From Gluconobacter potus (GTDB taxonomy: Bacteria > Pseudomonadota > Alphaproteobacteria > Acetobacterales > Acetobacteraceae): a stretch of DNA of 64,000 nt. The translations under genes were made by a program, and so were the position numbers. The stretch covers positions 62,001 through 126,000 of the forward strand of contig NZ_JABCQF010000005.1 in the NCBI RefSeq assembly GCF_015244705.1, read 5' to 3'. The notes under the pieces are model-generated. The model saw nothing but the letters and a program-made list of their open reading frames with translations. It did no database searches and was not told the origin of the DNA. This document shows, piece after piece, positions 1 through 64,000 of this stretch (positions within the stretch are counted from its first letter, which is position 1; every line of letters starts with the position of its first letter).

Positions 1-195
1 GATGATCTGCTGCCGCAGATCGGGCGAGGCGTTGAGAATGAACCAGCGCTTTCCGTCGGCACTGACGGCAAGAGAAGCCTGGGTCCGGGCTTTCGCGCCC
101 TGTCGCGTGCGGGCAGCCACACAGCCGGGTGCTGCGGAGTTCCACTGCGGGAAACCGCCCCCTGCCGCCGCGCCGAGCACGATGACATCAATCAT
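1..195 (-). CDS. pqqB: PqqB, PQQ biosynthesis protein (5' part only, runs off the left edge)
   Basis: PqqB is a metallo-beta-lactamase-fold protein needed to make the redox cofactor pyrroloquinoline quinone. Only the first 65 codons are inside the window. The start is typical of the family: [19 protein letters not shown], with the glycine-rich turn and the FPQWN segment at about residues 9-18, then [19 protein letters not shown] at about 43-61. Full-length members are about 300 residues. It lies downstream of pqqA on the same strand with a 115-bp gap, the usual pqqA-pqqB order. The start is the ATG at 195-193. The call is secure although the C-terminal part cannot be checked here. Confidence 0.95.
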
Positions 196-242
196 TTTTT
201 CACAAACCGTCTGACTGGGGCACCACAGGGCACCCATGAATG

Positions 243-272
243 AAAACGGCCGCTCCATGGGGGAGCGGCCGT
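243..272 (-). terminator. GC-rich hairpin with short T run between pqqA and pqqB (attenuator or partial terminator)
   Basis: Positions 246-256 and 262-272 form a perfect 11-bp inverted repeat around a 5-nt loop. On the minus strand the stem is followed by TTTT. It lies just after pqqA and before pqqB. A leaky terminator or processing hairpin here would give more pqqA than pqqBCDE transcript, which would suit a peptide substrate consumed one per PQQ made. The function is inferred from shape and place. Confidence 0.6.
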
Positions 273-310
273 GCCATTATTCCTCAAGGACAGGTCCCCG
301 GGGAAGCGGC

Positions 311-391
311 TTATTTCTTCTCGCCGCAGACATACGAATTGATTTCTGCGCCCAGCGGGATTTCGGTAACTTTGGGGGTGTTCCAGGCCAT
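311..391 (-). CDS. pqqA: PqqA, precursor peptide of PQQ
   Basis: This 26-residue ribosomal peptide is the substrate from which PQQ is made by cross-linking a glutamate to a tyrosine. The sequence begins MAWNTPKVTEIPLGAEIN and continues SYVCGEKK. The Glu and Tyr of the conserved E-x3-Y motif are residues 16 and 20. AAGGAG is placed 8 nt before the ATG on the minus strand, so the start is well supported. It is followed by a hairpin and then pqqB. The length and the residues around the E-x3-Y motif are as expected for an acetic acid bacterium. Confidence 0.97.
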   Translation of the reverse strand: MAWNTPKVTEIPLGAEINSYVCGEKK

Positions 392-576
392 AATGTTTCT
401 CCTTAGTCTGCGATAACCGGCGAATGCGACAGACCACGCATCCACAGGCGCTCCTCATGATTTAGTGACCGGATGGCACTGGAGTTCAAGGGGGTTTTTG
501 GGCAGAACACGCAACTGTGTCCTTTCGCGGATCGTTCTGGTCCGTAAGCTCCGTCTCCGTTGCAGGCAAAGAAAAC

Positions 577-1836
577 ATGTCCGGCCGTCCCATCGCGTCT
601 TCCGCCGACCCTGCCTGTAACGACAGCCCCTCTCCCTCCGGAAAACCGGGCGAAAGACTGTTGCCCGACGGCGATTTTCCGGACCCGACCCTCGACCGCA
701 ATCTCCTGCGCGAACACCTGAACATCCGCGACATGTGCGTCCTGATCCTGACGATTCTGGCCGTATTCTATTCGCTGTATTTCACCGCGCCCATTCTGCT
801 GCCCTTCGTCTTCGCGCTCGTCCTGAACCTGCTCATGATCGCGCCCATGCGATTCCTGACACAGCGCCTGCACCTGCCCCGGCATCTGGCAGGCCTCATG
901 CTGATCGTCATGATGTTCGGAATCGTGGGCGGAATCGCCACGACCATTTCCGTCCCGGCCGCCGGCTGGATCACACGCGCCCCTCAGACGCTTCCCGCCC
1001 TGCAAAGCAAGCTGGCCCTGCTCAGCGGGCCAATCGACGTGGTCCAGCGCGACTATATGCGCCTTTCCGCCATGTTCAGCGGCCATTCGGGCAGCACACA
1101 CACCACCCATGGCGTGAGCGGGACGATCGGGGGAGAAACGGCCCTCTCGCGCCTCGGCTCCTCCGTCCTGGCCGGAACACGCGAACTGGCCGGCGGCTTC
1201 TTCTCGATGCTGCTGATGCTGTTCTTCCTCATGACGGAAGGCGACACGCTCCTGCGCCGCTGCGTCGAGATCATGCCGACCTACGCCAAGAAACGCCGCC
1301 TCGTGGAAATGGCGACCCAGATCGAGCAGAACGTCTCGCTCTATCTCGTGACGATCACGATGATGAATCTGGGTGTCGGGCTGGTGAACATGATCCAGTG
1401 CTGGGCCACCGGCATGCCCAACCCGCTTCTGTGGGGCGTGCTCGCTTTCCTGCTGAACTACATTCCCATCATCGGCCCACTGACGGGTGTGGTGGTCTAT
1501 TTCGTGGTCGGGCTGTTCAGTTTCCCGTCCCTGCTTTACGCACTCCTGCCGCCGTCGATCTACCTGCTGATCCATGTTCTGGAAGGCGAGACCATTACAC
1601 CCATGCTGCTGGCCCGGCGTTTCACGCTCAATCCCGTCTTCGTCATGGGATCGCTGCTGTTCTGGGACTGGATGTGGGGCATTTCGGGCGCGTTCCTGTC
1701 CGTCCCGATGCTCGCGGTCTTCAAGATCGTCTGTGACCATATCGAAGTGCTCGCCCCGCTCGGCCATGTGCTGGGCGGCCCGACACGGCGGACGATCAGC
1801 CGCGCCATCGTCGCGCAGCTTCAGTCCGAGCCGTGA
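577..1836 (+). CDS. AI-2E family (PerM/YdiK-like) membrane transporter
   Basis: A polytopic inner-membrane protein of about 419 residues. There is a cytoplasmic N-terminal tail of about 50 polar residues, then hydrophobic segments at about 52-70, 71-90 and 104-126. A long polar stretch follows, and a C-terminal block of hydrophobic helices includes a LNYIPIIGPLTG segment, the family's most recognisable motif (PF01594). Members have been linked to export of autoinducer-2 or other small solutes, but the substrate here cannot be told. The reading frame is open from a GTG at 517; the ATG at 577 is preferred because the extra 20 residues look non-family. Neither start has a strong ribosome site. 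It is divergent from pqqA. Confidence 0.8.
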   Translation: MSGRPIASSADPACNDSPSPSGKPGERLLPDGDFPDPTLDRNLLREHLNIRDMCVLILTILAVFYSLYFTAPILLPFVFALVLNLLMIAPMRFLTQRLHLPRHLAGLMLIVMMFGIVGGIATTISVPAAGWITRAPQTLPALQSKLALLSGPIDVVQRDYMRLSAMFSGHSGSTHTTHGVSGTIGGETALSRLGSSVLAGTRELAGGFFSMLLMLFFLMTEGDTLLRRCVEIMPTYAKKRRLVEMATQIEQNVSLYLVTITMMNLGVGLVNMIQCWATGMPNPLLWGVLAFLLNYIPIIGPLTGVVVYFVVGLFSFPSLLYALLPPSIYLLIHVLEGETITPMLLARRFTLNPVFVMGSLLFWDWMWGISGAFLSVPMLAVFKIVCDHIEVLAPLGHVLGGPTRRTISRAIVAQLQSEP

Positions 1837-1969
1837 GGATCGGGGCTTTGCCCCGCGTCCCTTTGCGGGTTTCAAGGCAGCGCCCTGAATATCTGGCCAA
1901 AACCGCCCCTTTCACGCTAGACGCTTCGGCAGAACACTTCCCATCCGGCTCATAATGCAAGGAGACCCC

Positions 1970-2596
1970 ATGACCCAACTGCCCCGCCGCGGCGTCTGTC
2001 TGGTGATCTCGGCCCCGTCTGGTGCGGGCAAGTCCACCATTGCCAACGCCCTGCGCGCTTCGGAACCAACCCTGCGCCATTCCGTCTCGGTCACAACGCG
2101 CAGTCCGCGTCCGGGAGAGGTCGAGGGCGTGCATTACCATTTCCGGGACATTGCGGAATTCCGCCGCATGGCCGCGGATGGCGAGCTTTTGGAATGGGCG
2201 GAAGTTTTCGGACGGGGGTATGGCACGCCGCGCGCACCGGTCGAGGAAGCGCTGGATGCCGGGCATGACATGGTGTTCGACATCGACTGGCAGGGACACC
2301 GCCTGCTGCGCGCCGCCCTGCCGGACGATGTGGTGAGCCTGTTCGTTCTGCCGCCGTCACTGGAAGAGCTGGAACGCCGACTGAACAAACGGGCGTCGGA
2401 TGATCCGGAAGAAATCGCCAAGCGCATGAAGGCCGCGCTGGACGAGATTTCCCACTGGTCCGAGTTCGATCACACGATCATCAACTCGGACCTCGACACC
2501 GCCATTTCGCAGGCCCGCTCCGTGCTTACAGCCGCGCGGCTTGCGACACGGCGTCAGCGTAACCTGCGCGGCATGGTCGCCAGCTTCAGTCGCTGA
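1970..2596 (+). CDS. gmk: Guanylate kinase
   Basis: Cytoplasmic enzyme phosphorylating GMP (and dGMP) to GDP with ATP, in purine nucleotide salvage and synthesis. The product is 208 residues, the usual size. The P-loop SAPSGAGKST is near residues 14-23, and the GMP-binding segment SVTTRSPRPGEVEGVHYHF follows at about 40-60. AGGAG stands just before the ATG at 1970, which is why this start is chosen over the in-frame ATG at 1955. The 3' end overlaps the convergent slipin gene by 11 bp. Confidence 0.95.
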   Translation: MTQLPRRGVCLVISAPSGAGKSTIANALRASEPTLRHSVSVTTRSPRPGEVEGVHYHFRDIAEFRRMAADGELLEWAEVFGRGYGTPRAPVEEALDAGHDMVFDIDWQGHRLLRAALPDDVVSLFVLPPSLEELERRLNKRASDDPEEIAKRMKAALDEISHWSEFDHTIINSDLDTAISQARSVLTAARLATRRQRNLRGMVASFSR

Positions 2597-3542
2597 CCTC
2601 ACCTGCGGCCACCGGAGGAGCCGCTTCCGGCTGGACCGTCTGCATTGCGGCGGCGAAGGCCGTGGCGGTGGTCATCGAATCCGCCATGGTGGTCGGCATC
2701 AGGATGGTGGTGCCGCGGTTCTTGTTCATCTCGAAGATACGGTTGATCTGCAGGATCTGAAGCGCGATCGGTGAGGCCTCATAGGTCTTCGCCGCCAGCG
2801 CCAGTTCATGTGCCACTTCCCGCTCCGCCGAAGCCAGCGTGACGCGGGCGGCGCGTTCACGTTCAGCCTGGGCCTGACGGCTCATGGCGTCCTGAAGACT
2901 GTCGGGAAGCTGCACGTCACGAATTTCGACGGCCTGCACCGTCACACCCCATTCGCGCGTCTTGATCTCGATAAGATCCCGCAATTCCCCGTCGATACGG
3001 CGGCGGTCTTCCAGCAGCGTGGCGAGGTCCGAACTGCTCACCACCTCACGCAGGGTGGTCAGTGCGACCATCGACACCGAACCTTCATAATTGTCGAGTT
3101 CCGTGATCGCCCGCAGCGGGTCATGCACCATCCAGAACACGACCGCATCCACATCTACCGGCGTCGTATCGCGCGTCAGGGTCTGTCGCGTATGGACCGG
3201 CACGGTGCGGATGCGCTGGTCCACGACGGCGTCGATCTGATCGAGAAACGGCACGATCATGAACAGGCCCGGGCCGCGCAGACCCTGAATTTTCCCTGCC
3301 CGCAGGACCAGAACGCGCTGCCAGGAATTGCACATCCGCAGCGACATCATCACCAGCAGCCCGAGAACCAGGCCACCGATCACCCAGCCCGGCGCTTTCG
3401 TCAGGGCCGTCAGACCGGCTCCCGCCAGCAGGATCGCACCCGCGATGGACGCCGCGACCGTATTGACGGGCAGACGCGACCGGTTCCCTGCGGACCGCAG
3501 TGGCGAAAGGGACGGGAAAACAGGAAATTCCGGCATGGACAT
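2586..3542 (-). CDS. SPFH/Band-7 family protein (slipin, stomatin-like)
   Basis: A 318-residue membrane-anchored SPFH-domain protein. The N-terminal third has two adjacent hydrophobic stretches (about residues 28-68). The Band-7 domain follows, with VLRAGKIQGLRGPGLFMIVPF, DVDAVVFWMVHDP and a long Ala/Glu/Arg-rich helix (QAQAERERAARVTLASAER). Slipins form oligomeric scaffolds in the membrane and are often paired with a NfeD-type protease. No NfeD gene is adjacent here. The frame stays open upstream to about 3926, but that stretch overlaps the GntR gene and is not family-like, so ATG 3542 is used. It probably shares a transcript with the GntR regulator 28 bp upstream. Confidence 0.88.
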   Translation of the reverse strand: MSMPEFPVFPSLSPLRSAGNRSRLPVNTVAASIAGAILLAGAGLTALTKAPGWVIGGLVLGLLVMMSLRMCNSWQRVLVLRAGKIQGLRGPGLFMIVPFLDQIDAVVDQRIRTVPVHTRQTLTRDTTPVDVDAVVFWMVHDPLRAITELDNYEGSVSMVALTTLREVVSSSDLATLLEDRRRIDGELRDLIEIKTREWGVTVQAVEIRDVQLPDSLQDAMSRQAQAERERAARVTLASAEREVAHELALAAKTYEASPIALQILQINRIFEMNKNRGTTILMPTTMADSMTTATAFAAAMQTVQPEAAPPVAAGEVSD

Positions 3543-3570
3543 CAGCCTTTCGAAACGCCGTCTCTCGGCA

Positions 3571-3978
3571 TCAGGGGTTGGACAGGGAAAGAAGATCGCG
3601 CATGGCCTGAAGAACCGCTTCGGGCTCCAGACCCAGCGCCTGGCACCGGGCGATCGTGGAAGCGGCCAGATCCCGGATATCCGCCGCCCGGCGCTCTTCA
3701 TCCGGGGGCGGTGGCCTGTCGCTGACGAAACTGCCACGTGCCCGGAAGGTCTGGATGGCCCCCAGACGTTCCAGCTCGGCATAGGCCCGCTGCACGGTGT
3801 TGAGATCCACCCGCAGATGAACCGCCAGGGCACGCATGGTGGGCAGACGATCCCCCGGACCGAGAAGTCCCGAGCCGATGGCCGCCAGCACGCGTTCCCG
3901 GAGCTGGACCCGGAGCGGCAAGCCACTCGTGTCGGACAAAGGCGTGGGAAACAGCAATGTTTCTATGTTGGCAGACAT
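3571..3978 (-). CDS. GntR-family transcriptional regulator (YtrA-like, no large effector domain)
   Basis: A 135-residue DNA-binding protein. The winged helix of the GntR family fills the first 80 residues: LRVQLRERVLAAIGSGLLGPGDRLPTMRALA, then LRVDLNTVQRAYAELERLGA and a FRARGSFVS wing. The remaining 50 residues are a short helical tail, as in the YtrA subgroup, which usually controls adjacent membrane-protein or ABC-transporter genes. Its immediate neighbour downstream on the same strand is the slipin, the most likely regulated gene, and the regulator may also control itself. It is divergent from hisG with a 160-bp gap. The target assignment is inference. Confidence 0.85.
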   Translation of the reverse strand: MSANIETLLFPTPLSDTSGLPLRVQLRERVLAAIGSGLLGPGDRLPTMRALAVHLRVDLNTVQRAYAELERLGAIQTFRARGSFVSDRPPPPDEERRAADIRDLAASTIARCQALGLEPEAVLQAMRDLLSLSNP

Positions 3979-4138
3979 ACATACAAAATTGAGCGATGGC
4001 GCTTCCGGACGTCAAGAAAATTCGCATCCGCCCCACACCGAGGCTGGAAATTCCTTTGAGGAACTTGGGAAGATTCCGGCTTCGTGATATGGCCTGCCGT
4101 TCTCTCAGTGGCTGCGGACGGCAAGGGAAAGACACTTC

Positions 4139-4864
4139 ATGACAGCGCCCCAGAACGGGACCGGAAACGGCCTCCAGACCGGAGCGGACCTCGCTGTCCG
4201 CAGTGACTCACCCTTGATCCTGGCGCTCCCGAAAGGGCGTATCCTCAAGGCGCTGGCCCCCGTCCTGAGCCGCACCGGCATCGAACCCGATCCGGATTGC
4301 CTGACCGAAAGCAGCCGCCGCCTGCGCTTTGGCACGTCCGATCCGAATCTGGATGTGGTCCGGGTCCGCTCCTTCGATGTCGCGACCTTCGTGGCCTATG
4401 GCGGCGCGGATATTGGCGTCTGCGGTGCGGATGTGCTGATGGAGTTCGATTATCCGGACATCTATGCGCCGCTCGATCTGGGCATCGGTGGCTGCCGCAT
4501 TTCCGTTGCACGCCCCAAGACCATGGTCGAAGATCCCGCAACCGGTCAGTCCCGCCTGCGCGTCGCCACGAAATACCCGACCATCGCCCGCCGCCATTTC
4601 GCGTCCCGCGCCATCAACGCCGAGATCGTGCATCTGAATGGTGCGATGGAACTGGCACCGACGCTGGATCTGGCGAGCGTGATCGTCGATCTGGTCGATA
4701 CGGGCTCAACACTCCGTGCCAATGGCCTGATGGAAACCGAGACCATCGCACATGTCACGAGCCGCCTGATCGTCAACCGCGTCGCGCTCAAGACCCGTCC
4801 TGAAGAAATCAGCGCCCTGATCGAACGCTTCCGCGCCGCCCTGAACACGGAGGAAGCCGCCTGA
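4139..4864 (+). CDS. hisG: ATP phosphoribosyltransferase, short form
   Basis: Catalyses the first step of histidine synthesis, joining ATP and PRPP. The 241-residue protein carries LALPKGRIL near residue 28, the YGGADIGVCGADVL segment at about 83-96 and the PRPP-binding DLVDTGSTLRANGL near 185-198. It ends without the C-terminal ACT-like regulatory domain, so it is the short form, which works together with HisZ in the organisms studied. No hisZ is in this window. A GGGAAAGA site precedes the ATG. The stop codon overlaps the hisD start (ATGA), so the two are co-translated. Confidence 0.95.
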   Translation: MTAPQNGTGNGLQTGADLAVRSDSPLILALPKGRILKALAPVLSRTGIEPDPDCLTESSRRLRFGTSDPNLDVVRVRSFDVATFVAYGGADIGVCGADVLMEFDYPDIYAPLDLGIGGCRISVARPKTMVEDPATGQSRLRVATKYPTIARRHFASRAINAEIVHLNGAMELAPTLDLASVIVDLVDTGSTLRANGLMETETIAHVTSRLIVNRVALKTRPEEISALIERFRAALNTEEAA

Positions 4865-6156
4865 TGAAACGCCTCGATACGACCGCAGCCGGTTTCGCCG
4901 AAGACTTCGCAACACTGCTCGCCGCGCGTGGAAGCGATGAACGCAGCGTGGCCGAGCCGGTCCGCGCGATCCTCGCCGATGTGCGTAGCCGGGGCGATGA
5001 AGCTCTGTGCGATTATACCGCCCGCTTTGATCGCCTGACCCTGCCAGCCGAAAAGCTGCGGATTAGTGCCGAAGAAATCGCCTCCGAAGCCGCGCGCGTC
5101 CCTGCGGACCTGATGGACGCCCTGCGCACCGCCGCACGCCGGATCGAGACATTCCATACCGCCCAGATGCCAAAGGATCTGGACTTCACGGATGAGGACG
5201 GAATCCGCCTCGGCATGCGCTGGACGCCGCTGGATGCGGTCGGGCTGTATGTTCCCGGCGGCAAGGCGGCCTATCCGTCTTCCGTCCTGATGAATGCCCT
5301 GCCCGCCCGCGTTGCGGGTGTGAAGCGGCTCGCCATGTGCGTGCCATCGCCGGGTGGCGTGCTGAACCCGCTGGTTCTCGCAGCCGCGCAGCTTTGTGGC
5401 GTAGAGGAAATCTACCGCATCGGTGGTGCGCAGGCCGTGGGCGCCATGGCGTTTGGTACGGACCTTATCGCGCCCGTGGACCGCATCGTCGGACCCGGCA
5501 ATGCCTTCGTTGCGGAAGCCAAGCGGCAGGTCTTCGGGCATGTCGGCATCGACAGCATCGCCGGACCATCCGAAGTCGTGGTCGTCGCCGATGGCCAGAA
5601 CGATCCGCGCCTCGTTGCACTGGATCTGCTCGCGCAGGCCGAACATGACGAACAGGCCCAGGCCATCCTCATCACGACGGATGCCGCCTTTGCCGAGCGT
5701 GCTGCCGAAGCCGTCCGCACGGAGCTGGAAACGCTCCCCCGCACGGCCATCGCCTCAAAAAGCTGGGACGATCATGGCGCGATCATCGTGGTGCGTTCAC
5801 TTGAGGAAGCCGCCGAAATTGTCAATGCGCTGGCCCCCGAGCATCTGGAAGTCATGCTCGACGCCCCGCGCGACTTCTCGGCCATGATCCGCCACGCAGG
5901 CGCGATCTTCATGGGCCGCTACTGCCCCGAAGCCGTGGGCGATTATGTCGGCGGCCCGAACCACGTCCTGCCGACCAGCCGAACGGCGCGGTTCGCCTCC
6001 GGTCTGTCGGTGTTCGACTTCATCAAGCGCACCACCACCATCGAAGCCGACGAAGCCGGTCTGCGCCGGATCGGCCCGGCCGGCGTGGCGCTGGCAAAGG
6101 CCGAAGGGCTGGACGCCCACGCGCTCAGCCTGTCAGTCCGGCTGGAAAAGAACTGA
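4864..6156 (+). CDS. hisD: Histidinol dehydrogenase
   Basis: Zinc-dependent, NAD-linked enzyme that oxidises histidinol to histidine in two steps, the end of the pathway. The 430-residue protein is of normal length. Visible family segments are VPGGKAAYPSSVLMNALPA, IDSIAGPSEVVVVADG, LLAQAEHDEQAQAILIT (with zinc-ligand Gln/His), APEHLEVM and GDYVGGPNHVLPTSRTA (Asp/His). It starts in the hisG stop codon. The remaining his genes are not in the window, so the pathway is split over the chromosome. Confidence 0.96.
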   Translation: MKRLDTTAAGFAEDFATLLAARGSDERSVAEPVRAILADVRSRGDEALCDYTARFDRLTLPAEKLRISAEEIASEAARVPADLMDALRTAARRIETFHTAQMPKDLDFTDEDGIRLGMRWTPLDAVGLYVPGGKAAYPSSVLMNALPARVAGVKRLAMCVPSPGGVLNPLVLAAAQLCGVEEIYRIGGAQAVGAMAFGTDLIAPVDRIVGPGNAFVAEAKRQVFGHVGIDSIAGPSEVVVVADGQNDPRLVALDLLAQAEHDEQAQAILITTDAAFAERAAEAVRTELETLPRTAIASKSWDDHGAIIVVRSLEEAAEIVNALAPEHLEVMLDAPRDFSAMIRHAGAIFMGRYCPEAVGDYVGGPNHVLPTSRTARFASGLSVFDFIKRTTTIEADEAGLRRIGPAGVALAKAEGLDAHALSLSVRLEKN

Positions 6157-6203
6157 TCCAGCCTCCACCCGGGAGGTTCTGACACCTCCTGGAGCATCCC
6201 GTG

Positions 6204-7835
6204 TTACCGGAGCGAGCCCGTATCCGGGTCCAGAACCAGAGGCGTGGTGTTCGGCATCTGCGTGAAGTCGAACATCGTGTTGATCTGGCCCGCATCCGCA
6301 TCAAACGAGCCGCCACCAAGCCGCTTTCCGCCCAGCCAGTTGTCTTCGATGAAGCGCACCACGGAGGCCTGACTCGTCAGCCGATGACTGACGAAGTTCC
6401 GGCGGGCATACGGAGAGATCACGATGAGCGGGATGCGCGTCCCCGGCCCACAACGGCCATTGACCGGCTTGCCCGCCACACCTTTCGGAGCCGACCCTGC
6501 GGTTCCGCAGATCCCGGCGCCATTGAGCTGGTCCGCGGTGCTGTCGAACGAGCCCCAAAGTGGTTTGTGGAACGCATGATCGTACCAGCCATCAGAGTCA
6601 TCATAGTCGATGATGATCGCCGTGCTGGCCCATTCCGGCTGGCTCTGGATAAAGTTGACGAGAGTTACAATACCGTTCTGCTCATCCAGCGGGTCTGAAT
6701 TGCCAGGATGACCGTCCTGATAGGCCGGCAACTTGATATAGGAGACCGCGGGGAAATTTCCCGCCTTCACGGCCGTATAGAAATCCTTGATATCATACTG
6801 ATGGTTGGCCGGTTCCCGCGTTGAAGTGCCGGGGATCGTGCTGAAGCCGATCGAAGCCGTGGAGTTTGGCCGGGCATGCGTCGGATTGGCCGTACTTGCG
6901 AAATACTGGAACCAGGCATGATGCGGAACATAGTCCGTGCGGATTCCCACCGTTTCGGAATAGGTGCTGCGATTGCACCCCGTGGTGTTGTTCGCGTTCG
7001 TGAGCGTCAGGTCGAAGCCCCCCATGAAGCCCCCCCAGGAAATCCCCTTCTCGTTCAGAAGATCGCCGATGTTTCTGGCATTGATCAGCACCTGTGACGG
7101 GGTGGAGCAGCGATCGTAAGCGGGATCCTCATCGTTGATCAGGGTGTATCCGCCCTGCCCGTCATGGATGTAGGCACTCCCGAGCATGTTACCCGCAACA
7201 GGCTGAAGACCGTTGGTCTGGCCAGCCACAACTTCAAGCGCACCCGGCGTGGAGGGCCCGTATGTATCGCTCCAGTTATTGTCGCTCATCGCGTAATGCT
7301 GGGCGTAATTCCAAAGCGCCGTGACCGTGTTGCCATCAAAATACCCCAGGACCTGCCCCTTTGTTCCGAAAGCACCCGAACTTCCAGATGTTGCTGATCC
7401 GGTATATTTTGGGAACAGATCCATCTTCCCACCATCATAAGCCTGCTGCTCCGGCGTATAGCTGTGGTTCTGGTCCGCTGTATTTGCCTGCGTCCGGTCA
7501 ATGCGGAACGGAAGTGCTGCTCCCGACCCGTTTGCCGGGCTGGAATTCGGATTGCTCGTAAGGAGATTGGCGCTCGTGAGATTGTTGACAGAAGGCGTAT
7601 CAGTCAACGCCGTAAAAGCCGGTTCACCACTCACATTCGCCGCCTTGGGATAAGTCGCGAAATAATGGTCGAAGGAACGGTTTTCCTGAAAAATCACCAC
7701 GACATGCTTGATAGGCGTTGCAGTCTGGTAAGTCTCAGCCGCAGAAGACGATGCCGCCAGCCCCACGGATGGAAGAAGCATGGAGCCGGATAGAAGGACT
7801 GCCAGTCCGGATTTTGCTCGTTGTACGCGCTTCAT
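6204..7835 (-). CDS. Secreted phosphoesterase (phospholipase C / acid phosphatase AcpA family)
   Basis: A 543-residue exported hydrolase of the PF04185 phosphoesterase family. After a signal peptide (MKRVQRAKSGLAVLLSGSML and on to LAAS) comes the hallmark IKHVVVIFQENRSFDHYFATYP, where the Asn and His of NRSFDHYF belong to the active site. C-terminal metal-site-like segments are IIIDYDDSDGWYDHAF and RIPLIVISPYARRNFVSH. The family cleaves phosphate esters or phospholipids in the periplasm or outside the cell. The frame continues up to an ATG at 7946 that overlaps the stop of the upstream peroxidase gene (ATGGATGA); that start would put 37 residues in front of the signal peptide. ATG 7835, with AAGGTG before it, gives a cleaner secretion signal. 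It is probably in one transcript with the peroxidase. Confidence 0.88.
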   Translation of the reverse strand: MKRVQRAKSGLAVLLSGSMLLPSVGLAASSSAAETYQTATPIKHVVVIFQENRSFDHYFATYPKAANVSGEPAFTALTDTPSVNNLTSANLLTSNPNSSPANGSGAALPFRIDRTQANTADQNHSYTPEQQAYDGGKMDLFPKYTGSATSGSSGAFGTKGQVLGYFDGNTVTALWNYAQHYAMSDNNWSDTYGPSTPGALEVVAGQTNGLQPVAGNMLGSAYIHDGQGGYTLINDEDPAYDRCSTPSQVLINARNIGDLLNEKGISWGGFMGGFDLTLTNANNTTGCNRSTYSETVGIRTDYVPHHAWFQYFASTANPTHARPNSTASIGFSTIPGTSTREPANHQYDIKDFYTAVKAGNFPAVSYIKLPAYQDGHPGNSDPLDEQNGIVTLVNFIQSQPEWASTAIIIDYDDSDGWYDHAFHKPLWGSFDSTADQLNGAGICGTAGSAPKGVAGKPVNGRCGPGTRIPLIVISPYARRNFVSHRLTSQASVVRFIEDNWLGGKRLGGGSFDADAGQINTMFDFTQMPNTTPLVLDPDTGSLR

Positions 7836-7938
7836 GAACACCTTGCGGAACCTTTCCCCACTACGATTGAACGGCTTGCCAAAGACCCTGAACTCCATGT
7901 CCATCGTCCGTCCTGGCGCTTCCGGCTTTTGGAGCATG

Positions 7939-9348
7939 TCATCCATTCTGTCGTTTCCCTGTCTGTCCCGTGACGGTATCCACCGCAGGAGCCACGGCCG
8001 GAGCATCCGTATCTGTCAGCGTCCCAAGAAACGCGATGATCGCCCGGCGCTCGTTTTCGGTTAACGCCGACGACTCTCCGGCTTTGCGATCAAACGGCGC
8101 ATCTATCGTGTCAATGTTGGAACGATATTGTTCCGGAATATCGTTGTAGACGTTGATTTTTCCATCCGGCCTGCGCGGATAGAATTTTTCAGGCTGAAGA
8201 TCCCGGACAGCATAAAAATCCAGAACAGCTTCGAGCGTGTGAAAAACACCGTTATGGAAAAAAACATGACGCGTCGCGACATTGCGCAGGGTCGGCGTCA
8301 CGAACATCCCGCAATAAGCCGCAAAGGCCTTCCGACCGTCAGACTGACTGTCGCACACCCCAAGATCGTCATAGCTGGCAACGGCATTGCGGCTGATCGC
8401 CATGTTGCGCGGCGCGCCCAGCGCTTCATACTGATGATCGGTGAAAAGCGGGGGCAGGCCGTCGCGCGTGATGCGATCGAGATGACAGGCCGCACAGTTG
8501 CCTTTCCGCGGATCGTTGAACAGAAGATATCCTTCGCGTTCGAGCGGCGTGAACTGGGCCTTTCCTTCCAGCCAGGCATCAAACCTGCTGGAATATTCGT
8601 GGAAATGACGGTCTTCCAGCTCATAACGCCCAATCGCGAACAGCGCTTCTTCACGCAGGAAGGCAGGATCCTTTTCCCCGCGCGTTCCTGCCAGCGCAAG
8701 AAGAGCCGCACGGTAAGGTGCCGTATTCAGCCGTGCGGTGACATGCTCCGGCGTGGAAGCCATCTCGTCGGGATCAAAAAGCGGCCCTCCGGCCTGCTGC
8801 TGAAACGTATCGACCCGACCATCCCAGAACAACCCGCCCTGAGGAACGATATGCACGGCGGATGACGCCGTATCCGTGGCACTTTTGCTGCCGCGCCGGT
8901 TTCCCGTACTCGGCACACTGATAACACGCGGTGCAACATCGTCATTTCCCAGATCTGGCCCGATACTGAACGGCGGCATACGTTCCAGATAGGTCAGAGT
9001 GGGAATTGCCCGCCGCCCCTGCCGGTGCAGATCCGCCCCGCCTTCGAAAACGGACGTCTCGCCCGTCGGCCCGTAATGATTGGCCGGATCGTGACAGGAC
9101 GCGCAGGACAGTTTTCCCGAACCCGAAAGTGCCCTGTCGTAAAACAGCATGCGCCCGATCTGCGCCATCTGCGACAGGGGCTCCTGTCTGGGGCGCTGAA
9201 AAGTCTGGGGACAGGGATTGCGGCCATCCGGCGCGGGATCACAGACATCCTGCGACACCGGGGGTGATACAGGCGAGGATTGCGCCTCACAACCTGCGCC
9301 GAGCACCGTCATGCCAAGGACTGCACTGACACACCGAATTATCCGCAT
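7939..9348 (-). CDS. Di-haem cytochrome c peroxidase / MauG-family lipoprotein
   Basis: A 469-residue periplasmic protein. The N-terminus is a lipoprotein signal with lipobox LGAGC (Cys 20). Two CxxCH haem-binding sites, CASCH at 82-86 and CAACH at 285-289, place it in the bacterial di-haem peroxidase/MauG family. These enzymes reduce H2O2 with electrons from c-type cytochromes, or carry out oxidative protein modification. GAGGGG lies about 8 nt before ATG 9348; the longer open frame up to 9603 is not family-like. Its stop overlaps a possible upstream start of the phosphoesterase gene, suggesting coupled expression. The substrate is unknown. Confidence 0.88.
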   Translation of the reverse strand: MRIIRCVSAVLGMTVLGAGCEAQSSPVSPPVSQDVCDPAPDGRNPCPQTFQRPRQEPLSQMAQIGRMLFYDRALSGSGKLSCASCHDPANHYGPTGETSVFEGGADLHRQGRRAIPTLTYLERMPPFSIGPDLGNDDVAPRVISVPSTGNRRGSKSATDTASSAVHIVPQGGLFWDGRVDTFQQQAGGPLFDPDEMASTPEHVTARLNTAPYRAALLALAGTRGEKDPAFLREEALFAIGRYELEDRHFHEYSSRFDAWLEGKAQFTPLEREGYLLFNDPRKGNCAACHLDRITRDGLPPLFTDHQYEALGAPRNMAISRNAVASYDDLGVCDSQSDGRKAFAAYCGMFVTPTLRNVATRHVFFHNGVFHTLEAVLDFYAVRDLQPEKFYPRRPDGKINVYNDIPEQYRSNIDTIDAPFDRKAGESSALTENERRAIIAFLGTLTDTDAPAVAPAVDTVTGQTGKRQNG

Positions 9349-9737
9349 CACGCCCCTCACAGGAAACGCGTCCGTTCTCCATCCCGCACGTGCACCGTTT
9401 CCTGAACCCGTCATAACCAAAGGTCGTACCATACTGAAATGCGGGTGCTTCCTTGTCGCCAATTCTGAGCCAGTCCTCCCGATCAGTTCCGGCACAGGAG
9501 TAATCGCGGTGTCCGAGACAAGGGCTGATAACGGATTCAGCAAAGAGGGGGATGTGACAGTTTTATGAACCTCAGCCTGCGGTTTTTCGCTTTCTTTTCC
9601 CATGAAGGCAGGAGTGATGCAGTCCGCACGACGTTCGCATATGCCTTTCGGATTTGAAATCGGGCACGGGAAGCAGAAAATTTTTACCCACGATCCGGAA
9701 GTGCTCTAGGCTCCGTCCTGAGAAGGAGAAGTGTATC

Positions 9738-10178
9738 ATGGCCAAGTTGTCGATCGGAGATCATGTTTCGGACCTGAAGGGCACGCATGATGGCAGGCTG
9801 GTCGATATCGACGGCTCCACCGGCTATGTGGAGCAGGCCAATGGCGTGGAGGTCGAGTTTCCGCTGAACCAGCTCAAGCCTTATGAGCCTCCGAAAATAG
9901 CGGAAGAGCGCACCCTCTCCGGCCCCCTGCGGGACCGGCTTCTGAACCCCGCACAGAGAGCGCTTCTGGCTTCGGTCCCCGCTTCCCTCCTTGCCGCAAT
10001 TGCCAAAAGCTATGATGCGGGCAGTGAGGGCCCCGGATCGCGCCCACCTTTTGCGGCACTTCCGGAGTCCAAACGCCTTGAGGCCATCCGGATCTATCTG
10101 CCCACGTTGCCGCAGCGGCTTCTGGCGTCACACATGTCTCTGGTCGTGGCCATGCGCGATATTTCCAAACTGTCCTGA
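9738..10178 (+). CDS. Hypothetical protein with N-terminal small beta-barrel-like region
   Basis: A 146-residue cytoplasmic protein that I do not recognise. It begins MAKLSIGDHVSDLKGTHDG, followed by VDIDGSTGYVEQANGVEVEF. This is a short, strand-rich segment like those of KOW/SH3-type barrels, which often start with GD-x-V. The C-terminal 90 residues are helical, with LLNPAQRALLASVPASLLAA and LPTLPQRLLASHMSLVVAM. There is no signal peptide or membrane segment. AAGGAGAA precedes the ATG. The gene stands alone, 128 bp before the RhlE-type helicase and on the same strand. An RNA- or ribosome-linked role is only suggested by that neighbour and the barrel-like start. Confidence 0.7.
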   Translation: MAKLSIGDHVSDLKGTHDGRLVDIDGSTGYVEQANGVEVEFPLNQLKPYEPPKIAEERTLSGPLRDRLLNPAQRALLASVPASLLAAIAKSYDAGSEGPGSRPPFAALPESKRLEAIRIYLPTLPQRLLASHMSLVVAMRDISKLS

Positions 10179-10305
10179 CAGACGGGCTTGGCACGCTCTT
10201 TCGTTGCGTTGACGGCGACAGGCATCATTCGTACAAGCCCGTTTTCTGAATCCGCGAAGCCCCATCAGGCGCAGCTTTACTCAGCGCCGGAGGCGCCGCT
10301 TCATC

Positions 10306-11604
10306 ATGTCCCCAACTTCTGCCCAGGCTTTTGCCGATCTCGCCCTGGCGCCCACCCTCCTCCGCGCCCTAGACGAAGCGGGTTACGTCACGCCGACGCC
10401 GATTCAGGCCCAGTCCATCCCGATGCTTCTGGAAGGCCGCGACCTGCTCGGTCTGGCCCAGACCGGCACCGGCAAGACGGCCTCCTTCGCACTCCCGCTG
10501 CTCCATCGGCTTGCCGAAACGCCGCGCCCTTCCCCAAAAAACGGAGCGCGCGTTCTGGTTCTCGCTCCCACACGCGAGCTGGTCTCCCAGATTGCGGACG
10601 GGTTCGAGAGCTTCAGCCGTCACCAGCCGGTACGCGTCACCACGATTTTCGGCGGTGTAAGCCAGTTTCATCAGGTCAAGGCGCTCGAAGAGGGCGTGGA
10701 CATCATCGTCGCCGCACCGGGACGCCTGCTGGACCTGATCGAGCAGGGCCTGTGCGATCTGTCGCAGCTTGAAGCGCTGGTGCTGGATGAAGCCGACCAG
10801 ATGCTGGACATGGGCTTTGCCAAGCCGATCGAACGCATCGTCGCAACGCTCCCCGAAGACCGGCACACGGTGCTGTTTTCCGCAACGATGCCGAAATCCA
10901 TCACAGCCCTCGTCGAGAGCCTGCTGCGTGACCCGGCAAAGGTCGAGATCGCACCGCCTTCGACCACGGTGGACCGGATCGCGCAGTCTGTCATGTTCCT
11001 CGATGCGTCCAACAAGAAAGCCGCTCTTCTGGCGCAGCTTCAGACGCCGGGCATCGGTCAGGCCGTTGTCTTCACGTTGCAGAAGAACATCGCCAACGAG
11101 GTCTGCACCTTCCTGACGGAATCCGGCATCACGGCCGAAGCCCTGCACGGCAACCGCTCGCAGGGTCAGCGCGAGCGTGCCCTGAACGCTTTCCGCGAAG
11201 GCGACGTACAGGTTCTGGTGGCAACCGATATCGCCGCGCGTGGCATCGACGTCGATACGGTCACGCATGTGATCAACCACGATCTGCCGAGCCTGCCGGA
11301 AAGCTATGTGCACCGGATCGGCCGGACGGGCCGTGCGGGTCGCAGCGGTTTTGCCATCACGCTGTGCGATGCCGAGCAGCGCGCCTGGCTGCATGCCGTG
11401 GAGCGTGAGATCGGCCGGACGCTGGACGTTCATGACAGCCATGAATGGCACTCGGAAGAAGCCCGGAACTCCACCATGCGCCCGCCCGTGCTCGGCGGCG
11501 GTCCGGTCAAGCAGGTCAAGCCGCAGAAGGTGCGCGAGCGCCGCGTCTGGACTGAAGAGGAAAAGATGGCCGCCCGGGCTGCGGCGGCTGCCAAAGCGTC
11601 CTGA
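10306..11604 (+). CDS. DEAD-box ATP-dependent RNA helicase, RhlE-like
   Basis: A 432-residue RNA helicase with two RecA-like domains. All core motifs are visible: the Q motif (GYVTPTPIQAQSIPMLL), motif I AQTGTGKT, PTRELVSQ, motif II LDEADQMLDMGF, motif III FSATMP, and in domain 2 VFTLQKN, ATDIAARGIDV and HRIGRTGRAGRSG. A basic C-terminal tail (KQVKPQKVRERRVW) resembles the RNA-binding extensions of RhlE proteins. The likely roles are ribosome assembly and mRNA turnover. GGAGG lies about 12 nt upstream of the start. The exact subfamily (RhlE versus RhlB or DeaD) is inferred from length and tail. Confidence 0.9.
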   Translation: MSPTSAQAFADLALAPTLLRALDEAGYVTPTPIQAQSIPMLLEGRDLLGLAQTGTGKTASFALPLLHRLAETPRPSPKNGARVLVLAPTRELVSQIADGFESFSRHQPVRVTTIFGGVSQFHQVKALEEGVDIIVAAPGRLLDLIEQGLCDLSQLEALVLDEADQMLDMGFAKPIERIVATLPEDRHTVLFSATMPKSITALVESLLRDPAKVEIAPPSTTVDRIAQSVMFLDASNKKAALLAQLQTPGIGQAVVFTLQKNIANEVCTFLTESGITAEALHGNRSQGQRERALNAFREGDVQVLVATDIAARGIDVDTVTHVINHDLPSLPESYVHRIGRTGRAGRSGFAITLCDAEQRAWLHAVEREIGRTLDVHDSHEWHSEEARNSTMRPPVLGGGPVKQVKPQKVRERRVWTEEEKMAARAAAAAKAS

Positions 11605-11613
11605 ACAGATCCC

Positions 11614-11641
11614 GTCGTGCTGCCTGAGAGGGCGGCACGAC
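11614..11641 (+). other. Stem-loop after the helicase gene, no T tract
   Basis: Positions 11614-11624 and 11631-11641 can pair almost completely around a 6-nt loop (GTCGTGC with GCACGAC at the outer end). There is no following T run, so this is more likely an mRNA 3'-stabilising or Rho-associated hairpin than an intrinsic terminator. The rest of the 11605-11799 gap up to infA shows no gene. Confidence 0.4.
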
Positions 11642-11799
11642 GTCAGAGTGCCAAAAAACCGCAAGAATCCCCGGACAGGGACCGGTCATGCTTGACCTTT
11701 GGGCTGACAGTCCGCACATAGCGGGCTGGATTTTCTGGCTCCGCACCGGAGCCACTGCCGCGCGCAGATCATTACCCTGTCCCTGAAGCAAGGATTCAC

Positions 11800-12018
11800 A
11801 TGTCAAAAGAAGACCTGATCGAGTTTACCGGCACCGTCATGGAACTGCTCCCCAACGCCATGTTCCGCGTCACGCTCGACAACGAGCACACCATCCTGGC
11901 CCATACGAGCGGCAAGATGCGCAAGAACCGCATCCGCGTTCTGGCCGGTGACCGCGTGAACGTCGAAATGACGCCGTACGACCTGTCCAAGGGCCGGATC
12001 ACGTTCCGCTTCAAGTAA
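11800..12018 (+). CDS. infA: Translation initiation factor IF-1
   Basis: A 72-residue OB-fold protein that occupies the ribosomal A site during initiation. The sequence [20 protein letters not shown] and the later [16 protein letters not shown] segment are characteristic, and the length is exactly the family standard. AAGGA lies 7 nt before the ATG. It is followed after 13 bp by maf and then the RNase E/G-like gene and yacG, an order frequent in alphaproteobacteria, so these probably form one operon. Confidence 0.97.
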
Positions 12019-12031
12019 GACAGTCCGCCGC

Positions 12032-12688
12032 ATGACCTCCTCCCCGTCTTCCGCAGAAGGGTCATCCGGCCTTCCGGACCGTCCGAAGCTCGTTCTGGCC
12101 TCCGCCTCCCCGCGCCGCCTGAGCCTGCTGGAACAGATCGGCATCGTGCCCGACGCTGTCGTCAGCGCCGATATCGACGAAGAACCGCGCCCCGGTGAAC
12201 TGCCGCGCCCGCTCGCGCAGCGCCTCGCCCGCCAGAAGGCGGAGCATGTGGCCGCGCAGCGCACGGATGCCGCCCTCGTCCTCGGGGCCGATACGGTGGT
12301 TTCGGTTGGTCGGCGCGTCCTGCCGAAAGCCGAAGACGAAAAGACGGCCCGCGCCTGCCTGAAACTGCTCTCCGGCCGCCGCCACAAGGTACTGACGGCC
12401 GTGGTCCTGCGCCCGAGCGCGGGCTGGCCACAAGGTACGCCCTGCGAGCGACTGGTGGAAACTTCCGTCATTTTCCATCGCCTGACAGATGCGCAGATCG
12501 ACGCCCTGATCGCGCAGGGGGACTGGCAGGGCAAGGCGGGCGGCTACGCCATCCAGGGCGCCGCCGCCGCCCATATCCGTCAGATCGGTGGCAGCTATTC
12601 CGCCGTCGTGGGGCTGCCCCTGTTTGAAACGGCCCAGCTCCTGCGCGGACAGCCGGTCGGCAAGCCTTCAGGTGGCTGGATCGCATGA
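12032..12688 (+). CDS. maf: Maf family nucleotide pyrophosphatase
   Basis: A 218-residue house-cleaning enzyme that hydrolyses non-canonical or pyrimidine nucleoside triphosphates to monophosphates. Diagnostic segments are LVLASASPRRLSLLEQIGI near residues 20-38, LGADTVVSVGRRVLPKA, and WQGKAGGYAIQGAAAAHI near the C-terminal third. The PRR and the GGYAIQG motif fit the canonical Maf (YhdE-like) group rather than the YceF group. The last 4 bp overlap the next gene (ATGA). A second, more distant paralogue is at 52429. Confidence 0.93.
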   Translation: MTSSPSSAEGSSGLPDRPKLVLASASPRRLSLLEQIGIVPDAVVSADIDEEPRPGELPRPLAQRLARQKAEHVAAQRTDAALVLGADTVVSVGRRVLPKAEDEKTARACLKLLSGRRHKVLTAVVLRPSAGWPQGTPCERLVETSVIFHRLTDAQIDALIAQGDWQGKAGGYAIQGAAAAHIRQIGGSYSAVVGLPLFETAQLLRGQPVGKPSGGWIA

Positions 12689-13728
12689 CCGAAATCCGCG
12701 CAGCCTGTTCTCCGGGCGAAGTGCGGATTGCCGTCACCGACCATGATACCCTGCTGGATGCCGCGATCTGGCGTCCCGGCTGCCCGGATGGTCTGGAAGA
12801 CTGGCACGTCGTCCGCGTCCAGAAAGCCGCTCCCGCTCTGGGTGGCGCGTTCGTCCTGCTCGAAGACGGCCAGAGCGGCTTTCTCTCCACCCGCGAAGCC
12901 CTGATCGAAGGCGCCCAGACCGCAGCCCGTGTCAGCCGCGCCGCCCAGAACAACAAGGGCCTGAGGCTGCGCCGGGCGGACATGCCCACTGAGGCACCCT
13001 CTGCCCCCAAACTGCTCGAACGCGGACCAACCCCGCTCGACGAGTTGGCGGACCGTTATCCGGATGCTCCGATTTTCGTGGACGATCCGGGCATTGCGGC
13101 AAAGCTGCCTGCCCGCCTGCGCCCGCGGCTTCAGCGCTGCCAGCAGGCCTTCGACGGTGCACTGGAAGCGGATTTCGACAGTCTCGGCAGCCCCGAGGCC
13201 GATCTGGGCCTCCTGACCGCCAGCTTCTTCCCGACCCCCGCCCTTGTTGCCATCGACCTAGACAGTACTGGCGCCCCGGACTTCAAGGGCAATGTCGCAG
13301 CCTTCCCTGAACTGACGCGGCAGATCCGCCTGCGGAATCTTTCAGGCACGATTCTTGTAGATCCGGCAGGCGTGAAGACGCGCAAACGCCCGGCTCTGGT
13401 TCCCTTCCTGCGTGAGGCTCTGGCTGGCGATCCCCTGAAACCGGACGTCCTCGGCGCCACACCGTCCGGCCTGCTGGAACTGACGCGCCCGCGCCGTCGC
13501 CCCCCCTTGCATGAACTCCTATCCTCCCCACATGGGCAGGCGCTGTCCATCCTCCGGACGATCCTGCGCGAAAACCGCCCCGGCCGGACGCTGACCGCCT
13601 CGATCGGACTCGTCAGGGCACTGGAAAACGATCCCGATGCCCTGGCGGATTTCATATCCCGTCGCGCCCGGCCGCTTGATCTTGTCCTTGATCCCAATGC
13701 CCCACCCGCAAGCTGGAGCCTGTCATGA
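12685..13728 (+). CDS. Short ribonuclease E/G-like protein
   Basis: A 347-residue protein related to the catalytic half of RNase E/G. Residues about 40-100 resemble the embedded S1 region (VVRVQKAAPALGGAFVLLEDG, FLSTREALI). The nuclease core has two aspartates in the right setting: D191 in VAIDLDSTGAP and D226 in GTILVDPAG, matching the two metal-binding Asp of RNase E. The zinc-link CPxCxG motif and the small dimerisation domain of full RNase E/G are absent. It lies between maf and yacG and overlaps both by 4 bp (ATGA). Whether it still cuts RNA is unclear. Confidence 0.8.
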   Translation: MTEIRAACSPGEVRIAVTDHDTLLDAAIWRPGCPDGLEDWHVVRVQKAAPALGGAFVLLEDGQSGFLSTREALIEGAQTAARVSRAAQNNKGLRLRRADMPTEAPSAPKLLERGPTPLDELADRYPDAPIFVDDPGIAAKLPARLRPRLQRCQQAFDGALEADFDSLGSPEADLGLLTASFFPTPALVAIDLDSTGAPDFKGNVAAFPELTRQIRLRNLSGTILVDPAGVKTRKRPALVPFLREALAGDPLKPDVLGATPSGLLELTRPRRRPPLHELLSSPHGQALSILRTILRENRPGRTLTASIGLVRALENDPDALADFISRRARPLDLVLDPNAPPASWSLS

Positions 13729-13904
13729 GCAACGCCACCTGCCCGATCTGCCATCGCCCCACCGATCCGCAGTTCCGGCCTTTCTGCTCCCGCCACTGTG
13801 CGGATGTCGATCTGGGCCGCTGGTTCAGCGGGACCTACCGCGTTCCGTCCTTTCGTCAGGATAATGACGAAGAGCACGACGAATATCGCGACAGGGAGGG
13901 TTGA
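13725..13904 (+). CDS. yacG: YacG, zinc-finger inhibitor of DNA gyrase
   Basis: A 59-residue zinc-binding protein. The four ligands are visible as C6-x2-C9 (CPICH) and C21-x3-C25 (CSRHC). The family block DLGRWFSGTYRVP follows at residues 29-41, and the tail is acidic (DNDEEHDEYRDREG). In E. coli YacG binds GyrB and inhibits gyrase. The start ATG overlaps the stop of the RNase E/G-like gene. This is the last gene before tRNA-Phe. Confidence 0.95.
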   Translation: MSNATCPICHRPTDPQFRPFCSRHCADVDLGRWFSGTYRVPSFRQDNDEEHDEYRDREG

Positions 13905-13964
13905 TCCCGCCTCAATCATCAGTTAAACCCCATCTCCGCAACAGGGTCCGCCCTGAAGCTCGGT

Positions 13965-14040
13965 GCCCAAGTAGCTCAGTTGGTAGAGCATGCGACTGAA
14001 AATCGCAGTGTCGGTGGTTCGATTCCGCCCTTGGGCACCA
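13965..14040 (+). tRNA. tRNA-Phe (GAA)
   Basis: A complete 76-nt cloverleaf with 7-bp acceptor stem GCCCAAG/CTTGGGC. The D-arm contains AGCTCAGTTGGTAGAGC, the anticodon loop CTGAAAA reads GAA, and the T-arm has GGTTCGATTCC. The 3' CCA is encoded. No integrase or att-type duplication of the 3' end is seen nearby. Confidence 0.98.
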
Positions 14041-14217
14041 TTTTTCTCCTAAAAAAAATCATCTTCTGATCAGCGCTTCACGCGAATGGCTGCCTTTGAA
14101 AGGGCGCGATTCCCTCTGGCGTTCTGACAACCGGATCTTCCATGATGAAGCCAGGCAGGCCATTGCCGTCTGAAACAGGCCTCATCTCTCGTGCCCGGAG
14201 ATATCGGGAACCGAACA

Positions 14218-14751
14218 ATGGACGATCCCCTTTTCCGGCATCACGACCCGGACATTCCACCCCTGATGGAACCGGAGCAGGGCCCCCAGTCTGAACTCCA
14301 GCCCTGTCCCGAGCCGGATACCAACGGGCGACGTCGCCAGCCACCAGTCTGGTTTCTCCTGCCCGTGCTCTGCATCTGCCTGTTTCAGGTTGCTGTTCTG
14401 GTGCCGCAGATCGCCCATCTGAACATCGGCCCGGGCAGGTTTTTCGGTATCGCGGACCATCAGGACAACACCCACGCCGCCCGGCTCAACCGCGCCGTGT
14501 CGGGCACGCCCCGTTATCCTCAGGACATGATCGACCGGCATATCGAAGATCACGTCACGGTGGCCTGTAGGATCGATGCCCAGGGCCGTTCCCACGACTG
14601 TATGGTCCGGGAAGGGCATTATGCGGAACTGAATCAGGCCGCACGCGACTATGTGGTTCAGGCGTCCTATTTCCCCGCGATGAGAAACGGTCATCCCGTC
14701 AGCTCACACTACAGGATGCACTTCAACTTCCTCATCCCTCCGGACCGCTGA
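14218..14751 (+). CDS. TonB C-terminal-domain-like inner-membrane protein
   Basis: A 177-residue protein with a short Pro-rich cytoplasmic start, one membrane helix at about residues 44-65 (VWFLLPVLCICLFQVAVLVP) and a periplasmic domain. The end resembles the TonB C-terminal fold: PRYPQDMIDRHIEDHVTVACRIDAQGRSHDCMV, then AARDYVVQASYFPAMRNG. There is no adjacent exbB/exbD and no long Pro-Glu-Lys spacer, so it may be a dedicated or accessory TonB-like protein rather than the main energiser. ATG 14218 is chosen; a GTG at 14191 is in frame. The strand between tRNA-Phe and this gene (14041-14217) shows no other gene. Confidence 0.65.
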   Translation: MDDPLFRHHDPDIPPLMEPEQGPQSELQPCPEPDTNGRRRQPPVWFLLPVLCICLFQVAVLVPQIAHLNIGPGRFFGIADHQDNTHAARLNRAVSGTPRYPQDMIDRHIEDHVTVACRIDAQGRSHDCMVREGHYAELNQAARDYVVQASYFPAMRNGHPVSSHYRMHFNFLIPPDR

Positions 14752-14881
14752 CCGATAGCCGGAACATGAATTCTCCCTTCGCATGCATCCGAACCCGCGT
14801 CGGAGCGTTGTCTTCTCAAGTGTCAGTGCCACACGGGTTTGCACCCGCAGGGCCTGACTATGAAAACAGACAGAAGGTTTC

Positions 14882-15346
14882 ATGATGTCTTTCAATATCA
14901 GCCGCCGTGGCGTCGCCCTTGCAGCCGTCCTTTTCGGTGCCGGTCTTGTCGCAGCTCCTGCCGTACGCGCTGAAGATACGCTCGGGGCCCCTGTCGGACA
15001 CGTCACCCTCACCGCCCATTCGGCGGATGTCGGCATTGGCTACACCTGGGGCGATGGCACCCTGACCTACGGCCATCATACCTATCACTTCAAGGTCAGC
15101 GGCGGGAACATCGCTGCCGTCGGCTACTCCGCCCTGAAGGCCGAAGGCACCGTCTACAACCTGAAGCATCTGCATGATTTCGACGGCAGCTACGGCGCGC
15201 TTGCCGGTGAAGCGACGCTGGACAAGGGTCTCGGTGGCGCTGTCCTGTCCAACAGCAACGGCGTGCGCATCAAGATCGAGACGGCGACCGAAGGTGCGCG
15301 TCTGGCTGCGGGTGCGCAGGGTCTGACCTTTACGCTGAGCCGGTAA
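14882..15346 (+). CDS. Exported hypothetical protein, strand-rich
   Basis: A 154-residue protein with a signal peptide (ISRRGVALAAVLFGAGLVAA, cleavage probably after AVRA at about residue 30). The mature part is about 120 residues and rich in Gly and aromatic residues: GDGTLTYGHHTYHFKVSGG, then AEGTVYNLKHLHDFDGSYG. I have the impression of a recurring periplasmic pattern (G-x-GTLTY ... FKV ... G-x-VYNL ... DF-x-G-x-Y) in other proteobacteria but cannot name the family. A periplasmic or outer-membrane-associated role is inferred. It stands alone between the TonB-like gene and a hairpin. Confidence 0.75.
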   Translation: MMSFNISRRGVALAAVLFGAGLVAAPAVRAEDTLGAPVGHVTLTAHSADVGIGYTWGDGTLTYGHHTYHFKVSGGNIAAVGYSALKAEGTVYNLKHLHDFDGSYGALAGEATLDKGLGGAVLSNSNGVRIKIETATEGARLAAGAQGLTFTLSR

Positions 15347-15361
15347 TCTGGTGTCCTCCTC

Positions 15362-15386
15362 CCGCAGCCTTCCGGGAAGGCTGCGG
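15362..15386 (+). other. 12-bp perfect hairpin without T run
   Basis: Positions 15362-15373 (CCGCAGCCTTCC) and 15375-15386 are perfect reverse complements, leaving at most a few loop bases. It follows the exported protein gene at 15346. No T tract follows on either strand, so it may stabilise the mRNA 3' end rather than terminate on its own. Confidence 0.45.
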
Positions 15387-15461
15387 TGACAGGCCGGACA
15401 CTTCCCCCGCGTGCCCGGCTCTTCCTGCATTTTTTCGCGGGGGAGCGGAGCGTGACAGATC

Positions 15462-16091
15462 ATGGATACCAACATTCTTGTTCTCTCCTTCACCGAGCAG
15501 AGCAAGGCTTTTCAGGCGTTTTCCGAACTGCGGGAACGGGCTGCAGACCAGAAGCTGGTCGTCATCAACGAGGCTGTCGTTGAACGCACCACGGACGGCA
15601 ACATCACCATTCATGACAACTGGGCCAACGGCTCTTCAGGCGAGCAGGTTCTGAACGGAACGCTTCTGGGCTCGCTCGTCGGGCTTCTTCTGGGACCGCT
15701 GGGCGTGCTTCTCGGGGCGTCCATGGGGGCGCTCGTTGGATCGAGCCTGTCGGTTGAGGATGCGGCGATCCGCAGCAGCCTTCTGGCGCAGATCGCCTCC
15801 GTCATTCCCGTGGGGACGACGGCCGTGATTGCGACGGTTCAGGAATATGTGCCGCAGGTCGTGGACGATCTGGCGGCATCGCTGGGTGCATCGCTGGTGC
15901 TGCGTCGGCCGATCGAGGCCGTGGAGCGCGAGGTCCTGGCCCAGCAGAAGGCCCAGGCCGCTGCCGCCGCAGAAGCCGGCCGTGTTCTGGTGCAGCAGCA
16001 TTCGACCGAATGGCACGAGCGCATGACCGACTGGCAGAAGCAGGTTTCGACCAGCCTTCACAATCTGAAGAACAGGATCACGGGCGGCTGA
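15462..16091 (+). CDS. DUF1269-family protein with glycine-rich membrane segment
   Basis: A 209-residue protein. It opens with a strand-helix segment (MDTNILVLSFTEQSKAFQAF), then an alpha/beta region up to about residue 60. A long Gly/Leu-rich hydrophobic hairpin lies at about 67-97 (GTLLGSLVGLLLGPLGVLLGASMGALVG), and the C-terminal half is a long Ala/Gln-rich helical tail (REVLAQQKAQAAAAAEAGRV). This architecture is that of DUF1269/TM-glycine-zipper proteins, whose function is unknown. The glycine repeats suggest close packing or oligomer formation in the membrane. Confidence 0.75.
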   Translation: MDTNILVLSFTEQSKAFQAFSELRERAADQKLVVINEAVVERTTDGNITIHDNWANGSSGEQVLNGTLLGSLVGLLLGPLGVLLGASMGALVGSSLSVEDAAIRSSLLAQIASVIPVGTTAVIATVQEYVPQVVDDLAASLGASLVLRRPIEAVEREVLAQQKAQAAAAAEAGRVLVQQHSTEWHERMTDWQKQVSTSLHNLKNRITGG

Positions 16092-16123
16092 GACCGTTAC
16101 GGTCTTGATCTGAGCCTCTGATG

Positions 16124-16178
16124 CGGGCCATCGTGACGTAACATTTCCTTACAGGATGTCGTCACGATGGCCCGTTTT
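16124..16178 (+). promoter_or_regulatory. 15-bp perfect inverted repeat enclosing the DUF6624 gene start, followed by TTTT
   Basis: Positions 16124-16138 and 16160-16174 are perfect reverse complements with a 21-nt loop. Immediately after come four T (16175-16178). The start ATG of the next gene (16167-16169) lies within the 3' arm and its AGGA-like ribosome site lies in the loop. The element could end transcription from the DUF1269 gene, or hide the start codon of the next one. Both readings are inference. Confidence 0.6.
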
Positions 16179-17168
16179 CGTATGCTCTTCCTGCTGGCTG
16201 GTCTGGGCGTGTTTTCAGCAGCACCCGCGGCTCCTGCGCCGCCCGTTCTGGCGCCCTTTATCCATGACGGCAGTTTCGAGCCCGGCGATTACGGGTTTGT
16301 CCGTGGTGCTTTTCCGGGTGCGACCGCGCAGCAGGTCGCGGACTGGAAGGCCATTAAGGCTTATGGCAAGGCCTGCATGCAGGATGCGGCGCTTATACAG
16401 GATGCGGAGTTGAAGAAACTTGGTGTTGCGGCTTCTGTTCCCGAGGAATCCGGCTATCAGGATCATGTGTGCATGCAGGTCAATATGGCGGACAGCGTGC
16501 CTGACGGAATGAAAAGCTGGGAAGATTTTCAGAGGGCCATGTCCCGTAGCCTGCCTTATTTTCAGACTTATGAAATAGCCGTCCATGATGCCACGAAGGC
16601 ACTTGAGAGCGATCCGGCAAAAGACACATTGGAAGAACAGATTACGGCACATGTTGTACCAGACCAGATGTGGCGTTTTTCAGCTGAATCCCGAGAGAAA
16701 ATCATAGGGCTCGATGCACCGACCCGGAGCGCTCTGAAGAGTCGTCTTATCTCCGCTATTATCAACGTGGACTGGGGCAACAGCCATTGGGCACGGCATG
16801 TTCTGGAAACGCAGGGATGGACGAGCGTGCTGAAAGCGGGGCACAAACCTGCGAAGATGCTGTGGACTTTGGTACAGCACGCAGATGTGGATCCGGGTTT
16901 TCAGGTCATGGCGCTTCGTCAGCTTGAACCGCTTGCACGATCGGGTCAGTTTCCAAAACAGGGATATGCGCTGCTGACGGATCGGGTCATGCTCGCCACG
17001 ACCGGAAAGCAGCATTATGGCTCCCAGCTTTCATGTCAGAGCCACCATTACGCCCCTATTTCGCTGGATGCGGGCGGCGACAATCCGAAAACGCTTGATG
17101 CAAGACGGGCGGACATGAATCTCCCTCCCGAAGCCACCTACCTCACACACTTCCCACCCCATTGTTAA
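16167..17168 (+). CDS. DUF6624-like exported protein
   Basis: A 333-residue protein with an N-terminal signal peptide (MLFLLAGLGVFSAAPAAPAP). The C-terminal half matches the pattern I associate with DUF6624: NSHWARHVLETQGW, then LWTLVQHADVDPGFQVMALRQL and YALLTDRVMLATTGKQHYGSQ. The function of that family is unknown. Several Cys (about residues 71, 99 and near the C-terminus) could form disulfides after export. The start ATG sits inside a perfect inverted repeat; an in-frame ATG at 16182 would escape it but has no ribosome site. Confidence 0.7.
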   Translation: MARFRMLFLLAGLGVFSAAPAAPAPPVLAPFIHDGSFEPGDYGFVRGAFPGATAQQVADWKAIKAYGKACMQDAALIQDAELKKLGVAASVPEESGYQDHVCMQVNMADSVPDGMKSWEDFQRAMSRSLPYFQTYEIAVHDATKALESDPAKDTLEEQITAHVVPDQMWRFSAESREKIIGLDAPTRSALKSRLISAIINVDWGNSHWARHVLETQGWTSVLKAGHKPAKMLWTLVQHADVDPGFQVMALRQLEPLARSGQFPKQGYALLTDRVMLATTGKQHYGSQLSCQSHHYAPISLDAGGDNPKTLDARRADMNLPPEATYLTHFPPHC

Positions 17169-17175
17169 AAGGGGT

Positions 17176-17197
17176 GAAGGGGGCAAGCCCCTTCTTT
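17176..17197 (+). terminator. Weak intrinsic terminator
   Basis: GAAGGGG (17176-17182) pairs with CCCCTTC (17188-17194) around a 5-nt loop and is followed by TTT. It lies 7 bp after the DUF6624-like stop codon and before the convergent GH32 gene. The T run is short, so efficiency is uncertain. Confidence 0.5.
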
Positions 17198-17231
17198 GCA
17201 CATTCGGGCAGGTGCAGGACAGATCCCTGTG

Positions 17232-19172
17232 TCAGACCGCAGTCGGACGATCCATGGTTTTGCGCAGTGGATACAGCGCCAGTTCCTCGATTGTCGCACC
17301 GGTATTGGTGGCCTGAAGACCCAGTGTCGTCAGCGGATTGGCAGGGAAGACCAGAGCCGTGGCAACCGAGAGGCCGTCATTGGCGAAGAGTTCCAGCGCG
17401 CAGGCATCCAGCACCAGCCGCAGGGAGAAGCGGCGACTGTTGGCGATCAGGGGCGTAGAAAAGCGCTCCGTGAAGAACGGCTGGGAGAAGCCGCGCAGAT
17501 CGCCGCGGTCGAGCCAGAGCTGGCTTGAGAAGGCATCGAAGCCGATGGAGAGGGACTCTCCCTGCCCGTTCGAGAACACGATGACGAAGCGGCCCGCGCG
17601 TCCCTGTTCGCCGTCCGGCTGCGGGTTGCTACGTTCGTCAACAGTGACGGTCAGGAGCAGTTCGATGGCGGTGCCGGTGGGGAGCGCAACCTGGACACCG
17701 CTCTGGGCCGCGATACGGTCCACTTTGAACGGGATCTTCTCACCCCGGAAGGCTTCGAGCCCGTAGGGGCGCTGGACCAGACGCAGCCAGTTCATTTCAT
17801 CCCGGCGCAGGGACATGCGACGCGGCAGCGTCATGAGACCGCGCCAGCTCCGGTTGGGGACTTCCTCGCAGTACTGCCAGTTGCCGAACCAGGCGAAATA
17901 GACCGCCTTGTTGTCCGGCATGCTGTCATAGACCTGCATGGCGTAGCTGTCCTTGGCGAAATCCGTCAGGCCGATCACCGTGTTGTCGGGCGTAAAGCGT
18001 TCACCGTCGAAATCGCCCACGAAATACTGCGTGACGCTGCCGCCCAGCGGGCCACCCGGATTGACGGAGACGAACAGGACCCAGCGCTTGCCTTTCTCAT
18101 CGCCCTCGATGTCGAGCTCGATCAGGTTGGGACACTCGTAGTCCACGCCGAACAGGCCGGCGGGACCGAAGCTGCTGAGATGCATCCAGTGCAGCAGGTC
18201 GATTGAGCCGTAGAACAGCACCTTGTGAGCGCGTGCGCTGACCACGACCATGATCCATTTGCCGCTGGCCTCGTGCCAGAAGACCTTGGGATCGCGAAAG
18301 GAATTGACGCCGATATTCAGGATCGGGTTGTGGTCGTAGTCGATGTAATGCTGGCCGCCATCGGGGCTCCAGGCGATGTACTGCGTCTGGCTCTGCGGTG
18401 TGGCACGGGTGTAGATCGCGACCAGTCCGCCAGGCATGGGCGGGAGCGCAGGCGGGGCGGCATGGGTTTCGGCACCGTTCGGAGGCGCATAGACCGAGCC
18501 GAACGGGGCGCCCTCATTCGGGCCAAGCGCGGGCATTTTGTCGGGCGCGTAAGGCGTGTCGGACGTGGTTTTCCGCAGTTCCGGCGCGAGCGCCTGCACG
18601 GCGGCCTGCGTGGCCGTCGGGGTTGCAGGAGCAGCAGCGGAGGCCTCCGGTTTGCGAGGCGGGAAAAGGCCCGAGACGTTGTTGCGGTCCAGCACGACGC
18701 AGCCGGTATAGGCCTCGCCCGCTGCCGTCTGGTCAATGGCGATGGGCTGGTCCTGCCAGGTGTAGAGATCCGTGCTGGTGGCGTGGCCCCAATGGACGCG
18801 ACCGGCATAGGGGGAGGTCGGGTCGTACTGGTAATAGAGATGGTAGGTCTGGCCGTCGAAGATCAGGCCGTTGGGGTCATTCATGAAGCCGGTAGGCGGC
18901 GAGAAATGAATGGAGGGGCGATAGAAATAGTCGCTCTGGGTGCGGATGACAGGCTTGTTATTTGCGCCGGGCTGATCGGCGGGTTCGATATGCGCATTGC
19001 TCGGCTGATGGCCGTGAGACGTGAGTGTGTCTTTCGGCGGTTCATCGGCGGCGCTGGCATTCCCCGTCAGACGCAGGCTGCTGCCGACGGTGCCGGCAAC
19101 GGTTCCGGCGGCAAGAAGGGATGTCAGGGCGCGGCGGCGGCCCGGGACTGGCAGGTCATTATGGTCTGTCAT
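17232..19172 (-). CDS. Glycoside hydrolase family 32 (levanase/sucrose hydrolase), exported
   Basis: A 646-residue beta-fructosidase that hydrolyses sucrose or fructans outside the cytoplasm. Active-site motifs are all present: MNDPNG at about 97-102 (nucleophile D99), FRDPK at about 292-296, and YECPN (acid/base Glu) further on. The C-terminal part is the beta-sandwich typical of GH32. The N-terminus has GRRRALTSLLAAGTVAGTVG, a twin-arginine-like signal. An Ala/Pro/Thr-rich insertion of about 75 residues (about 172-247) interrupts the catalytic propeller, which is unusual. It is divergent from the SBF transporter. The frame continues upstream to 19394 but the extra part lacks signal character. 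Confidence 0.9.
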   Translation of the reverse strand: MTDHNDLPVPGRRRALTSLLAAGTVAGTVGSSLRLTGNASAADEPPKDTLTSHGHQPSNAHIEPADQPGANNKPVIRTQSDYFYRPSIHFSPPTGFMNDPNGLIFDGQTYHLYYQYDPTSPYAGRVHWGHATSTDLYTWQDQPIAIDQTAAGEAYTGCVVLDRNNVSGLFPPRKPEASAAAPATPTATQAAVQALAPELRKTTSDTPYAPDKMPALGPNEGAPFGSVYAPPNGAETHAAPPALPPMPGGLVAIYTRATPQSQTQYIAWSPDGGQHYIDYDHNPILNIGVNSFRDPKVFWHEASGKWIMVVVSARAHKVLFYGSIDLLHWMHLSSFGPAGLFGVDYECPNLIELDIEGDEKGKRWVLFVSVNPGGPLGGSVTQYFVGDFDGERFTPDNTVIGLTDFAKDSYAMQVYDSMPDNKAVYFAWFGNWQYCEEVPNRSWRGLMTLPRRMSLRRDEMNWLRLVQRPYGLEAFRGEKIPFKVDRIAAQSGVQVALPTGTAIELLLTVTVDERSNPQPDGEQGRAGRFVIVFSNGQGESLSIGFDAFSSQLWLDRGDLRGFSQPFFTERFSTPLIANSRRFSLRLVLDACALELFANDGLSVATALVFPANPLTTLGLQATNTGATIEELALYPLRKTMDRPTAV

Positions 19173-19269
19173 GGCGGACAGGATACATGAGACGCCCGTT
19201 TTCAAAAGAGCGGGCGTGAGCCCGGGGCAGGACGTTGCATGTCCGGCCCGGATACGGACATAGTGCGGC

Positions 19270-20292
19270 ATGAAGCGTCTCGACCCCTTTCTCCTGTCCC
19301 TCATCGCCGCGATCGCGCTGGCCTCTTTCCTGCCCTGCCGGGGGCAGATGGAGCACATTCTCCAGCATGTCGTGACGATCCTCATCACGTTCATGTTCTT
19401 CTTCCAGGGCGCGAAGCTCGAACGTCACGCCATCGTGGACAGCGTGAAGGACTGGAAGCTTCAGGGAAGCGTGCTGCTCTGCACGTTCGCGCTGTTTCCC
19501 TTGCTGGGGATCGGGCTGCATCTGCTGTTCCGGGCGGTCTTTCCGGATGCGCTGTTCGGTGAAGAGTTGTGGTCGGGCATCCTGTTCCTGTGCTGCCTGC
19601 CATCCACCGTGCAGTCTTCCATCGCGCTGACCTCCATCGCGAAGGGCAATGTTCCGGCGGCGATCTGTGCGGCGACGGTTTCCAATATTGCGGGCATTGC
19701 GCTCACGCCGCTGCTGACGGGCGTGGTGCTCGGGCATGTGGGGGCCGGACATTCACCGCTGGAATCCGTGCTGGATGTGGGCAAGGAACTGCTGCTTCCG
19801 TTTGCGCTCGGGCAGATCCTTCAGAAATGGGTCGGGCCGATCGTGCGCAGGCACAAGATCCTGATCTCATTCACCGATCGCGGGTCCATCATCGTAGTCG
19901 TTTATACGGCGTTCAGCTCGGCCGTGGTCGAAGGAATCTGGTACCGGGTTTCGGGCGCGCATCTGCTGGAAGTCGCACTGCTCGACAGTTTCATGCTGGC
20001 GCTGGTTCTGGTGCTGTCGCATCTGATGGGCGACGGGCTGGGACAAACGACGGAGAACAAGATCGCGCTCCAGTTCTGCGGCTCAAAGAAGTCGCTGGCG
20101 TCAGGCGTGCCAATGGCGAGCGTGATTTTCCCGGCGGCATCGGTCGGCATCATCGTGCTGCCACTGATGATCTATCACCAGATCCAGCTCTTCACCTGCA
20201 CGCTGCTGGCCCGGCGTTATGGACGTCGCGCGCTCGACACCAGAGACCAAGGCACGGCAACCTCGCCGCAGCGTCGCACTGCCACACCGTAA
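19270..20292 (+). CDS. Bile acid:sodium symporter (SBF) family transporter, YfeH-like
   Basis: A 340-residue membrane protein with about nine to ten hydrophobic helices. Family features include the N-terminal ALASFLPCRG stretch, LPSTVQSSIALTSIAKGNVPAAICAATVSNIAGI in the middle (crossover-motif region), and FCGSKKSLASGVPMASVIF near residue 275. The SBF/YfeH group moves organic anions with sodium; the substrate is unknown. The C-terminal ~25 residues are read from DNA that is also the antisense of the btuD 3' end (76-bp convergent overlap), and this tail is polar and poorly family-like. Confidence 0.85.
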   Translation: MKRLDPFLLSLIAAIALASFLPCRGQMEHILQHVVTILITFMFFFQGAKLERHAIVDSVKDWKLQGSVLLCTFALFPLLGIGLHLLFRAVFPDALFGEELWSGILFLCCLPSTVQSSIALTSIAKGNVPAAICAATVSNIAGIALTPLLTGVVLGHVGAGHSPLESVLDVGKELLLPFALGQILQKWVGPIVRRHKILISFTDRGSIIVVVYTAFSSAVVEGIWYRVSGAHLLEVALLDSFMLALVLVLSHLMGDGLGQTTENKIALQFCGSKKSLASGVPMASVIFPAASVGIIVLPLMIYHQIQLFTCTLLARRYGRRALDTRDQGTATSPQRRTATP

Positions 20293-20987
20293 ACTTCGGC
20301 GAACAGGGCGTCCGTCAGGACTTCGGCGGGGGGGCCAATACTGACGAGGCACCCCTGCGACAGGACGGCAATGCGTGTGCAGAAGCGGGCCGCGAGCGCC
20401 AGATCGTGCAGAACGACGGCGACGGCCTGACCCTGTGCGGCGCATTGGCCGAACAAGTCCATGACCGTAAGGGCCTGCGCGGGGTCGAGGGCCGCGACCG
20501 GTTCGTCCGCCAGAAGGATCGGGGCCTGAACCGCCAGCGCGCGGGCGAGCAGGACGCGGGCGCGTTCGCCGCCTGAGAGACGGGCGGAAGAGCGGTCGGC
20601 AAAGGCGCTCATTCCGACCGCATCGAGAGCCTGCTGCACGGCTGTTTCATTCTGTTCCGCCGAGGCCGTGCGACGATGGGGCAGGCGCCCGAGCATTGCG
20701 ACATCCCGCACGCTCATGCCGATGGCAGCGGGGGCTTCCTGCGGGAGGTAAGCCAGATGGCGGCCGCGCTTTTCGGGGGGCATGGTGAACAGGTCCTGTC
20801 CGTCCAGCAGGACGCGGCCGGTTTCGGGGCGGAGCAGTCCGGCCATGATGCGCAGGAGCGTGCTCTTGCCCGCGCCGTTGGGTCCGATCAGGCCGAGGAC
20901 TTCGCCGGGGCGGACGTCCAATGCGATATTGTTCAGGAGTCTGTGGCCCTGAAGGGTCAGGCTGATCGTGTCGGTCTGAAGGATCAT
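20217..20987 (-). CDS. btuD: ABC transporter ATPase for cobalamin uptake
   Basis: A 256-residue ABC ATPase of the BtuD/FhuC/FecE group. Walker A is GPNGAGKST near residues 35-43, the Q-loop lies in YLPQEAPA, the signature is LSGGERARVLLARAL, Walker B is ILLADEP and the H-loop is VLHDLALA. It is the last gene of a minus-strand operon behind a cobalamin riboswitch, which points to vitamin B12 (or another corrinoid) rather than a siderophore. A 10-bp gap separates it from the permease gene. Its 3' end overlaps the convergent SBF gene by 76 bp. Confidence 0.88.
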   Translation of the reverse strand: MILQTDTISLTLQGHRLLNNIALDVRPGEVLGLIGPNGAGKSTLLRIMAGLLRPETGRVLLDGQDLFTMPPEKRGRHLAYLPQEAPAAIGMSVRDVAMLGRLPHRRTASAEQNETAVQQALDAVGMSAFADRSSARLSGGERARVLLARALAVQAPILLADEPVAALDPAQALTVMDLFGQCAAQGQAVAVVLHDLALAARFCTRIAVLSQGCLVSIGPPAEVLTDALFAEVYGVAVRRCGEVAVPWSLVSSARRP

Positions 20988-20997
20988 GGCGCGCTCC

Positions 20998-21984
20998 TCA
21001 TACCGGCCGGCCGCGCAGGCGCCAGACCTGCCAGAAAAAGACCGGCGTTCCGATCAGGGAGGTGACGACGCCAAGTTGGAGTTCGGCGCCGCTGACAGGC
21101 AGGCGCACGAACAGATCCGCGGCCAGCAGAAGCGCCGCGCCCCCGAGTGCGGACGGCAGGAGGAGGCGCGACGGGCGGGCGCCGGCGAGTGGGCGGAGCA
21201 GGTGCGGCATGACGAGGCCGACGAACCCGATCCCGCCCGCCACGGCGACACCGCTGCCGACCGCGAGCGCCGTTCCGAGCACGACGCGCCACTGCACCGC
21301 ACGCAGGGGGAAACCCATTGTCTGGGCGACGTCTTCGCCGAGGGTCAGGGCGTCGAGCGAACGTCCAGTGCTAAACAGCAGCGCCGAGCCGATCAAGAGG
21401 CCCGGCGTGGCAATCAGCACGTCATGCAAACTGGCGCGGGACAGGGAGCCCATGAGCCAGTGCATGATTTCGTAGGAGGCATAGGGGCTTGGCACGAGAT
21501 TGAGCGTCAGGGCCAGAAGGGCGGCGCTCATGGAGCCCAGCGCCGCACCGGCGAGAACCAGAACGAGCGTGCCACCGCGCGTCAGAGCCAGAAGCAGAAG
21601 TGTGGCGAGTCCGGCGCCGGACAAAGCCGCCAGCGGGAGTGCGGGCGCCCAGACTGCCGAGAGGCCGGTATAGAAAACCAGCACGGCGCCGAGCGCACCA
21701 CAGCCCGAAATACCCAGCACGCCCGGATCGGCGAGCGGGTTGCGAACCAGTCCCTGAAGCGCTGCCCCCGACAGGCCGAGCGTTCCGCCGATCAGCAGGG
21801 CCAGGATCATGCGCGGCAGGCGGATCTGGCCAATGATGGTCGCGGCGATCGTCTCGCGGCCGTGCAGCATGTCGGACAGGCCCTGAATGACGCCGATCCC
21901 CGCCGGGCCTGCGGCCAGTGACAGGATGGCGAGAGCCAGAACCAGCGCACTCAGGACGGCGACGGTTAGCGAATAGCGACTCAT
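20998..21984 (-). CDS. btuC: FecCD-type ABC permease for cobalamin uptake
   Basis: A 328-residue inner-membrane permease with about ten hydrophobic segments. It carries FecCD-family blocks: IRLPRMILALLIGGTLGLSGAALQGLVRNPLADPGVLGIS near residues 50-90, and GGIGFVGLVMPHLLRPLAGA near 260-280, the region that contacts the ATPase. The start overlaps the stop of the binding-protein gene (ATGA), so it is translated together with btuF. The assignment to B12 rests on the riboswitch and BtuB-like receptor in the same operon. Confidence 0.88.
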   Translation of the reverse strand: MSRYSLTVAVLSALVLALAILSLAAGPAGIGVIQGLSDMLHGRETIAATIIGQIRLPRMILALLIGGTLGLSGAALQGLVRNPLADPGVLGISGCGALGAVLVFYTGLSAVWAPALPLAALSGAGLATLLLLALTRGGTLVLVLAGAALGSMSAALLALTLNLVPSPYASYEIMHWLMGSLSRASLHDVLIATPGLLIGSALLFSTGRSLDALTLGEDVAQTMGFPLRAVQWRVVLGTALAVGSGVAVAGGIGFVGLVMPHLLRPLAGARPSRLLLPSALGGAALLLAADLFVRLPVSGAELQLGVVTSLIGTPVFFWQVWRLRGRPV

Positions 21985-22853
21985 GGCGAAGGCTCCGTGC
22001 CGGTCAGACGGTCATGCGCGGCGATCAGGGCGGTTAGCGCATCGAGAGTGTCAGGCGTGCCGCACATAGTCAGGCGGCCGGGAAGCGCCAGGAGATGCGC
22101 ACCCGTGAAGCGATCCCGCAGGGCGGGATGATGCACGGCATCTTCCGCCAGAGATGCGCCTTCGGAAATCATGCCCGTCACCAACAGGTCGGGCGGATGG
22201 GCGATCAGTGTTTCCAGCGCAATGGTGCCATCAGGCCGTTCGGAAGCAGATAGCCGGAATCCGGCGCGCTTCAGCAGATCGGAAATCAGGCCCCCTTCTT
22301 CTCCGGCAAGGTTCGCGCCGATGACCGTGGCCGTCAGGATCTGATCCGGATGGGCTGGATGGAGACTTTCCAGACGGTCCGCGAAGTCGCGGATCATGTC
22401 GTCGCCGCGTGCGTCCTCGCCAATGGCATGAGCGACCGTGCGGATCTGCGTGGGAATATCCTCCAGAGACGCGATGGACGGAAGCTGGACGAACGGAACG
22501 TGCAGGGCATTGGTCACGAGCGGAACCGTTGGGCGGTGCCATGTTCCGTCCAGAACGACGTCCGGATGAGTGACGACGAGGTTTTCGCCATCAGGCCGCT
22601 GGACAGGATATGTCGCCGCGATCTCACAGCGGACGGATTCTGCGCAGTCCGTGGCCAAGGGGCTGAGACCGAGAATGTGGGACGGGTCTGCCAGTTCAAG
22701 CAGCAGTTCGTCCGTGCACAGGTTCAGGGAAACGATACGGGTGCGCACCGGACTGGCACAGGCCGATCCAGCGATCGCACCCGTCATCAGGCCCGACAGC
22801 AGCAGGACTGCCATCGGGGCTGAAAGGATGTGAAGGAACGCCTTAAAGGCCAA
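21981..22853 (-). CDS. btuF: Periplasmic cobalamin-binding protein
   Basis: A 290-residue class III solute-binding protein. A signal peptide (MAFKAFLHILSAPMAVLLLS, cleavage near ACAS at about residue 33) is followed by RIVSLNLCTDELLLELADPSHILGLS, the usual BtuF/helical-backbone start. HPDVVLDGTW and PPDLLVTGMISEG also match the family. It would hand corrinoid from the outer-membrane receptor to BtuCD. The start lies within the last 11 bp of the receptor gene and the stop overlaps btuC, so the three are coupled. Confidence 0.87.
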   Translation of the reverse strand: MAFKAFLHILSAPMAVLLLSGLMTGAIAGSACASPVRTRIVSLNLCTDELLLELADPSHILGLSPLATDCAESVRCEIAATYPVQRPDGENLVVTHPDVVLDGTWHRPTVPLVTNALHVPFVQLPSIASLEDIPTQIRTVAHAIGEDARGDDMIRDFADRLESLHPAHPDQILTATVIGANLAGEEGGLISDLLKRAGFRLSASERPDGTIALETLIAHPPDLLVTGMISEGASLAEDAVHHPALRDRFTGAHLLALPGRLTMCGTPDTLDALTALIAAHDRLTGTEPSP

Positions 22854-24840
22854 ACGTCACACCGCCATAGAAGGACCGGCCCGGCTGGAGATAGCCGACC
22901 GGGTTTTCATAATACCGGTTCCCCAGATTGTCGCCGCGCGCGAACAGGGTAACGAAGTCGGCTAGCTTGTATTCCGCAGCAATGTTCACCGTCACATAGT
23001 CATGAGCGATCGTGTTCAGCGACGTGTAACGGTCGAGATCGTGCCAGCCGCTGACATAGAGCAGGCTTGGCGTGATGCTCAGGCGCTTGGTCGGCGTCCA
23101 GATGACGCTGGCCGTGGCCTTGTGGCGGGGCCGGCGCACGAGGGCCGCACCGGTGCTGCGGTTCGTGGCATCAGTCCAGGTATAGGTGCCGCGCAGATCC
23201 ACGCTCTTGATGATGCGATAATCGATGAAGGCTTCCACACCATGCGTCTGGGCGCGGGCGACGTTCACATAGGTGTAGTTGTAGCCCGACAGCGCGGTAT
23301 TGATGAGGTTACGGATATGGTTGCCGTAATAGTCGGCGCCAAAGGTCAGCTTGCCGTCCAGAAGGCGTTCTTCAAACCCGGCATCGAAACCCAGAAGGCG
23401 CTCGGCCCGCAGGTTCGGGTTGGCCAGGAAGTAATAGGCCGGGTAGCTGACGAAGAGCTGGTTCAGGGACGGGCCGTGGAAGCCAGAACCGCCGCTGGCC
23501 TTCAGCGTCAGGCCGGTGCCGGGGATTTTTACGGCTGGGGCGACGCGCCAGGTCACGTAATTGCCGTAACGGGAATTGTTGTCGTAGCGGATATTGGCTG
23601 AGCCGAAGAGAATGTCGTGCCAGTGGCCTTCGAGCTGTCCCCAGGCGGCGTTCGTCGTGGTCTGGGCGGAAACCGGGGTCATGATCCGCTCGCGGATATA
23701 GTCGTATCCGACGAGGAAGGAACCGTTATGGCCGAGATGGGTCAGGCCCTGCCAGTCCACTTTCAGACGGTCACCACGATTGGACGAGATATCCGGATCG
23801 CCAGCCGTAATGTCATGGCGGTCATAAGTGATGTAACCAACGCCCAGCGTCTGCTCGAACACGCCCTTGAAGGATTTCAGATGAGCAGTACCGCGCAGGA
23901 TGGCCTGTTTGAGGTCGCTCTCGTTCTGCTGGGCTGACGGCAGCGTAGGGTAGGAGCTGTAATCGTCGGCGACGTATTCGTAATCCGCCTGCGTCAGATG
24001 GGCCGTAAAGCCGAGATCGAAATTGTCCGTCACGTCATAGCCGAGGCGTACATTGGCCGTACGGTTATCGTTGCGGTTGGACGCGACATCATGGCCTTGG
24101 ACCTGCGCGCGGATGGCTTTCGGCACGGCCTGATAGTCGCCGACATGGTTATGCGAGACTTCAACCATATAGTGGAAACGATGGAGCGAACCTGAAAACC
24201 CGGCCGTCTCGTTCTTGGTGGAATAGCTGCCACCTTCAAGACGGACAAAACCGTGCAGCGGTCCCTGCCCCTGTTTGGTCGTCATGTCGATGACGCCGCC
24301 CATCGCATCTGCACCATAAAGACCACTCTGCGGTCCGCGCAGGATTTCCATCCGGGCCAGACCATCGGTGAGGAACTGCGCCGTATCAAATGCCCCGGCC
24401 GGCGTGGACGGATCATTGATGTCCATCCCGTCCAGCCGCACCTTCACTTCATTGGAATTGACCCCGCGCATGAAGATCGACCCCGTCCCGCCGGGGCCGC
24501 CCGTGCGCACCATGTTCAGGCCCGGCTCACGCGCCAGAAGGTCCGCAAGGTCGCGCCGCTGCAGAAGTTCAATGTCACGCTGGGTCACAACCGTAACCTG
24601 CGAGCCGACCTTGCTGATGTCCTGCGGGATGCGGTTGGCCGTTACGGTGACGGTCTCGGGGACCGTGGCGGTCACGGCGTCCGGCGTGCTCTGCGGGACA
24701 CTGGTGGCTGTCGTCCGGGGAACGGCCGGGGGTGCCTTGGGCTTCTGCGGCGGTGCCGGTTCCTGGGCCGGGACGGACGCCAGCGCGGGAACGGCGACAA
24801 GCATGCTCGTCGCGAAAAGAAGGCAGGAAATACGGGGCAT
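22843..24840 (-). CDS. btuB: TonB-dependent outer-membrane receptor, BtuB-like
   Basis: A 665-residue outer-membrane receptor. A signal peptide ends near LASVPA, a Pro/Thr-rich linker follows, and then a TonB-box-like ETVTVTANR. The plug is typical: LADLLAREPGLNMVRTGGPG, IFMRGVNSNEVKVRLDGMDIND, ILRGPQSGLYGADAMGGVID. The 22-strand barrel ends YLQPGRSFYGGVTFGL with terminal aromatic-Leu. It is small, as BtuB proteins are. It is the first gene behind the cobalamin riboswitch, so its substrate is very probably vitamin B12 or a related corrinoid. Confidence 0.9.
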   Translation of the reverse strand: MPRISCLLFATSMLVAVPALASVPAQEPAPPQKPKAPPAVPRTTATSVPQSTPDAVTATVPETVTVTANRIPQDISKVGSQVTVVTQRDIELLQRRDLADLLAREPGLNMVRTGGPGGTGSIFMRGVNSNEVKVRLDGMDINDPSTPAGAFDTAQFLTDGLARMEILRGPQSGLYGADAMGGVIDMTTKQGQGPLHGFVRLEGGSYSTKNETAGFSGSLHRFHYMVEVSHNHVGDYQAVPKAIRAQVQGHDVASNRNDNRTANVRLGYDVTDNFDLGFTAHLTQADYEYVADDYSSYPTLPSAQQNESDLKQAILRGTAHLKSFKGVFEQTLGVGYITYDRHDITAGDPDISSNRGDRLKVDWQGLTHLGHNGSFLVGYDYIRERIMTPVSAQTTTNAAWGQLEGHWHDILFGSANIRYDNNSRYGNYVTWRVAPAVKIPGTGLTLKASGGSGFHGPSLNQLFVSYPAYYFLANPNLRAERLLGFDAGFEERLLDGKLTFGADYYGNHIRNLINTALSGYNYTYVNVARAQTHGVEAFIDYRIIKSVDLRGTYTWTDATNRSTGAALVRRPRHKATASVIWTPTKRLSITPSLLYVSGWHDLDRYTSLNTIAHDYVTVNIAAEYKLADFVTLFARGDNLGNRYYENPVGYLQPGRSFYGGVTFGL

Positions 24841-24961
24841 GGCGATAGTAATGTCTCGTCGTTCTGCGTCGCCCTCAAGAAGGAGGCAGACCCGCAGTGA
24901 CAGGGCCTGACCCGGCGTTCCGATGCACCCCGCCCGGACCGTCCTTCGGACAACTCATGCT

Positions 24962-25148
24962 GACGGCAGGTCTCCTGGCTCGCGCTCCGGTCTCAGGCCC
25001 CTTCCCGGCACCGGGCCAGTGGGTTCTCTCCTGAAGCCGTACTGTTCGCCCGTTACGGAGCGGCAGTCAGCACTTACAGTTGCGGGGGCAGCCGCAGTTT
25101 TGCACTGCGTTCCCTTTTCACCCGGCAGGCCGGGCACCGTCAGGTGTC
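24962..25148 (-). promoter_or_regulatory. Cobalamin (B12) riboswitch
   Basis: Read on the minus strand, this leader shows the conserved cobalamin riboswitch elements in order: the P1-side GGTGCCCG, then GGGTGAAAAGGGAA, the GCCCCCGCAACTGTAA core, CCACTGG, CCGGGAAGG and finally the B12 box AGCCAGGAGACCTGCC (24965-24980). Adenosylcobalamin binding to such RNAs represses B12 uptake or synthesis genes. It ends about 120 nt before the btuB start. I see no clear intrinsic terminator in that interval, so control at translation start is the more likely mode. Confidence 0.96.
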
Positions 25149-25315
25149 ATGAAGCGCCCCGGGCGGCACAAGTCAAACACAAACATCCATTTCTGGCTGA
25201 TTTGATACCGCACAACTCTGCAACATGGCTTTCATTCCGTTACAATACGGCCTTTGCCTCGAATATCCCCGGACGTCAGTGTTCCTGCCATCGGATACAG
25301 GATCAGGACACGATC

Positions 25316-26083
25316 ATGACGACCCCTTCTGCTGCCCAGACGGTTCACCAGGACCGCGACCTTCCGACAGGATGCGATGGCATGAAAGCAGAGGGGCCCG
25401 GTCTTCCCCAGCGCCTGTTATGCAGCACCTTCCGGGTCCGGCAGTATAACGACGTCCATGCCCGGGCCGCCGATCTGAAACTGCGACTGCCGCTGGGCCG
25501 CAAACGTCTTCAGCGGATCGAACGCATCCGCGAAGCCGGGGCGCTGTTCATCCATGTTCCCAAGAACGGCGGCACGTCGATCTGCGACCTGCTGTATGGC
25601 GGGATCATGATGCATGAGACCTGGCGCTATTATCAGCATGTCGCGCCCGATCTGTGCCGGACCCTTCCCAGCTTCGCGATCTGGCGCGATCCCGTGAAGC
25701 ATTTCGTTTCCGCATGGGCCTTTGCCCGTCGCGGCGGAACGTCACGGGTGAAAATCCATCCTTCCGTCAACGCGCTCTACCGCTCGTTCCACACGCTGGA
25801 TCATGCCATCGACCATGTGGAATCCTGTTCGTCGGTTTACGAGATGGACCATGTCTTCCGTCCACAGACCCTGTATGTCTGCGACCGCAATGGCCGGCTT
25901 GCCGTCGATCAGCTGTTTTCGATGGACCGGATCTCGTCCCTGCCCGATCTGGTGCCTGTCCTGAAGGGCAAAACCATTCCCCATCTGAACGGCAACAGCC
26001 ACGATGTCGTCCCCACGGCCGCGCAGGCAAAAAGGATTCGACAGCTCTACAGCGCAGACGAGGCGCTGCGTCCGGCAGGATGA
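25316..26083 (+). CDS. Sulfotransferase-family-like protein
   Basis: A 255-residue protein with the PAPS-binding 5' loop of sulfotransferases, LFIHVPKNGGTSI at about 77-89, and a 3'-phosphate-like segment FAIWRDPVKHFVSAWAFAR at about 120-138. These match the carbohydrate/Sulfotransfer_2 type. No signal peptide is evident, so a cytoplasmic or membrane-peripheral enzyme is likely. The acceptor is unknown. CAGGA lies before ATG 25316. The gene lies alone between the riboswitch (opposite strand) and a TonB-dependent receptor. No PAPS-synthesis genes are in the window, so sulfation itself is inferred from motifs only. Confidence 0.7.
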   Translation: MTTPSAAQTVHQDRDLPTGCDGMKAEGPGLPQRLLCSTFRVRQYNDVHARAADLKLRLPLGRKRLQRIERIREAGALFIHVPKNGGTSICDLLYGGIMMHETWRYYQHVAPDLCRTLPSFAIWRDPVKHFVSAWAFARRGGTSRVKIHPSVNALYRSFHTLDHAIDHVESCSSVYEMDHVFRPQTLYVCDRNGRLAVDQLFSMDRISSLPDLVPVLKGKTIPHLNGNSHDVVPTAAQAKRIRQLYSADEALRPAG

Positions 26084-26192
26084 CTTTTTGAAACGATCGC
26101 CCCCAGAAAAACGGGTCATGTCTTCCAAATGTCACAATACGCAGGGAGTTACCTGCCATTTCGTGCCGTTACATCAGCGAAATGTGACTAAA

Positions 26193-26220
26193 TTGCCATA
26201 TCCCTTTCATGTCATATTGT
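26193..26220 (+). promoter_or_regulatory. Candidate promoter of the TonB-dependent receptor gene
   Basis: TTGCCA (26193-26198) and TATTGT (26215-26220) are separated by 16 bp, within an AT-rich 224-bp gap that is otherwise without a gene. The start codon is about 85 bp downstream. The match to the housekeeping consensus is moderate and no Fur-type palindrome was convincingly seen. Confidence 0.3.
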
Positions 26221-26307
26221 ATCACTCCACATCTGATTGAAATAGAGCCAGCAGTCATGCTTTTTCTCGGTTGAAAGTTCACCTGACCGAGAAAGACCGA
26301 AAATACG

Positions 26308-28821
26308 ATGCGCCTTGCTCGCCTGCTTTCGACTTCGGCCCTGTTTGCGTTCGGTACGGTGTCGGCATTTGCCGCACCCGCAGACAGCACGGCCCCTTCT
26401 TCCAAGAAGGGTCCCGCGAAAGTCGCTGCTGCCGCCCCGTCCATGATGGGCAATACGGCTCCAACAGACGAACATGAAGAACATGTCTCCGTCAGCGGTC
26501 ATCATACCTATTTCGATGGCGTAACGCGCCGCGATGTCGGTGGTGGCCTGATGCAGAAACAGGACTCCGCGAAGTCCGTTTCGGCCATCTCCCGCGACTA
26601 CATCGAAAAGCAGGCCCCGGGCCAGGACCCGATGCAGCTGATCGCGCTGCTTCCAGGTGCGAACGTTACGTCTTCCGATCCGGCCGGCCTGACGGGCAGC
26701 CACATGAGCGCCCGCGGCCTCGACCAGTCACAGATGGGCTTCACGCTTGAAGGTTTTCCGATCAACGACATCGGCTCCTTCGCGGTCTATTCCCAGGAAA
26801 TCGTGGACTCCGAGAACCTGCGCAAAGTCAGCCTCGCACAGGGTTCCGCCGATCTCGACAGCCCGCATCTGAGCGCTACTGGTGGCGTGGTCGACATGTA
26901 CATGATCGATCCGAAGATGAAGAAGGGCGGCGCGTTCGACGTTTCCTACGGTTCATATGACTACACACGCGGCTTCCTGCGTCTGGATACCGGCAAGATC
27001 GGCCAGACCAACCTCCGCGCCTATTTCTCCGGCTCTTACGCTACGGAAGACGCCGTCCATTCCGAGGCAACGAACCGCAAGCTGCATGCTGAAGCCAAGG
27101 TCGTAAATGACTGGGGAGACGGCAACCGCGTCTCGCTCGCGATCGTCGGCAACCGTCTGTACAACTATTCGAACCCGAGCGTGAACCTCGCATCCTGGGA
27201 TGCATATGGTCTGGGCGTAAAGGACCAGTACGTTGCATCCTGCTATAGCGGTGCAACCTGTACGCGGCCGAATGGCACGACGTTCAAGAATACGAGCGGC
27301 GCCACGATTTCCAACACGGTCTATAACGGTGTTTACAAGGACTCCAGCTACTACAAGCTGCATGCCAACCCGTTCACCAACATCTATGCCAGTGCTCCGT
27401 CCACGTTCAAGCTGACAGACCATCTTGTCCTGACCGAAACCCCTTATTTCTGGTACGGCTATGGTAGCGGCGGCGGCAGCTCCTACTCCGTTCCGACCAG
27501 CTGGGGCGCCACGGCAATGAGCGGTACACTGGACGGCAAGACGCCGGCCAAGGGAACCCAGGTTTTTGAAACGGCTGTCACGACGACCTACCGTCCTGGC
27601 GCCGTCACCAAACTAACACTGACGACCGGCGCCAACCGTCTTATGGTCGGCTACTGGTTCGAATATGCCAAGCAGCTCCAGACCGAGCCTGCAACAGGCA
27701 TCGGTGCCGACGGCACGCCCTGGGATATTCTGGGCAATGGTCCGAACTATGTGTTCAGTGACGGAACGACCTATCAGTACCGCGCGAGCCTGACGCAGAC
27801 CCGGACGCATACCATGTTCATCGGTGACAGCCTGTCACTGCTGCACAACAAGCTGACGATCGATGCCGGCCTGAAATATGCCATCGTGACACGCGATGCA
27901 CACAACATGCTGCCCGACACGTCTACCGGACCGTATATCAACAAGACGTATTATGAGCCGCTGCCGACCGCTGCGATCCGTTACCAGATCAATCCGGAAA
28001 TGCAGGTCTTCGTCTCGGGATCCACGAACTTCCGTATCCCGACGAACACGTCACTCTATGACTCTGGCACCTATTACAGCAACGGTGGTTACGGAACGCA
28101 CGGTACGACCAACCTGCAGCCGGAAATCTCGATTTCGGAAGAAGCTGGCTGGCGTTATACGGGTCCGACGGTCATGGCCTCGGTCACATATTTCCACTAC
28201 AACTTCACGAACCGCTTCTTCTCCCAGAGCCAGTGCCTGGATGCAGCCTGCCAGAGCTATGCTTCCAGCAGCATCAATGCCGGCGGCCAGAGCACGAACG
28301 GTGTGGATGCCGAAATCGGAACGCGTCCGATTTTCTATCACATCCGTCCCTATGCTTCGTTTGAATATGTTGATGCCCGCACCACGAGCAACATGGCAGC
28401 AGGTAGCGGCAAGGCAACCGACTACCTGAAGACGAGTGGCAAGTTCGCTCCGGAAACACCGAAGTATCAGGTTGGCTTCAACCTCGACTACGATGACGGG
28501 AATGTCTTTGGTGCCTACAAGCTGAAATACGTCGCCAAGCAGTATTCCACCTTCATGGACGACCAGCACATCCCCGGTTACGTGAAGATGGACATCACGG
28601 TTGGTTACCGCTTCAAGAACTTCGGCATCCTGCAGGCTCCGAACATCAAGCTGAACCTGACCAACATCGCCAACAAGCATTATCTCGGTTTCCCGCTGAG
28701 CCCCACGACGAACGCCACGACCCAGACAGGCGTCTTCGGCACCTCGATCAAGGGATCAGCTCCGACCTACATGATCGCAGCACCGTTCTCTGCCATTGGC
28801 TCCATCAGCGCCGGTTTCTGA
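26308..28821 (+). CDS. TonB-dependent outer-membrane receptor
   Basis: An 837-residue receptor. The signal peptide is MRLARLLSTSALFAFGTVSA, a Lys/Ala/Pro linker follows, then a TonB-box-like EEHVSVSG at about residue 53. The plug contains GQDPMQLIALLPGANVTSSDP and MSARGLDQSQMGFTLEGFPIND, and the barrel is rich in alternating aromatic residues, ending in Phe (SISAGF). It is of the larger type, with no adjacent ABC genes, regulator or riboswitch on its strand. The substrate (siderophore, sugar or other) cannot be told. An intrinsic terminator follows directly, so it is monocistronic. A Thr/Ser/Asn/Tyr-rich barrel is normal for acetic acid bacteria. Confidence 0.88.
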   Translation: MRLARLLSTSALFAFGTVSAFAAPADSTAPSSKKGPAKVAAAAPSMMGNTAPTDEHEEHVSVSGHHTYFDGVTRRDVGGGLMQKQDSAKSVSAISRDYIEKQAPGQDPMQLIALLPGANVTSSDPAGLTGSHMSARGLDQSQMGFTLEGFPINDIGSFAVYSQEIVDSENLRKVSLAQGSADLDSPHLSATGGVVDMYMIDPKMKKGGAFDVSYGSYDYTRGFLRLDTGKIGQTNLRAYFSGSYATEDAVHSEATNRKLHAEAKVVNDWGDGNRVSLAIVGNRLYNYSNPSVNLASWDAYGLGVKDQYVASCYSGATCTRPNGTTFKNTSGATISNTVYNGVYKDSSYYKLHANPFTNIYASAPSTFKLTDHLVLTETPYFWYGYGSGGGSSYSVPTSWGATAMSGTLDGKTPAKGTQVFETAVTTTYRPGAVTKLTLTTGANRLMVGYWFEYAKQLQTEPATGIGADGTPWDILGNGPNYVFSDGTTYQYRASLTQTRTHTMFIGDSLSLLHNKLTIDAGLKYAIVTRDAHNMLPDTSTGPYINKTYYEPLPTAAIRYQINPEMQVFVSGSTNFRIPTNTSLYDSGTYYSNGGYGTHGTTNLQPEISISEEAGWRYTGPTVMASVTYFHYNFTNRFFSQSQCLDAACQSYASSSINAGGQSTNGVDAEIGTRPIFYHIRPYASFEYVDARTTSNMAAGSGKATDYLKTSGKFAPETPKYQVGFNLDYDDGNVFGAYKLKYVAKQYSTFMDDQHIPGYVKMDITVGYRFKNFGILQAPNIKLNLTNIANKHYLGFPLSPTTNATTQTGVFGTSIKGSAPTYMIAAPFSAIGSISAGF

Positions 28822-28849
28822 TCTCTTCAGACCCTGCTGAACCTGAATA

Positions 28850-28879
28850 CCCCATGCCGGTCTCCGGCATGGGGTTTTT
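28850..28879 (+). terminator. Strong intrinsic terminator
   Basis: CCCCATGCCGG (28850-28860) and its perfect reverse complement (28864-28874) form an 11-bp stem with a 3-nt loop, followed by TTTTT (28875-28879). It ends transcription of the TonB-dependent receptor gene. Confidence 0.9.
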
Positions 28880-28974
28880 CATGACCGGAAGGGTTCCGCG
28901 CGGGCCGCTCTGCGCTCTTGCACTCCATTCGGCAATATGGCCATTTAAGACCGCACCAAAGACGAAAAGGATCC

Positions 28975-29481
28975 ATGGTGGGCAGAACGAAAACGACGGA
29001 CAGGTCAGCTCTGGACATCTATCTGGGCGCCCTGCGGGATCACCTGTCCATTGAATCCAAGGCGATCGAGACCGCGCTTTCGGAGCTTCCCGTGTGTGAG
29101 CAGTATCCGGGGCTGTGCAGCCGGATGGAGCAGGATCTGGCGATGGGCAGGAGCCATGCGCGTGAGATCACGATCCTTCTGTCCCGGCACGGGCACCCTG
29201 CCCCGGTTCCTCATGAGACCGTCTCGTCCATTCTCAGCACCGTTTCGGGGCTGCTGCATGGGGGCGAGGAGCATGACGTTCTGAAGAACGTGCTGGCGGC
29301 GAGCGGGTATCGCGCGCATCAGATCGCGTCGCTTCAGGTTCTGGTCGTGCTGGCGCGGCAGCTTGGCTTTGCGCAGGATGCGGCTGCGCTGGAATGTCTG
29401 AAGGAAGAAGAAGCAGCATCGGCCGATGCGCTTGAAGGACTGATGCCGGAAATCGTGGCACAGTATCTGGCGGCGGTCTGA
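28975..29481 (+). CDS. Ferritin-like DUF892 family protein (YciF-like)
   Basis: A 168-residue, almost wholly helical cytoplasmic protein. The pattern ALDIYLGALRDHLSIESKAIETALSELP, then LAMGRSHAREITILLSRHG and ECLKEEEAASADALEGLMPEIVAQYL, is that of the DUF892 ferritin-like four-helix bundle (PF05974), linked to stress responses in other bacteria. Glu and His residues in the helices could bind a di-iron centre. AAAAGG lies before ATG 28975. The gene lies upstream of the yhaO-yhaN pair, 50 bp away, and may be on the same transcript. Confidence 0.75.
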   Translation: MVGRTKTTDRSALDIYLGALRDHLSIESKAIETALSELPVCEQYPGLCSRMEQDLAMGRSHAREITILLSRHGHPAPVPHETVSSILSTVSGLLHGGEEHDVLKNVLAASGYRAHQIASLQVLVVLARQLGFAQDAAALECLKEEEAASADALEGLMPEIVAQYLAAV

Positions 29482-29531
29482 GGCGACTTAACCCGGCTTG
29501 CAAGACATCCGCGAGAGCGTAAACTTCCGGC

Positions 29532-30770
29532 ATGTCCTCATTCCGCTTCCTTCATGCTGCTGACATTCATCTCGACAGCCCCCTGAGGGGGCTGAGCCGT
29601 TACGAGGGGCTTCCCGAAGCGGAAATCCGCGGCTCCACGCGGCGTGCGCTGGACCGGCTTGTCGAGACGGCACTGACGGAAAAGGTTGATTTCGTCGTGC
29701 TGGCCGGGGATCTGTATGACGGGTCCTGGCAGGATGTGGGAACCGGGCTTTACATGGTCCGGGCGCTGAGCCGGCTGGTTCAGGCGGGCATCAGGGTCGT
29801 GACGCTTTCGGGCAATCATGATGCCCAGTCGGTCATTGCGCGCGAACTGCCGCTGCCGGATGGGATCGACCATTTCTCCTATGATGCGCCCCAGACGCTG
29901 CACTGGCCCGAACTGGGCGTGGCGCTGCATGGGCAGAGTTTCCGGGACCGGCATGGCACGCAGGACATGACGCGATCCTATCCCGCGCCGGTGGCGGGGT
30001 GTTTCAATATCGGGGTGCTGCATACGTCGCTCTCGGGATATGGGGAGCACGAGACCTATGCGCCCTGCTCCGTCGAGACGCTCTCGGCCAAGGGGTATGA
30101 TTACTGGGCGCTGGGCCATGTCCATGCGCGCGAAATTGTCTGCGAGCATCCGTGGATCGTATTTCCGGGCGTGCTTCAGGGACGTCATGCGCGGGAGACC
30201 GGGGCGTGTGGCTGCGAGTTGGTTACTGTTGAAGACGGGATCGTCTGGTCTGTTGAATTCGTGGAATGTGATGTCGTGCGCTGGTGCCGGCTGGAGCTGG
30301 ATGTCAGCGAGATGCAGACCATGGATGCGGTTCTGGGCGCGGCGCGTCAGGCGATGGAAAACGCGCTCTCCGATGCCGGTGGCCGGACGGTCATTGCGCG
30401 GATTGTGCTGACGGGGCGGAGCGTCCTGCATGACCGGCTGTGTGCGTCGCAGGCGTGGAAAGAGGATCTGCGGGGCATTGCGGTGTCGATGGCGCAGGGG
30501 ACGGCCCAGATAGCGCTGGAGAAAATCCGCAACGAGACCTCCGCGCCCGTGCATCGGGCGGGAGTGGCGGAGACGCGGGAGCTTGATCTGGCGCTTGAGG
30601 GGCTGATGCAGGACGACGAGTTTCTGGCGTCCCTGCCCGAGGCGTTTGAAGGTTTTTTCTCTGCCCTGCCCTCCTGCGTCGAGCGGGACAGTCTGATGCC
30701 GGACGGACAGTTTCCGCTGGAACAGGCCCGGGCGGCCTTGCGGGCGCGGCTGGTGGGGGAGACGGAATAA
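29532..30770 (+). CDS. DNA repair exonuclease, SbcD/Mre11-like (YhaO type)
   Basis: A 412-residue calcineurin-like metallophosphoesterase of the Mre11/SbcD group. The metal-binding motifs are in order: HAADIHLDSPLRGL (D-x-H, about 8-21), VLAGDLYDG (GD-x-x-D), TLSGNHDAQ (GNHD), NIGVLHTSLSG and YWALGHVHARE (GHVH). It overlaps the downstream ATPase gene by one base (TAATG), the arrangement of yhaO-yhaN, the Firmicute-type SbcDC-like pair. The two would form a nuclease-ATPase complex acting on DNA ends. The C-terminal 150 residues are the capping and ATPase-binding part. Confidence 0.88.
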   Translation: MSSFRFLHAADIHLDSPLRGLSRYEGLPEAEIRGSTRRALDRLVETALTEKVDFVVLAGDLYDGSWQDVGTGLYMVRALSRLVQAGIRVVTLSGNHDAQSVIARELPLPDGIDHFSYDAPQTLHWPELGVALHGQSFRDRHGTQDMTRSYPAPVAGCFNIGVLHTSLSGYGEHETYAPCSVETLSAKGYDYWALGHVHAREIVCEHPWIVFPGVLQGRHARETGACGCELVTVEDGIVWSVEFVECDVVRWCRLELDVSEMQTMDAVLGAARQAMENALSDAGGRTVIARIVLTGRSVLHDRLCASQAWKEDLRGIAVSMAQGTAQIALEKIRNETSAPVHRAGVAETRELDLALEGLMQDDEFLASLPEAFEGFFSALPSCVERDSLMPDGQFPLEQARAALRARLVGETE

Positions 30771-33700
30771 TGCGCTTCGAACGTCTCGATCTTCTGCGCT
30801 ATGGCGGCTTTCAGGATGCCACGCTGAGCTTTCCGAAGGGGAAGCGGGACCTGCATGTCATTTACGGGCCGAACGAGGCTGGAAAATCGACGACGCTCTG
30901 TGCGATCCGGGATTTCCTGTTCGGGTTTCCGCATCATATTGCCGGGGACTGGATGACGGCCGCGCCGCTGCTGCGGGTCGGGGCGTGTCTGGAGCAGGAC
31001 GGGACAGTTTTTGAGGGTGTGCGGCGTCGAGGGCGAAACCAGACGCTTTATGCGGCGGATGACAAAACCGCTCTGGATGATCTGCCGCTGCGGACCTGGC
31101 TGGGCGGACTGGATGCGAAAGGATTTGAGGCGGCCTGGGCGCTGGATCATGCGCGTTTGCGGGATGGCGGCGAGGAAATGCGTCGGCTGAAGGACGATGC
31201 GGGGCTTCAGATCCTGGCGGCGGGTCTGGGTCTTGAGGGTGTCGGGAAGCTGGCTGCGACGCTTCAGGACGATGTTAATTCGGAATGGAAATCCGGACGC
31301 GCGCGCTCGGCCCTGCAGCAGGCGAAGCTGAAGCTGAAGGAGTTGCAGCAGACGCTGCGTCAGGACACGACGACGGCGCGGCAGCTTTCCACGGCGAACC
31401 GGGCGCTGTCTGTTTCTGAGTCGGAACGGTTGGCTTGTGAGAAGGAAGCGCAGGCTCTTGGCGTGCGTCGCAGGACCAACTCACGCCTGAGAATGACATC
31501 CGTTCCGATTCAGAAACTGATGGAGACGGAAGTGGAGGTCGCCGCATTTCCGCACTGGGATCTGACGGTTCAGGACTGCGCACGGATTGAAAAAATCCTG
31601 GAAAACCTGCACCGGGAAGAAGAGGCGCTTTCGGCTGCGCGCCAGAAACTTGAGGCGGTGTCCGGGCAGCTCCGGGACTGTGGCGAGCCGCATCCCGTTC
31701 TGGCGGAACAGGATGCCATCCGGGCACTTCTGGGCCGGGGTGTTCTGGTTGAGCGTCTTGAGGCAGCGGCGGGGGACCGTCAGGCTCGGCTGACGCGGGA
31801 CGGGATCTGGCTTGAGCAGTTCTGGGCGCGGCATGGCTGTGAGCCGGACGTGCTGCCAGACCTGGCGGAACTGGATGATCTGGACCGGCGGCTTCAGGAA
31901 CGCGCGCTGCTGCACACGCAGGAGCAGGATCTGCGGGACAGGCTCCGGGAGACGGAGCAGGCGCTGAATGCACTTCACCCGCAATCCGTTTCGGATACGG
32001 ATGGAAATGGAAACGGGGAGCGTCTGCGTCTGTTCCGGCTGGAACTGGATGAGGCGCGGAGCCTTGGTCCGCTGGATGAGCGGATCGACAGCCTTTCGGA
32101 GGCGATTGCGCGGCAGGAAGACGTCACGGCTTCTGCTTATGGGGCGCTGTTGCCCTGGCGTGCGACAGGCGGAGACCGGAAAGCCGCGCTGACGGCGCTT
32201 GCGTTGCCGGACATGGCTGCGCTCGAAGAAGAAGCGCGGCTCCGGGCGGGGCTGGAAGAGCAGCGCCGGGTGGCGCGCGAGGACGAGCAGGCGGCGGAGA
32301 CGGAACGCGCGCATCGGGAGCAGCAGCGTCGGCGGCTTGAGGAAGGCGGACAGGCCGTTTCACGCGAGCAGCTTTCCGCGGCGCGTCAGGAACGCGACCG
32401 GCTGTGGCAGGAAATGGAACGTCATTTCCAATCCGGGGCCTGTCCACCTCCGGCGATGCGGGAGGCCTTTGGCGTTCTGGTCCAGAATGCGGATGGTCTG
32501 GCGGATCGGCGTCATGACCATGCCGAGCAGTCGGCGCAGCTTGCGGCGCTGTCGCGTCAGGTTGAGGATCTGGCGCTGAAGGCGGGAGAGGCCCGGCGCA
32601 GGGCGGCGCATGCGGAAACGGAACTGGATCGGCGCGATGCCGCATGGGCGACGCTGCTGGAGACGTTGGGCGCGCCGGTCCTGCCTCCTGCCCCGCTTCA
32701 GGTCTGGATTACGCGCCGTCAGGCGGCGCTTGCGGCCGAAGAGCAGTTGCAGGGCACGCGGGCCCAGTTGCAGGCCGCGACGGAAACCCGGGCGGATATG
32801 CGGCGACGGTTGCAGGCTTTCGTGCCGGCATGCCCGTCCGACCGGCTGGCGGTTCAGATCCGGCAGGCGGCGTCGGTTCTGGAGCGCGACGAGGCCGTGG
32901 CAAGGCAGAATGAAGCCCGGAATGCAGATCAGCGCCGGTTGCAGGAGGCTGTGGCAAAAGGCAGGGCGACACTGGCCGGACTGGAGCGCAAACTGGCGCA
33001 GTGGGACGAAGACTGGGCGCTGGCCTGTCAGGCCTGTCATTATCCGGGGCGGCCGGACCGGGCGGATCTGCGGGATGTGCAGGATGCGCGCGTGATCCAG
33101 ACGCGGATGGAAAGCGAGCAGAAGGAACAGGCCGCCGAGACGCGCGATATTGCGGCGTTCCGCACGGAACTGGGGACGTTCCTTCAGCGCCACGGGCAGG
33201 GATCGGCGGCCGAACTGGAGGCTTTCCTGACGCACGCGCTGGCCCACGAGCAGAAGCGGCAGAATGTGGTTCAGGCTCATGCGGCGCTTGAGGCTGAGAT
33301 TGCACAGAAGGATCTGAAGATTGCATCGCTGGCGGCGGAGCTGGCGCCTGTGCAGTCAACGCTGGGTCTGGGGCCGGACGATGATCTGCGCCATGCGCTG
33401 TCGCGGGCATGCGAGCGGGCTGCATTGTGCGACAGGCGCGACGAGTTGCGCGATCAGATCCTTCAGGCCGGAAATGGCCGTCCGATCGACGTTCTTCTGG
33501 AAGAGGCCCGCGAGACGGATCCGGCGCAGCTTGAAGAGGAATTCGAGGCCATCGAGGCGGAAACGGTGGCGCTGAACGCCCGCAGGTCGGAAGTGGACGA
33601 GCGTCTGTTTACCGCGCGCAAGGTTCTGGACGACCTGGAAAATGCCCGGGGCGTTCATGAGACGGCGGAGGAAATCCAGGAAACGGAAGCGGATATCGCC

Positions 33701-34180
33701 GAGCGGGCCAGCCGCTATGTCTCGCTCAGGCTTCAGCAGTTGATGCTGTCGCGGCTGGTGGAGCAGGGGCGACAACAGGCTCACGGGCCACTGCTGTCCC
33801 GCGCCGGGGCGCTGTTTTCGCGGCTCACGCTTGGGCGTTACGTGGGGCTTGCGACGGAAGAGGATGGTTCGGACGGGCTGGTGCTGGCAGGGTGCCGGCC
33901 GGGGAACACGGCGCTTGTTCCGGTTCACGCCATGAGCGAGGGCACGCGCGACCAGCTTTATCTGGCGCTGCGTCTGGCGTCGGTCGAGCAGGCTCTGGAG
34001 CGCGGAATCCGTCTGCCTTTCCTTGCGGATGATCTGTTCGTGACGTTCGATGAAGAGCGCACGGAGGCGGGTCTGAAGATTCTGGCGGAGATTTCGGAAA
34101 AAACACAGGTTCTGTTTTTTACCCATCATGGGTATATCTTAAATCAATCGAAAGAAATTGGCTGTCTGACCGAACTATAA
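30770..34180 (+). CDS. SbcC/Rad50-like ATPase (YhaN type)
   Basis: An 1136-residue SMC-like protein. The ATPase halves are at the ends: Walker A YGPNEAGKSTTL near residue 38 and, C-terminally, MSEGTRDQLYLALRLASVEQ (signature), LPFLADDLFVTFDEER (Walker B) and FFTHHGYIL (H-loop). Between them lies about 850 residues of Glu/Arg/Leu/Gln-rich coiled coil. No zinc-hook CxxC is evident at the apex, as in YhaN. It is the partner of the nuclease just upstream. The last 80 bp and the following 210 bp are markedly more AT-rich than the rest. Confidence 0.88.
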   Translation: MRFERLDLLRYGGFQDATLSFPKGKRDLHVIYGPNEAGKSTTLCAIRDFLFGFPHHIAGDWMTAAPLLRVGACLEQDGTVFEGVRRRGRNQTLYAADDKTALDDLPLRTWLGGLDAKGFEAAWALDHARLRDGGEEMRRLKDDAGLQILAAGLGLEGVGKLAATLQDDVNSEWKSGRARSALQQAKLKLKELQQTLRQDTTTARQLSTANRALSVSESERLACEKEAQALGVRRRTNSRLRMTSVPIQKLMETEVEVAAFPHWDLTVQDCARIEKILENLHREEEALSAARQKLEAVSGQLRDCGEPHPVLAEQDAIRALLGRGVLVERLEAAAGDRQARLTRDGIWLEQFWARHGCEPDVLPDLAELDDLDRRLQERALLHTQEQDLRDRLRETEQALNALHPQSVSDTDGNGNGERLRLFRLELDEARSLGPLDERIDSLSEAIARQEDVTASAYGALLPWRATGGDRKAALTALALPDMAALEEEARLRAGLEEQRRVAREDEQAAETERAHREQQRRRLEEGGQAVSREQLSAARQERDRLWQEMERHFQSGACPPPAMREAFGVLVQNADGLADRRHDHAEQSAQLAALSRQVEDLALKAGEARRRAAHAETELDRRDAAWATLLETLGAPVLPPAPLQVWITRRQAALAAEEQLQGTRAQLQAATETRADMRRRLQAFVPACPSDRLAVQIRQAASVLERDEAVARQNEARNADQRRLQEAVAKGRATLAGLERKLAQWDEDWALACQACHYPGRPDRADLRDVQDARVIQTRMESEQKEQAAETRDIAAFRTELGTFLQRHGQGSAAELEAFLTHALAHEQKRQNVVQAHAALEAEIAQKDLKIASLAAELAPVQSTLGLGPDDDLRHALSRACERAALCDRRDELRDQILQAGNGRPIDVLLEEARETDPAQLEEEFEAIEAETVALNARRSEVDERLFTARKVLDDLENARGVHETAEEIQETEADIAERASRYVSLRLQQLMLSRLVEQGRQQAHGPLLSRAGALFSRLTLGRYVGLATEEDGSDGLVLAGCRPGNTALVPVHAMSEGTRDQLYLALRLASVEQALERGIRLPFLADDLFVTFDEERTEAGLKILAEISEKTQVLFFTHHGYILNQSKEIGCLTEL

Positions 34181-34392
34181 TTCCGTTTCTAAAAAAATAT
34201 TTACTTTATGACATTCCAATGCTTCCCAGTTTTGTGAATGACACCGAGTGACGAAATAGTATGAAATACAGTCTGGCTATTTTCCTTTGAGCTGATTTTC
34301 CATATAGCCATCCTGACATGGGTGTTTTGACTGGTTTTACTATTAAAAATGGTGTTTAACGGCATTCCCACTTTCCTTCACGGAGCACAGTC

Positions 34393-35271
34393 GTGACTGA
34401 AAGCCCCCGTGGTAGCCTGAATGCACAGCGCATCATCCCACTCGCGACCCTTGCGGCGCCGCCCCGTGGAATGGACCCGATCGTCGTTCGTCTCAGCACG
34501 GCCCTGTCAACGGCTATTGCGGAAATTCTGAAGCAGGAGCGGGCGGTTCTGGTGCTGTCACGGCAGTCCACGGGCAGGCTTTACCTGGATCAGCACCAGT
34601 TCTCGACTCTGACCACACCGCCACCTGTTGAGCCCACGGCGGATGTCTTTCTGCTGAGTGTCACGCGCAGCGCGCTGTTGCGGTATCTTCCGATGCTCGC
34701 GGGGCTGCCACCCCTGTCTTTCAACATGGAGAAGGGGCCGGGGGCATTCCTGCTGTCCGCGGGGTCCATGCTTGAAGCCGGGGTGCTAGAAGGCACGATT
34801 CCGCAGACACGCCAGCGCCTCATGCAGCATGTCACGGATCTGCTGATCACGACGATCCTGGACTGTCTGGAACTGGAAGTCAGTGTGGCGGGGCGGCGGC
34901 GGCATCGACAGAAGCATATCCGCCACTATATCGAGACACGCCTGCACGAGCATGATCTGACGCCGCAGAGCATTGCGGAAGCATCGGGGATTTCGACCCG
35001 GGCGCTCTATCAGCTTTTCGATGGCGAGGAGGGAGCGGTCGCGGGGTGGATCCTCAACCGGCGGCTGGAGAGGATCCATGCGGATCTGACGAACCCGACG
35101 CATGATGCGCTGCCGATCGCGCAGATTGCGCTGAACCATGGGTTTCGCAATGCCGCGCATTTCTCCCGGCGTTTCCGGCAGAAATTCGGGGCGTCCCCGC
35201 GGGAAATCCGACAGCGTTCCGCCTTGCGGCTGGGGCGGCTGGAACAGACGGGATCGTCAGGACGGGGCTAA
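34393..35271 (+). CDS. AraC-family transcriptional regulator
   Basis: A 292-residue regulator. The C-terminal 110 residues carry the double helix-turn-helix: IRHYIETRLHEHDLTPQSIAEASGISTRALYQLF and IAQIALNHGFRNAAHFSRRFRQKFGASPREIRQRSA, the usual AraC signature. The N-terminal 170 residues resemble the AraC-binding-like domain of the AraC/FeaR group (LVLSRQSTGRLYLDQHQFSTLTTPP). The start is GTG with CGGAG 7 nt before it; the 34181-34392 gap upstream is AT-rich and probably holds the promoter. The target genes are unknown, and the neighbouring genes give no hint. Confidence 0.85.
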   Translation: MTESPRGSLNAQRIIPLATLAAPPRGMDPIVVRLSTALSTAIAEILKQERAVLVLSRQSTGRLYLDQHQFSTLTTPPPVEPTADVFLLSVTRSALLRYLPMLAGLPPLSFNMEKGPGAFLLSAGSMLEAGVLEGTIPQTRQRLMQHVTDLLITTILDCLELEVSVAGRRRHRQKHIRHYIETRLHEHDLTPQSIAEASGISTRALYQLFDGEEGAVAGWILNRRLERIHADLTNPTHDALPIAQIALNHGFRNAAHFSRRFRQKFGASPREIRQRSALRLGRLEQTGSSGRG

Positions 35272-36711
35272 TCAGGACGTGGCTGACTGCATGCCCCGGA
35301 CGAGGCGGGTGGTGGACTGGCCTTCGACAAGGTCCACCAGCACGACCTTGCCGCCATAACTCTTGACCACATCGGCACCGACCACCTGGTCTTCGGTGTA
35401 GTCCGCGCCCTTGACGAGAATATCCGGCTTCAGGGTGCGGATGACCTCCAGAGGGGTGTCTTCGTCGAACAGCACCACGAGATCGACCGAACGCAGGGCG
35501 CCGATGACCCGGGCGCGGGCCTCTTCCTTCTGGACCGGGCGGGTCGGGCCCTTCAGCCGGCTGACGGAGCGGTCCGTGTTGAGGGCCACAACCAGCCGGT
35601 CTCCTTCACGGGCCGCCGCCTGAAGCAGGCTGACATGGCCGGGATGGACCAGGTCAAAGCACCCGTTGGTGAACACAACCTTCGCGCCGTGCCGGTGCCA
35701 GCTTTCCACGATGCGGGCCGCCTGTTCGACCGGCACGAGGGCGCCTGTTTCGGGCATTTCCTGCAGCAGTTCGCGGGAGAGTTCCTCGCGCGAGACCGTG
35801 GCGGTTCCGAACTTGCTGACGGACAAGGCCGCCGCAGCGGTTGCGATGACGACGGCTGTTTCCAGCGTCTGCCCGGCGGAAAGCACGGCGGCGACCGTGG
35901 CGACGACCGTGTCTCCGGCGCCCGAGACGTCAAAGACTTCGGATTTGCGGCTGGCAACATGCAGCGGTTTGGCGTCACGCTGCCAGAGCGTCATGCCGTC
36001 TTCCGATCGCGTAACGAGGACGTTGCCGCCGAACTGGCCGGACAGGGTTTCCGCGACTTTCAGGACCTCGCCATCCGTGCGCGCCGGCAGGCCGCTGGCC
36101 TGTTGCGCCTCGATGCGGTTGGGTGTGACGAGCGTGGCGCCGGCATAGGCTTCGAATGTGTGGCGCTTGGGGTCGACGATGACAGGGATGCCCTTTTCGC
36201 GGCCGGCGGCGATGATGGCGTGCAGGACCTCATCCGTCAGGACACCCTTGGCGTAATCCGAGCAGACGAGGACGTCCGAGACAGCGATCGCACGACAGGC
36301 TTCTTCCACAAGGCGCTGCTGGAGTGTTTCGGAAAGGGGGGTGAGCTTTTCGACGTCGATGCGCACGATCTGCTGGCGGCCACTGACGACGCGGGTCTTG
36401 GTGATGGTGGTCCAGTCGGGGGACGAGACGATGCCGTCCGTCTCGATGGTGGGCCAGAGTTTCAAGGTTTCCTTCAGGCGCGCGGCCGAATCATCCTCGC
36501 CCACAAGACCGACAAGATGAACCTGGGCGCCCAGGGCAGCGGCGTTGACCGCCACATTGGCCGCACCGCCCGGCACACAGCGCAGACCGTCATGCAGGAC
36601 GACGGGAACGGGGGCTTCAGGGGAAATCCGGCTGACGCCGCCCGAAATATACTGATCCAGCAGCAGGTCGCCGATGACCGTAATGCGGCCAAAGCGGAAA
36701 TCGTCGATCAC
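35272..36711 (-). CDS. hldE: Bifunctional heptose 7-phosphate kinase / heptose 1-phosphate adenylyltransferase
   Basis: A 479-residue fusion enzyme making ADP-heptose for the lipopolysaccharide core. Residues 1-320 are a ribokinase-type kinase: VIGDLLLDQYISG near the start, GGAANVAVNAAALGA, SDYAKGVLTDE and the anion hole/base motif VSGAGDTVVA. Residues about 345-479 are a cytidylyltransferase-fold domain: VVFTNGCFDLVHPGHVSLLQAA with the HxGH motif, and later ILVKGADYTEDQVVGAD. Its stop abuts that of the convergent AraC gene without a gap. It lies downstream of htpG but is separated from it by a terminator. Confidence 0.95.
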   Translation of the reverse strand: MIDDFRFGRITVIGDLLLDQYISGGVSRISPEAPVPVVLHDGLRCVPGGAANVAVNAAALGAQVHLVGLVGEDDSAARLKETLKLWPTIETDGIVSSPDWTTITKTRVVSGRQQIVRIDVEKLTPLSETLQQRLVEEACRAIAVSDVLVCSDYAKGVLTDEVLHAIIAAGREKGIPVIVDPKRHTFEAYAGATLVTPNRIEAQQASGLPARTDGEVLKVAETLSGQFGGNVLVTRSEDGMTLWQRDAKPLHVASRKSEVFDVSGAGDTVVATVAAVLSAGQTLETAVVIATAAAALSVSKFGTATVSREELSRELLQEMPETGALVPVEQAARIVESWHRHGAKVVFTNGCFDLVHPGHVSLLQAAAREGDRLVVALNTDRSVSRLKGPTRPVQKEEARARVIGALRSVDLVVLFDEDTPLEVIRTLKPDILVKGADYTEDQVVGADVVKSYGGKVVLVDLVEGQSTTRLVRGMQSATS

Positions 36712-36772
36712 AGGCCTGCTACTCCCTCAGTCATGTCTGGCGTTCCATATCTCACAGGAGCGCATGAAAAAG

Positions 36773-36802
36773 AAAAGGCGAGGGATGACTCCCTCGCCTT
36801 TT
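36773..36802 (-). terminator. Intrinsic terminator of htpG (symmetrical, possibly bidirectional)
   Basis: AAAAGGCGAGGGA (36773-36785) pairs perfectly with 36790-36802 around a 4-nt loop. On the minus strand the stem runs into TTTTCTTTTTC, a good T tract. It lies about 40 bp after the htpG stop and before the hldE start on the same strand. Confidence 0.88.
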
Positions 36803-36842
36803 GCGAACCGGACCGGAGACATGGATTGCTCCGGGTCTTTGC

Positions 36843-38714
36843 TCACTCTGCGGCAGGACCGGCCAGCAGCGTGGCAAGCGAGCGGCCGAAACCGGTCGGG
36901 TCGGGCAGGGGTTCGCCTTCCTGCACGCGGGCCAGATCCAGCAGGACGGTCGCATAGTCCTTGACGCTCTCACCCTTTGCGACGCGCTCGGCCAGGGCCT
37001 TGATGAGCGGATGCTTCGGGTTAATCTCAAGGATCGGCGGCATGGCGGGCATGGCCTGACCGGAGCGGCGCATCAGGCGCTGCATCGTCAGGTCCGGGCC
37101 GCCATCGGAGGTGATGACGACGGCGCTGCCTGTCAGGCGCACGGTGCTGCGGACGTCCTTGACCTGTTCGCCCAAGGCGTCCTTGAGGGCCGGGACCAGC
37201 TTTTCAACGTCTGCGGCTTCGGTCGTGTCTGCTTCCACAGACTCGAACTTCTCCAGATCGCCATGGGAGTGGGTGACGGAGCGAAGGGGCTTTTCCTGAT
37301 AGGAAGACAGACGCTCCGGCCAGAAACCGTCCACCGGATCGGAGAGCAGCAGGACTTCGAGGCCGCGGGCGCGGAAGCCTTCAAGCTGGGCGGAAGACTT
37401 CAGAGCGTCGAGGTTATCGCCGGTCAGGTAATAGATAGCGTCCTGACCATCCTTCATGCGGGAGATGTAATCGTCCAGCGTGATCAGGTCGTCACTGTAG
37501 GTGGAGTGGAAGCGGGCGAAACCGGCGATTTCCGTGCGGTGTTCGGCATCTTCCCACAGGCCTTCCTTGATGACGGCGCCGAAGTTTTCCCAGAACGTGT
37601 TGAAACCGCTATCGGCTTCTTTCGCGCGCTTGGTGATCTCGGTCAGGACGCGTTTGGTCACAGCCTTGCGGATGCGAGCCAGGACCGGGGTGGACTGAAG
37701 CATTTCACGCGAGACGTTGAGCGGAAGGTCTTCAGTATCGACCACGCCCTGCACGAAGCGCATCCAGTTCGGGACCAGTTCGGCTTCGTCAGTGATGAAC
37801 ATCCGGCGGACATGCAGATGGATCCGGCTTTCGCGGGACTGCTCCATGAAGTCGAACGGACGGGCGCTGGGCAGGAAGAGCAGGGCCGTGAATTCGGTCA
37901 CACCTTCCGCGCGCCAGTGCAGCGTTGCGTAAGGCTCATCGAAAGCATGGGAGATGTGCCGGTAGAACTCGGCATACTGTTCCGGCGTAATCTCGGATTT
38001 CGGCTTGCTCCACAGGGCCGTGCCTTCATTGGCGGCCTGGTCTTCGGTGGTGCCGTCTTCCTTGGTTTCACGCAGGGTGATGGGCCAGGAGATGTGGTCT
38101 GCCCATTTGCGGATGATCGAGCGCAGACGCCAGCTGTCGAGGAACTCGTCCGCATCGTCCTTCATGTGCAGGACGATGTCGGTGCCCGGCGTGGAGCGGA
38201 ATGCGGGGGTGAGCGTGAAGGCGCCCTTGCCATCGGATGACCAGGTCCAGGCTTCATCGGACCCGGCTTTGCGGGACGTGACGTCCACACGGTCGGCTAC
38301 CATGAAGGCTGCGTAGAAGCCGACGCCGAACTGGCCGATCAGGCTGGGACGGTCTTCCGGCTTGGCGGCATTCAGCTTCTCTCCGAAGGCGCGTGTTCCG
38401 GAGCGGGCAATCGTGCCGAGATTCTGGGACAGTTCGTCATGGGTCATGCCCACGCCGTCATCGGAAATGGTCAGCTCTTTCTGGGCCTTGTCCGGATTGA
38501 TGCGGATGGACGCATTTTCCGGGAGCGCCAGGGCGCTGTCTGTCAGGGCTTCGAAACGGCGCTTGTCGGTGGCGTCAGCCGCGTTGGCGACGAGTTCACG
38601 CAGAAAGATTTCGCGGTCAGAATAGAGGGCGTGGACCACCAGATCCAGCAGACGGCCGACTTCGGCACTGAATTCGTGCTTTTCGGCTGCTTTCTGGGTG
38701 TTCGTTTCACTCAT
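36843..38714 (-). CDS. htpG: Chaperone HtpG (Hsp90)
   Basis: A 623-residue ATP-dependent chaperone of normal length. The GHKL ATPase domain begins [38 protein letters not shown], with ISDDGVGMT and [16 protein letters not shown] as the nucleotide-binding N- and G-boxes. The middle domain has [18 protein letters not shown] (Arg for ATP hydrolysis), and the C-terminal dimerisation domain ends near [13 protein letters not shown] lies just before ATG 38714. It is transcribed alone, ending at the hairpin at 36773-36802. A sigma-32-type promoter was looked for in the upstream gap but not convincingly seen. Confidence 0.97.
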
Positions 38715-38780
38715 TTCATCAGTCTCCGTACAGGAAAGTGACTTCGATATGCGGTGTCACAAACGGATTTTCAACCGGGA

Positions 38781-39842
38781 TCAGAGGTAAGATGCGAGCG
38801 TCATGCCCTTCATGTCGGCGATGAGGGAATAGGACGCCTGAAGCTGGTTGTTGGTGTCCGTCACCTGCGTGGAAACCTGCGCCAGATCGGCATCCTTGAC
38901 CTGCCCGAGCTGGGTGGTCAGGGCGGAAGACATCTGGCTCAGCATGGAGGCCTGTGTTGTCAGGCTGTTCTGCTGGACGCCGAGAATGCCGCTCATGTCT
39001 CCCAGGCCGCTCGTTACGGTTTCCATGGAGCTCTGGAGACCTGAAATCAGGCTGGAATAGTCACTTGCACTGGTGGAAGACGAGCCGAGGGAGGCGACCA
39101 CCATGAGGTTGCGCATCAGGTCGCGAATGGGCGACGTGGTGGAGGTCGAGGTTGCGCTCTGGGTGGCGACCATGCCCACGGAGACCGTTTCGGACTGACC
39201 GACGACGACCTGCATTTTCTGCTGGTAGGCCTGATCGGGGGACGTGGACACCGCTGCGGAGAAGGGCTGCCCGGCGGCGGTATTGCTGGCCAGATCCTCG
39301 GTCGTGCTGAGCACGTCGTCCGCACTGGTGGAGCCAAGTTGGCTGACGGCCTGTTCGATCTGGGTGGCGAGATCCGATGTGCCCAGATCGGTGCTTACGG
39401 GGGCGGTCGTGTTCTGCTGCCCGGCGAAGACATAGCTGTCGCCCTGTTTCGTATTCAGCAGGTTGCCGAGCGATGTCAGGGCCGACTGGGCGGCGGTGGC
39501 GGCCGTCGTGACGGTTGAATAGGTCAGCGTGCTGCCGAGCGTGGACAGCGAACTCGTCAGATCGCTGGCAATGGTGGAAATCTGCGACAGAGCTGTCTGG
39601 GTCGTGGTCAGGGTGTTCTGGGCGTTCGTGACGTTGCTCGTCCAGGCGGATACCTGCGTGATGGCCGGCTGAAGGGCGAGGGCCTGAGTTCGGGATGCGC
39701 CGAGACCGGCATAGCTGCTGGAGAGAACGCCGGTCGAGGCTTCGAGCTGGAGCGAACTCTGGCTTTGCGAAAGGTTCTGGACACCCAGAAGAAGCTGGCT
39801 GGAGATTCCTCCGAAGCCGAAACTGGAGATGGTTCCGGTCAT
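38781..39842 (-). CDS. flgL: Flagellar hook-associated protein 3 / flagellin-like (FlgL)
   Basis: A 353-residue secreted flagellar junction protein linking hook and filament. Helical ends flank a Ser/Thr-rich centre. The N-terminal GGISSQLLLGVQNLSQSQSSLQLEASTG and the C-terminal TTQLGQVKDADLAQVSTQVTDTNNQLQASYSLIADMKGMTLASYL have the heptad-type spacing and DADLA-type motif of FlgL/flagellins. Its place 2 bp after flgK supports FlgL over FliC. There is no cleaved signal; it uses the flagellar type III route. Confidence 0.85.
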   Translation of the reverse strand: MTGTISSFGFGGISSQLLLGVQNLSQSQSSLQLEASTGVLSSSYAGLGASRTQALALQPAITQVSAWTSNVTNAQNTLTTTQTALSQISTIASDLTSSLSTLGSTLTYSTVTTAATAAQSALTSLGNLLNTKQGDSYVFAGQQNTTAPVSTDLGTSDLATQIEQAVSQLGSTSADDVLSTTEDLASNTAAGQPFSAAVSTSPDQAYQQKMQVVVGQSETVSVGMVATQSATSTSTTSPIRDLMRNLMVVASLGSSSTSASDYSSLISGLQSSMETVTSGLGDMSGILGVQQNSLTTQASMLSQMSSALTTQLGQVKDADLAQVSTQVTDTNNQLQASYSLIADMKGMTLASYL

Positions 39843-39844
39843 GA

Positions 39845-41374
39845 TCAGGTTCCGATTGCGCTCAGCAGGGCGCTGAACATTGTCTGGACGGTTGATACGA
39901 CTTTGGCATTGGCCGCATAGGCGTTCTGCAGGGTGACGATATTGGCCATTTCCGTGTCCACGGAGACCGTGGATGTTCCGGAAAGGTTGGACGTCAGGCT
40001 GGTCTGTGTTGTCTGGGAGAGGGCGAGGCCGCTGCTGGCATCGCTGGCGGTGGCGGCCTGTTTTGCCGTGAGAGATATCGCAAGGGAGATGATCCCCTGA
40101 TTTCCCGTATAGCCCGTGGACAGGTTTCCGGTCAGTCCGAGGTTCGTACTCGGCGCTGCCGTCTGGGCGGTGCCGGAGGAATCGGATGTGGTTCCGAAAC
40201 CGTAGCTCAGGACATTCTGGATGGTCTGCGTGCCGGATGTGCTGCTGTCGAGCAACTGGGACGGATCATCGGAATAGGCGCTGGAGACGGTCATTTCCTG
40301 CGAGAAGCCGACGCTTCCGGTCGGCGTGAGGTCCGTCTGCGATGTGCCCGGAACGTCGCCATCTGCGCCGGATGTGAAAAGAGGCATGCCCTGATCGCTC
40401 AGACGGGTGGCGACGGTCGAGGACAGTGAATCCAGCTGGGCCTGCATGGTAGGAAGGGTCGTGTCTCGCAGAGTGATGTTTGCGCCCAGCGTTCCACCCG
40501 TCAGATCCGTGGTGACGTCGCGACCGTTCAGAGTGATGGCGGGAATACTGTTGCTGGAAGACGTGCCGGGATAGGTTGTGCTGACCGAAATCTGGGCCTC
40601 TGACGTGCTGAGAGGCCAGGTGGAGGATACGGTTGCGCCCTGGGTACTGCTGGTGTCGCGCGTCGGCAGCGTCACGCCATCCGCCGTGGAAATGGTCATG
40701 TCGCCATTTGCGGATTCGGACCAGGAGACGGAAAGTTCCGAAGAAAGGGACGACAGGGCCGTGTAACGCTGGTTTTCCAGCGCGGCCGTATCCTGACCGG
40801 TGCTTTTGAGATTCATGATCTTGGTGGACAGGGCGCCGATCGTGGTGAGATCTGTGTTGATGTCCGAAACCGAGGACACGACAGTATCCTGAGCCGTCTG
40901 GCGCTGGGTCTGATAGGCTGAGGCCAGGGTGTTGACGGACTGCGCGAAGGTGGAGGCGGCGGACACGACAGTGCTTTGGGCGGTAGCACTGTCCGGAGTG
41001 GAGGTCAGGGACGTCAGGGCGGACTGAAGATTGCCCAATTCGTCAGACAGCGTTCCACTACTGCCGGATGTCGCGCTGGTAGAGCCCTGAAGTGCCGTGA
41101 TGTTGGCCAGGGAATTGCTCGTGGCCGTATAGGCTGCGACATCCGCGTTCTGGGCATAAAGTGCCTTCTGGACCTGCTCGTTCGTGGCCAGCGTCGTGGC
41201 AACGGTGCGGACACCGCTACCCGTATTGCCAGCCACGAGGGACTGAACGTTGGCGTTTTCCTTGATATAACCGCTTGTTCCCGCATTGGAGACGTTGTTG
41301 GACGCAACGGCCATGGCATTCTGAACGACGTTCAGGCCGGACGTTGCAATCGAGAGTGCGCTGTTCAGTCCCAT
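39845..41374 (-). CDS. flgK: Flagellar hook-associated protein 1 (FlgK)
   Basis: A 509-residue hook-filament junction protein. The N-terminus SALSIATSGLNVVQNAMAVASNNVSNAGTSGY is the flagellar rod/hook family motif, and the C-terminus (EMANIVTLQNAYAANAKVVSTVQTMFSALLSAIG) is the matching helix. The centre is low-complexity Ser/Thr/Gln-rich, as expected for a secreted flagellar protein. It is 25 bp after flgE and 2 bp before flgL, so the three form one unit. No other flagellar genes are in the window. Confidence 0.93.
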   Translation of the reverse strand: MGLNSALSIATSGLNVVQNAMAVASNNVSNAGTSGYIKENANVQSLVAGNTGSGVRTVATTLATNEQVQKALYAQNADVAAYTATSNSLANITALQGSTSATSGSSGTLSDELGNLQSALTSLTSTPDSATAQSTVVSAASTFAQSVNTLASAYQTQRQTAQDTVVSSVSDINTDLTTIGALSTKIMNLKSTGQDTAALENQRYTALSSLSSELSVSWSESANGDMTISTADGVTLPTRDTSSTQGATVSSTWPLSTSEAQISVSTTYPGTSSSNSIPAITLNGRDVTTDLTGGTLGANITLRDTTLPTMQAQLDSLSSTVATRLSDQGMPLFTSGADGDVPGTSQTDLTPTGSVGFSQEMTVSSAYSDDPSQLLDSSTSGTQTIQNVLSYGFGTTSDSSGTAQTAAPSTNLGLTGNLSTGYTGNQGIISLAISLTAKQAATASDASSGLALSQTTQTSLTSNLSGTSTVSVDTEMANIVTLQNAYAANAKVVSTVQTMFSALLSAIGT

Positions 41375-41399
41375 GAGGCAGGTATCCCTTCAGTCCCGC

Positions 41400-42659
41400 T
41401 TACTGGATCATCGCCAAGGTTGTCTGAAGAAGCTGGTCGGCCGTGGAGACGACCTTGGTGTTCGCGCCATAAGCCTGCTGCGCCACGATCAGCTTGCTGA
41501 GGTCCCCAGTCAGATCGGAGGTGGATTCCTCGATGGAGCCCGTGGTGAGGGTGCCCGCGCCATTGGTGTTGACGGTGTTGATTTGCGGGCTACCGGACTG
41601 TGACGTGGCAGTATAGGCCTGCCCGTCCTGTGCAGCCAGGCCATTCGGATCAGCAAAGGTCGTCAGCGGGATCTTGGCGACCAGCTGGGAATATCCGTTG
41701 TCGAAAGTGGCCATGACCGAACCATCGGATTCCATGGAAATGCCTGAGAAGGTCCCGCTGGTGACGCTGTCAGACGTCATGGTGGCGCCCGTCGGGGTAG
41801 AACCGTCCGTGGCGATGCTGATGCCGCTCGTGCTGCCGACTGTTCCCAGGCTCACGGTCATGTCCTGAGGCGAACCGTCATATTCGAAGGTGGCTGCGGA
41901 GCCGGAGGCCTGACTCTGTCCATTGACTGACGAAATGGCGCCCGTCGAGGAATCAAAGGTTACAGTTGCGCTGTTGGTCGGATCACTGGTGTTGCTGACA
42001 GTCCAGGTCGTGGCATCGACCTGGTTCCAGGTGAGGCTGACGGTCTGGGCCTTGCCGGAACTGTCATAGGCCGTGGCCGTGGTGGTGCTGGTTCCACCCG
42101 TGGAGGTGGCACTGCTGCCGATCTGCCCCGTGACGGTCAGCTTCGTGCTTTCGGTTGGCTGGAACGCGATCGTGGAAGGAACCTGAATGGGAGCGAGAGA
42201 CGTGCTCAGGGCCCCGGTCGAGGAATTGACGTTGTATCCTTCGAGGTAATAGCCGGACGTGTTGACCAGATAGCCATTCTTGTCCTGCGAAAAGTCACCA
42301 TTTCGCGTGTAATACTGCTGCGATCCGAGAACAGGGGAGCTGTCGTTGCTCTGGCCCGTCGCCTGCACGACGTTGAAAAAGCCATTACCTGAAATGGCCA
42401 GCGCCGTCGTGTTGGTGGAAGTCGTCACCATGCCCTGCGTATCGGTATGCTGCTGGGTGGTGGCTTCCACGCTGTCGCTCAGGGCCGAACCATCAGTGGC
42501 AAGATCGTTGTTGGTGACGTAGTCCTCGAAGCTGGTCGTTGTCGCCTTGTAACCGGTGGTCTGGCTGTTGGCGATATTGTTGGACAGGTCGGTGAAGGCG
42601 TGGGACTGGGCGTTCAGACCGCTGACGGCGGTATAAACCGCGTTGATGATCGAGGACAT
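41400..42659 (-). CDS. flgE: Flagellar hook protein FlgE
   Basis: A 419-residue hook subunit. It starts SSIINAVYTAVSGLNAQSHAFTDLSNNIANSQTTGYK and ends DLSKLIVAQQAYGANTKVVSTADQLLQTTLAMI, both standard for FlgE. A GNGFFNVVQ segment (about 93-101) and a Thr/Ser-rich surface domain lie between. GGGAG lies about 8 nt before ATG 42659, so the open frame extending to 42878 is not used. It is first in the flgE-flgK-flgL group and divergent from the MATE gene across 217 bp that should hold both promoters. Confidence 0.93.
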   Translation of the reverse strand: MSSIINAVYTAVSGLNAQSHAFTDLSNNIANSQTTGYKATTTSFEDYVTNNDLATDGSALSDSVEATTQQHTDTQGMVTTSTNTTALAISGNGFFNVVQATGQSNDSSPVLGSQQYYTRNGDFSQDKNGYLVNTSGYYLEGYNVNSSTGALSTSLAPIQVPSTIAFQPTESTKLTVTGQIGSSATSTGGTSTTTATAYDSSGKAQTVSLTWNQVDATTWTVSNTSDPTNSATVTFDSSTGAISSVNGQSQASGSAATFEYDGSPQDMTVSLGTVGSTSGISIATDGSTPTGATMTSDSVTSGTFSGISMESDGSVMATFDNGYSQLVAKIPLTTFADPNGLAAQDGQAYTATSQSGSPQINTVNTNGAGTLTTGSIEESTSDLTGDLSKLIVAQQAYGANTKVVSTADQLLQTTLAMIQ

Positions 42660-42876
42660 GGCATACTCCCGGACATGGAACAGGCTGCGGGTCGTATGCC
42701 CGAGCATCACGGCCAAGGATTCCACGACGGATATTAAGGAAGTCCTTACAAGCCCGAAAAGGACGGATTCGCCGTTGCAGGCGCTGGATTCGCGGGCCGT
42801 AACGATAGAGCATGGGGGCGAAAAAACGCCGGTGGCCTCTGGTTCTCCGGTTCCGGACGGGGCATGATGGGTGGGC

Positions 42877-44262
42877 ATGCCCCAGCCAGACGACGACCCG
42901 AAAAAGCCCAGTATTCCTGACGATTCTCCGGTCAGACCCGCCAGATTCGTTCATGGCAGCATCATGCGTCATGTCGTGACCATGGCCGGGACGGGAGCCA
43001 TCGGGCTGATGGCGGTCTTTGCCGTCGATCTGCTCAATTACGGCTATATTTCCCATCTGCATGACAAGACGCTGACGGCGGCGATCGCGTTTGCGACGGC
43101 GGTCAGCTATGTGCAGGTGTCGGTTTCCATTGGCATGACGATCGGGCTCGGGGCCTGCACGGGACGTCTGATCGGGGCGCGGCAGCATGCCGAAGCACGG
43201 CGGATGGCCTCGGCATTTCTGGTGGTCATGGTGGCGATTACCGCGGTGTTGGGGCTGCTGACAGCAACGTTCGCGATGCCTCTGCTCGGGTTGCTCGGCG
43301 CGCATGGCGAGGCGCAGCAGCATGCGGCGACGTTCCTGCATATCGTCTCGCCGGCGTTGCCGCTGGTCTGTATGGGGATGGCGCTGTCATCGCTACTGCG
43401 GGCGGTCGGGGATGCCAAGCGCTCGATGCGGGTGACGCTGACCGGTGCCGTCGTTTCAGCCTGTCTGGATCCGGTCATGATTTTCGGGCTGCATCTGGGG
43501 CTTGAGGGCGCGGCCATCAGCACGGTTCTGGCGCGGCTGGCCATTACGGCGAGCGGATTTCTGAATCTTCGCGGTCACGCCATGCTGGAATGGCCGGAAC
43601 GGTCGGCGTTCGGGCCATCCACACGATTGATTGGCGGGATTGCAGTGCCGGCGATTGCGACCAATCTGGCGACGCCGACGGGGGCACTGTTCGTGACGCA
43701 TGCTATGGCGCGGTTCGGGCTCAATGCCGTGTCCGGGCAGGCGACGATTGACCGGATCGTGCCGGTGGCGTTTTCGCTGGTGTTCGCGCTGACGGGATCA
43801 GTGGGACCGATCATGGCGCAGAACCTCGGCGCGCGGCAGATCCATCGCGTGCAGGAGGCGCTGCTGGCGGCACTCAAGCTGACGGCGCTGTGTGTGGGCG
43901 TGACCTGGCTGATCCTGGCGGCGACGCACAGTTACATCATCCAGCTTTTCGAGCTTCAGGGTGTGGGCGTGGACATCGTGCGGCTGTTCTGCTGCTGGCT
44001 GGTGCTGAGCTACATGTTCGTCGGACTGCTGTTCGTGGCCAATACGGCGTTCAACAATCTGGGGCACCCGTTCTATTCCACGGGCTTTAACTGGGGCCGG
44101 GCGACGCTGGGGACCATTCCGTTCGTGTGGTTTGGGTCGGCTTACGGGCCGGTCGGAATTCTGGTCGGGCAGTCGCTGGGCGTGGTGCTGTTTGGCAGTC
44201 TGGCGGTGGTGACGGCGTTCCGGGTGATCCGGAAGCTGGAGCCGGGGATTATGCAACCGTAA
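42877..44262 (+). CDS. MATE family multidrug/cation antiporter
   Basis: A membrane protein of about 461 residues with twelve hydrophobic helices in two similar halves, the MATE (MatE) pattern. Typical segments are GLGACTGRLIGARQHAEARRMA (loop after helix 2), RAVGDAKRSMRVTLTGAVVSACLDPVMIFG, and in the second half IMAQNLGARQIHRVQEALLAALK and RATLGTIPFVWFGSAYGPVGILVGQ. Such proteins export toxic cations or dyes using H+ or Na+ gradients. A GTG at 42871 is an alternative start. It is divergent from flgE. Confidence 0.88.
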   Translation: MPQPDDDPKKPSIPDDSPVRPARFVHGSIMRHVVTMAGTGAIGLMAVFAVDLLNYGYISHLHDKTLTAAIAFATAVSYVQVSVSIGMTIGLGACTGRLIGARQHAEARRMASAFLVVMVAITAVLGLLTATFAMPLLGLLGAHGEAQQHAATFLHIVSPALPLVCMGMALSSLLRAVGDAKRSMRVTLTGAVVSACLDPVMIFGLHLGLEGAAISTVLARLAITASGFLNLRGHAMLEWPERSAFGPSTRLIGGIAVPAIATNLATPTGALFVTHAMARFGLNAVSGQATIDRIVPVAFSLVFALTGSVGPIMAQNLGARQIHRVQEALLAALKLTALCVGVTWLILAATHSYIIQLFELQGVGVDIVRLFCCWLVLSYMFVGLLFVANTAFNNLGHPFYSTGFNWGRATLGTIPFVWFGSAYGPVGILVGQSLGVVLFGSLAVVTAFRVIRKLEPGIMQP

Positions 44263-44336
44263 GCGGGGCGTCGGGGTTGCCGCTGCGTCTTTGAGACCAG
44301 TGTTCTGGCCCGGATCCGCAGCGACGGGACCTGCCT

Positions 44337-45302
44337 TTATTGTGCGGAGAGAGGCGTTTTCTTTGCGGCTTTGTGGTTGCCCTTGGCGATTTTGCGCGCC
44401 TTGAGACGTTCGAGACGCTCTTTCATTGCCATTTTCTCGTAGCGGATGCGCTGACGGATCCAGTTCAGCATGCCTGATGCTGTCAGGACCGCGATGCCGA
44501 CAAAGGTCCAGCCGTCGAGCGGCTGTTTGAAGAGGAAATAGCTCAGCGCAACGCCCCAGGCCATCTGGCTGTATTGCGGCAGGGCGACGCGGTTGGCCGG
44601 GGCCCTGGCGGTGGCGAGCATCATGCAGAGCTGTCCGAGCGCGGCCAGGAAGCCGTATCCGAACAGGTAGAACCAGATCTTTGTGCTGGATGGCCATGTG
44701 GCGTGGGCGATCATCAGAAGGCCGTTTCCAACCAGGGCGCCCATCAGGCTCGATCCGAAAAGCGACAGCCGGACGGTTTCTTTGCTGGCGATGCGGTAGG
44801 CGATCACGCTGCCCGCATTGGCGCAGGCTGCCATGAGGGCGCACAGATGGCCCAGATTAAGAGGGCGCACACCGGGGCGCAGGACGATCAGGACGCCCGC
44901 AAAACCCAGGGCGACGGCGAGCCAGGCCCAGAATGTCACTTTCTCCTTGAGCAGCACGACGGACAGGATCGTGACAAACAACGGCATCAGGAAGATGATC
45001 GACAACGCCTCGGGCATCGAGAGCAGCATGAATGCTTTGACGCTGGCAGCCGTGGCCACGAAGACGCAGACGGCCCGCAGGAGCCACATGCCACGAAGCT
45101 TCGGACGCACGATGTCGAGATAGGATTCAGTCGGTTTGCGAATGAAGGGAAGGATGAGAAACCCGAACACCCCGCCAAAAAACGCAACCTCGAAGGGGTC
45201 GAGACTCCCGTCCAGCAGTTTGGAAAAGGCATCGCTGATGGCGAACGCGGAGTATGCTCCGAAGGCCAGGGCCATTCCGGAGAAGAGGGTTTTGGTGTCC
45301 AT
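44337..45302 (-). CDS. EamA/DMT-superfamily transporter
   Basis: A 321-residue permease with ten hydrophobic helices in two EamA repeats: FGAYSAFAISDAFSKLLDG and on, and from about residue 150 the second copy with LFGSSLMGALVGNGLLMIAH. The segment EALSIIFLMPLFVTILSVVLLKEKVTFWAWLAVALGFAGVLIVLRP is the hallmark of the first repeat. The C-terminal 30 residues are basic (KMAMKERLERLKARKIAKG). The substrate is unknown; amino acids and metabolites are common for the family. ATG 45302 is chosen; the frame continues to 45359 without added family match. Confidence 0.87.
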   Translation of the reverse strand: MDTKTLFSGMALAFGAYSAFAISDAFSKLLDGSLDPFEVAFFGGVFGFLILPFIRKPTESYLDIVRPKLRGMWLLRAVCVFVATAASVKAFMLLSMPEALSIIFLMPLFVTILSVVLLKEKVTFWAWLAVALGFAGVLIVLRPGVRPLNLGHLCALMAACANAGSVIAYRIASKETVRLSLFGSSLMGALVGNGLLMIAHATWPSSTKIWFYLFGYGFLAALGQLCMMLATARAPANRVALPQYSQMAWGVALSYFLFKQPLDGWTFVGIAVLTASGMLNWIRQRIRYEKMAMKERLERLKARKIAKGNHKAAKKTPLSAQ

Positions 45303-45659
45303 GAGACTCTGGGATTCTGAAGGATAAAAGAGAAAGCGTGCAGTCCTGAGACAGGGCACCAGTAATTGCGGTGAGGCTTCTTAGAAGAAGTATTATGGAA
45401 ATTCAAACCCGTTTCCGGAATGGCGAGTATTTTCTTTTATAACTGGTGATATATTTCATTATAACACATAATTATTTATATATAACACTTATAATGTGAT
45501 TAACCCACACCAGATCCTGCTTTTGATGTGTTCTGGTCCAGTCGGCGAAATCGACTCTGGTGAAGCCGCCCGTTATAGAAGCGGCACTCTTCAATGCTGT
45601 TTTCAGGGGAACGGTCTGTGCAGTGCGAATGGCGTAGGTCTTACGACAGGCTGGTTCCG
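45303..45659. other. 357-bp gene-free region, very AT-rich in the middle
   Basis: Between the EamA gene (leaving leftward) and the ANR-like gene (leaving rightward). Positions about 45430-45500 are mostly A and T, far below the window's GC content. A perfect TATAAT occurs at 45490-45495, facing the ANR-like gene, but no good -35 is placed 16-18 bp before it. The region probably holds two divergent promoters and could be a foothold for a nucleoid protein. No gene or RNA family was recognised. Confidence 0.4.
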
Positions 45660-46043
45660 ATGCTCATCAAGGAGCATTTCGGGGATCCGGGGGTCATGAC
45701 CCGGCAGTTTCCCTACATGAAATCGAATTTTCTCTGGAAAGGGGATGATTTCATCCTCACGCCGGAGGCACTCGCCAATCCGAAGAACAAGTATCATGGG
45801 CTTGAGCGGCTGGCGCTGGAGCATCATGCGGCCGGAGACTGGCGGCTGGCCGGGGAATACTGGCTGATCGCGGCGGGGTGGCGCCGGAACCTGATGGATC
45901 CCGAGAACGAGCGGCATGTGGAAGCGCTGCAGTTCGCGCTGCGTCATGTTGAATATGATCGCGCGCTGGCAGAGTGGAAAAAGAAGAAGCTCGGCCGGAA
46001 TGCGATGCCTTATCCCAGCCAGTTCGGGCTTTCGGACGACTGA
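45660..46043 (+). CDS. Small protein with an ANR-like motif
   Basis: A protein of about 127 residues. The stretch LERLALEHHAAGDWRLAGEYWLIAAGWRRNLMDPENERHVEALQFA resembles the core of ANR proteins (small AraC-negative regulators: A-x-E-x-x-G-x-W/Y-x-x-A-x-x-W-x-x-AA, then an N-x-E-x-R-x-x-F/A part). The N-terminal part (MKSNFLWKGDDFILTPEAL) and the basic C-terminal tail (EWKKKKLGRNAMP) are not recognised. A start at 45594 is also open. It is preceded by the AT-rich region above. The match is by eye and of modest length, so the family call is tentative. Confidence 0.45.
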   Translation: MLIKEHFGDPGVMTRQFPYMKSNFLWKGDDFILTPEALANPKNKYHGLERLALEHHAAGDWRLAGEYWLIAAGWRRNLMDPENERHVEALQFALRHVEYDRALAEWKKKKLGRNAMPYPSQFGLSDD

Positions 46044-46100
46044 TTTTCCGGGGCTATGCAGGGACGCCCGCCCCTGCGTCATGAAGAACCAGTCTGAAAA

Positions 46101-48023
46101 TTATTGACCGAAAACCTTTTGATAGAAGGCGAGTTCTCTTTGCAGGGCGTCTTCTATGGTGTCGCGGGCGCGGAAGCCGTGGGCTTCCTCCGGATAGACG
46201 TGCAGGGCGGAATGTTCGAGTTTTGTGCGCATGGATTCCGCCTGTGAGAGGGGGACGACCCTGTCTGCGCCGCCGTGCAGGAACAGGACGGGAACGGTAA
46301 TTCCCTCGGCCTGCGTGATGGGAGAACGTTTCAGATACACGGCCTCGTCTTCGGGGTATGGGCCGATCAGGCCGTCCAGATAGCGGGCTTCAAACTTGTG
46401 CGTTTCTTCGGCGAGGGCGCGCAGATCGGTGACGCCGTAGAGGGAGGTTCCGGCCGCAAAGAGGTCTGACTGGGCCAAGGCGCTGAGAACGGTCAGGCCG
46501 CCGGCGCTGCTGCCACGGATGACGCAGCGGGCGGGATCGGCAAGACCGCGGTCGAGCACGGCCTGCACGCCAGCGAGGCAGTCTTCGATGTCTGCGACGC
46601 CCCACTGACCGTCCAAGGCTTCGCGATAGGCGCGGCCGAAGCCGGTTGAGCCGCGGTAATTAACGTCGAGGACGGCAAAACCGCGCGACGTCCACCACTG
46701 CACCTTGAAAGCGAAGGACGGGTTGGCACGGCCGGTCGGGCCGCCATGGGCCATGACGACGAGCGGTGGTTTTTCGCCATCCTGCAACGCGCTGGTGCTG
46801 CTGGCGGGAGCGTAGAAAAGCGCGTGGGCTTCGGCGCCGTTGGCGGTCGGGAAGGTCAGTGGGGTGGGGGTTGCGATATCGGCTTTCGTGACACCGTGCG
46901 GGAGCGTGACGCTGGTGCGGAAGCGGTCACAGGGCTCGCCGGGACGGTCGACGGCGATGGCGGCGGGCGCGTCGGACGGGGCGTCGATCCAGGCGAAGCG
47001 TCCGTCTTCGAGAGGTTCAGGGACGTTGACGGGGCTGCCGAGCGCAAGCTCGGTCCAGCGGCCGTTGTCTTCCAGCAGGACGTGGTTGAGGCCGTGGCGG
47101 ATGCCGAGGGCCAGCAGTCTGTTTCCGCGCAGCGGAGCCATGGTGCGTTGACCGAAGACCCAGTGCGGCAGGCCGATTTCGGCGTTGGCGCCATCGAGGC
47201 TGTGCGAGTGCCAGCCTGTGGTGTCATGGGAAAAGCGGATAGGAGTCCAGCGGCCTGAGGCGTCGGACGTGGCGTAGAGCGTGCCATCGGGGGACCAGCA
47301 GGGTTCGATGATGCTGCATTGTTCCGGGCCGGTCAGGTCAGTGACGGGGCCGAGTGTGCCGGTTGTGCGGTCGAAGGGTGCGACGGAGAGGGTTGTGACG
47401 GTCCAGGGCATGGCGGGATCGTTCCAGCTGAACCAGGCGAGGAAACGTCCGTCGGATGAGGGGCGGGGGGCGGCGTAGAAATCCGCGCCTTCGGCCAGCA
47501 CGGTTTCGCGGCCGTCGGGCTGAATATGGACGAGGGTCGCGACGGGCGTGCCTTCGCCATAGCTTTCTCGCACGCAGAAGACGGCATTGGAGACAGGGTC
47601 GAAGGTCAGGTCGGCGTAGCGGTGTTCGGGGTTTTCGCCCGCCTGCGCCCATTGCGTGGCGGTGATGCCGTCGCTGAACCAGAGTCCGCCGAGTTTGCGG
47701 TCGCTGAAGACGACCTGCGGGGTGCCGTCTTTCAGGCGGACATCCCAGGCCCCGCCGCCATATTCGTGGACGCGGGTGCCGACCGAATATCCGGGCGGGA
47801 TCAGGTCGCGGATCTGGTCTTCGGGGTCGCGGGCGGTGATGACGGAGCGGCCCTGTTCATCCGGGCGGCTTTCGAGCCAGACGATCCAGTTTCCAGCCGT
47901 GCGCAGTTCGGAGAAGGACAGGGTGCGGCCGGCCACGAGTTCGGGCGTGACCCAGGACGGCCAATTTCCGGAGGCGGAGGCGGGAGCGCGGGGGGAAACT
48001 GTGGGGGAAGGCGATGTCGTCAT
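46101..48023 (-). CDS. S9-family prolyl oligopeptidase-like peptidase
   Basis: A 640-residue serine peptidase. The N-terminal 350 residues have repeated beta-strand blocks of a propeller (WSPDGTLYATSD, WFSWNDPAMPW). The C-terminal alpha/beta-hydrolase has RGSSAGGLTVLSAL (nucleophile Ser), FLHGGADRVVPLSQ (Asp) and EEAHGFR (His), the triad of the S9C acylaminoacyl-peptidase/DPP group. No signal peptide is seen, so it is probably cytoplasmic and trims short peptides. It is divergent from dedA with only 60 bp between. Confidence 0.9.
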   Translation of the reverse strand: MTTSPSPTVSPRAPASASGNWPSWVTPELVAGRTLSFSELRTAGNWIVWLESRPDEQGRSVITARDPEDQIRDLIPPGYSVGTRVHEYGGGAWDVRLKDGTPQVVFSDRKLGGLWFSDGITATQWAQAGENPEHRYADLTFDPVSNAVFCVRESYGEGTPVATLVHIQPDGRETVLAEGADFYAAPRPSSDGRFLAWFSWNDPAMPWTVTTLSVAPFDRTTGTLGPVTDLTGPEQCSIIEPCWSPDGTLYATSDASGRWTPIRFSHDTTGWHSHSLDGANAEIGLPHWVFGQRTMAPLRGNRLLALGIRHGLNHVLLEDNGRWTELALGSPVNVPEPLEDGRFAWIDAPSDAPAAIAVDRPGEPCDRFRTSVTLPHGVTKADIATPTPLTFPTANGAEAHALFYAPASSTSALQDGEKPPLVVMAHGGPTGRANPSFAFKVQWWTSRGFAVLDVNYRGSTGFGRAYREALDGQWGVADIEDCLAGVQAVLDRGLADPARCVIRGSSAGGLTVLSALAQSDLFAAGTSLYGVTDLRALAEETHKFEARYLDGLIGPYPEDEAVYLKRSPITQAEGITVPVLFLHGGADRVVPLSQAESMRTKLEHSALHVYPEEAHGFRARDTIEDALQRELAFYQKVFGQ

Positions 48024-48083
48024 TTTTCATCCTGTCTCCGATGACGTAGTATCGTAACCGGCGGCCTTCCTTTCCGCCACAGC

Positions 48084-48773
48084 TTGAACGGGACCAGGAC
48101 ACTGTTTCACCTCAGTCATTTTCTCGACCACATGCTGGTGCATTACGGCTACGGCGTCGTGGGCGTCATTGTCATGTTCGAGAGCATGGGCCTTCCCCTT
48201 CCGGCGGAAAGCGTCATCATCGCAGCCTCGCTCTATGCGGGCAGTACCCATCATCTGGAAATCCGCTGGATCGCTCTGGCCGCCGTGCTTGGCGCCATCA
48301 TGGGCGACAATATCGGGTATCTGATCGGCCATCACTTCGGTTACAGCATTCTGAAAAAGCACGGCCACAAGGTCGGCATGACGGAAGAGCGGCTGATGCT
48401 GGGGCGGTATCTGTTCCGCAAGCATGGCGGGATCGTCGTGTTTCTCGGACGCTTCATCGCAGTGCTGCGCGTGTTTGTGGCGCTGCTGGCCGGAGCGAAC
48501 CGGATGCCCTGGCATTCGTTTCTGTTCTTCAATGCGATGGGCGGCATCTGCTGGGCGGGAGGCTATGCCTTCGTGACCTATGAACTGGGCCGGCAGATCG
48601 AGAAGATTTCGGGGCCCGTGGGTGTGGTCATGGCCATTCTGGGGGTGAGCTGTCTGATCGGGGGGCTCATCTTTCTCAAGAAGAACGAGAAGCGCCTGAC
48701 GGATGAAGCCCTCAAGGAAGCCGAAGCGGATGAAAAACGCGACGAGGCCCACGCAGAGACGAAACCGAGCTGA
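48084..48773 (+). CDS. DedA family membrane protein
   Basis: A 229-residue inner-membrane protein of the DedA/VTT family. The start YGYGVVGVIVMFESMGLPLPAESVIIAASLYAG holds the conserved F/E-x-x-G-x-P-x-P-x-E motif. The segment LGRYLFRKHGGIVVFLGRFIAVLRVFVALLAGANRMPWHSF holds the second family motif (F-x-GR-(F/Y)-x-P/A-x-x-R). DedA proteins act as undecaprenyl-phosphate or phospholipid flippases in several species. The open frame begins at a TTG (48084); an ATG at 48132 is the first standard start but removes part of the first helix region. The choice is uncertain. Confidence 0.85.
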   Translation: MNGTRTLFHLSHFLDHMLVHYGYGVVGVIVMFESMGLPLPAESVIIAASLYAGSTHHLEIRWIALAAVLGAIMGDNIGYLIGHHFGYSILKKHGHKVGMTEERLMLGRYLFRKHGGIVVFLGRFIAVLRVFVALLAGANRMPWHSFLFFNAMGGICWAGGYAFVTYELGRQIEKISGPVGVVMAILGVSCLIGGLIFLKKNEKRLTDEALKEAEADEKRDEAHAETKPS

Positions 48774-48796
48774 CCCACACTGGAAGGACAGACCCG

Positions 48797-49768
48797 ATGA
48801 CACAGACCGCCACACCCGCATGGTCCACGGATTCCCTTGAGCGTCTGGATGGGAAGACGGCACTCATCACCGGATCAACGGGGGGTCTGGGCTTCGAGGT
48901 TGCCTGCGGGCTGGCAAAGCAGGGCGCCGCGATCCTTCTGAGCGGGCGCAATCATGACAAGGGGCAGGCGGCTCTGGCGCGGCTGCATGAGCGGGTGCCG
49001 TTCGTGAAGGCACGGTTCGAGCTGCTGGATCTGGCGTCACTGGCCGGGATCGAGGCCTTTGCGTCTGCCATGCGCAGCCGGGGCGAGCCGATCCATCTTC
49101 TGGCGAACAATGCCGGGGTCATGGGGCCGGCTACGCGGCTGACGACGAAGGACGGGTTCGAGCTTCAGTTCGGGACCAATCATCTCGGGCATTTTGCACT
49201 GACGGGGCGGCTGCTGCCTCTGCTGGCGGCGGGAAGTGCGACGGTCATGACGGTGGCGTCTCTGGCGGCACTGAAGGGAGAAATCCCGTTCGGTGATCTG
49301 AACGCGCGGCATTCGTATAATCCGATGGTGCGTTACCGGCAGAGCAAGCTGTGCAATCTGCTGTTTGCGCTGGAGCTGAACCGCCGGGCGCTCAAGGCGC
49401 CCTGGCCCATCCATTCGCGGGCCGCGCATCCGGGCTGGGCGGCGAGCGATATCGTGGCCAATAACGGCAGTCTGGATCAGTCCGCCAACAAGGCGGCGCG
49501 GTTCATGCGGGGGCTGGCGCGGCGTGTGGCCGGGCCGGTGTTTCACGCCATGGGCCAGACGGTCGAAGAAGGCGCCTGGCCGCTGCTTTATGCGCTGGCC
49601 AGTCCGGAAGCGCGTGACGGCGGCTATTACGGGCCGCAGGGTCCGGGAGAGCGCCGGGGCGTGCCAGGGATTGCTGGATTGCCTGCTCTGGCGCATGATC
49701 CGGAGTTGGCATCACGTCTGTGGACCGTCTCCGAACAGATGACGGGCGTGAAATACGGCCTACTCTGA
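48797..49768 (+). CDS. Short-chain dehydrogenase/reductase (retinol-dehydrogenase-like)
   Basis: A 323-residue SDR oxidoreductase. The Rossmann fold begins TALITGSTGGLGFEVACGLA (TG-x3-G-x-G), followed by LANNAGVMGPATRLT (NNAG). The substrate region has VMTVASLAA (Ser) and the catalytic YRQSK (Y-x3-K) near residue 180. The length and the NHLGHFALTGRLLPLL segment are of the RDH/WWOX-like group rather than the classical 250-residue type. It would use NAD(P)H on an aldehyde or ketone of unknown identity. AAGGA lies before the ATG. A palindromic element follows at once. Confidence 0.88.
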   Translation: MTQTATPAWSTDSLERLDGKTALITGSTGGLGFEVACGLAKQGAAILLSGRNHDKGQAALARLHERVPFVKARFELLDLASLAGIEAFASAMRSRGEPIHLLANNAGVMGPATRLTTKDGFELQFGTNHLGHFALTGRLLPLLAAGSATVMTVASLAALKGEIPFGDLNARHSYNPMVRYRQSKLCNLLFALELNRRALKAPWPIHSRAAHPGWAASDIVANNGSLDQSANKAARFMRGLARRVAGPVFHAMGQTVEEGAWPLLYALASPEARDGGYYGPQGPGERRGVPGIAGLPALAHDPELASRLWTVSEQMTGVKYGLL

Positions 49769-49772
49769 GACA

Positions 49773-49858
49773 AATAAAAGTTTTTGGGTGTCGCCTTTTT
49801 TCAAAAAGGTGACGTTCCTTGAAGCTTTTTGGAAAAAGCTTCACCAAAAACTTTTATT
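49773..49858. repeat. Palindromic element folding as a three-way junction
   Basis: Outer arms 49773-49787 (AATAAAAGTTTTTGG) and 49844-49858 are perfect 15-bp reverse complements. They enclose two further hairpins: 49790-49800 with 49803-49813 (one G-T wobble in the stem), and 49821-49830 with 49833-49842, a perfect 10-bp stem with GG loop. The whole is 86 bp and lies between the convergent SDR and hemJ genes. It may terminate transcription in both directions, but its layered symmetry is like that of a mobile REP/MITE-type palindrome. Confidence 0.75.
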
Positions 49859-49869
49859 CGGGATCTTTC

Positions 49870-50316
49870 TCAGGGGCGGACGATGATCATGATGACGATG
49901 ATCATCATCAGGATCGTGGGGACCTCGTTGGCGATCCGGTAGAACTTTTCCGGGTGCTGGTTACGGTCTTCGGCGAAGGCGCGACGCCAGGCCCCGCAGG
50001 CCCCGTGGAAACCGGCGAGCCCCAGGACGCAGATCAGCTTTGTCCACCACCAGCCGGCATTCCAGTCGATCAGGCCGGGAATGGAGGCCAGCGCGCCGCC
50101 GGCGAGGAAGGTCACGATCATGGCCGGGGTCATGATCTGGCGCAGGAGCTTGCGCTCCATGACCTTGAACCGCTCGCTCTCGGCAGAGCCCGGTACCACT
50201 TGGCAGTGATAGACATACAGGCGCGGCAGATAGAACGTCCCGGCCATCCAGGCGATGAACGCCATGATGTGCAGGGACAGGATCCAGCTCTGATAGGTCG
50301 CGAGAAAGTCGGTCAT
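49870..50316 (-). CDS. hemJ: Protoporphyrinogen IX oxidase HemJ
   Basis: A 148-residue inner-membrane protein with four hydrophobic helices, the oxygen-independent-type protoporphyrinogen oxidase common in alphaproteobacteria. It shows the signature SLHIMAFIAWMAGTFYLPRLYVYH (His and the FYLPRLFVYH motif) at about residues 14-37 and RIANEVPTILMMIIVIMIIVRP at the end. It is the last gene of hemE-HAD-hemJ and its start overlaps the HAD gene stop (ATGA). Together with HemE it accounts for two of the late haem steps. Confidence 0.93.
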   Translation of the reverse strand: MTDFLATYQSWILSLHIMAFIAWMAGTFYLPRLYVYHCQVVPGSAESERFKVMERKLLRQIMTPAMIVTFLAGGALASIPGLIDWNAGWWWTKLICVLGLAGFHGACGAWRRAFAEDRNQHPEKFYRIANEVPTILMMIIVIMIIVRP

Positions 50317-51017
50317 GCGTGTTTCTGGCTTTCCAGCGTCCGGCGGAGCAGCGGTACCAGCTCGTCCAGATGCGTGATGCGGACGGAGCCTTTGACGGGC
50401 CAGAACGGGGGCAGGGGCACATCCTCGGGGCGAAGAAGCACACAGGCCATGCCGGCCTTCCAGGCCGCTTCCGCACCGGTATTACTGTCTTCGATGACGA
50501 CACAGTTTTCTGGCAGGACACCCTCGGCCTTTGCGGCGTACAGATAGACGTCCGGAGCAGGTTTGGGGCAGCCCATGTCATTGGCGGAATGAATGCGGTT
50601 TTCGGGGAAATACTGCGACATTCCGGTGCGATCGAACTTGGCTTCCATCTCCCGGACGGAAGAATTGGAGCCAACGCGAACCGGCATTCCCAAAGCCCGA
50701 ACGCCTGCCAGCATTTCGAGCGCTCCGCTTACGGGTTCTGCGCTTTTTCGCATCATCTGTACGAGATTTTCGCGCAGTCTGAATGCCGTTTCGTCTGGCA
50801 GGGAATGCCCAAGTTCCTGCTCGAGTTCCATCACGATCTGCGGCAGGGCCTTGCCTGCAAAACGCTTATGCGCCTCGTCATCCGAAATGGACAGCCCCTT
50901 GGAGCGGGCGAATTCCGCCGTGGCCCGGCAGGACGGGCCTTCGCTGTCCACGAGAACGCCATCGCAGTCGAAAATGACCAGTTTCAGCTGGCCTGCCGGG
51001 TCCAGGGCGGTTGTCAT
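50313..51017 (-). CDS. HAD-superfamily phosphatase (beta-phosphoglucomutase/phosphoglycolate phosphatase-like)
   Basis: A 234-residue HAD hydrolase with a C1 cap domain. Motif I is LVIFDCDGVLVDSEGPS (D-x-D), motif II VGSNSSVREMEAK, motif III a Lys in MGCPKPAPDVYLYAA, and motif IV VIEDSNTGAEAAWKAGM. The second Asp of motif I is kept, so it should be a phosphatase or mutase. The natural substrate is unknown. Its gene is sandwiched between hemE and hemJ with 4-bp overlaps at both ends, so it is made together with haem enzymes. Confidence 0.9.
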   Translation of the reverse strand: MTTALDPAGQLKLVIFDCDGVLVDSEGPSCRATAEFARSKGLSISDDEAHKRFAGKALPQIVMELEQELGHSLPDETAFRLRENLVQMMRKSAEPVSGALEMLAGVRALGMPVRVGSNSSVREMEAKFDRTGMSQYFPENRIHSANDMGCPKPAPDVYLYAAKAEGVLPENCVVIEDSNTGAEAAWKAGMACVLLRPEDVPLPPFWPVKGSVRITHLDELVPLLRRTLESQKHA

Positions 51018-52075
51018 ACCGAGCGTACCGCCTCGACGAGGGCCGCCACGTTTTCAGGTGGCGTATGCTGCATGACGCCGTGTCCGAGGTTGAAAACATG
51101 CGGTTTTCCGCGCATCGCGTCCCGGATGGCTTGGGCTTCGCGGATCATTGTCTCGCCGCCGGAGAACAGGATCATCGGATCCATGTTGCCCTGAAGCGTC
51201 AGGCCGGGGCGGACTTCGGAGACCAGCTCGGAGATCTGGACCGGGTCGGCGACGGTGTCGAGAGCGAGCGTGTTGACGCCGGTTTTCTGCGCATATTCGC
51301 GGACCATGATGCCGCCGAGACGCGGGAAACCGATGATCGGGGTTTTGGGATGCCGGGCGCGGATGTACTCGACGATCTGGCGCGTCGGCTCGATCACGTA
51401 GCGGCGGAAAGCGGAAGGCGGCAGGATTCCGGCCCAGGAATCGAACAGCATCACGGCTTCCGCACCGGCTTCGATCTGGCCGCAGAGCATTTCGGCGGTA
51501 CTCGAGGTCAGGGTATCGATCAGGCGATCGAACAGGGCCGGGTTGGTCTGCATCATGCGGCGGGTTTCGGCGAAATCCCGCGATCCGCCGCCCTCAACCA
51601 TGTAGCAGGACACCGTGAACGGACTGCCTGCGAAGCCCAGAAGCGTGGTGACGTCCGGAAGCTCTTTTGTGAGGCGGGACAAGGTCTCCCGCACGGGTGC
51701 GACGGCGTCCTGTACGCGCTTCGGGTCCAGTCTGGCGAGGTCGGCTTCGGAGCGGATGGCACCGAGCACGGGGCCGCGTCCGTCAATGAATTCAAGGGAC
51801 TGACCCATGGCCCAGGGCAAGATCAGGATGTCGGAAAACAGGATGGCGCCGTCCATGCCGTAGCGGCGGATCGGCTGGATCGTCAGCTCGGTGGCCATGT
51901 CCGGGGTCATGCACCGGGTCAGGAAGTCGGCCCTGTCCCGCATGGCGCGGAATTCGGGGAGATATCGGCCTGCCTGACGCATGAGCCAGACCGGAGGCGG
52001 CCAGATGGCTTCACCACGGAGGGCCCGCAGAAGCGGTTTCGACGAGGGTGAGGAAGGTGCGTTTTCCGAAATCAT
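51014..52075 (-). CDS. hemE: Uroporphyrinogen decarboxylase
   Basis: A cytoplasmic enzyme of 353 residues converting uroporphyrinogen III to coproporphyrinogen III in haem synthesis. Diagnostic are PVWLMRQAGRYLPEFRAMR (about 30-48), the catalytic-Asp region GAILFSDILILPWAMGQ near 83-99, and MLFDSWAGILPPSAFRRYVIEPTR. Its stop overlaps the HAD gene start, beginning a three-gene unit. ATG 52075 is used; a GTG at 52084 is in frame. Upstream lies the GTAC-rich intergenic region and, divergently, the second maf gene. Confidence 0.96.
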   Translation of the reverse strand: MISENAPSSPSSKPLLRALRGEAIWPPPVWLMRQAGRYLPEFRAMRDRADFLTRCMTPDMATELTIQPIRRYGMDGAILFSDILILPWAMGQSLEFIDGRGPVLGAIRSEADLARLDPKRVQDAVAPVRETLSRLTKELPDVTTLLGFAGSPFTVSCYMVEGGGSRDFAETRRMMQTNPALFDRLIDTLTSSTAEMLCGQIEAGAEAVMLFDSWAGILPPSAFRRYVIEPTRQIVEYIRARHPKTPIIGFPRLGGIMVREYAQKTGVNTLALDTVADPVQISELVSEVRPGLTLQGNMDPMILFSGGETMIREAQAIRDAMRGKPHVFNLGHGVMQHTPPENVAALVEAVRSV

Positions 52076-52084
52076 GCCGCCCAC

Positions 52085-52428
52085 TAATCATAAAAGAAAA
52101 AAGAAAGAAATGCTGGAGGTTAAGATGATCCCTGTGGATACCGGGGTACCCGGCTTTCTGAAAATGTACCCCGTCTTACTCACACTGTGTACAACTCCGG
52201 AAGCCGCACTTTGCAAGGGAGTCGTTGATTCAATCCCGAATTGCCCACAGAGAGCCTGTGTACAACCCCCAGTTCCGGCTGGTGTACCGTACAATCCACG
52301 GTACTCGGTACTCCTTTCGCAAGGGCAGGTACTATCCCCATGTACCCCAGTACTGACGCAATCTCTTCACCGGGTGATCCGCAGTACTCGTCCCTGTTCC
52401 AACAGTCGATAGTACGGAGTCGTACTTC
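52085..52428. other. hemE-maf intergenic region with 14 GTAC sites; possible origin-like or multi-site protein-binding region
   Basis: A 344-bp gene-free region. GTAC occurs 14 times between 52146 and 52425 (starts 52146, 52166, 52189, 52260, 52284, 52289, 52301, 52308, 52329, 52342, 52350, 52384, 52412, 52422); about one is expected by chance. Longer words recur: CTGTGTACAAC at 52185 and 52256, TGTACCCC at 52165 and 52341, and CGGTACTC twice with one-base overlap at 52299 and 52306. TGTGGATAC (52133-52141) matches 8 of 9 bases of a DnaA box and TTGCCCACA (52241-52249) 7 of 9. A purine/AT-rich tract lies at 52086-52111. In Caulobacter and some other alphaproteobacteria the chromosome origin lies beside hemE. 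The role here is not established. Confidence 0.55.
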
Positions 52429-53040
52429 ATGATGTCTTTCAGTACTTCCCTCATTCTTGCCAGCGGCTCTTCAGCCCGGCGCATGCTGCTCGAAAATGCG
52501 GGTCTCGCCGTGCAGGCCAGACCGGTCGATCTCGACGAGGAGGCGCTGCGGCGATCCTGCGAAGAGCAGGGGCATACGTTTTCCCAAACGGCCATCGCGC
52601 TGGCAGATGCGAAAGCCAATCTTGCGACGCGGGATGTGGGCTTTGATGAACTGACGGTCGCGGCAGACCAGATCCTTGATCTGGACGGGGTGGCGTTTGC
52701 CAAGCCGGGGTCTGTGGCCGAGGCGGCGGAGCATCTGCGCCGGTTGCGGGGGCGGACGCATGTCCTGCGCACGGCTGTCGTTCTCTATAAGGGGGGCGAG
52801 AAGGTCTGGGAGCATCTGGCGTCGCCGCGGCTGACGATGCGGGATTTCTCTGACGACTTTCTGAAGGCCTATCTGGAGCGGGAAGGGCCGGCGATCCTGT
52901 CCTGTGTGGGGGCGTATCGGCTTGAAGGCCCGGGGATACAGCTTTTTTCGGCTGTCGAGGGCGCTCAGGATGCCGTGATGGGTCTGCCGCTGTTGCCACT
53001 CCTGGAGGAACTGCGGGAACTGAAGGTCCTTGCGGCCTAA
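52429..53040 (+). CDS. Maf-like nucleotide pyrophosphatase (second paralogue)
   Basis: A 203-residue Maf-superfamily protein, divergent from the one at 12032. Visible family parts are LILASGSSARRMLLENAGL (with S-x-x-RR), VAADQILDLDGVAFAKP (AADQ in place of GADT), LRGRTHVLRTAVVL and SCVGAYRLEGPGIQLF. The AADQ and the GAYRLEGPG forms suggest a distinct Maf subgroup found near hemE and aroE in alphaproteobacteria. It probably hydrolyses damaged or modified nucleotides. A second ATG at 52432 is possible. Its promoter must lie in the GTAC-rich region. Confidence 0.88.
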   Translation: MMSFSTSLILASGSSARRMLLENAGLAVQARPVDLDEEALRRSCEEQGHTFSQTAIALADAKANLATRDVGFDELTVAADQILDLDGVAFAKPGSVAEAAEHLRRLRGRTHVLRTAVVLYKGGEKVWEHLASPRLTMRDFSDDFLKAYLEREGPAILSCVGAYRLEGPGIQLFSAVEGAQDAVMGLPLLPLLEELRELKVLAA

Positions 53041-53130
53041 AAAATCTGTTTTTCAGGCTTGTCAGGGCGAAATCATGACGATATACCGCCCTCATCCGGC
53101 CCCGTCCCAAAGGGGCCGCTTGAAACATGT

Positions 53131-53206
53131 GGGGCCATAGCTCAGTTGGGAGAGCGCCTGAATGGCATTCAGGAGGTCGTCGGTTCGATCCCGATTGGCT
53201 CCACCA
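53131..53206 (+). tRNA. tRNA-Ala (GGC)
   Basis: A complete 76-nt cloverleaf. The acceptor stem GGGGCCA/TGGCTCC has one G-T pair, the D-arm contains AGCTCAGTTGGGAGAGC, the anticodon stem CCTGA/TCAGG holds loop ATGGCAT (anticodon GGC), and the T-arm is CGGTTCGATCCCG. The 3' CCA is encoded. It lies between maf and the AGE-family gene, with no integrase nearby. Confidence 0.98.
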
Positions 53207-53305
53207 GTTTCCCTTTTTCCTGAAAATCTGGATTTTCTGTTTCAGCTCCGCCGTAGCAGCTCGCGATCTGTTGACGCGGGCGTTCAGCTCTCATACGGCA
53301 GTCGG

Positions 53306-54487
53306 ATGCTGACCGGAACGCGACACGCCCCCTTGCCCACCTTCATGGATGCTGACCAGCGGGCGCTGTGGAGCGACTGGCTCACGCGTACGGTGCTGCC
53401 GGCATGGAGCGGCGTCGGGTTTGATCGCGGGCGGCGCCTTTATCATGAGCGACTGACATTTTCCGGAGAACCGCTGGTTCTGCCCGCCTCGCGCCTGATG
53501 GTGCAGGCGCGGCAGATCTCGACATTCTGTCGGGCTGCGCTGGACGGGCTGCATGACGCTTCGGCGCAGGCGCTGGCATGTCTGGAAGAAGTCGAGCGGC
53601 TTTACCGGCACCGGGACGGGCAGGCGGGATGGATCTTTTCCGTGGCGCCTGACGGGTCGCCGGTCGGGACGCAGCGCGATCTTTATGCGCATGCCTTCAT
53701 TCTCTTTGCTTATGGCTGGGCTTACCGGTTGAGCGGCAACCCGGATTTCCTCGCGGTGGCGCGGCAGACGGTTGTGGAGCTTCACCAGATCTTCGCGGCG
53801 GAGCATGGCGGGTTTCTGGATGAAGTGTCGCTGACGGCACCGGGGGTTACGGGAGCTGTGCGGCATCAGAACCCGCACATGCATCTGCTTGAGGCGTTTC
53901 TGGTGCTGTTCGAGGTATCGGGAGACAGCTTTTATCTGGATGAGGCGACGGCTCTGGTGCGTCTGGCGCTGGAGCGGCTGATCCAGCCGGGGTCCGGAGT
54001 GTTGCCCGAGGAGTTCGGGCCGGACTGGCGGCCTGTGGCGGCTGCGGGGGAAAACCGGGCGGAGCCGGGGCATCTGTTCGAATGGTCCTGGCTGCTGGGG
54101 GATTATCTGCGTCTGAATCCTGGGGCGCAGGACGCCGGGGCGATCCGGCAGGCTGCGGATGGGCTGTTCGCGTTCGGGATGCGTCATGGAGTGATGTCGG
54201 GGGTGCAGGGACCCGCAGTGCGGGATGCCATTGCGGATGATGGACGCTCCCTGGAAAACGCGACGCGGATCTGGCCGCAGACCGAGCTGTGCCGCCTGCT
54301 GGTCTGCCGAAACGAGAGGCCGGAGATCCTGCGGGGCCTGACGGAGCATTTCTTCGGGACGTTCATCCCCGACAGCACGCGTGCTGTGTGGATCGACCGG
54401 TTTGATGCATCCGGAAAGGCGAGCGTTTCGGACGTGCCAGCCAGTTCACTTTATCATATCTATGGCGCGGCGCGGGAGTTCTGCTGA
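53306..54487 (+). CDS. AGE-superfamily (N-acylglucosamine 2-epimerase / mannose isomerase-like) protein
   Basis: A protein of about 393 residues with an (alpha/alpha)6-barrel pattern. Motifs include RLMVQARQISTFCRAALDG (about 63-81), DLYAHAFILFAYGWAYRLSGNPDFL (about 124-148), RHQNPHMHLLEAFLVLFEVSGDSFYLDEA (about 185-213) and EPGHLFEWSWLLGDYLRL, the last containing the H and E-W residues of the active site in this family. Members isomerise or epimerise mannose/glucose-type sugars or their phosphates. ATG 53306 is chosen, although MDADQ at 53345 is possible. It probably acts on free or phosphorylated mannose/fructose. Confidence 0.85.
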   Translation: MLTGTRHAPLPTFMDADQRALWSDWLTRTVLPAWSGVGFDRGRRLYHERLTFSGEPLVLPASRLMVQARQISTFCRAALDGLHDASAQALACLEEVERLYRHRDGQAGWIFSVAPDGSPVGTQRDLYAHAFILFAYGWAYRLSGNPDFLAVARQTVVELHQIFAAEHGGFLDEVSLTAPGVTGAVRHQNPHMHLLEAFLVLFEVSGDSFYLDEATALVRLALERLIQPGSGVLPEEFGPDWRPVAAAGENRAEPGHLFEWSWLLGDYLRLNPGAQDAGAIRQAADGLFAFGMRHGVMSGVQGPAVRDAIADDGRSLENATRIWPQTELCRLLVCRNERPEILRGLTEHFFGTFIPDSTRAVWIDRFDASGKASVSDVPASSLYHIYGAAREFC

Positions 54488-54611
54488 AGCGGCAAGGGTG
54501 GACCTGCTGTCCAGCTATGTTAGCGTGACCCCGGGTCGGTATGATTCTGGCAGCGACGGTTTCCGACTTCTGGCAGGTGCTGCCCTGAACGTTCTCTGAA
54601 GGAGAAATACG

Positions 54612-55049
54612 GTGCGTTACTCAAACGGTATTTTCGCGGTTCTTGCGGCAGCTGGCCTTGTCGTGTCTTCGGCTCATGCCCAGTCCATCCCGGGCGTTGG
54701 CAGCGCGGGCAATGCCATGAGCGGCATGTCGGGCATGAGTGGCATGACGGGTGGCACCGGCATGATGAGCAGCATGCTTCCGAACATTTCTTCCGCCAGC
54801 ACGGGCAATGTCGCCGGTGTTCTGAGTTACTGTGTGCAGAACAATTATCTGAGCGGCAGCGGCGCGACCTCGGCCCTGAGCAGCCTGACCGGCAAGCAGG
54901 GCGTGACGTCGTCCAGCGACTATACGGCCGGTCAGCAGGGGCAGCTTCTGACGGGGGGCAGCAACGCGTTCTCGCTGTCGAGCCTGAAGGGGCAGATGAA
55001 GCAGAAAATGTGCAACATGGTTCTCAGCCGCGCGAAGAATCTTCTTTGA
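54612..55049 (+). CDS. DUF2501-family exported protein (YjjA-like)
   Basis: A 145-residue periplasmic protein. A signal peptide (SNGIFAVLAAAGLVVSSAHA) is followed by a Gly/Met/Ser-rich repeat (GMSGMSGMTGG, about 37-47) and then VAGVLSYCVQNNYLSGSGATSALSSL, the block I associate with DUF2501 (E. coli YjjA). It ends with KQKMCNMVLSRAKNLL; Cys in the middle and near the end could pair. The start is GTG with AAGGAGAA before it. The function of the family is unknown. The Met-rich run might bind copper or simply be flexible. Confidence 0.8.
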   Translation: MRYSNGIFAVLAAAGLVVSSAHAQSIPGVGSAGNAMSGMSGMSGMTGGTGMMSSMLPNISSASTGNVAGVLSYCVQNNYLSGSGATSALSSLTGKQGVTSSSDYTAGQQGQLLTGGSNAFSLSSLKGQMKQKMCNMVLSRAKNLL

Positions 55050-55127
55050 TCTGAATGGGATGTTCCGGTCTGTCGTGGTTCTGACGGGGCAGGCTGGAAT
55101 ATTTCCGGGAAAAGGACAGCTGGATCA

Positions 55128-56117
55128 GTGAAGTATCTCGTGACGGGTGGCGCCGGGTTTGTCGGCAGTCATCTGGCGCAGGCTCTGGTGGATGCCGGGC
55201 ATGACGTTGTCGTTCTGGACAATCTGAGCACGGGTCATCGTGCTGCCGTGCCGCAGGGTGCGGAATTCCTGCATGTTGATCTGGCGGATGTGGAAGCGAC
55301 GGACCGCGCGGTGTCGTCAGGGCGGTGGGATGCGGTGCTGCATTTTGCGGCTCTCTCGATCGTTGGCGAGAGCATGCGGCAGCCTTTCCTGTATCTGAGA
55401 CATAATTACATCACGTCCCTGAACCTGATCGAGGCCTGCACGCGGCATGGCGTGACGCGTTTTGTCTTTCCATCGACAGCGGCGCTGTTTGGTGGCGAAG
55501 AGCAGATGCCGCTTATTTCGGCTGAAGCTCCGATTGATCCGGGATCGCCTTATGGCGAGAGCAAGTATCTGATCGAGCGGGCCCTTGTGTGGGCGGACCG
55601 GATCTGCGGCATGAAGAGTGCGTGTCTGCGGTATTTCAACGCGGCGGGTGCGGATGCGCAGGGACGTCTTGGGGAGGATCACCGGCCGGAGACGCATCTG
55701 ATTCCGCTGACGATTGATGCTGCTCTTGGGCGTCGTCCCGGGCTGAAGCTGTTCGGAAACGATTATCCGACGCGTGATGGCACCTGTGTGCGCGATTATA
55801 TCCATGTGGCCGATCTTGCCGATGCGCATATCCGGGTCATGAGCCAGCTCGATCAGCGGTCTGTGACCTATAATCTGGGCAATGGGCTGGGTTTTACCAA
55901 TCTGGAAGTTGTCCAGAGTGTCGAGCGTGTCAGTGGCCGGAAGGTGCCCTGGGAATGGGCGCCACGACGTGGAGGCGATCCGGCCGTTCTGGTGGCGGAT
56001 TCTACCGAGATCCGTCGGGAAACGGGGTGGGACCCGCGTTTCAGCCGTCTCGATGATATCGTCGAGACGGCCCTGCGCTGGCGTGTGGACCATCCGGACG
56101 GGTATGGCGCCGCTTAA
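55128..56117 (+). CDS. galE: UDP-glucose 4-epimerase
   Basis: A 329-residue cytoplasmic NAD-dependent enzyme interconverting UDP-glucose and UDP-galactose for polysaccharide and LPS building blocks. The NAD site is YLVTGGAGFVGSHLAQAL at the N-terminus, followed by DNLSTGH, AALSIVGES and NYITSLNLIEAC. The catalytic YGESK (Y-x3-K) lies near residue 143, and RYFNAAGAD and RDGTCVRDYIHVADLADAH complete the GalE pattern. The Ser-Ser-x-Ala-Val-Tyr-Gly strip is STAALFGG here. The start is GTG. Its stop shares TTAA with that of the convergent ybaK gene. Confidence 0.92.
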   Translation: MKYLVTGGAGFVGSHLAQALVDAGHDVVVLDNLSTGHRAAVPQGAEFLHVDLADVEATDRAVSSGRWDAVLHFAALSIVGESMRQPFLYLRHNYITSLNLIEACTRHGVTRFVFPSTAALFGGEEQMPLISAEAPIDPGSPYGESKYLIERALVWADRICGMKSACLRYFNAAGADAQGRLGEDHRPETHLIPLTIDAALGRRPGLKLFGNDYPTRDGTCVRDYIHVADLADAHIRVMSQLDQRSVTYNLGNGLGFTNLEVVQSVERVSGRKVPWEWAPRRGGDPAVLVADSTEIRRETGWDPRFSRLDDIVETALRWRVDHPDGYGAA

Positions 56118-56617
56118 AGCGGTTTGACCAGATCGGCCGTGATGCCGTTCGTCGCGGTCAGGGCGTCTTCTGGGGAAAGTGCGATCAGCAGGCCCTGGTT
56201 TCCGCCGTTGATGACGACGGGTGGGCCGTCCATGCCGCATTGCTCGAAGGCGGTGGGGACGGTGCTGCGCTGGCCGAAGGGGCTGACACCGCCGATGCGG
56301 TAGCCGGTGCGCTGTTCGGCGTCGGGGCGCGACAGCATCTTGGCTTTGCGGCCTCCGAAAGCCTGCGCCACGCGGGCGAAATCCAGTTCGCGGTCCGCGG
56401 GCAGCACGACGCAGGCGGGTCGTCCGTCGATCTGGACCATCAGTGTCTTGAGGACGTGGTCCGGCGACAGGCCGAGTGCTGCTGCGGCGGCCACGCCGAG
56501 TTTTCCCGCCGAGGGATCGTAGTCATAGACATGGCGTTCATAGGAAATGCCGAGCGCGTCCAGTGTCAGGGTCGCGGATGTGTCCTGCACGCTTGTCCTC
56601 CTGTCCTGTGCGGTCAT
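56114..56617 (-). CDS. ybaK: YbaK/EbsC-family Cys-tRNA(Pro) deacylase
   Basis: A 167-residue aminoacyl-tRNA editing protein that frees tRNA-Pro from mis-attached cysteine. The family pattern is clear: LDALGISYERHVYDYDPSA, then AAAALGLSPDHVLKTLMVQIDGRPACVVLPADRELD (the catalytic Lys region, VLKTL), GYRIGGVSPFGQRSTVPTAFE (the GGISPFG-type motif) and PPVVINGGNQGLLIALSP. The frame runs on to 56671, but ATG 56617 fits the family length. Neither start has a clear ribosome site. It is convergent with galE, with overlapping stop codons. Confidence 0.92.
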   Translation of the reverse strand: MTAQDRRTSVQDTSATLTLDALGISYERHVYDYDPSAGKLGVAAAAALGLSPDHVLKTLMVQIDGRPACVVLPADRELDFARVAQAFGGRKAKMLSRPDAEQRTGYRIGGVSPFGQRSTVPTAFEQCGMDGPPVVINGGNQGLLIALSPEDALTATNGITADLVKPL

Positions 56618-56697
56618 CGTGAGGTGTTCAGGATGGCAGGCGCGGGCGTCCGATGCTAGGGTCAGGACCATGATTCAACAGCGTTTCGTCCGCAACC

Positions 56698-57105
56698 ATG
56701 GCTGCTAGTCTGCTGGCCTGCATGCTGGCTTCGGCCCTGCATTACCGGCTGCCGCCGCGCATCCTGCCTGCGATCCAGCGGGTCGAGGGCGGAACGATGG
56801 GGCATGTCAGCACGAATACGGACGGGTCGGTTGATATCGGGCTCATGCAGATCAATTCGCGCTGGATTTTGCCCATTGCGTCCATGATTCATCAGCCGGT
56901 GCCGCAGGTTGCGGCGCGACTGGCGCTTGATCCGTGTTTCAACATCGCGGCGGCGGCCATGATCCTGCGCAGGGCGCTGGATGACGAGCATGGCAATCTG
57001 ATGAAGGCCATCGGGGATTATCATTCCCGGACGCTGCCGCTCAATCTGGATTATCAGCGTAAGGTGGTGGCCGCGGCGGCGGCGCTCTATCTGCGTCAGG
57101 GGTGA
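56698..57105 (+). CDS. Lytic transglycosylase, small SLT-domain protein
   Basis: A 135-residue protein made almost entirely of one SLT (lysozyme-like) domain. The catalytic Glu is in AIQRVEGGTMGHVS (about residue 28), followed by GLMQINSRWILPIA and a KAIGDYHSRT strip, as in VirB1-type or IagB-type enzymes. These cut peptidoglycan to make room for envelope machines. A short hydrophobic N-terminus (AASLLACMLASAL) could serve for export. No secretion system is nearby, so the partner is unknown. Confidence 0.85.
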   Translation: MAASLLACMLASALHYRLPPRILPAIQRVEGGTMGHVSTNTDGSVDIGLMQINSRWILPIASMIHQPVPQVAARLALDPCFNIAAAAMILRRALDDEHGNLMKAIGDYHSRTLPLNLDYQRKVVAAAAALYLRQG

Positions 57106-57136
57106 GGGGCTCTGGTGAGGTGGTCAGGCGGGATGT

Positions 57137-57149
57137 GTTACTTTATAAC
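57137..57149. promoter_or_regulatory. Zur-like palindrome upstream of znuA
   Basis: GTTACTTTATAAC has GTTA and TAAC arms around CTTTA in an otherwise GC-rich gap, 30 bp before the znuA start. It resembles half of the AT-rich Zur consensus (TGTTATAA-type). Binding of Zur-Zn here would repress zinc uptake. The match is partial and by eye; it could also be part of a -10 region. Confidence 0.4.
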
Positions 57150-57178
57150 GCTACACCCATGACGCTTTCCCGAGGAAA

Positions 57179-58066
57179 ATGATGCGCTGTTTCCTGGCTT
57201 TTCTGCTGGCTGGCCTGATACTGGGCAGCCTTGGGAGCGGTTTGGCCGCTGCTCAGGCCGGGCCTTCCCGAACTCCGGTATCCGTCGTGTGTGCGGAAGC
57301 GGCGTGGTGCGATGTGGCGGCGCAGATCGGTGGGGCAGATGTTCAGACCCATGCCCTTCTCGCGACACCGGGGATTGATCCGCATGACCTGACGCCGTCG
57401 CCTTCCATGGCGCGGGCCATGGCGGGGGCGACGATCGCGGTGGTGAACGGCGCGACCTATGATGACTGGGCGCTGCCGTTTGCGGCGTCCGTGCCCGGAA
57501 AGATCGTGGTGGCGGGGATTGCCGGATGGCAGCCCGGCGATAATCCGCATCTTTTTCTTGATCCTGAAGCGGTAGGAAAAGTCGCGCATGTTTTTGCGGA
57601 CATGCTGGCGCATCAGCCGGGGATTTCGGCATCGGATGTGGACGCGCGGCTGGGGGCGTTCCTGAAGGAACTCGACGGTGTGAAAGCCCGTCTGGCCGCG
57701 ATGAAGGCGCGTCATGAGTCCGTGCCTGTGGCGGCCGTCGAGCCGGTTGGGGAGACGCTGCTCCGGGATGCGGGGCTGGATGTCGTGGATGAGAGTTTTG
57801 CGCTGGCGATCATGAACCATGCGGAGCCGTCGCCCCGGGATGTGGCGCAGGTTGATACGCTGGTTGACGGGCGCAAGGTGCGGATGCTGATTACCAATCC
57901 GGCCATTCATTCCCCGCAGATCGACCGGCTGGTGGATCGGGCGCAGGCGGTGGGGCTGCCGGTCGTGGCGATTGGCGAGACGCTGCCGCCGGGTCAGTCC
58001 TGGCAGGGCTGGGTTCATGGCATTCTTCAGACGGTGGATCAGGCGATGGGTGATGGTGGACGCTAA
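57179..58066 (+). CDS. znuA: Zinc ABC transporter, periplasmic binding protein
   Basis: A 295-residue class-A-I metal-binding protein. The signal peptide MMRCFLAFLLAGLILGSLGS leads to VSVVCAEAAWCDVAAQIGGADVQTHALL. Metal-ligand histidines appear in GIDPHDLTPSPS, GDNPHLFLDPEA and IMNHAEPSP; the fourth position may be Asp or His in NPAIHSPQIDR. The His-rich loop of E. coli ZnuA is absent. GAGGAAA lies before the ATG. The following znuC and znuB overlap, so this is one operon. Zinc is the likely metal; manganese is not excluded. Confidence 0.85.
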   Translation: MMRCFLAFLLAGLILGSLGSGLAAAQAGPSRTPVSVVCAEAAWCDVAAQIGGADVQTHALLATPGIDPHDLTPSPSMARAMAGATIAVVNGATYDDWALPFAASVPGKIVVAGIAGWQPGDNPHLFLDPEAVGKVAHVFADMLAHQPGISASDVDARLGAFLKELDGVKARLAAMKARHESVPVAAVEPVGETLLRDAGLDVVDESFALAIMNHAEPSPRDVAQVDTLVDGRKVRMLITNPAIHSPQIDRLVDRAQAVGLPVVAIGETLPPGQSWQGWVHGILQTVDQAMGDGGR

Positions 58067-58742
58067 AAGAGTCTGCTGTCAGCCGGAACGCGGGCTGGTC
58101 CTGCGGGATGTGACGCTCACCGCGGGATCGACCTGCGTGTTGCGCGATGCCTCGCTGACGGTGCCGCTTTCGGGGATGACGCTTCTGTCCGGGCGCAACG
58201 GGGCCGGGAAGTCCACGCTGCTGCGGGCGATGCTGGGGCTGATTCCGCTTCAGGGCGGTGAGATCCTCACCCATGGTCTGCCACCGGCGCAGGCGCGGCA
58301 GCATATCGGTTACATGCCGCAGAGTGTGACGGATGCGGCGCTGCTGCTTCCGGCAGTCAGTCATGTGCGGGCGGCGGTGGACGGGTTGCGCTGGGGGCTG
58401 CCGCTGCGTCTGCGGCCACGGCGTGAGGAAGCGGACCGGCTTCTGGCGCTGACGGGGGCTTCGGCGTTTGCGCATCGTCCGCTCGGGCTGTTGTCCGGAG
58501 GGGAGCGGCAGCGGGTGGGTCTGGCGCAGGCTCTGGCGGGAAAGCCGGATCTGCTGCTGCTGGATGAGCCTCTGGCGGCGCTCGATCAGGCGGGGCAGGA
58601 GCAGACGGTGCGGCTGCTGATGGATCTGACGGAGCGTCTGGGGATCGGGATTGTCCTGACGTCGCATGAGACGGAAGCGCTGGCCGGGGCCGTGACGCGC
58701 GTTGTGCAGCTTGCGGACGGGGAGCTGCATGTTCGAGTTTGA
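58053..58742 (+). CDS. znuC: Zinc ABC transporter, ATPase
   Basis: A 229-residue ABC ATPase of the ZnuC/MntB group. Walker A SGRNGAGKST near residue 48, Q-loop GYMPQSV, signature LSGGERQRVGLAQAL, Walker B LLLLDEP and an H-loop TSHETEAL are in order. The start ATG at 58053 lies inside the last 14 bp of znuA, and the stop overlaps znuB by 14 bp, so the three are coupled. The protein is slightly short and has GRNGAGKS in place of the more usual GPNGAGKS. Confidence 0.87.
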   Translation: MVDAKRVCCQPERGLVLRDVTLTAGSTCVLRDASLTVPLSGMTLLSGRNGAGKSTLLRAMLGLIPLQGGEILTHGLPPAQARQHIGYMPQSVTDAALLLPAVSHVRAAVDGLRWGLPLRLRPRREEADRLLALTGASAFAHRPLGLLSGGERQRVGLAQALAGKPDLLLLDEPLAALDQAGQEQTVRLLMDLTERLGIGIVLTSHETEALAGAVTRVVQLADGELHVRV

Positions 58743-59535
58743 TTTCATGCGCCATGCCTTTGTGGGCGCGGCGGTCGTGTCGGTTCTGGCGGGGACGGTT
58801 GGCTGGTTCCTGATGCTGCGGCGTCAGGCGTTTGCCGCCCATGCGCTGTCCCATATCGGGTTCAGCGGGGCGGCCGGGGCGGTGTGGCTCGGCTTTCCGC
58901 CGCTGTCGGGGATGGTGGTGTTCAGTCTGATGGCCGGGTTTGCCATCGGGGCCGAGCGCGAAGGGGAGCGCGGTGTTCCGGCCCAGCGCGACAGCACGAT
59001 CGGGCTTGTTCTGGCGGCCAGTCTGGGGCTTGGGGCTTGGTTCCTGCATATGAGCAACCGGGGTTCCAGCCTCGCGACGACGCTTCTGTTCGGCGATGTG
59101 CTCGGGATCGACATGCGGACGCTGGAGGCGCTGTGCGGCGTGGCCGTGCTGTGTCTGGGGCTGCTGGCGTTTCTGGGGCGGCGGCTGCTGTTTGCCAGTC
59201 TGGCGCCGGAAGTGGCGCGGGCGCGGGGTGTGCCGGCGCGGCTGGTCTCGGTCGTGTTCATGGCCGTGGCGGCGCTGGCCTGTGCGGCCTGTGCGGAAGT
59301 GGCCGGGGCGCTTCTGGCGTTCAGTCTGATGATCGGGCCGGCTGCGACGGCGCTAAAGCTCGGGCTGGGGCCGCTGGCCGGGATTGCGCTTTCGGTCGGG
59401 CTGGCGCTGGGGCTGTCATGGGGCGGGCTGATGCTGTCCTGGGTGACGGACGCGCCCGTGCCGTTCTGGATCGGGCTTGGAGCCGCCCTGTCCTACGCGC
59501 TGGCCGATCTGTGGCGGCGGTTCAGAAGTCTGTAA
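58729..59535 (+). CDS. znuB: Zinc ABC transporter, permease
   Basis: A 268-residue inner-membrane permease with about eight hydrophobic helices, of the ABC-3 family. Visible blocks are VGWFLMLRRQAFAAHALSHIGFSGAAGAV near the start (the ATPase-contact segment FxxLRxxAFxGHALSH), STIGLVLAASLGLG, LLFGDVLGI and ACAEVAGALLAFSLMIGPAATALKL. It begins inside znuC. The C-terminal coding end overlaps a possible small ORF on the opposite strand. Confidence 0.88.
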   Translation: MFEFDFMRHAFVGAAVVSVLAGTVGWFLMLRRQAFAAHALSHIGFSGAAGAVWLGFPPLSGMVVFSLMAGFAIGAEREGERGVPAQRDSTIGLVLAASLGLGAWFLHMSNRGSSLATTLLFGDVLGIDMRTLEALCGVAVLCLGLLAFLGRRLLFASLAPEVARARGVPARLVSVVFMAVAALACAACAEVAGALLAFSLMIGPAATALKLGLGPLAGIALSVGLALGLSWGGLMLSWVTDAPVPFWIGLGAALSYALADLWRRFRSL

Positions 59536-59650
59536 GGCCGGACAGCCTGAAATGGATCAGCATGATGAATGCGACCAGCATCACATGCATGATGATCAGC
59601 GCTTTCGTGCCGATAACCGGAACATCATTGGTTGTGTCAGGTGTCTGCAT
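59522..59650 (-). CDS. Possible 42-residue single-span membrane protein
   Basis: A short open frame on the minus strand: ATG at 59650, stop at 59522. The peptide has a polar start (MQTPDTTNDVPVIGTK) and then one Met/Ile/Leu/Val-rich hydrophobic helix (ALIIMHVMLVAFIMLIHF). AGGA is 9 nt before the ATG. It overlaps the end of znuB by 14 bp, in the 235-bp gap before the sugar permease. The shape is that of small inner-membrane proteins, but chance occurrence is possible. No family recognised. Confidence 0.4.
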   Translation of the reverse strand: MQTPDTTNDVPVIGTKALIIMHVMLVAFIMLIHFRLSGLTDF

Positions 59651-59770
59651 AAGGCGTATCCTGACGGTCTTCGGGTGTCATAGTCAATCCTGATCGTGTT
59701 TTCGGACCAATTTGTGGCGGTTTTCTGCCGGGCCTGAAAAACCATTCGTTTTGTGATATGTTATCTCACT

Positions 59771-61255
59771 ATGGAAAACGATACGAAAACAGTCCGAACC
59801 GGACGGGATCACATCGATCCCGCGTCCATCGAAGTTTCTCCAAACGCCAAGCTGATGCTGATTCTGGCCGCTGTGGTCGCCGCGATCTGCGGTGGTCTCT
59901 ATGGCTATGACACGGGCATCATCTCCGGCACGCTGCCGCTGATCGGCGATGATTTCCGCCTGGGTGCCACCATGAAGGAAAGTGTCGCGTCCGCCATTCT
60001 GCTGGGGGCGATTTTCGGTGCTTTTGTTGCTGGCGGTCTGTCGGAAAAATACGGACGGCGGAACACCACCTGCATGGTGAGTGGTCTGTTCGTGGCTGGG
60101 GCGACGGCCTGTTCGCTGGCGCCGGATGTGTGGAGCCTGATCGCTTCGCGCTTCGTGTTGGGGCTGGCAGTTGGGGGTTCGACGCAGGTCGTGCCGATGT
60201 ATATTTCCGAGCTGGCGCCGCAGGAGCGTCGTGGCACGCTGGTCACGATGTTCAACGTGGCCATCGGTCTGGGCATTCTGATCGCCAACATCATCGGCTT
60301 TACGGAGCGTGTGAACTGGGGCTGGCGGCCGATGGTCGGTGTTGCGGCCATTCCGGCGGCCATCGTGTTCGTCTCGATGTTCTTCATGCCCAAGAGCCCG
60401 CGCTGGGCTGCTGAGAACGAGGGCATGAAGAGTGCCATCATCCAGCTCGGCCGGATCCGCACGACCAAGCGGGCCATCCGCCGCGAGGTGCAGACCATCC
60501 GCGAGAATGCGGAAGGGATCGATCCTAAAAACCGTGGCTGGCGCGGTCTGTTCCAGCCCTGGGTTCGCCCGGCGCTCGTGGCCGCCCTTGGCGTTGCGTT
60601 CTTCACGCAGTGCGGCGGTCTGGAAATGATGATCTACTATACGCCGACCTTCCTGAACGATGCAGGCTTTGGCACGTCGTCCGCGCTTCTGGCGTCGCTG
60701 GGTGTGGCGGTGATCTACTGCATCATGACGTTCCTGGGCTGCATGTTCGTGGACCGGATCGGTCGTCGTCGCCTGATGCTCATCATGGGACCGGGTGCGG
60801 CTCTGTCGCTGGTCGGGCTTGGCGTGATGTTCCTGAGCCATCCGGCTCCGGGCAGCGTGGGCGCCTACATGATTGTCGTGTTTCTGCTGCTGTTCATGAT
60901 GTTCAATTCCGGCGGAATCCAGGTCTGCGGCTGGCTGCTGGGGGCCGAGATGTTCCCGCTGTCGATGCGTGGACAGGCGACATCGCTGCATGCCGCGACG
61001 CTGTGGGGGGCCGATCTGCTGGTGACCAGCACGGCGCTGAGCATGGCTGAAGCCATCGGGCTGAGCTGGACGATGTGGTTCTATGCGTTCGTGAACCTGG
61101 CATCCGTGGTCTTCGTGTTCTTCTTCGTGCCGGAAACGGCTGGTGCGTCGCTTGAGGACATCGAAGAGGCGCTGATTGAAAAGCGCTTCCGTCCGACGCC
61201 GGGAAATACCCGGATCGTGCAGAGCGATGACGGGGACGCCGAAGCCGCTGCATGA
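59771..61255 (+). CDS. MFS sugar:proton symporter (GalP/XylE-like sugar porter)
   Basis: A 494-residue twelve-helix permease. Sugar-porter motifs are all present: GGLYGYDTGIISGTLPLI in helix 1, GGLSEKYGRR after helix 2, PMYISELAPQERRGTLVT, PKSPRW after helix 6, QCGGLEMMIYYTPTF in helix 7, FVDRIGRRRLMLI, and PETAGASLEDIEEAL at the end. The G-R motif and PETxG are diagnostic. The family takes up glucose, galactose, xylose or related sugars with H+. ATG 59771 gives MENDTKT; an upstream ATG at 59753 is in frame. It stands alone, apart from the possible small ORF. Confidence 0.9.
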   Translation: MENDTKTVRTGRDHIDPASIEVSPNAKLMLILAAVVAAICGGLYGYDTGIISGTLPLIGDDFRLGATMKESVASAILLGAIFGAFVAGGLSEKYGRRNTTCMVSGLFVAGATACSLAPDVWSLIASRFVLGLAVGGSTQVVPMYISELAPQERRGTLVTMFNVAIGLGILIANIIGFTERVNWGWRPMVGVAAIPAAIVFVSMFFMPKSPRWAAENEGMKSAIIQLGRIRTTKRAIRREVQTIRENAEGIDPKNRGWRGLFQPWVRPALVAALGVAFFTQCGGLEMMIYYTPTFLNDAGFGTSSALLASLGVAVIYCIMTFLGCMFVDRIGRRRLMLIMGPGAALSLVGLGVMFLSHPAPGSVGAYMIVVFLLLFMMFNSGGIQVCGWLLGAEMFPLSMRGQATSLHAATLWGADLLVTSTALSMAEAIGLSWTMWFYAFVNLASVVFVFFFVPETAGASLEDIEEALIEKRFRPTPGNTRIVQSDDGDAEAAA

Positions 61256-61290
61256 TACGCTTTCCCCTTCATGCAGAAGGGGAACTGACC

Positions 61291-61731
61291 ATGACGGATG
61301 TTATCGCACAAAGGGTTGCTGCCGCACGGTGTGGCAGCAACCCTTCTGTTATCGGGCGTATGAAATCGGGCTGGCTGGTGATTGGTCAGACGCAGCCTCT
61401 GCCGGGCTATTGCCAGCTTCTGGCCGATCCGGTCGTGCCGACGATCAATGATCTTCAGGGCGAGGCTCGCACGCAGTATCTCGCGGATATGGCGGCGGTC
61501 GGGGATGCGCTGCTGGCCGTCACCGATGCGGTGCGGATCAATTACGAGACCTGGTGCAATCTGGCGCCGTCCCTGCACACCCATATCGTTCCGCGCTATG
61601 CCTCCGAAGATCCTGAAAAAGCCACGCGCCCGGCGGGGACGGTCTATGACTACGACGCAGCGCGGCCGTTCAGTCTGGAGCAGGACGGCCCGTTCATGGA
61701 GGCCATGCGGCGTTATCTGGATCTAGCGTGA
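61291..61731 (+). CDS. HIT-like (FHIT/Ap4A hydrolase type) protein
   Basis: A 146-residue protein of the HIT superfamily. The core GRMKSGWLVIGQTQPLPGYCQLL and the C-terminal NYETWCNLAPSLHTHIVPRY match the FHIT/HIT pattern. In the family motif H-x-H-x-H-x-x the corresponding stretch here is S-L-H-T-H-I-V, so the first His is replaced by Ser while the second and third (likely nucleophile) His are kept. AAGGGGAA precedes ATG 61291. The end overlaps the convergent glycosyltransferase gene by 9 bp. Dinucleoside polyphosphate or nucleotide-conjugate hydrolysis is inferred. Confidence 0.82.
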   Translation: MTDVIAQRVAAARCGSNPSVIGRMKSGWLVIGQTQPLPGYCQLLADPVVPTINDLQGEARTQYLADMAAVGDALLAVTDAVRINYETWCNLAPSLHTHIVPRYASEDPEKATRPAGTVYDYDAARPFSLEQDGPFMEAMRRYLDLA

Positions 61732-62661
61732 GAGCAGATACCAGATCCGGAAGACGGTGGTTTCGGAGAACCGCTGTCGCCGGAGGGACGGATATCTGAA
61801 AAGCGTGTGCAGTCGGGCGCGGAATGTGCGGGCGGCTGCGATGTCCGTCAGCAGGCGCCGGGCCGGAGCGGACAGGTTTTCCGGACGGTTCAGCAGATGC
61901 GTCACGTTGGAGTGGAAGATCGTCATGAAGACCTTCGGGCCGCGGCGGCAGGCGGCCCAGGCGCGTCTGATGAAGGAACCGGTTGCACCAACGGTGTTGT
62001 GGGCGTGCTGCCGGTAGTAGCTGACGCAGCGGTTGTCGAAGATGACCTCTCCGCCGGCCGCGGCTGTCAGGAGATAGGCCCACCAGTCATGCAGGACCGA
62101 AGGCGGGGGCGGCGTGTTCCGCATCAGGCTGTGGGTTGCGGCGTTCAGCAGGATGGTGTGGCCGGTGGCGATGTTCTGCGTCAGGGAAGCCGGAAAATCG
62201 GGTCTGCGGCGCAGGGGGGCGGATTCCTGGAAAATGACGAGATCCGCGTCTGTCAGATACTGCCGGGCGCAATACAGGGTCGGCTTTTCGGCCGGGCGAC
62301 GGCTGACGGCATCGAGGGCCCATTCCACCTTCTGCGGTTCCCAGATGTCGTCCTGATCGGCGAAGGCGACATAGGTCGTGTCGGGGATGGCGTCGAGCAG
62401 ATGCGCGTAGGAACCTGCGACGCCCAGGCGGCCGTGGCGGGTCGTGATTTCGACGCAGCGGCCCTTTCCGGGGCCTTCGGCAAAGGCGCGCATCCGGTCG
62501 CGTGAAAGATCGGTCGAGGCGTCATCGCGCCAGTAGAGCGTCCAGTCAGGATGGGTCTGGGCCAGGATGCTGGCAAGCTGGGCGTCCAGATAGGTTTCGC
62601 CATTGTAGAGCGACAGGAGAATGGCGACCTGACGGGAAGATTCGGCCCTTTTCTGTGTCAT
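61723..62661 (-). CDS. Family 2 glycosyltransferase
   Basis: A 312-residue GT-A glycosyltransferase. The nucleotide-sugar site is VAILLSLYNGETYLDAQLASILAQ, with DDASTD and AFADQDDIW (D-x-D-type) near residues 40 and 95. HDWWAYLLTAAAGG and the basic C-terminal third (RRAWAACRRGPKVF) match rhamnosyl/galactosyl-type GT2 enzymes acting on surface polysaccharide. AGG precedes ATG 62661; ATG 62679 is in frame. It lies downstream of rfbD on the same strand, so a rhamnose-containing polysaccharide is a reasonable product. There is no signal peptide. Confidence 0.85.
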   Translation of the reverse strand: MTQKRAESSRQVAILLSLYNGETYLDAQLASILAQTHPDWTLYWRDDASTDLSRDRMRAFAEGPGKGRCVEITTRHGRLGVAGSYAHLLDAIPDTTYVAFADQDDIWEPQKVEWALDAVSRRPAEKPTLYCARQYLTDADLVIFQESAPLRRRPDFPASLTQNIATGHTILLNAATHSLMRNTPPPPSVLHDWWAYLLTAAAGGEVIFDNRCVSYYRQHAHNTVGATGSFIRRAWAACRRGPKVFMTIFHSNVTHLLNRPENLSAPARRLLTDIAAARTFRARLHTLFRYPSLRRQRFSETTVFRIWYLLSR

Positions 62662-62772
62662 GTTTCGGCACCTGGGCATGAGGCCGAAAGAAAGGAAAAG
62701 GGAATCATTCGGACGCAACGGCAGAGAATGTGATGGTCGGTTGCCCTCCCGCCGGGAGAGGGCAACAGGCGG

Positions 62773-63669
62773 TCAGGCTTCAGAAAACAGCTTGTGGACG
62801 ATACGCGTCACGCTGTGGCGCCAGTCTGGCATTTTTACGCCGAAAACGCGATGCAGCTTTGAATTGTCCATCCGGGAGTCCTGCGGGCGTTTGGCCGGGG
62901 TAGGCCAGTCCTCGGTTCTGATGGCGTTGACCTGCGGCATGGTCTGGCCATGCTTTGCGGCTTCTTCCAGCGCGGCGACGGCCAAGCCGTGCCATGTGGT
63001 CTCACCCGTTCCGCTGGCGTGGAAAATGCCGCGATATTCTGGCTTCCAGCCATCGCGCTCGATCAGGGCGATGATGGCAAGAATAGCTTCGGCCAGATCG
63101 TCCGAACTGGTCGGGTTGCCTTTCTGGTCGCCGACGACCTTGAGCACGGGGTTTTTGGCGCCCGCATTGATCATGGTGCGCACGAAGTTCTTGCCGTGGG
63201 CCGAATAGACCCAGGACGTGCGCAGGATGATGCTCTTGATGTTGGCGGTCAGGACGGCCTGCTCGCCTTCGGCCTTGGTGCTGCCATAGACCGTCTCGGG
63301 AGAGGTGGCGTCCTCTTCGGTATAGGGCGAGCCCTTGTCACCGGAGAAGACATAGTCCGTCGAGACGTGGATGAACGGGATGTCCGCCTCGGCGCAGGCT
63401 GCGGCCAGCGCTGCCGGGCCGGAATTATTGGCGCGTTCGGCGCCATCCTTCTCGGTTTCGGCCAGATCGACGGCCGTCCAGGCGGCTGCGTTCATGACGA
63501 CTGACGGCTTGTACTTTTCGACCGTGGCGGCAATGGTTTCCGGGCGGTCGAAATCGAATTCCGGACGGCCGACGCGGATGATGCGCTCATTGCCGAGATT
63601 CTGAAGGGACGTCGCAAGCTGGCCGTTGCCGCCCGTGACGAGAATGGGACCTGTGCTGGACATCGTCAT
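62773..63669 (-). CDS. rfbD: dTDP-4-dehydrorhamnose reductase
   Basis: The last enzyme of dTDP-L-rhamnose synthesis, an NAD(P)H-dependent SDR of about 298 residues. The fold starts ILVTGGNGQLATSLQ, then FDFDRPETIAATV, VVMNAAAWTAVDLAE, FIHVSTDYVFSGDKGSPYTEED and the catalytic YGSTKAEGE (Y-x3-K) near residue 130. Later AVIDQKGNPT-type (VVGDQKGNPTSSDDLAEAI) completes the RfbD pattern. ATG 63669 is chosen; a GTG at 63675 would overlap the rfbC stop. It is cotranscribed with rfbC. Confidence 0.93.
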   Translation of the reverse strand: MTMSSTGPILVTGGNGQLATSLQNLGNERIIRVGRPEFDFDRPETIAATVEKYKPSVVMNAAAWTAVDLAETEKDGAERANNSGPAALAAACAEADIPFIHVSTDYVFSGDKGSPYTEEDATSPETVYGSTKAEGEQAVLTANIKSIILRTSWVYSAHGKNFVRTMINAGAKNPVLKVVGDQKGNPTSSDDLAEAILAIIALIERDGWKPEYRGIFHASGTGETTWHGLAVAALEEAAKHGQTMPQVNAIRTEDWPTPAKRPQDSRMDNSKLHRVFGVKMPDWRHSVTRIVHKLFSEA

Positions 63670-63671
63670 GC

Positions 63672-64000
63672 TCACTTTTCGTACGAGAACCAGCCCTTGG
63701 CTTCTGCAAAATGCGGTGCGACCTTGTCCTTGTCGGACAGGATGGCGTCAGCTTCGGAAACGGGCCAGTCGATCTTCAGTTCCGGGCAGTTCCAGATGAC
63801 GGCGCGTTCGGAGACCTTGCTGTAGAGCGAGGTGCATTTGTACTGCACTTCGGTGTTCTCTTCGAGCGTGACAAAACCGTGCAGGAAGCCGGGCGGAATC
63901 CAGAGCTGGGACCAGTTTTCGGCGGAGAGTTCGGCGGCGCACCATTTGCCATAGGTCGGCGAGCCCGTGCGGGCGTCGACGGCCACGTCCCAGATGGCGC
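63672..64000 (-). CDS. rfbC: dTDP-4-dehydrorhamnose 3,5-epimerase (C-terminal part, runs off the right edge)
   Basis: The visible 109 codons end the RfbC cupin: DVAVDARTGSPTYGKW, then LWIPPGFLHGFVTLEENTEVQYKCTSLYS and WPVSEADAILSDKDKVAP. IPPGFLHGF and QYKCT are diagnostic. It makes dTDP-4-keto-L-rhamnose and is followed directly by rfbD. The 5' end lies beyond the window. Confidence 0.94.
   Translation of the reverse strand, partial: AIWDVAVDARTGSPTYGKWCAAELSAENWSQLWIPPGFLHGFVTLEENTEVQYKCTSLYSKVSERAVIWNCPELKIDWPVSEADAILSDKDKVAPHFAEAKGWFSYEK

Follow-up and report, generated by a model that had tools for sequence, protein, structure and literature searches.

The hemE-maf gap and its GTAC sites

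The window, that is the whole 64-kb stretch of DNA that was analysed, contains hemE and maf as divergent neighbours separated by a gap of 344 bp (52085-52428). By direct count this gap holds 14 copies of the palindrome GTAC, and a 15th starts at 52442, within maf. The features of the locus are listed below, where the conservation of a site is given as the number of genomes that keep it among 21 aligned hemE-maf gaps of the window's genus.

51014-52084, minus strand: hemE (uroporphyrinogen decarboxylase; Pfam URO-D, E 3.7e-118), left border, divergent; start as listed GTG at 52084, with an ATG at 52075
52090-52111: A/purine-rich tract, read directly and conserved across genera; candidate DNA-unwinding element
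52133-52141, minus strand: R1-like DnaA box GTATCCACA, 8 of 9 bases, position conserved
52146-52149: first GTAC, at an offset of 13 bases from the R1-like box start; kept in 21/21 and conserved more widely than any other site
52166-52192: GTAC 52166 and 52189, kept in 21/21
52176-52184, plus strand: DnaA-like box TTACTCACA, 7 of 9
52186-52194: DnaA-like box, 7 of 9, at CTGTGTACAAC with GTAC 52189
52241-52249, plus strand: DnaA-like box TTGCCCACA, 7 of 9
52257-52265, minus strand: DnaA-like box TTGTACACA, 7 of 9, containing GTAC 52260; second copy of CTGTGTACAAC
52284-52292: GTAC 52284 and 52289, less conserved, kept in 19/21 and 14/21
52301-52311: GTAC 52301 and 52308 in tandem CGGTACTC, kept in 21/21
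52329-52353: core block GTACTATCCCCATGTACCCCAGTAC, with GTAC 52329, 52342 and 52350 around a 7-of-9 DnaA-like box at 52332-52340
52375-52383, plus strand: DnaA-like box TGATCCGCA, 7 of 9
52384-52425: GTAC 52384, 52412 and 52422, kept in 21/21, 16/21 and 16/21
52429-53040, plus strand: maf (Pfam Maf, E 6.1e-40), right border, divergent
53131-53206: tRNA-Ala (anticodon GGC), directly downstream of maf; sole match of the RNA family search

The 14 start positions given in a preliminary description of this DNA were all exact, and the nested repeats that it reported were found again, with two copies of CTGTGTACAAC 71 bp apart, two copies of TGTACCCC and two copies of CGGTACTC in tandem. The AT/purine tract that it mentioned is present at 52090-52111. 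As for the DnaA-like boxes, its 8-of-9 box was recovered on the minus strand (52133-52141), but the single 7-of-9 box that it announced turned out to be one of six.

The whole window contains 64 GTAC where 66.9 are expected, which corresponds to chance, and the high density is thus local to the gap. Dinucleotide-preserving shuffles of 52085-52428 gave a mean of 2.16 GTAC and a maximum of 8, and none of 20,000 reached 14. We also searched the window's own assembly for three GTAC separated by gaps of 0-30 bases. This pattern gave 18 forward matches, 11 of them in the hemE-maf gap, the last of which extends into maf. With only 7 matches elsewhere, the possibility raised in the preliminary description that GTAC is equally dense in other places of this genome is not borne out. 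Two more triple-GTAC groups lie within about 700 bp of each other in the same genome (G000:C6:147725-148440). In two relatives whose elements have 8 and 7 GTAC, 40 samples of 20 kb (800 kb) did not contain any 350-bp stretch with more than 4 GTAC. In one of the genomes studied, G174, GTAC was below expectation in 20/20 samples (6-18 observed versus 19-28 expected per 20 kb; L313-L332), yet 7 copies are found at its origin.

Conservation of the element in acetic-acid bacteria

Of 60 related genomes, 57 gave a match in a search for maf, from which 30 loci were obtained, including that of the window. hemE adjoins maf in 25 of these loci, the other 5 being loci where hemE lies outside the fetched sequence, and 24 of the 25 gaps (again with that of the window) carry 10-14 GTAC. 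In L028, the hemE-maf gap measures 1.1 kb and has 1 GTAC only. The cluster is therefore present in the hemE-maf gap of close relatives, its absence from which had been named beforehand as an argument against its significance. A 20-mer of the core block retrieved 59 genome_contigs loci, all labelled as Acetobacteraceae and belonging to Gluconobacter, Gluconacetobacter, Komagataeibacter, Asaia, Neokomagataea, Brytella, Swaminathania and Ameyamaea. All 59 display 11-15 GTAC beside hemE versus 0.4-2.4 per kb around, in a set selected by a 20-mer that itself contains two GTAC. Like a hemE-type oriC of alphaproteobacteria, the element lies beside hemE in a conserved gene order (beside hemE in 59/59 loci; 10-14 GTAC in 24/25 hemE-maf gaps). 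In three Neokomagataea loci (L055, L059 and L071) the element stays with hemE though the 8-kb locus yielded no maf.

At the scale of the family, the core 26-mer was found with at most 3 mismatches in 42 of 249 genomes. In a hemE-anchored set of 68 family genomes, 18 of the 20 genomes from the clade of acetic-acid bacteria (AAB), defined as the clade containing the window's genome, have 7-15 GTAC within 600 bp. Cross-genus alignments revealed invariant core sites in a surrounding sequence that drifts, with further GTAC at genus-specific positions. Sites also turn over, GTAC being found at non-homologous positions between genera. Within the window's genus, 10 of the 14 sites are kept in all 21 aligned gaps.

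Over 18 AAB elements, GTAC is the top-scoring tetramer, with a 6.1-fold excess over the first-order expectation. The flanks of 186 GTAC sites carry at most 0.15 bit per column when both orientations are pooled and up to 0.30 bit in one orientation, so that the common denominator of the sites comes close to the bare 4-bp palindrome. Individual core sites keep flanks of their own, several of which resemble DnaA boxes. In the 21 gaps of the window's genus, 10/56 GTAC columns are variable versus 131/288 other columns (p 9e-5); when the immediate flanks of the sites were taken as reference (26/93 variable), the difference was not significant (p 0.17). Altogether, the palindromic tetramer GTAC is very probably the unit under selection within the element. 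Such a nearly bare 4-bp palindrome is no less compatible with a methylation site than with a motif for protein binding.

Position of the probable replication origin

G118 is a genome in two contigs, of which C1 measures 1.94 Mb. In bins of 10 kb, its GC skew switches at 903,000 from negative to positive values (-0.061 to +0.048). The cumulative minimum (500-bp bins over 160 kb) falls near 902,500, the curve forming a flat trough of 3-4 kb between about 899.5 and 903.5 kb. This trough covers the element, whose first GTAC, at 902,883, is about 400 bp from the nominal minimum. Over the whole contig, the skew changes in the opposite sense towards the contig ends, at a distance of roughly half a genome; a single sample, at 1.55 Mb, departs from this pattern. 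In this genome dnaA stands at the contig start, 0.9 Mb from the element. G174, which consists of one contig, has a local skew minimum 16 kb from the element, and in the window's genome the sign change is found some 36 kb off (near 78000 on contig C5 of G000, that is near 16000 in the window). Two of the three genomes thus place the origin here only roughly; in the window's genome a local inversion may account for the offset.

Like hemE-type origins, the gap contains a cluster of DnaA boxes, with one 8-of-9 and six 7-of-9 boxes. In G114, which is nested in the AAB clade, the gap from hemE to a Pfam-confirmed maf has 0 GTAC and 14 perfect TTATCCACA boxes (L367, 6576-6844). This array is unusually dense and canonical, and it belongs to a genome without the methyltransferase described below.

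Since the element beside hemE is conserved, the skew trough of G118 covers it, DnaA-like boxes are present and the same gap holds a box array in G114, the reading as an origin is well supported. We conclude that the hemE-maf gap is almost certainly the chromosomal replication origin (oriC) of AAB, at the hemE position known from alphaproteobacteria. The preliminary description had proposed a multi-site protein-binding region, perhaps an origin: the second part of this proposal is consolidated by our analysis and the first is plausible only.

By analogy with SeqA, a second cluster was sought at the dnaA promoter. This idea was rejected, as the 17 dnaA loci analyzed in the window's genus have at most 2 GTAC within the 500 bases upstream and no cluster. 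Of the 17 genomes, 13 share one GTAC near the dnaA start codon, some 77 bases ahead of the match to the dnaA profile (L344-L362); its context in the window's genome is GGGGGTACAATG.

One AAB genome paper puts oriC near dnaA (PMC3751514) and another puts it adjacent to initiation genes including dnaA (PMC13209655). Among the papers listed by our literature search, which covered only a minority of the subscription journals, none dealt with GTAC clusters at an origin or described an oriC beside hemE in AAB.

A candidate methyltransferase and a possible control of the origin

We then considered which protein could read or write the GTAC sites. According to the match list of a PF01555 search, all 26 genomes of the window's genus have a second enzyme of this family besides a CcrM-like one. 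It carries a TSPPYN (TSPPY) motif, and TSPPY is typical of N4-cytosine methyltransferases, N6 being possible too. No restriction gene was found beside the enzyme in the two loci read, and its neighbours in L126 are Tim44, MltA and a di-haem cytochrome c peroxidase. We regard the protein as a conserved orphan, i.e. stand-alone, DNA methyltransferase of the N4/N6 type. In G035, G112, G115, G157 and G190 its gene shares a contig with hemE, at a distance of 5-9 kb. The predicted structure is a moderate model (mean pLDDT 70.7, below 50 for residues 158-204). A fold search with this model gave as nearest structures M.BceJIV, which was the top match and which we take to be the GTWWAC enzyme of Burkholderia cenocepacia, a bdelloid N4-cytosine enzyme and CcrM, and these matches confirm only the enzyme class.

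With a threshold of E 1e-40, the profile of the enzyme matched 111 of 249 family genomes, in 51 of 102 genera, and all 42 genomes with the core 26-mer are among these 111. At E 1e-70, 337 genomes of the class gave 4 matches, all in Acetobacteraceae, the output not giving the family members' share of the 337. This conserved stand-alone methyltransferase is our leading suspect for the GTAC reader or writer at the origin.

The link between enzyme and GTAC was examined in the hemE-upstream DNA of 60 family genomes, which were chosen by enzyme status and by whether a place of hemE was given for them in a listing of part of the matches, and which therefore do not constitute a random sample. Of the 33 enzyme-positive genomes, 14 have at least 4 GTAC per 350 bp, with GTAC as the top palindrome in 12, and the other 19 have just 1-3. 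None of the 27 enzyme-negative genomes reaches 4, their maximum being 3, and at least 5 GTAC at the origin were found in 0 of 45 enzyme-negative genomes. Within genus g42, three genomes without enzyme (G156, G210 and G252) have 3-4 GTAC versus 5 in one with enzyme (G066).

A finer mark is the first GTAC, whose distance to the start of the R1-like box is 13 bases both in the window and in 18/18 AAB elements. It was scored as present when a GTAC followed a TGTG/TGTT word at 12-14 bases, within 330 bp. This R1-adjacent GTAC is present in 40/41 positives and 7/27 negatives over 68 rows, and in 2/2 positives and 10/18 negatives of a further set, i.e. in 42/43 enzyme-positive versus 17/45 enzyme-negative genomes. 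The one positive genome without it is G212. A rule by which presence of the methyltransferase equals presence of the R1-adjacent GTAC was consequently rejected, in view of the 17/45 negatives that keep it and the 1/43 positives that lack it. Assembly gaps may hide the enzyme in some negatives (66-93% complete); several of the 17 are 96-100% complete, and incompleteness can hardly hide it in G156, G124, G195, G132 and G140 (97-100% complete, with 5% contamination in G195).

A hemE tree built by a quick method requires at least 9 changes of the enzyme and at least 4 of the R1-adjacent GTAC. An independent-pairs test on this tree, with 6 pairs on starred branches, gave no significant result (median p 1). 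Both the enzyme and the R1-adjacent GTAC are missing from one clade of 17 rows. In 9 of these 17, the same DnaA box is accompanied by GGGGAnGCA where the first GTAC would stand (G030, G064, G070, G077, G096, G107, G111, G136 and G155). G114 and G078, both nested in the AAB clade, as well as G164 from the genus of G078, are without the enzyme and have 0-1 GTAC at the origin, none of them R1-adjacent. In summary, every surveyed origin with at least 5 GTAC had the enzyme, and absence of the enzyme alone does not track absence of the R1-adjacent GTAC.

We propose a methylation-linked control because the orphan enzyme is present in 42/42 genomes with the core motif. Given this co-occurrence and a signal that is nearly a bare palindrome, methylation is the most likely single mechanism, and by analogy a control of the GATC/Dam kind, through GTAC and the orphan enzyme, is a tentative proposal to which we give somewhat less than an even chance. 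A dense, potentially methylatable palindrome is indeed found at the origin and is rare elsewhere, as in origins of the Dam/SeqA kind. Several results go against methylation: the R1-adjacent GTAC of the 17/45 negatives, the 19/33 positives with 1-3 GTAC only, genus g42, G212, the pairs test and the lack of a cluster at the dnaA promoter. The main rival is a dedicated origin regulator that would bind the GTAC sites and compete or cooperate with DnaA, independently of methylation. It would account for the survival of the R1-adjacent GTAC without methyltransferase in 17/45 genomes and for core sites that keep their own flanks across genera, for example GGGGTACC and CTGTGTACAA; however, a protein motif with so little information beyond 4 bp would be unusual, and we regard this explanation as rather doubtful. 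A lesser rival is that GTAC forms part of low-affinity DnaA sites, the preference of DnaA having shifted in Acetobacteraceae. Two boxes TTGTACACA do contain GTAC, G114 combines 14 canonical boxes with no GTAC, and the domain IV loop reads FGNRDH in 24/27 Acetobacteraceae DnaA versus FGGRDH in 5/5 outgroups. But FGNRDH is also found in genomes free of GTAC clusters, namely G114 and G085, G064, G030 and G028 from the 17-row clade; moreover, the R1-like boxes remain close to the canonical word and most GTAC contexts, compared by eye, are unlike a 9-bp DnaA box. As FGNRDH does not follow the presence of GTAC clusters, a change of DnaA specificity is kept as a minor rival only, which we consider improbable. 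In full, the domain IV segment is FGNRDHTT in 24/27 Acetobacteraceae sequences (L344-L346, L359 and L391-L413) and FGGRDHTT in 5/5 outgroup alphaproteobacteria; of the exceptions, G026 has FGDRDHTT, and G164 and G078 are one residue shorter (KF-ERDHTT).

Two other explanations dispense with replication or with function. The element stands between two divergent genes and could as such be a transcription control region of hemE and maf with a repeated operator. This is very improbable when confronted with the skew trough lying on the element in G118, the Neokomagataea loci where the element follows hemE in the absence of a detected maf, and the DnaA-box array that occupies the same gap in G114. 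An artefact of chance or composition is already refuted by the shuffles, none of which reached 14 copies, and by the 10-14 copies in 24/25 hemE-maf gaps.

To return to methylation, the mechanism that we propose is the following. DnaA would bind one fairly strong R1-like box and several weak boxes. The GTAC sites, interleaved with these boxes, would be methylated by the orphan N4/N6-type methyltransferase encoded beside MltA, and the hemimethylated or unmethylated state that follows fork passage could alter the access of DnaA or recruit a reader. Initiation would be limited as a result, in the manner of GATC, Dam and SeqA in E. coli. The joint explanation, an oriC with GTAC as the selected unit and a methylation-linked control, is the best that we can offer, although its chances as a whole fall a little below one half.

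A comparison with known origins helps to situate this proposal. Dam and SeqA limit initiation at E. coli oriC through GATC. The E. coli mnmG-mioC gap has 13 GATC in 378 bp, compared with 14 GTAC in 344 bp here; in both, a palindromic tetramer is densely interleaved with DnaA boxes, and the first GTAC has the same 13-base offset from its R1-like box as a GATC has, in E. coli, from where the R1 box TGTGGATA starts. However, AAB use another tetramer and another kind of candidate enzyme (PF01555, TSPPY), their element comes without a cluster at the dnaA promoter and its neighbourhood is hemE-maf. The Caulobacter-type origin also lies beside hemE and is under the control of CtrA and of CcrM acting on GANTC. 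A CcrM-like enzyme exists in the window's genome, with a score of 628.7 bits, which is below the NCBIfam CcrM cut-off of 830 bits. The AAB element has 3 GANTC compared with 14 GTAC, GTAC being the enriched word. The CtrA site is TTAA-N7-TTAA, and none was found in the window's element, in contrast with a CtrA-controlled origin.

In B. cenocepacia, one study reports that the orphan-methyltransferase motifs CACAG and GTWWAC are enriched at or near origins and at DnaA boxes (PMC7364216). The top fold match of the AAB enzyme relates our case to that one, but the motifs and the bacterial group are different and the AAB element has 0 GTWWAC. M.RsaI from the alphaproteobacterium Rhodobacter blasticus makes m4C at GTAC (PMC6256690). 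It constitutes a precedent by target motif and bacterial class, with the difference that the restriction enzyme RsaI comes from the same strain.

A bolder hypothesis, though an unlikely one as it stands, would be that AAB have evolved a methylation-directed control of their own, independent of Dam-SeqA, in which a GTAC-specific orphan enzyme, possibly producing N4-methylcytosine, and a reader would time DnaA, and that lineages losing the enzyme rebuild their origin from strong DnaA boxes. Whether the conserved GTAC code stands for a new kind of origin controlled by methylation or for a new regulator that binds the origin can be tested directly. G114, with its canonical DnaA-box array where relatives carry GTAC, represents a natural experiment in this respect. 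Finally, genome engineering in Gluconobacter and Komagataeibacter would benefit from a correct placement of oriC.
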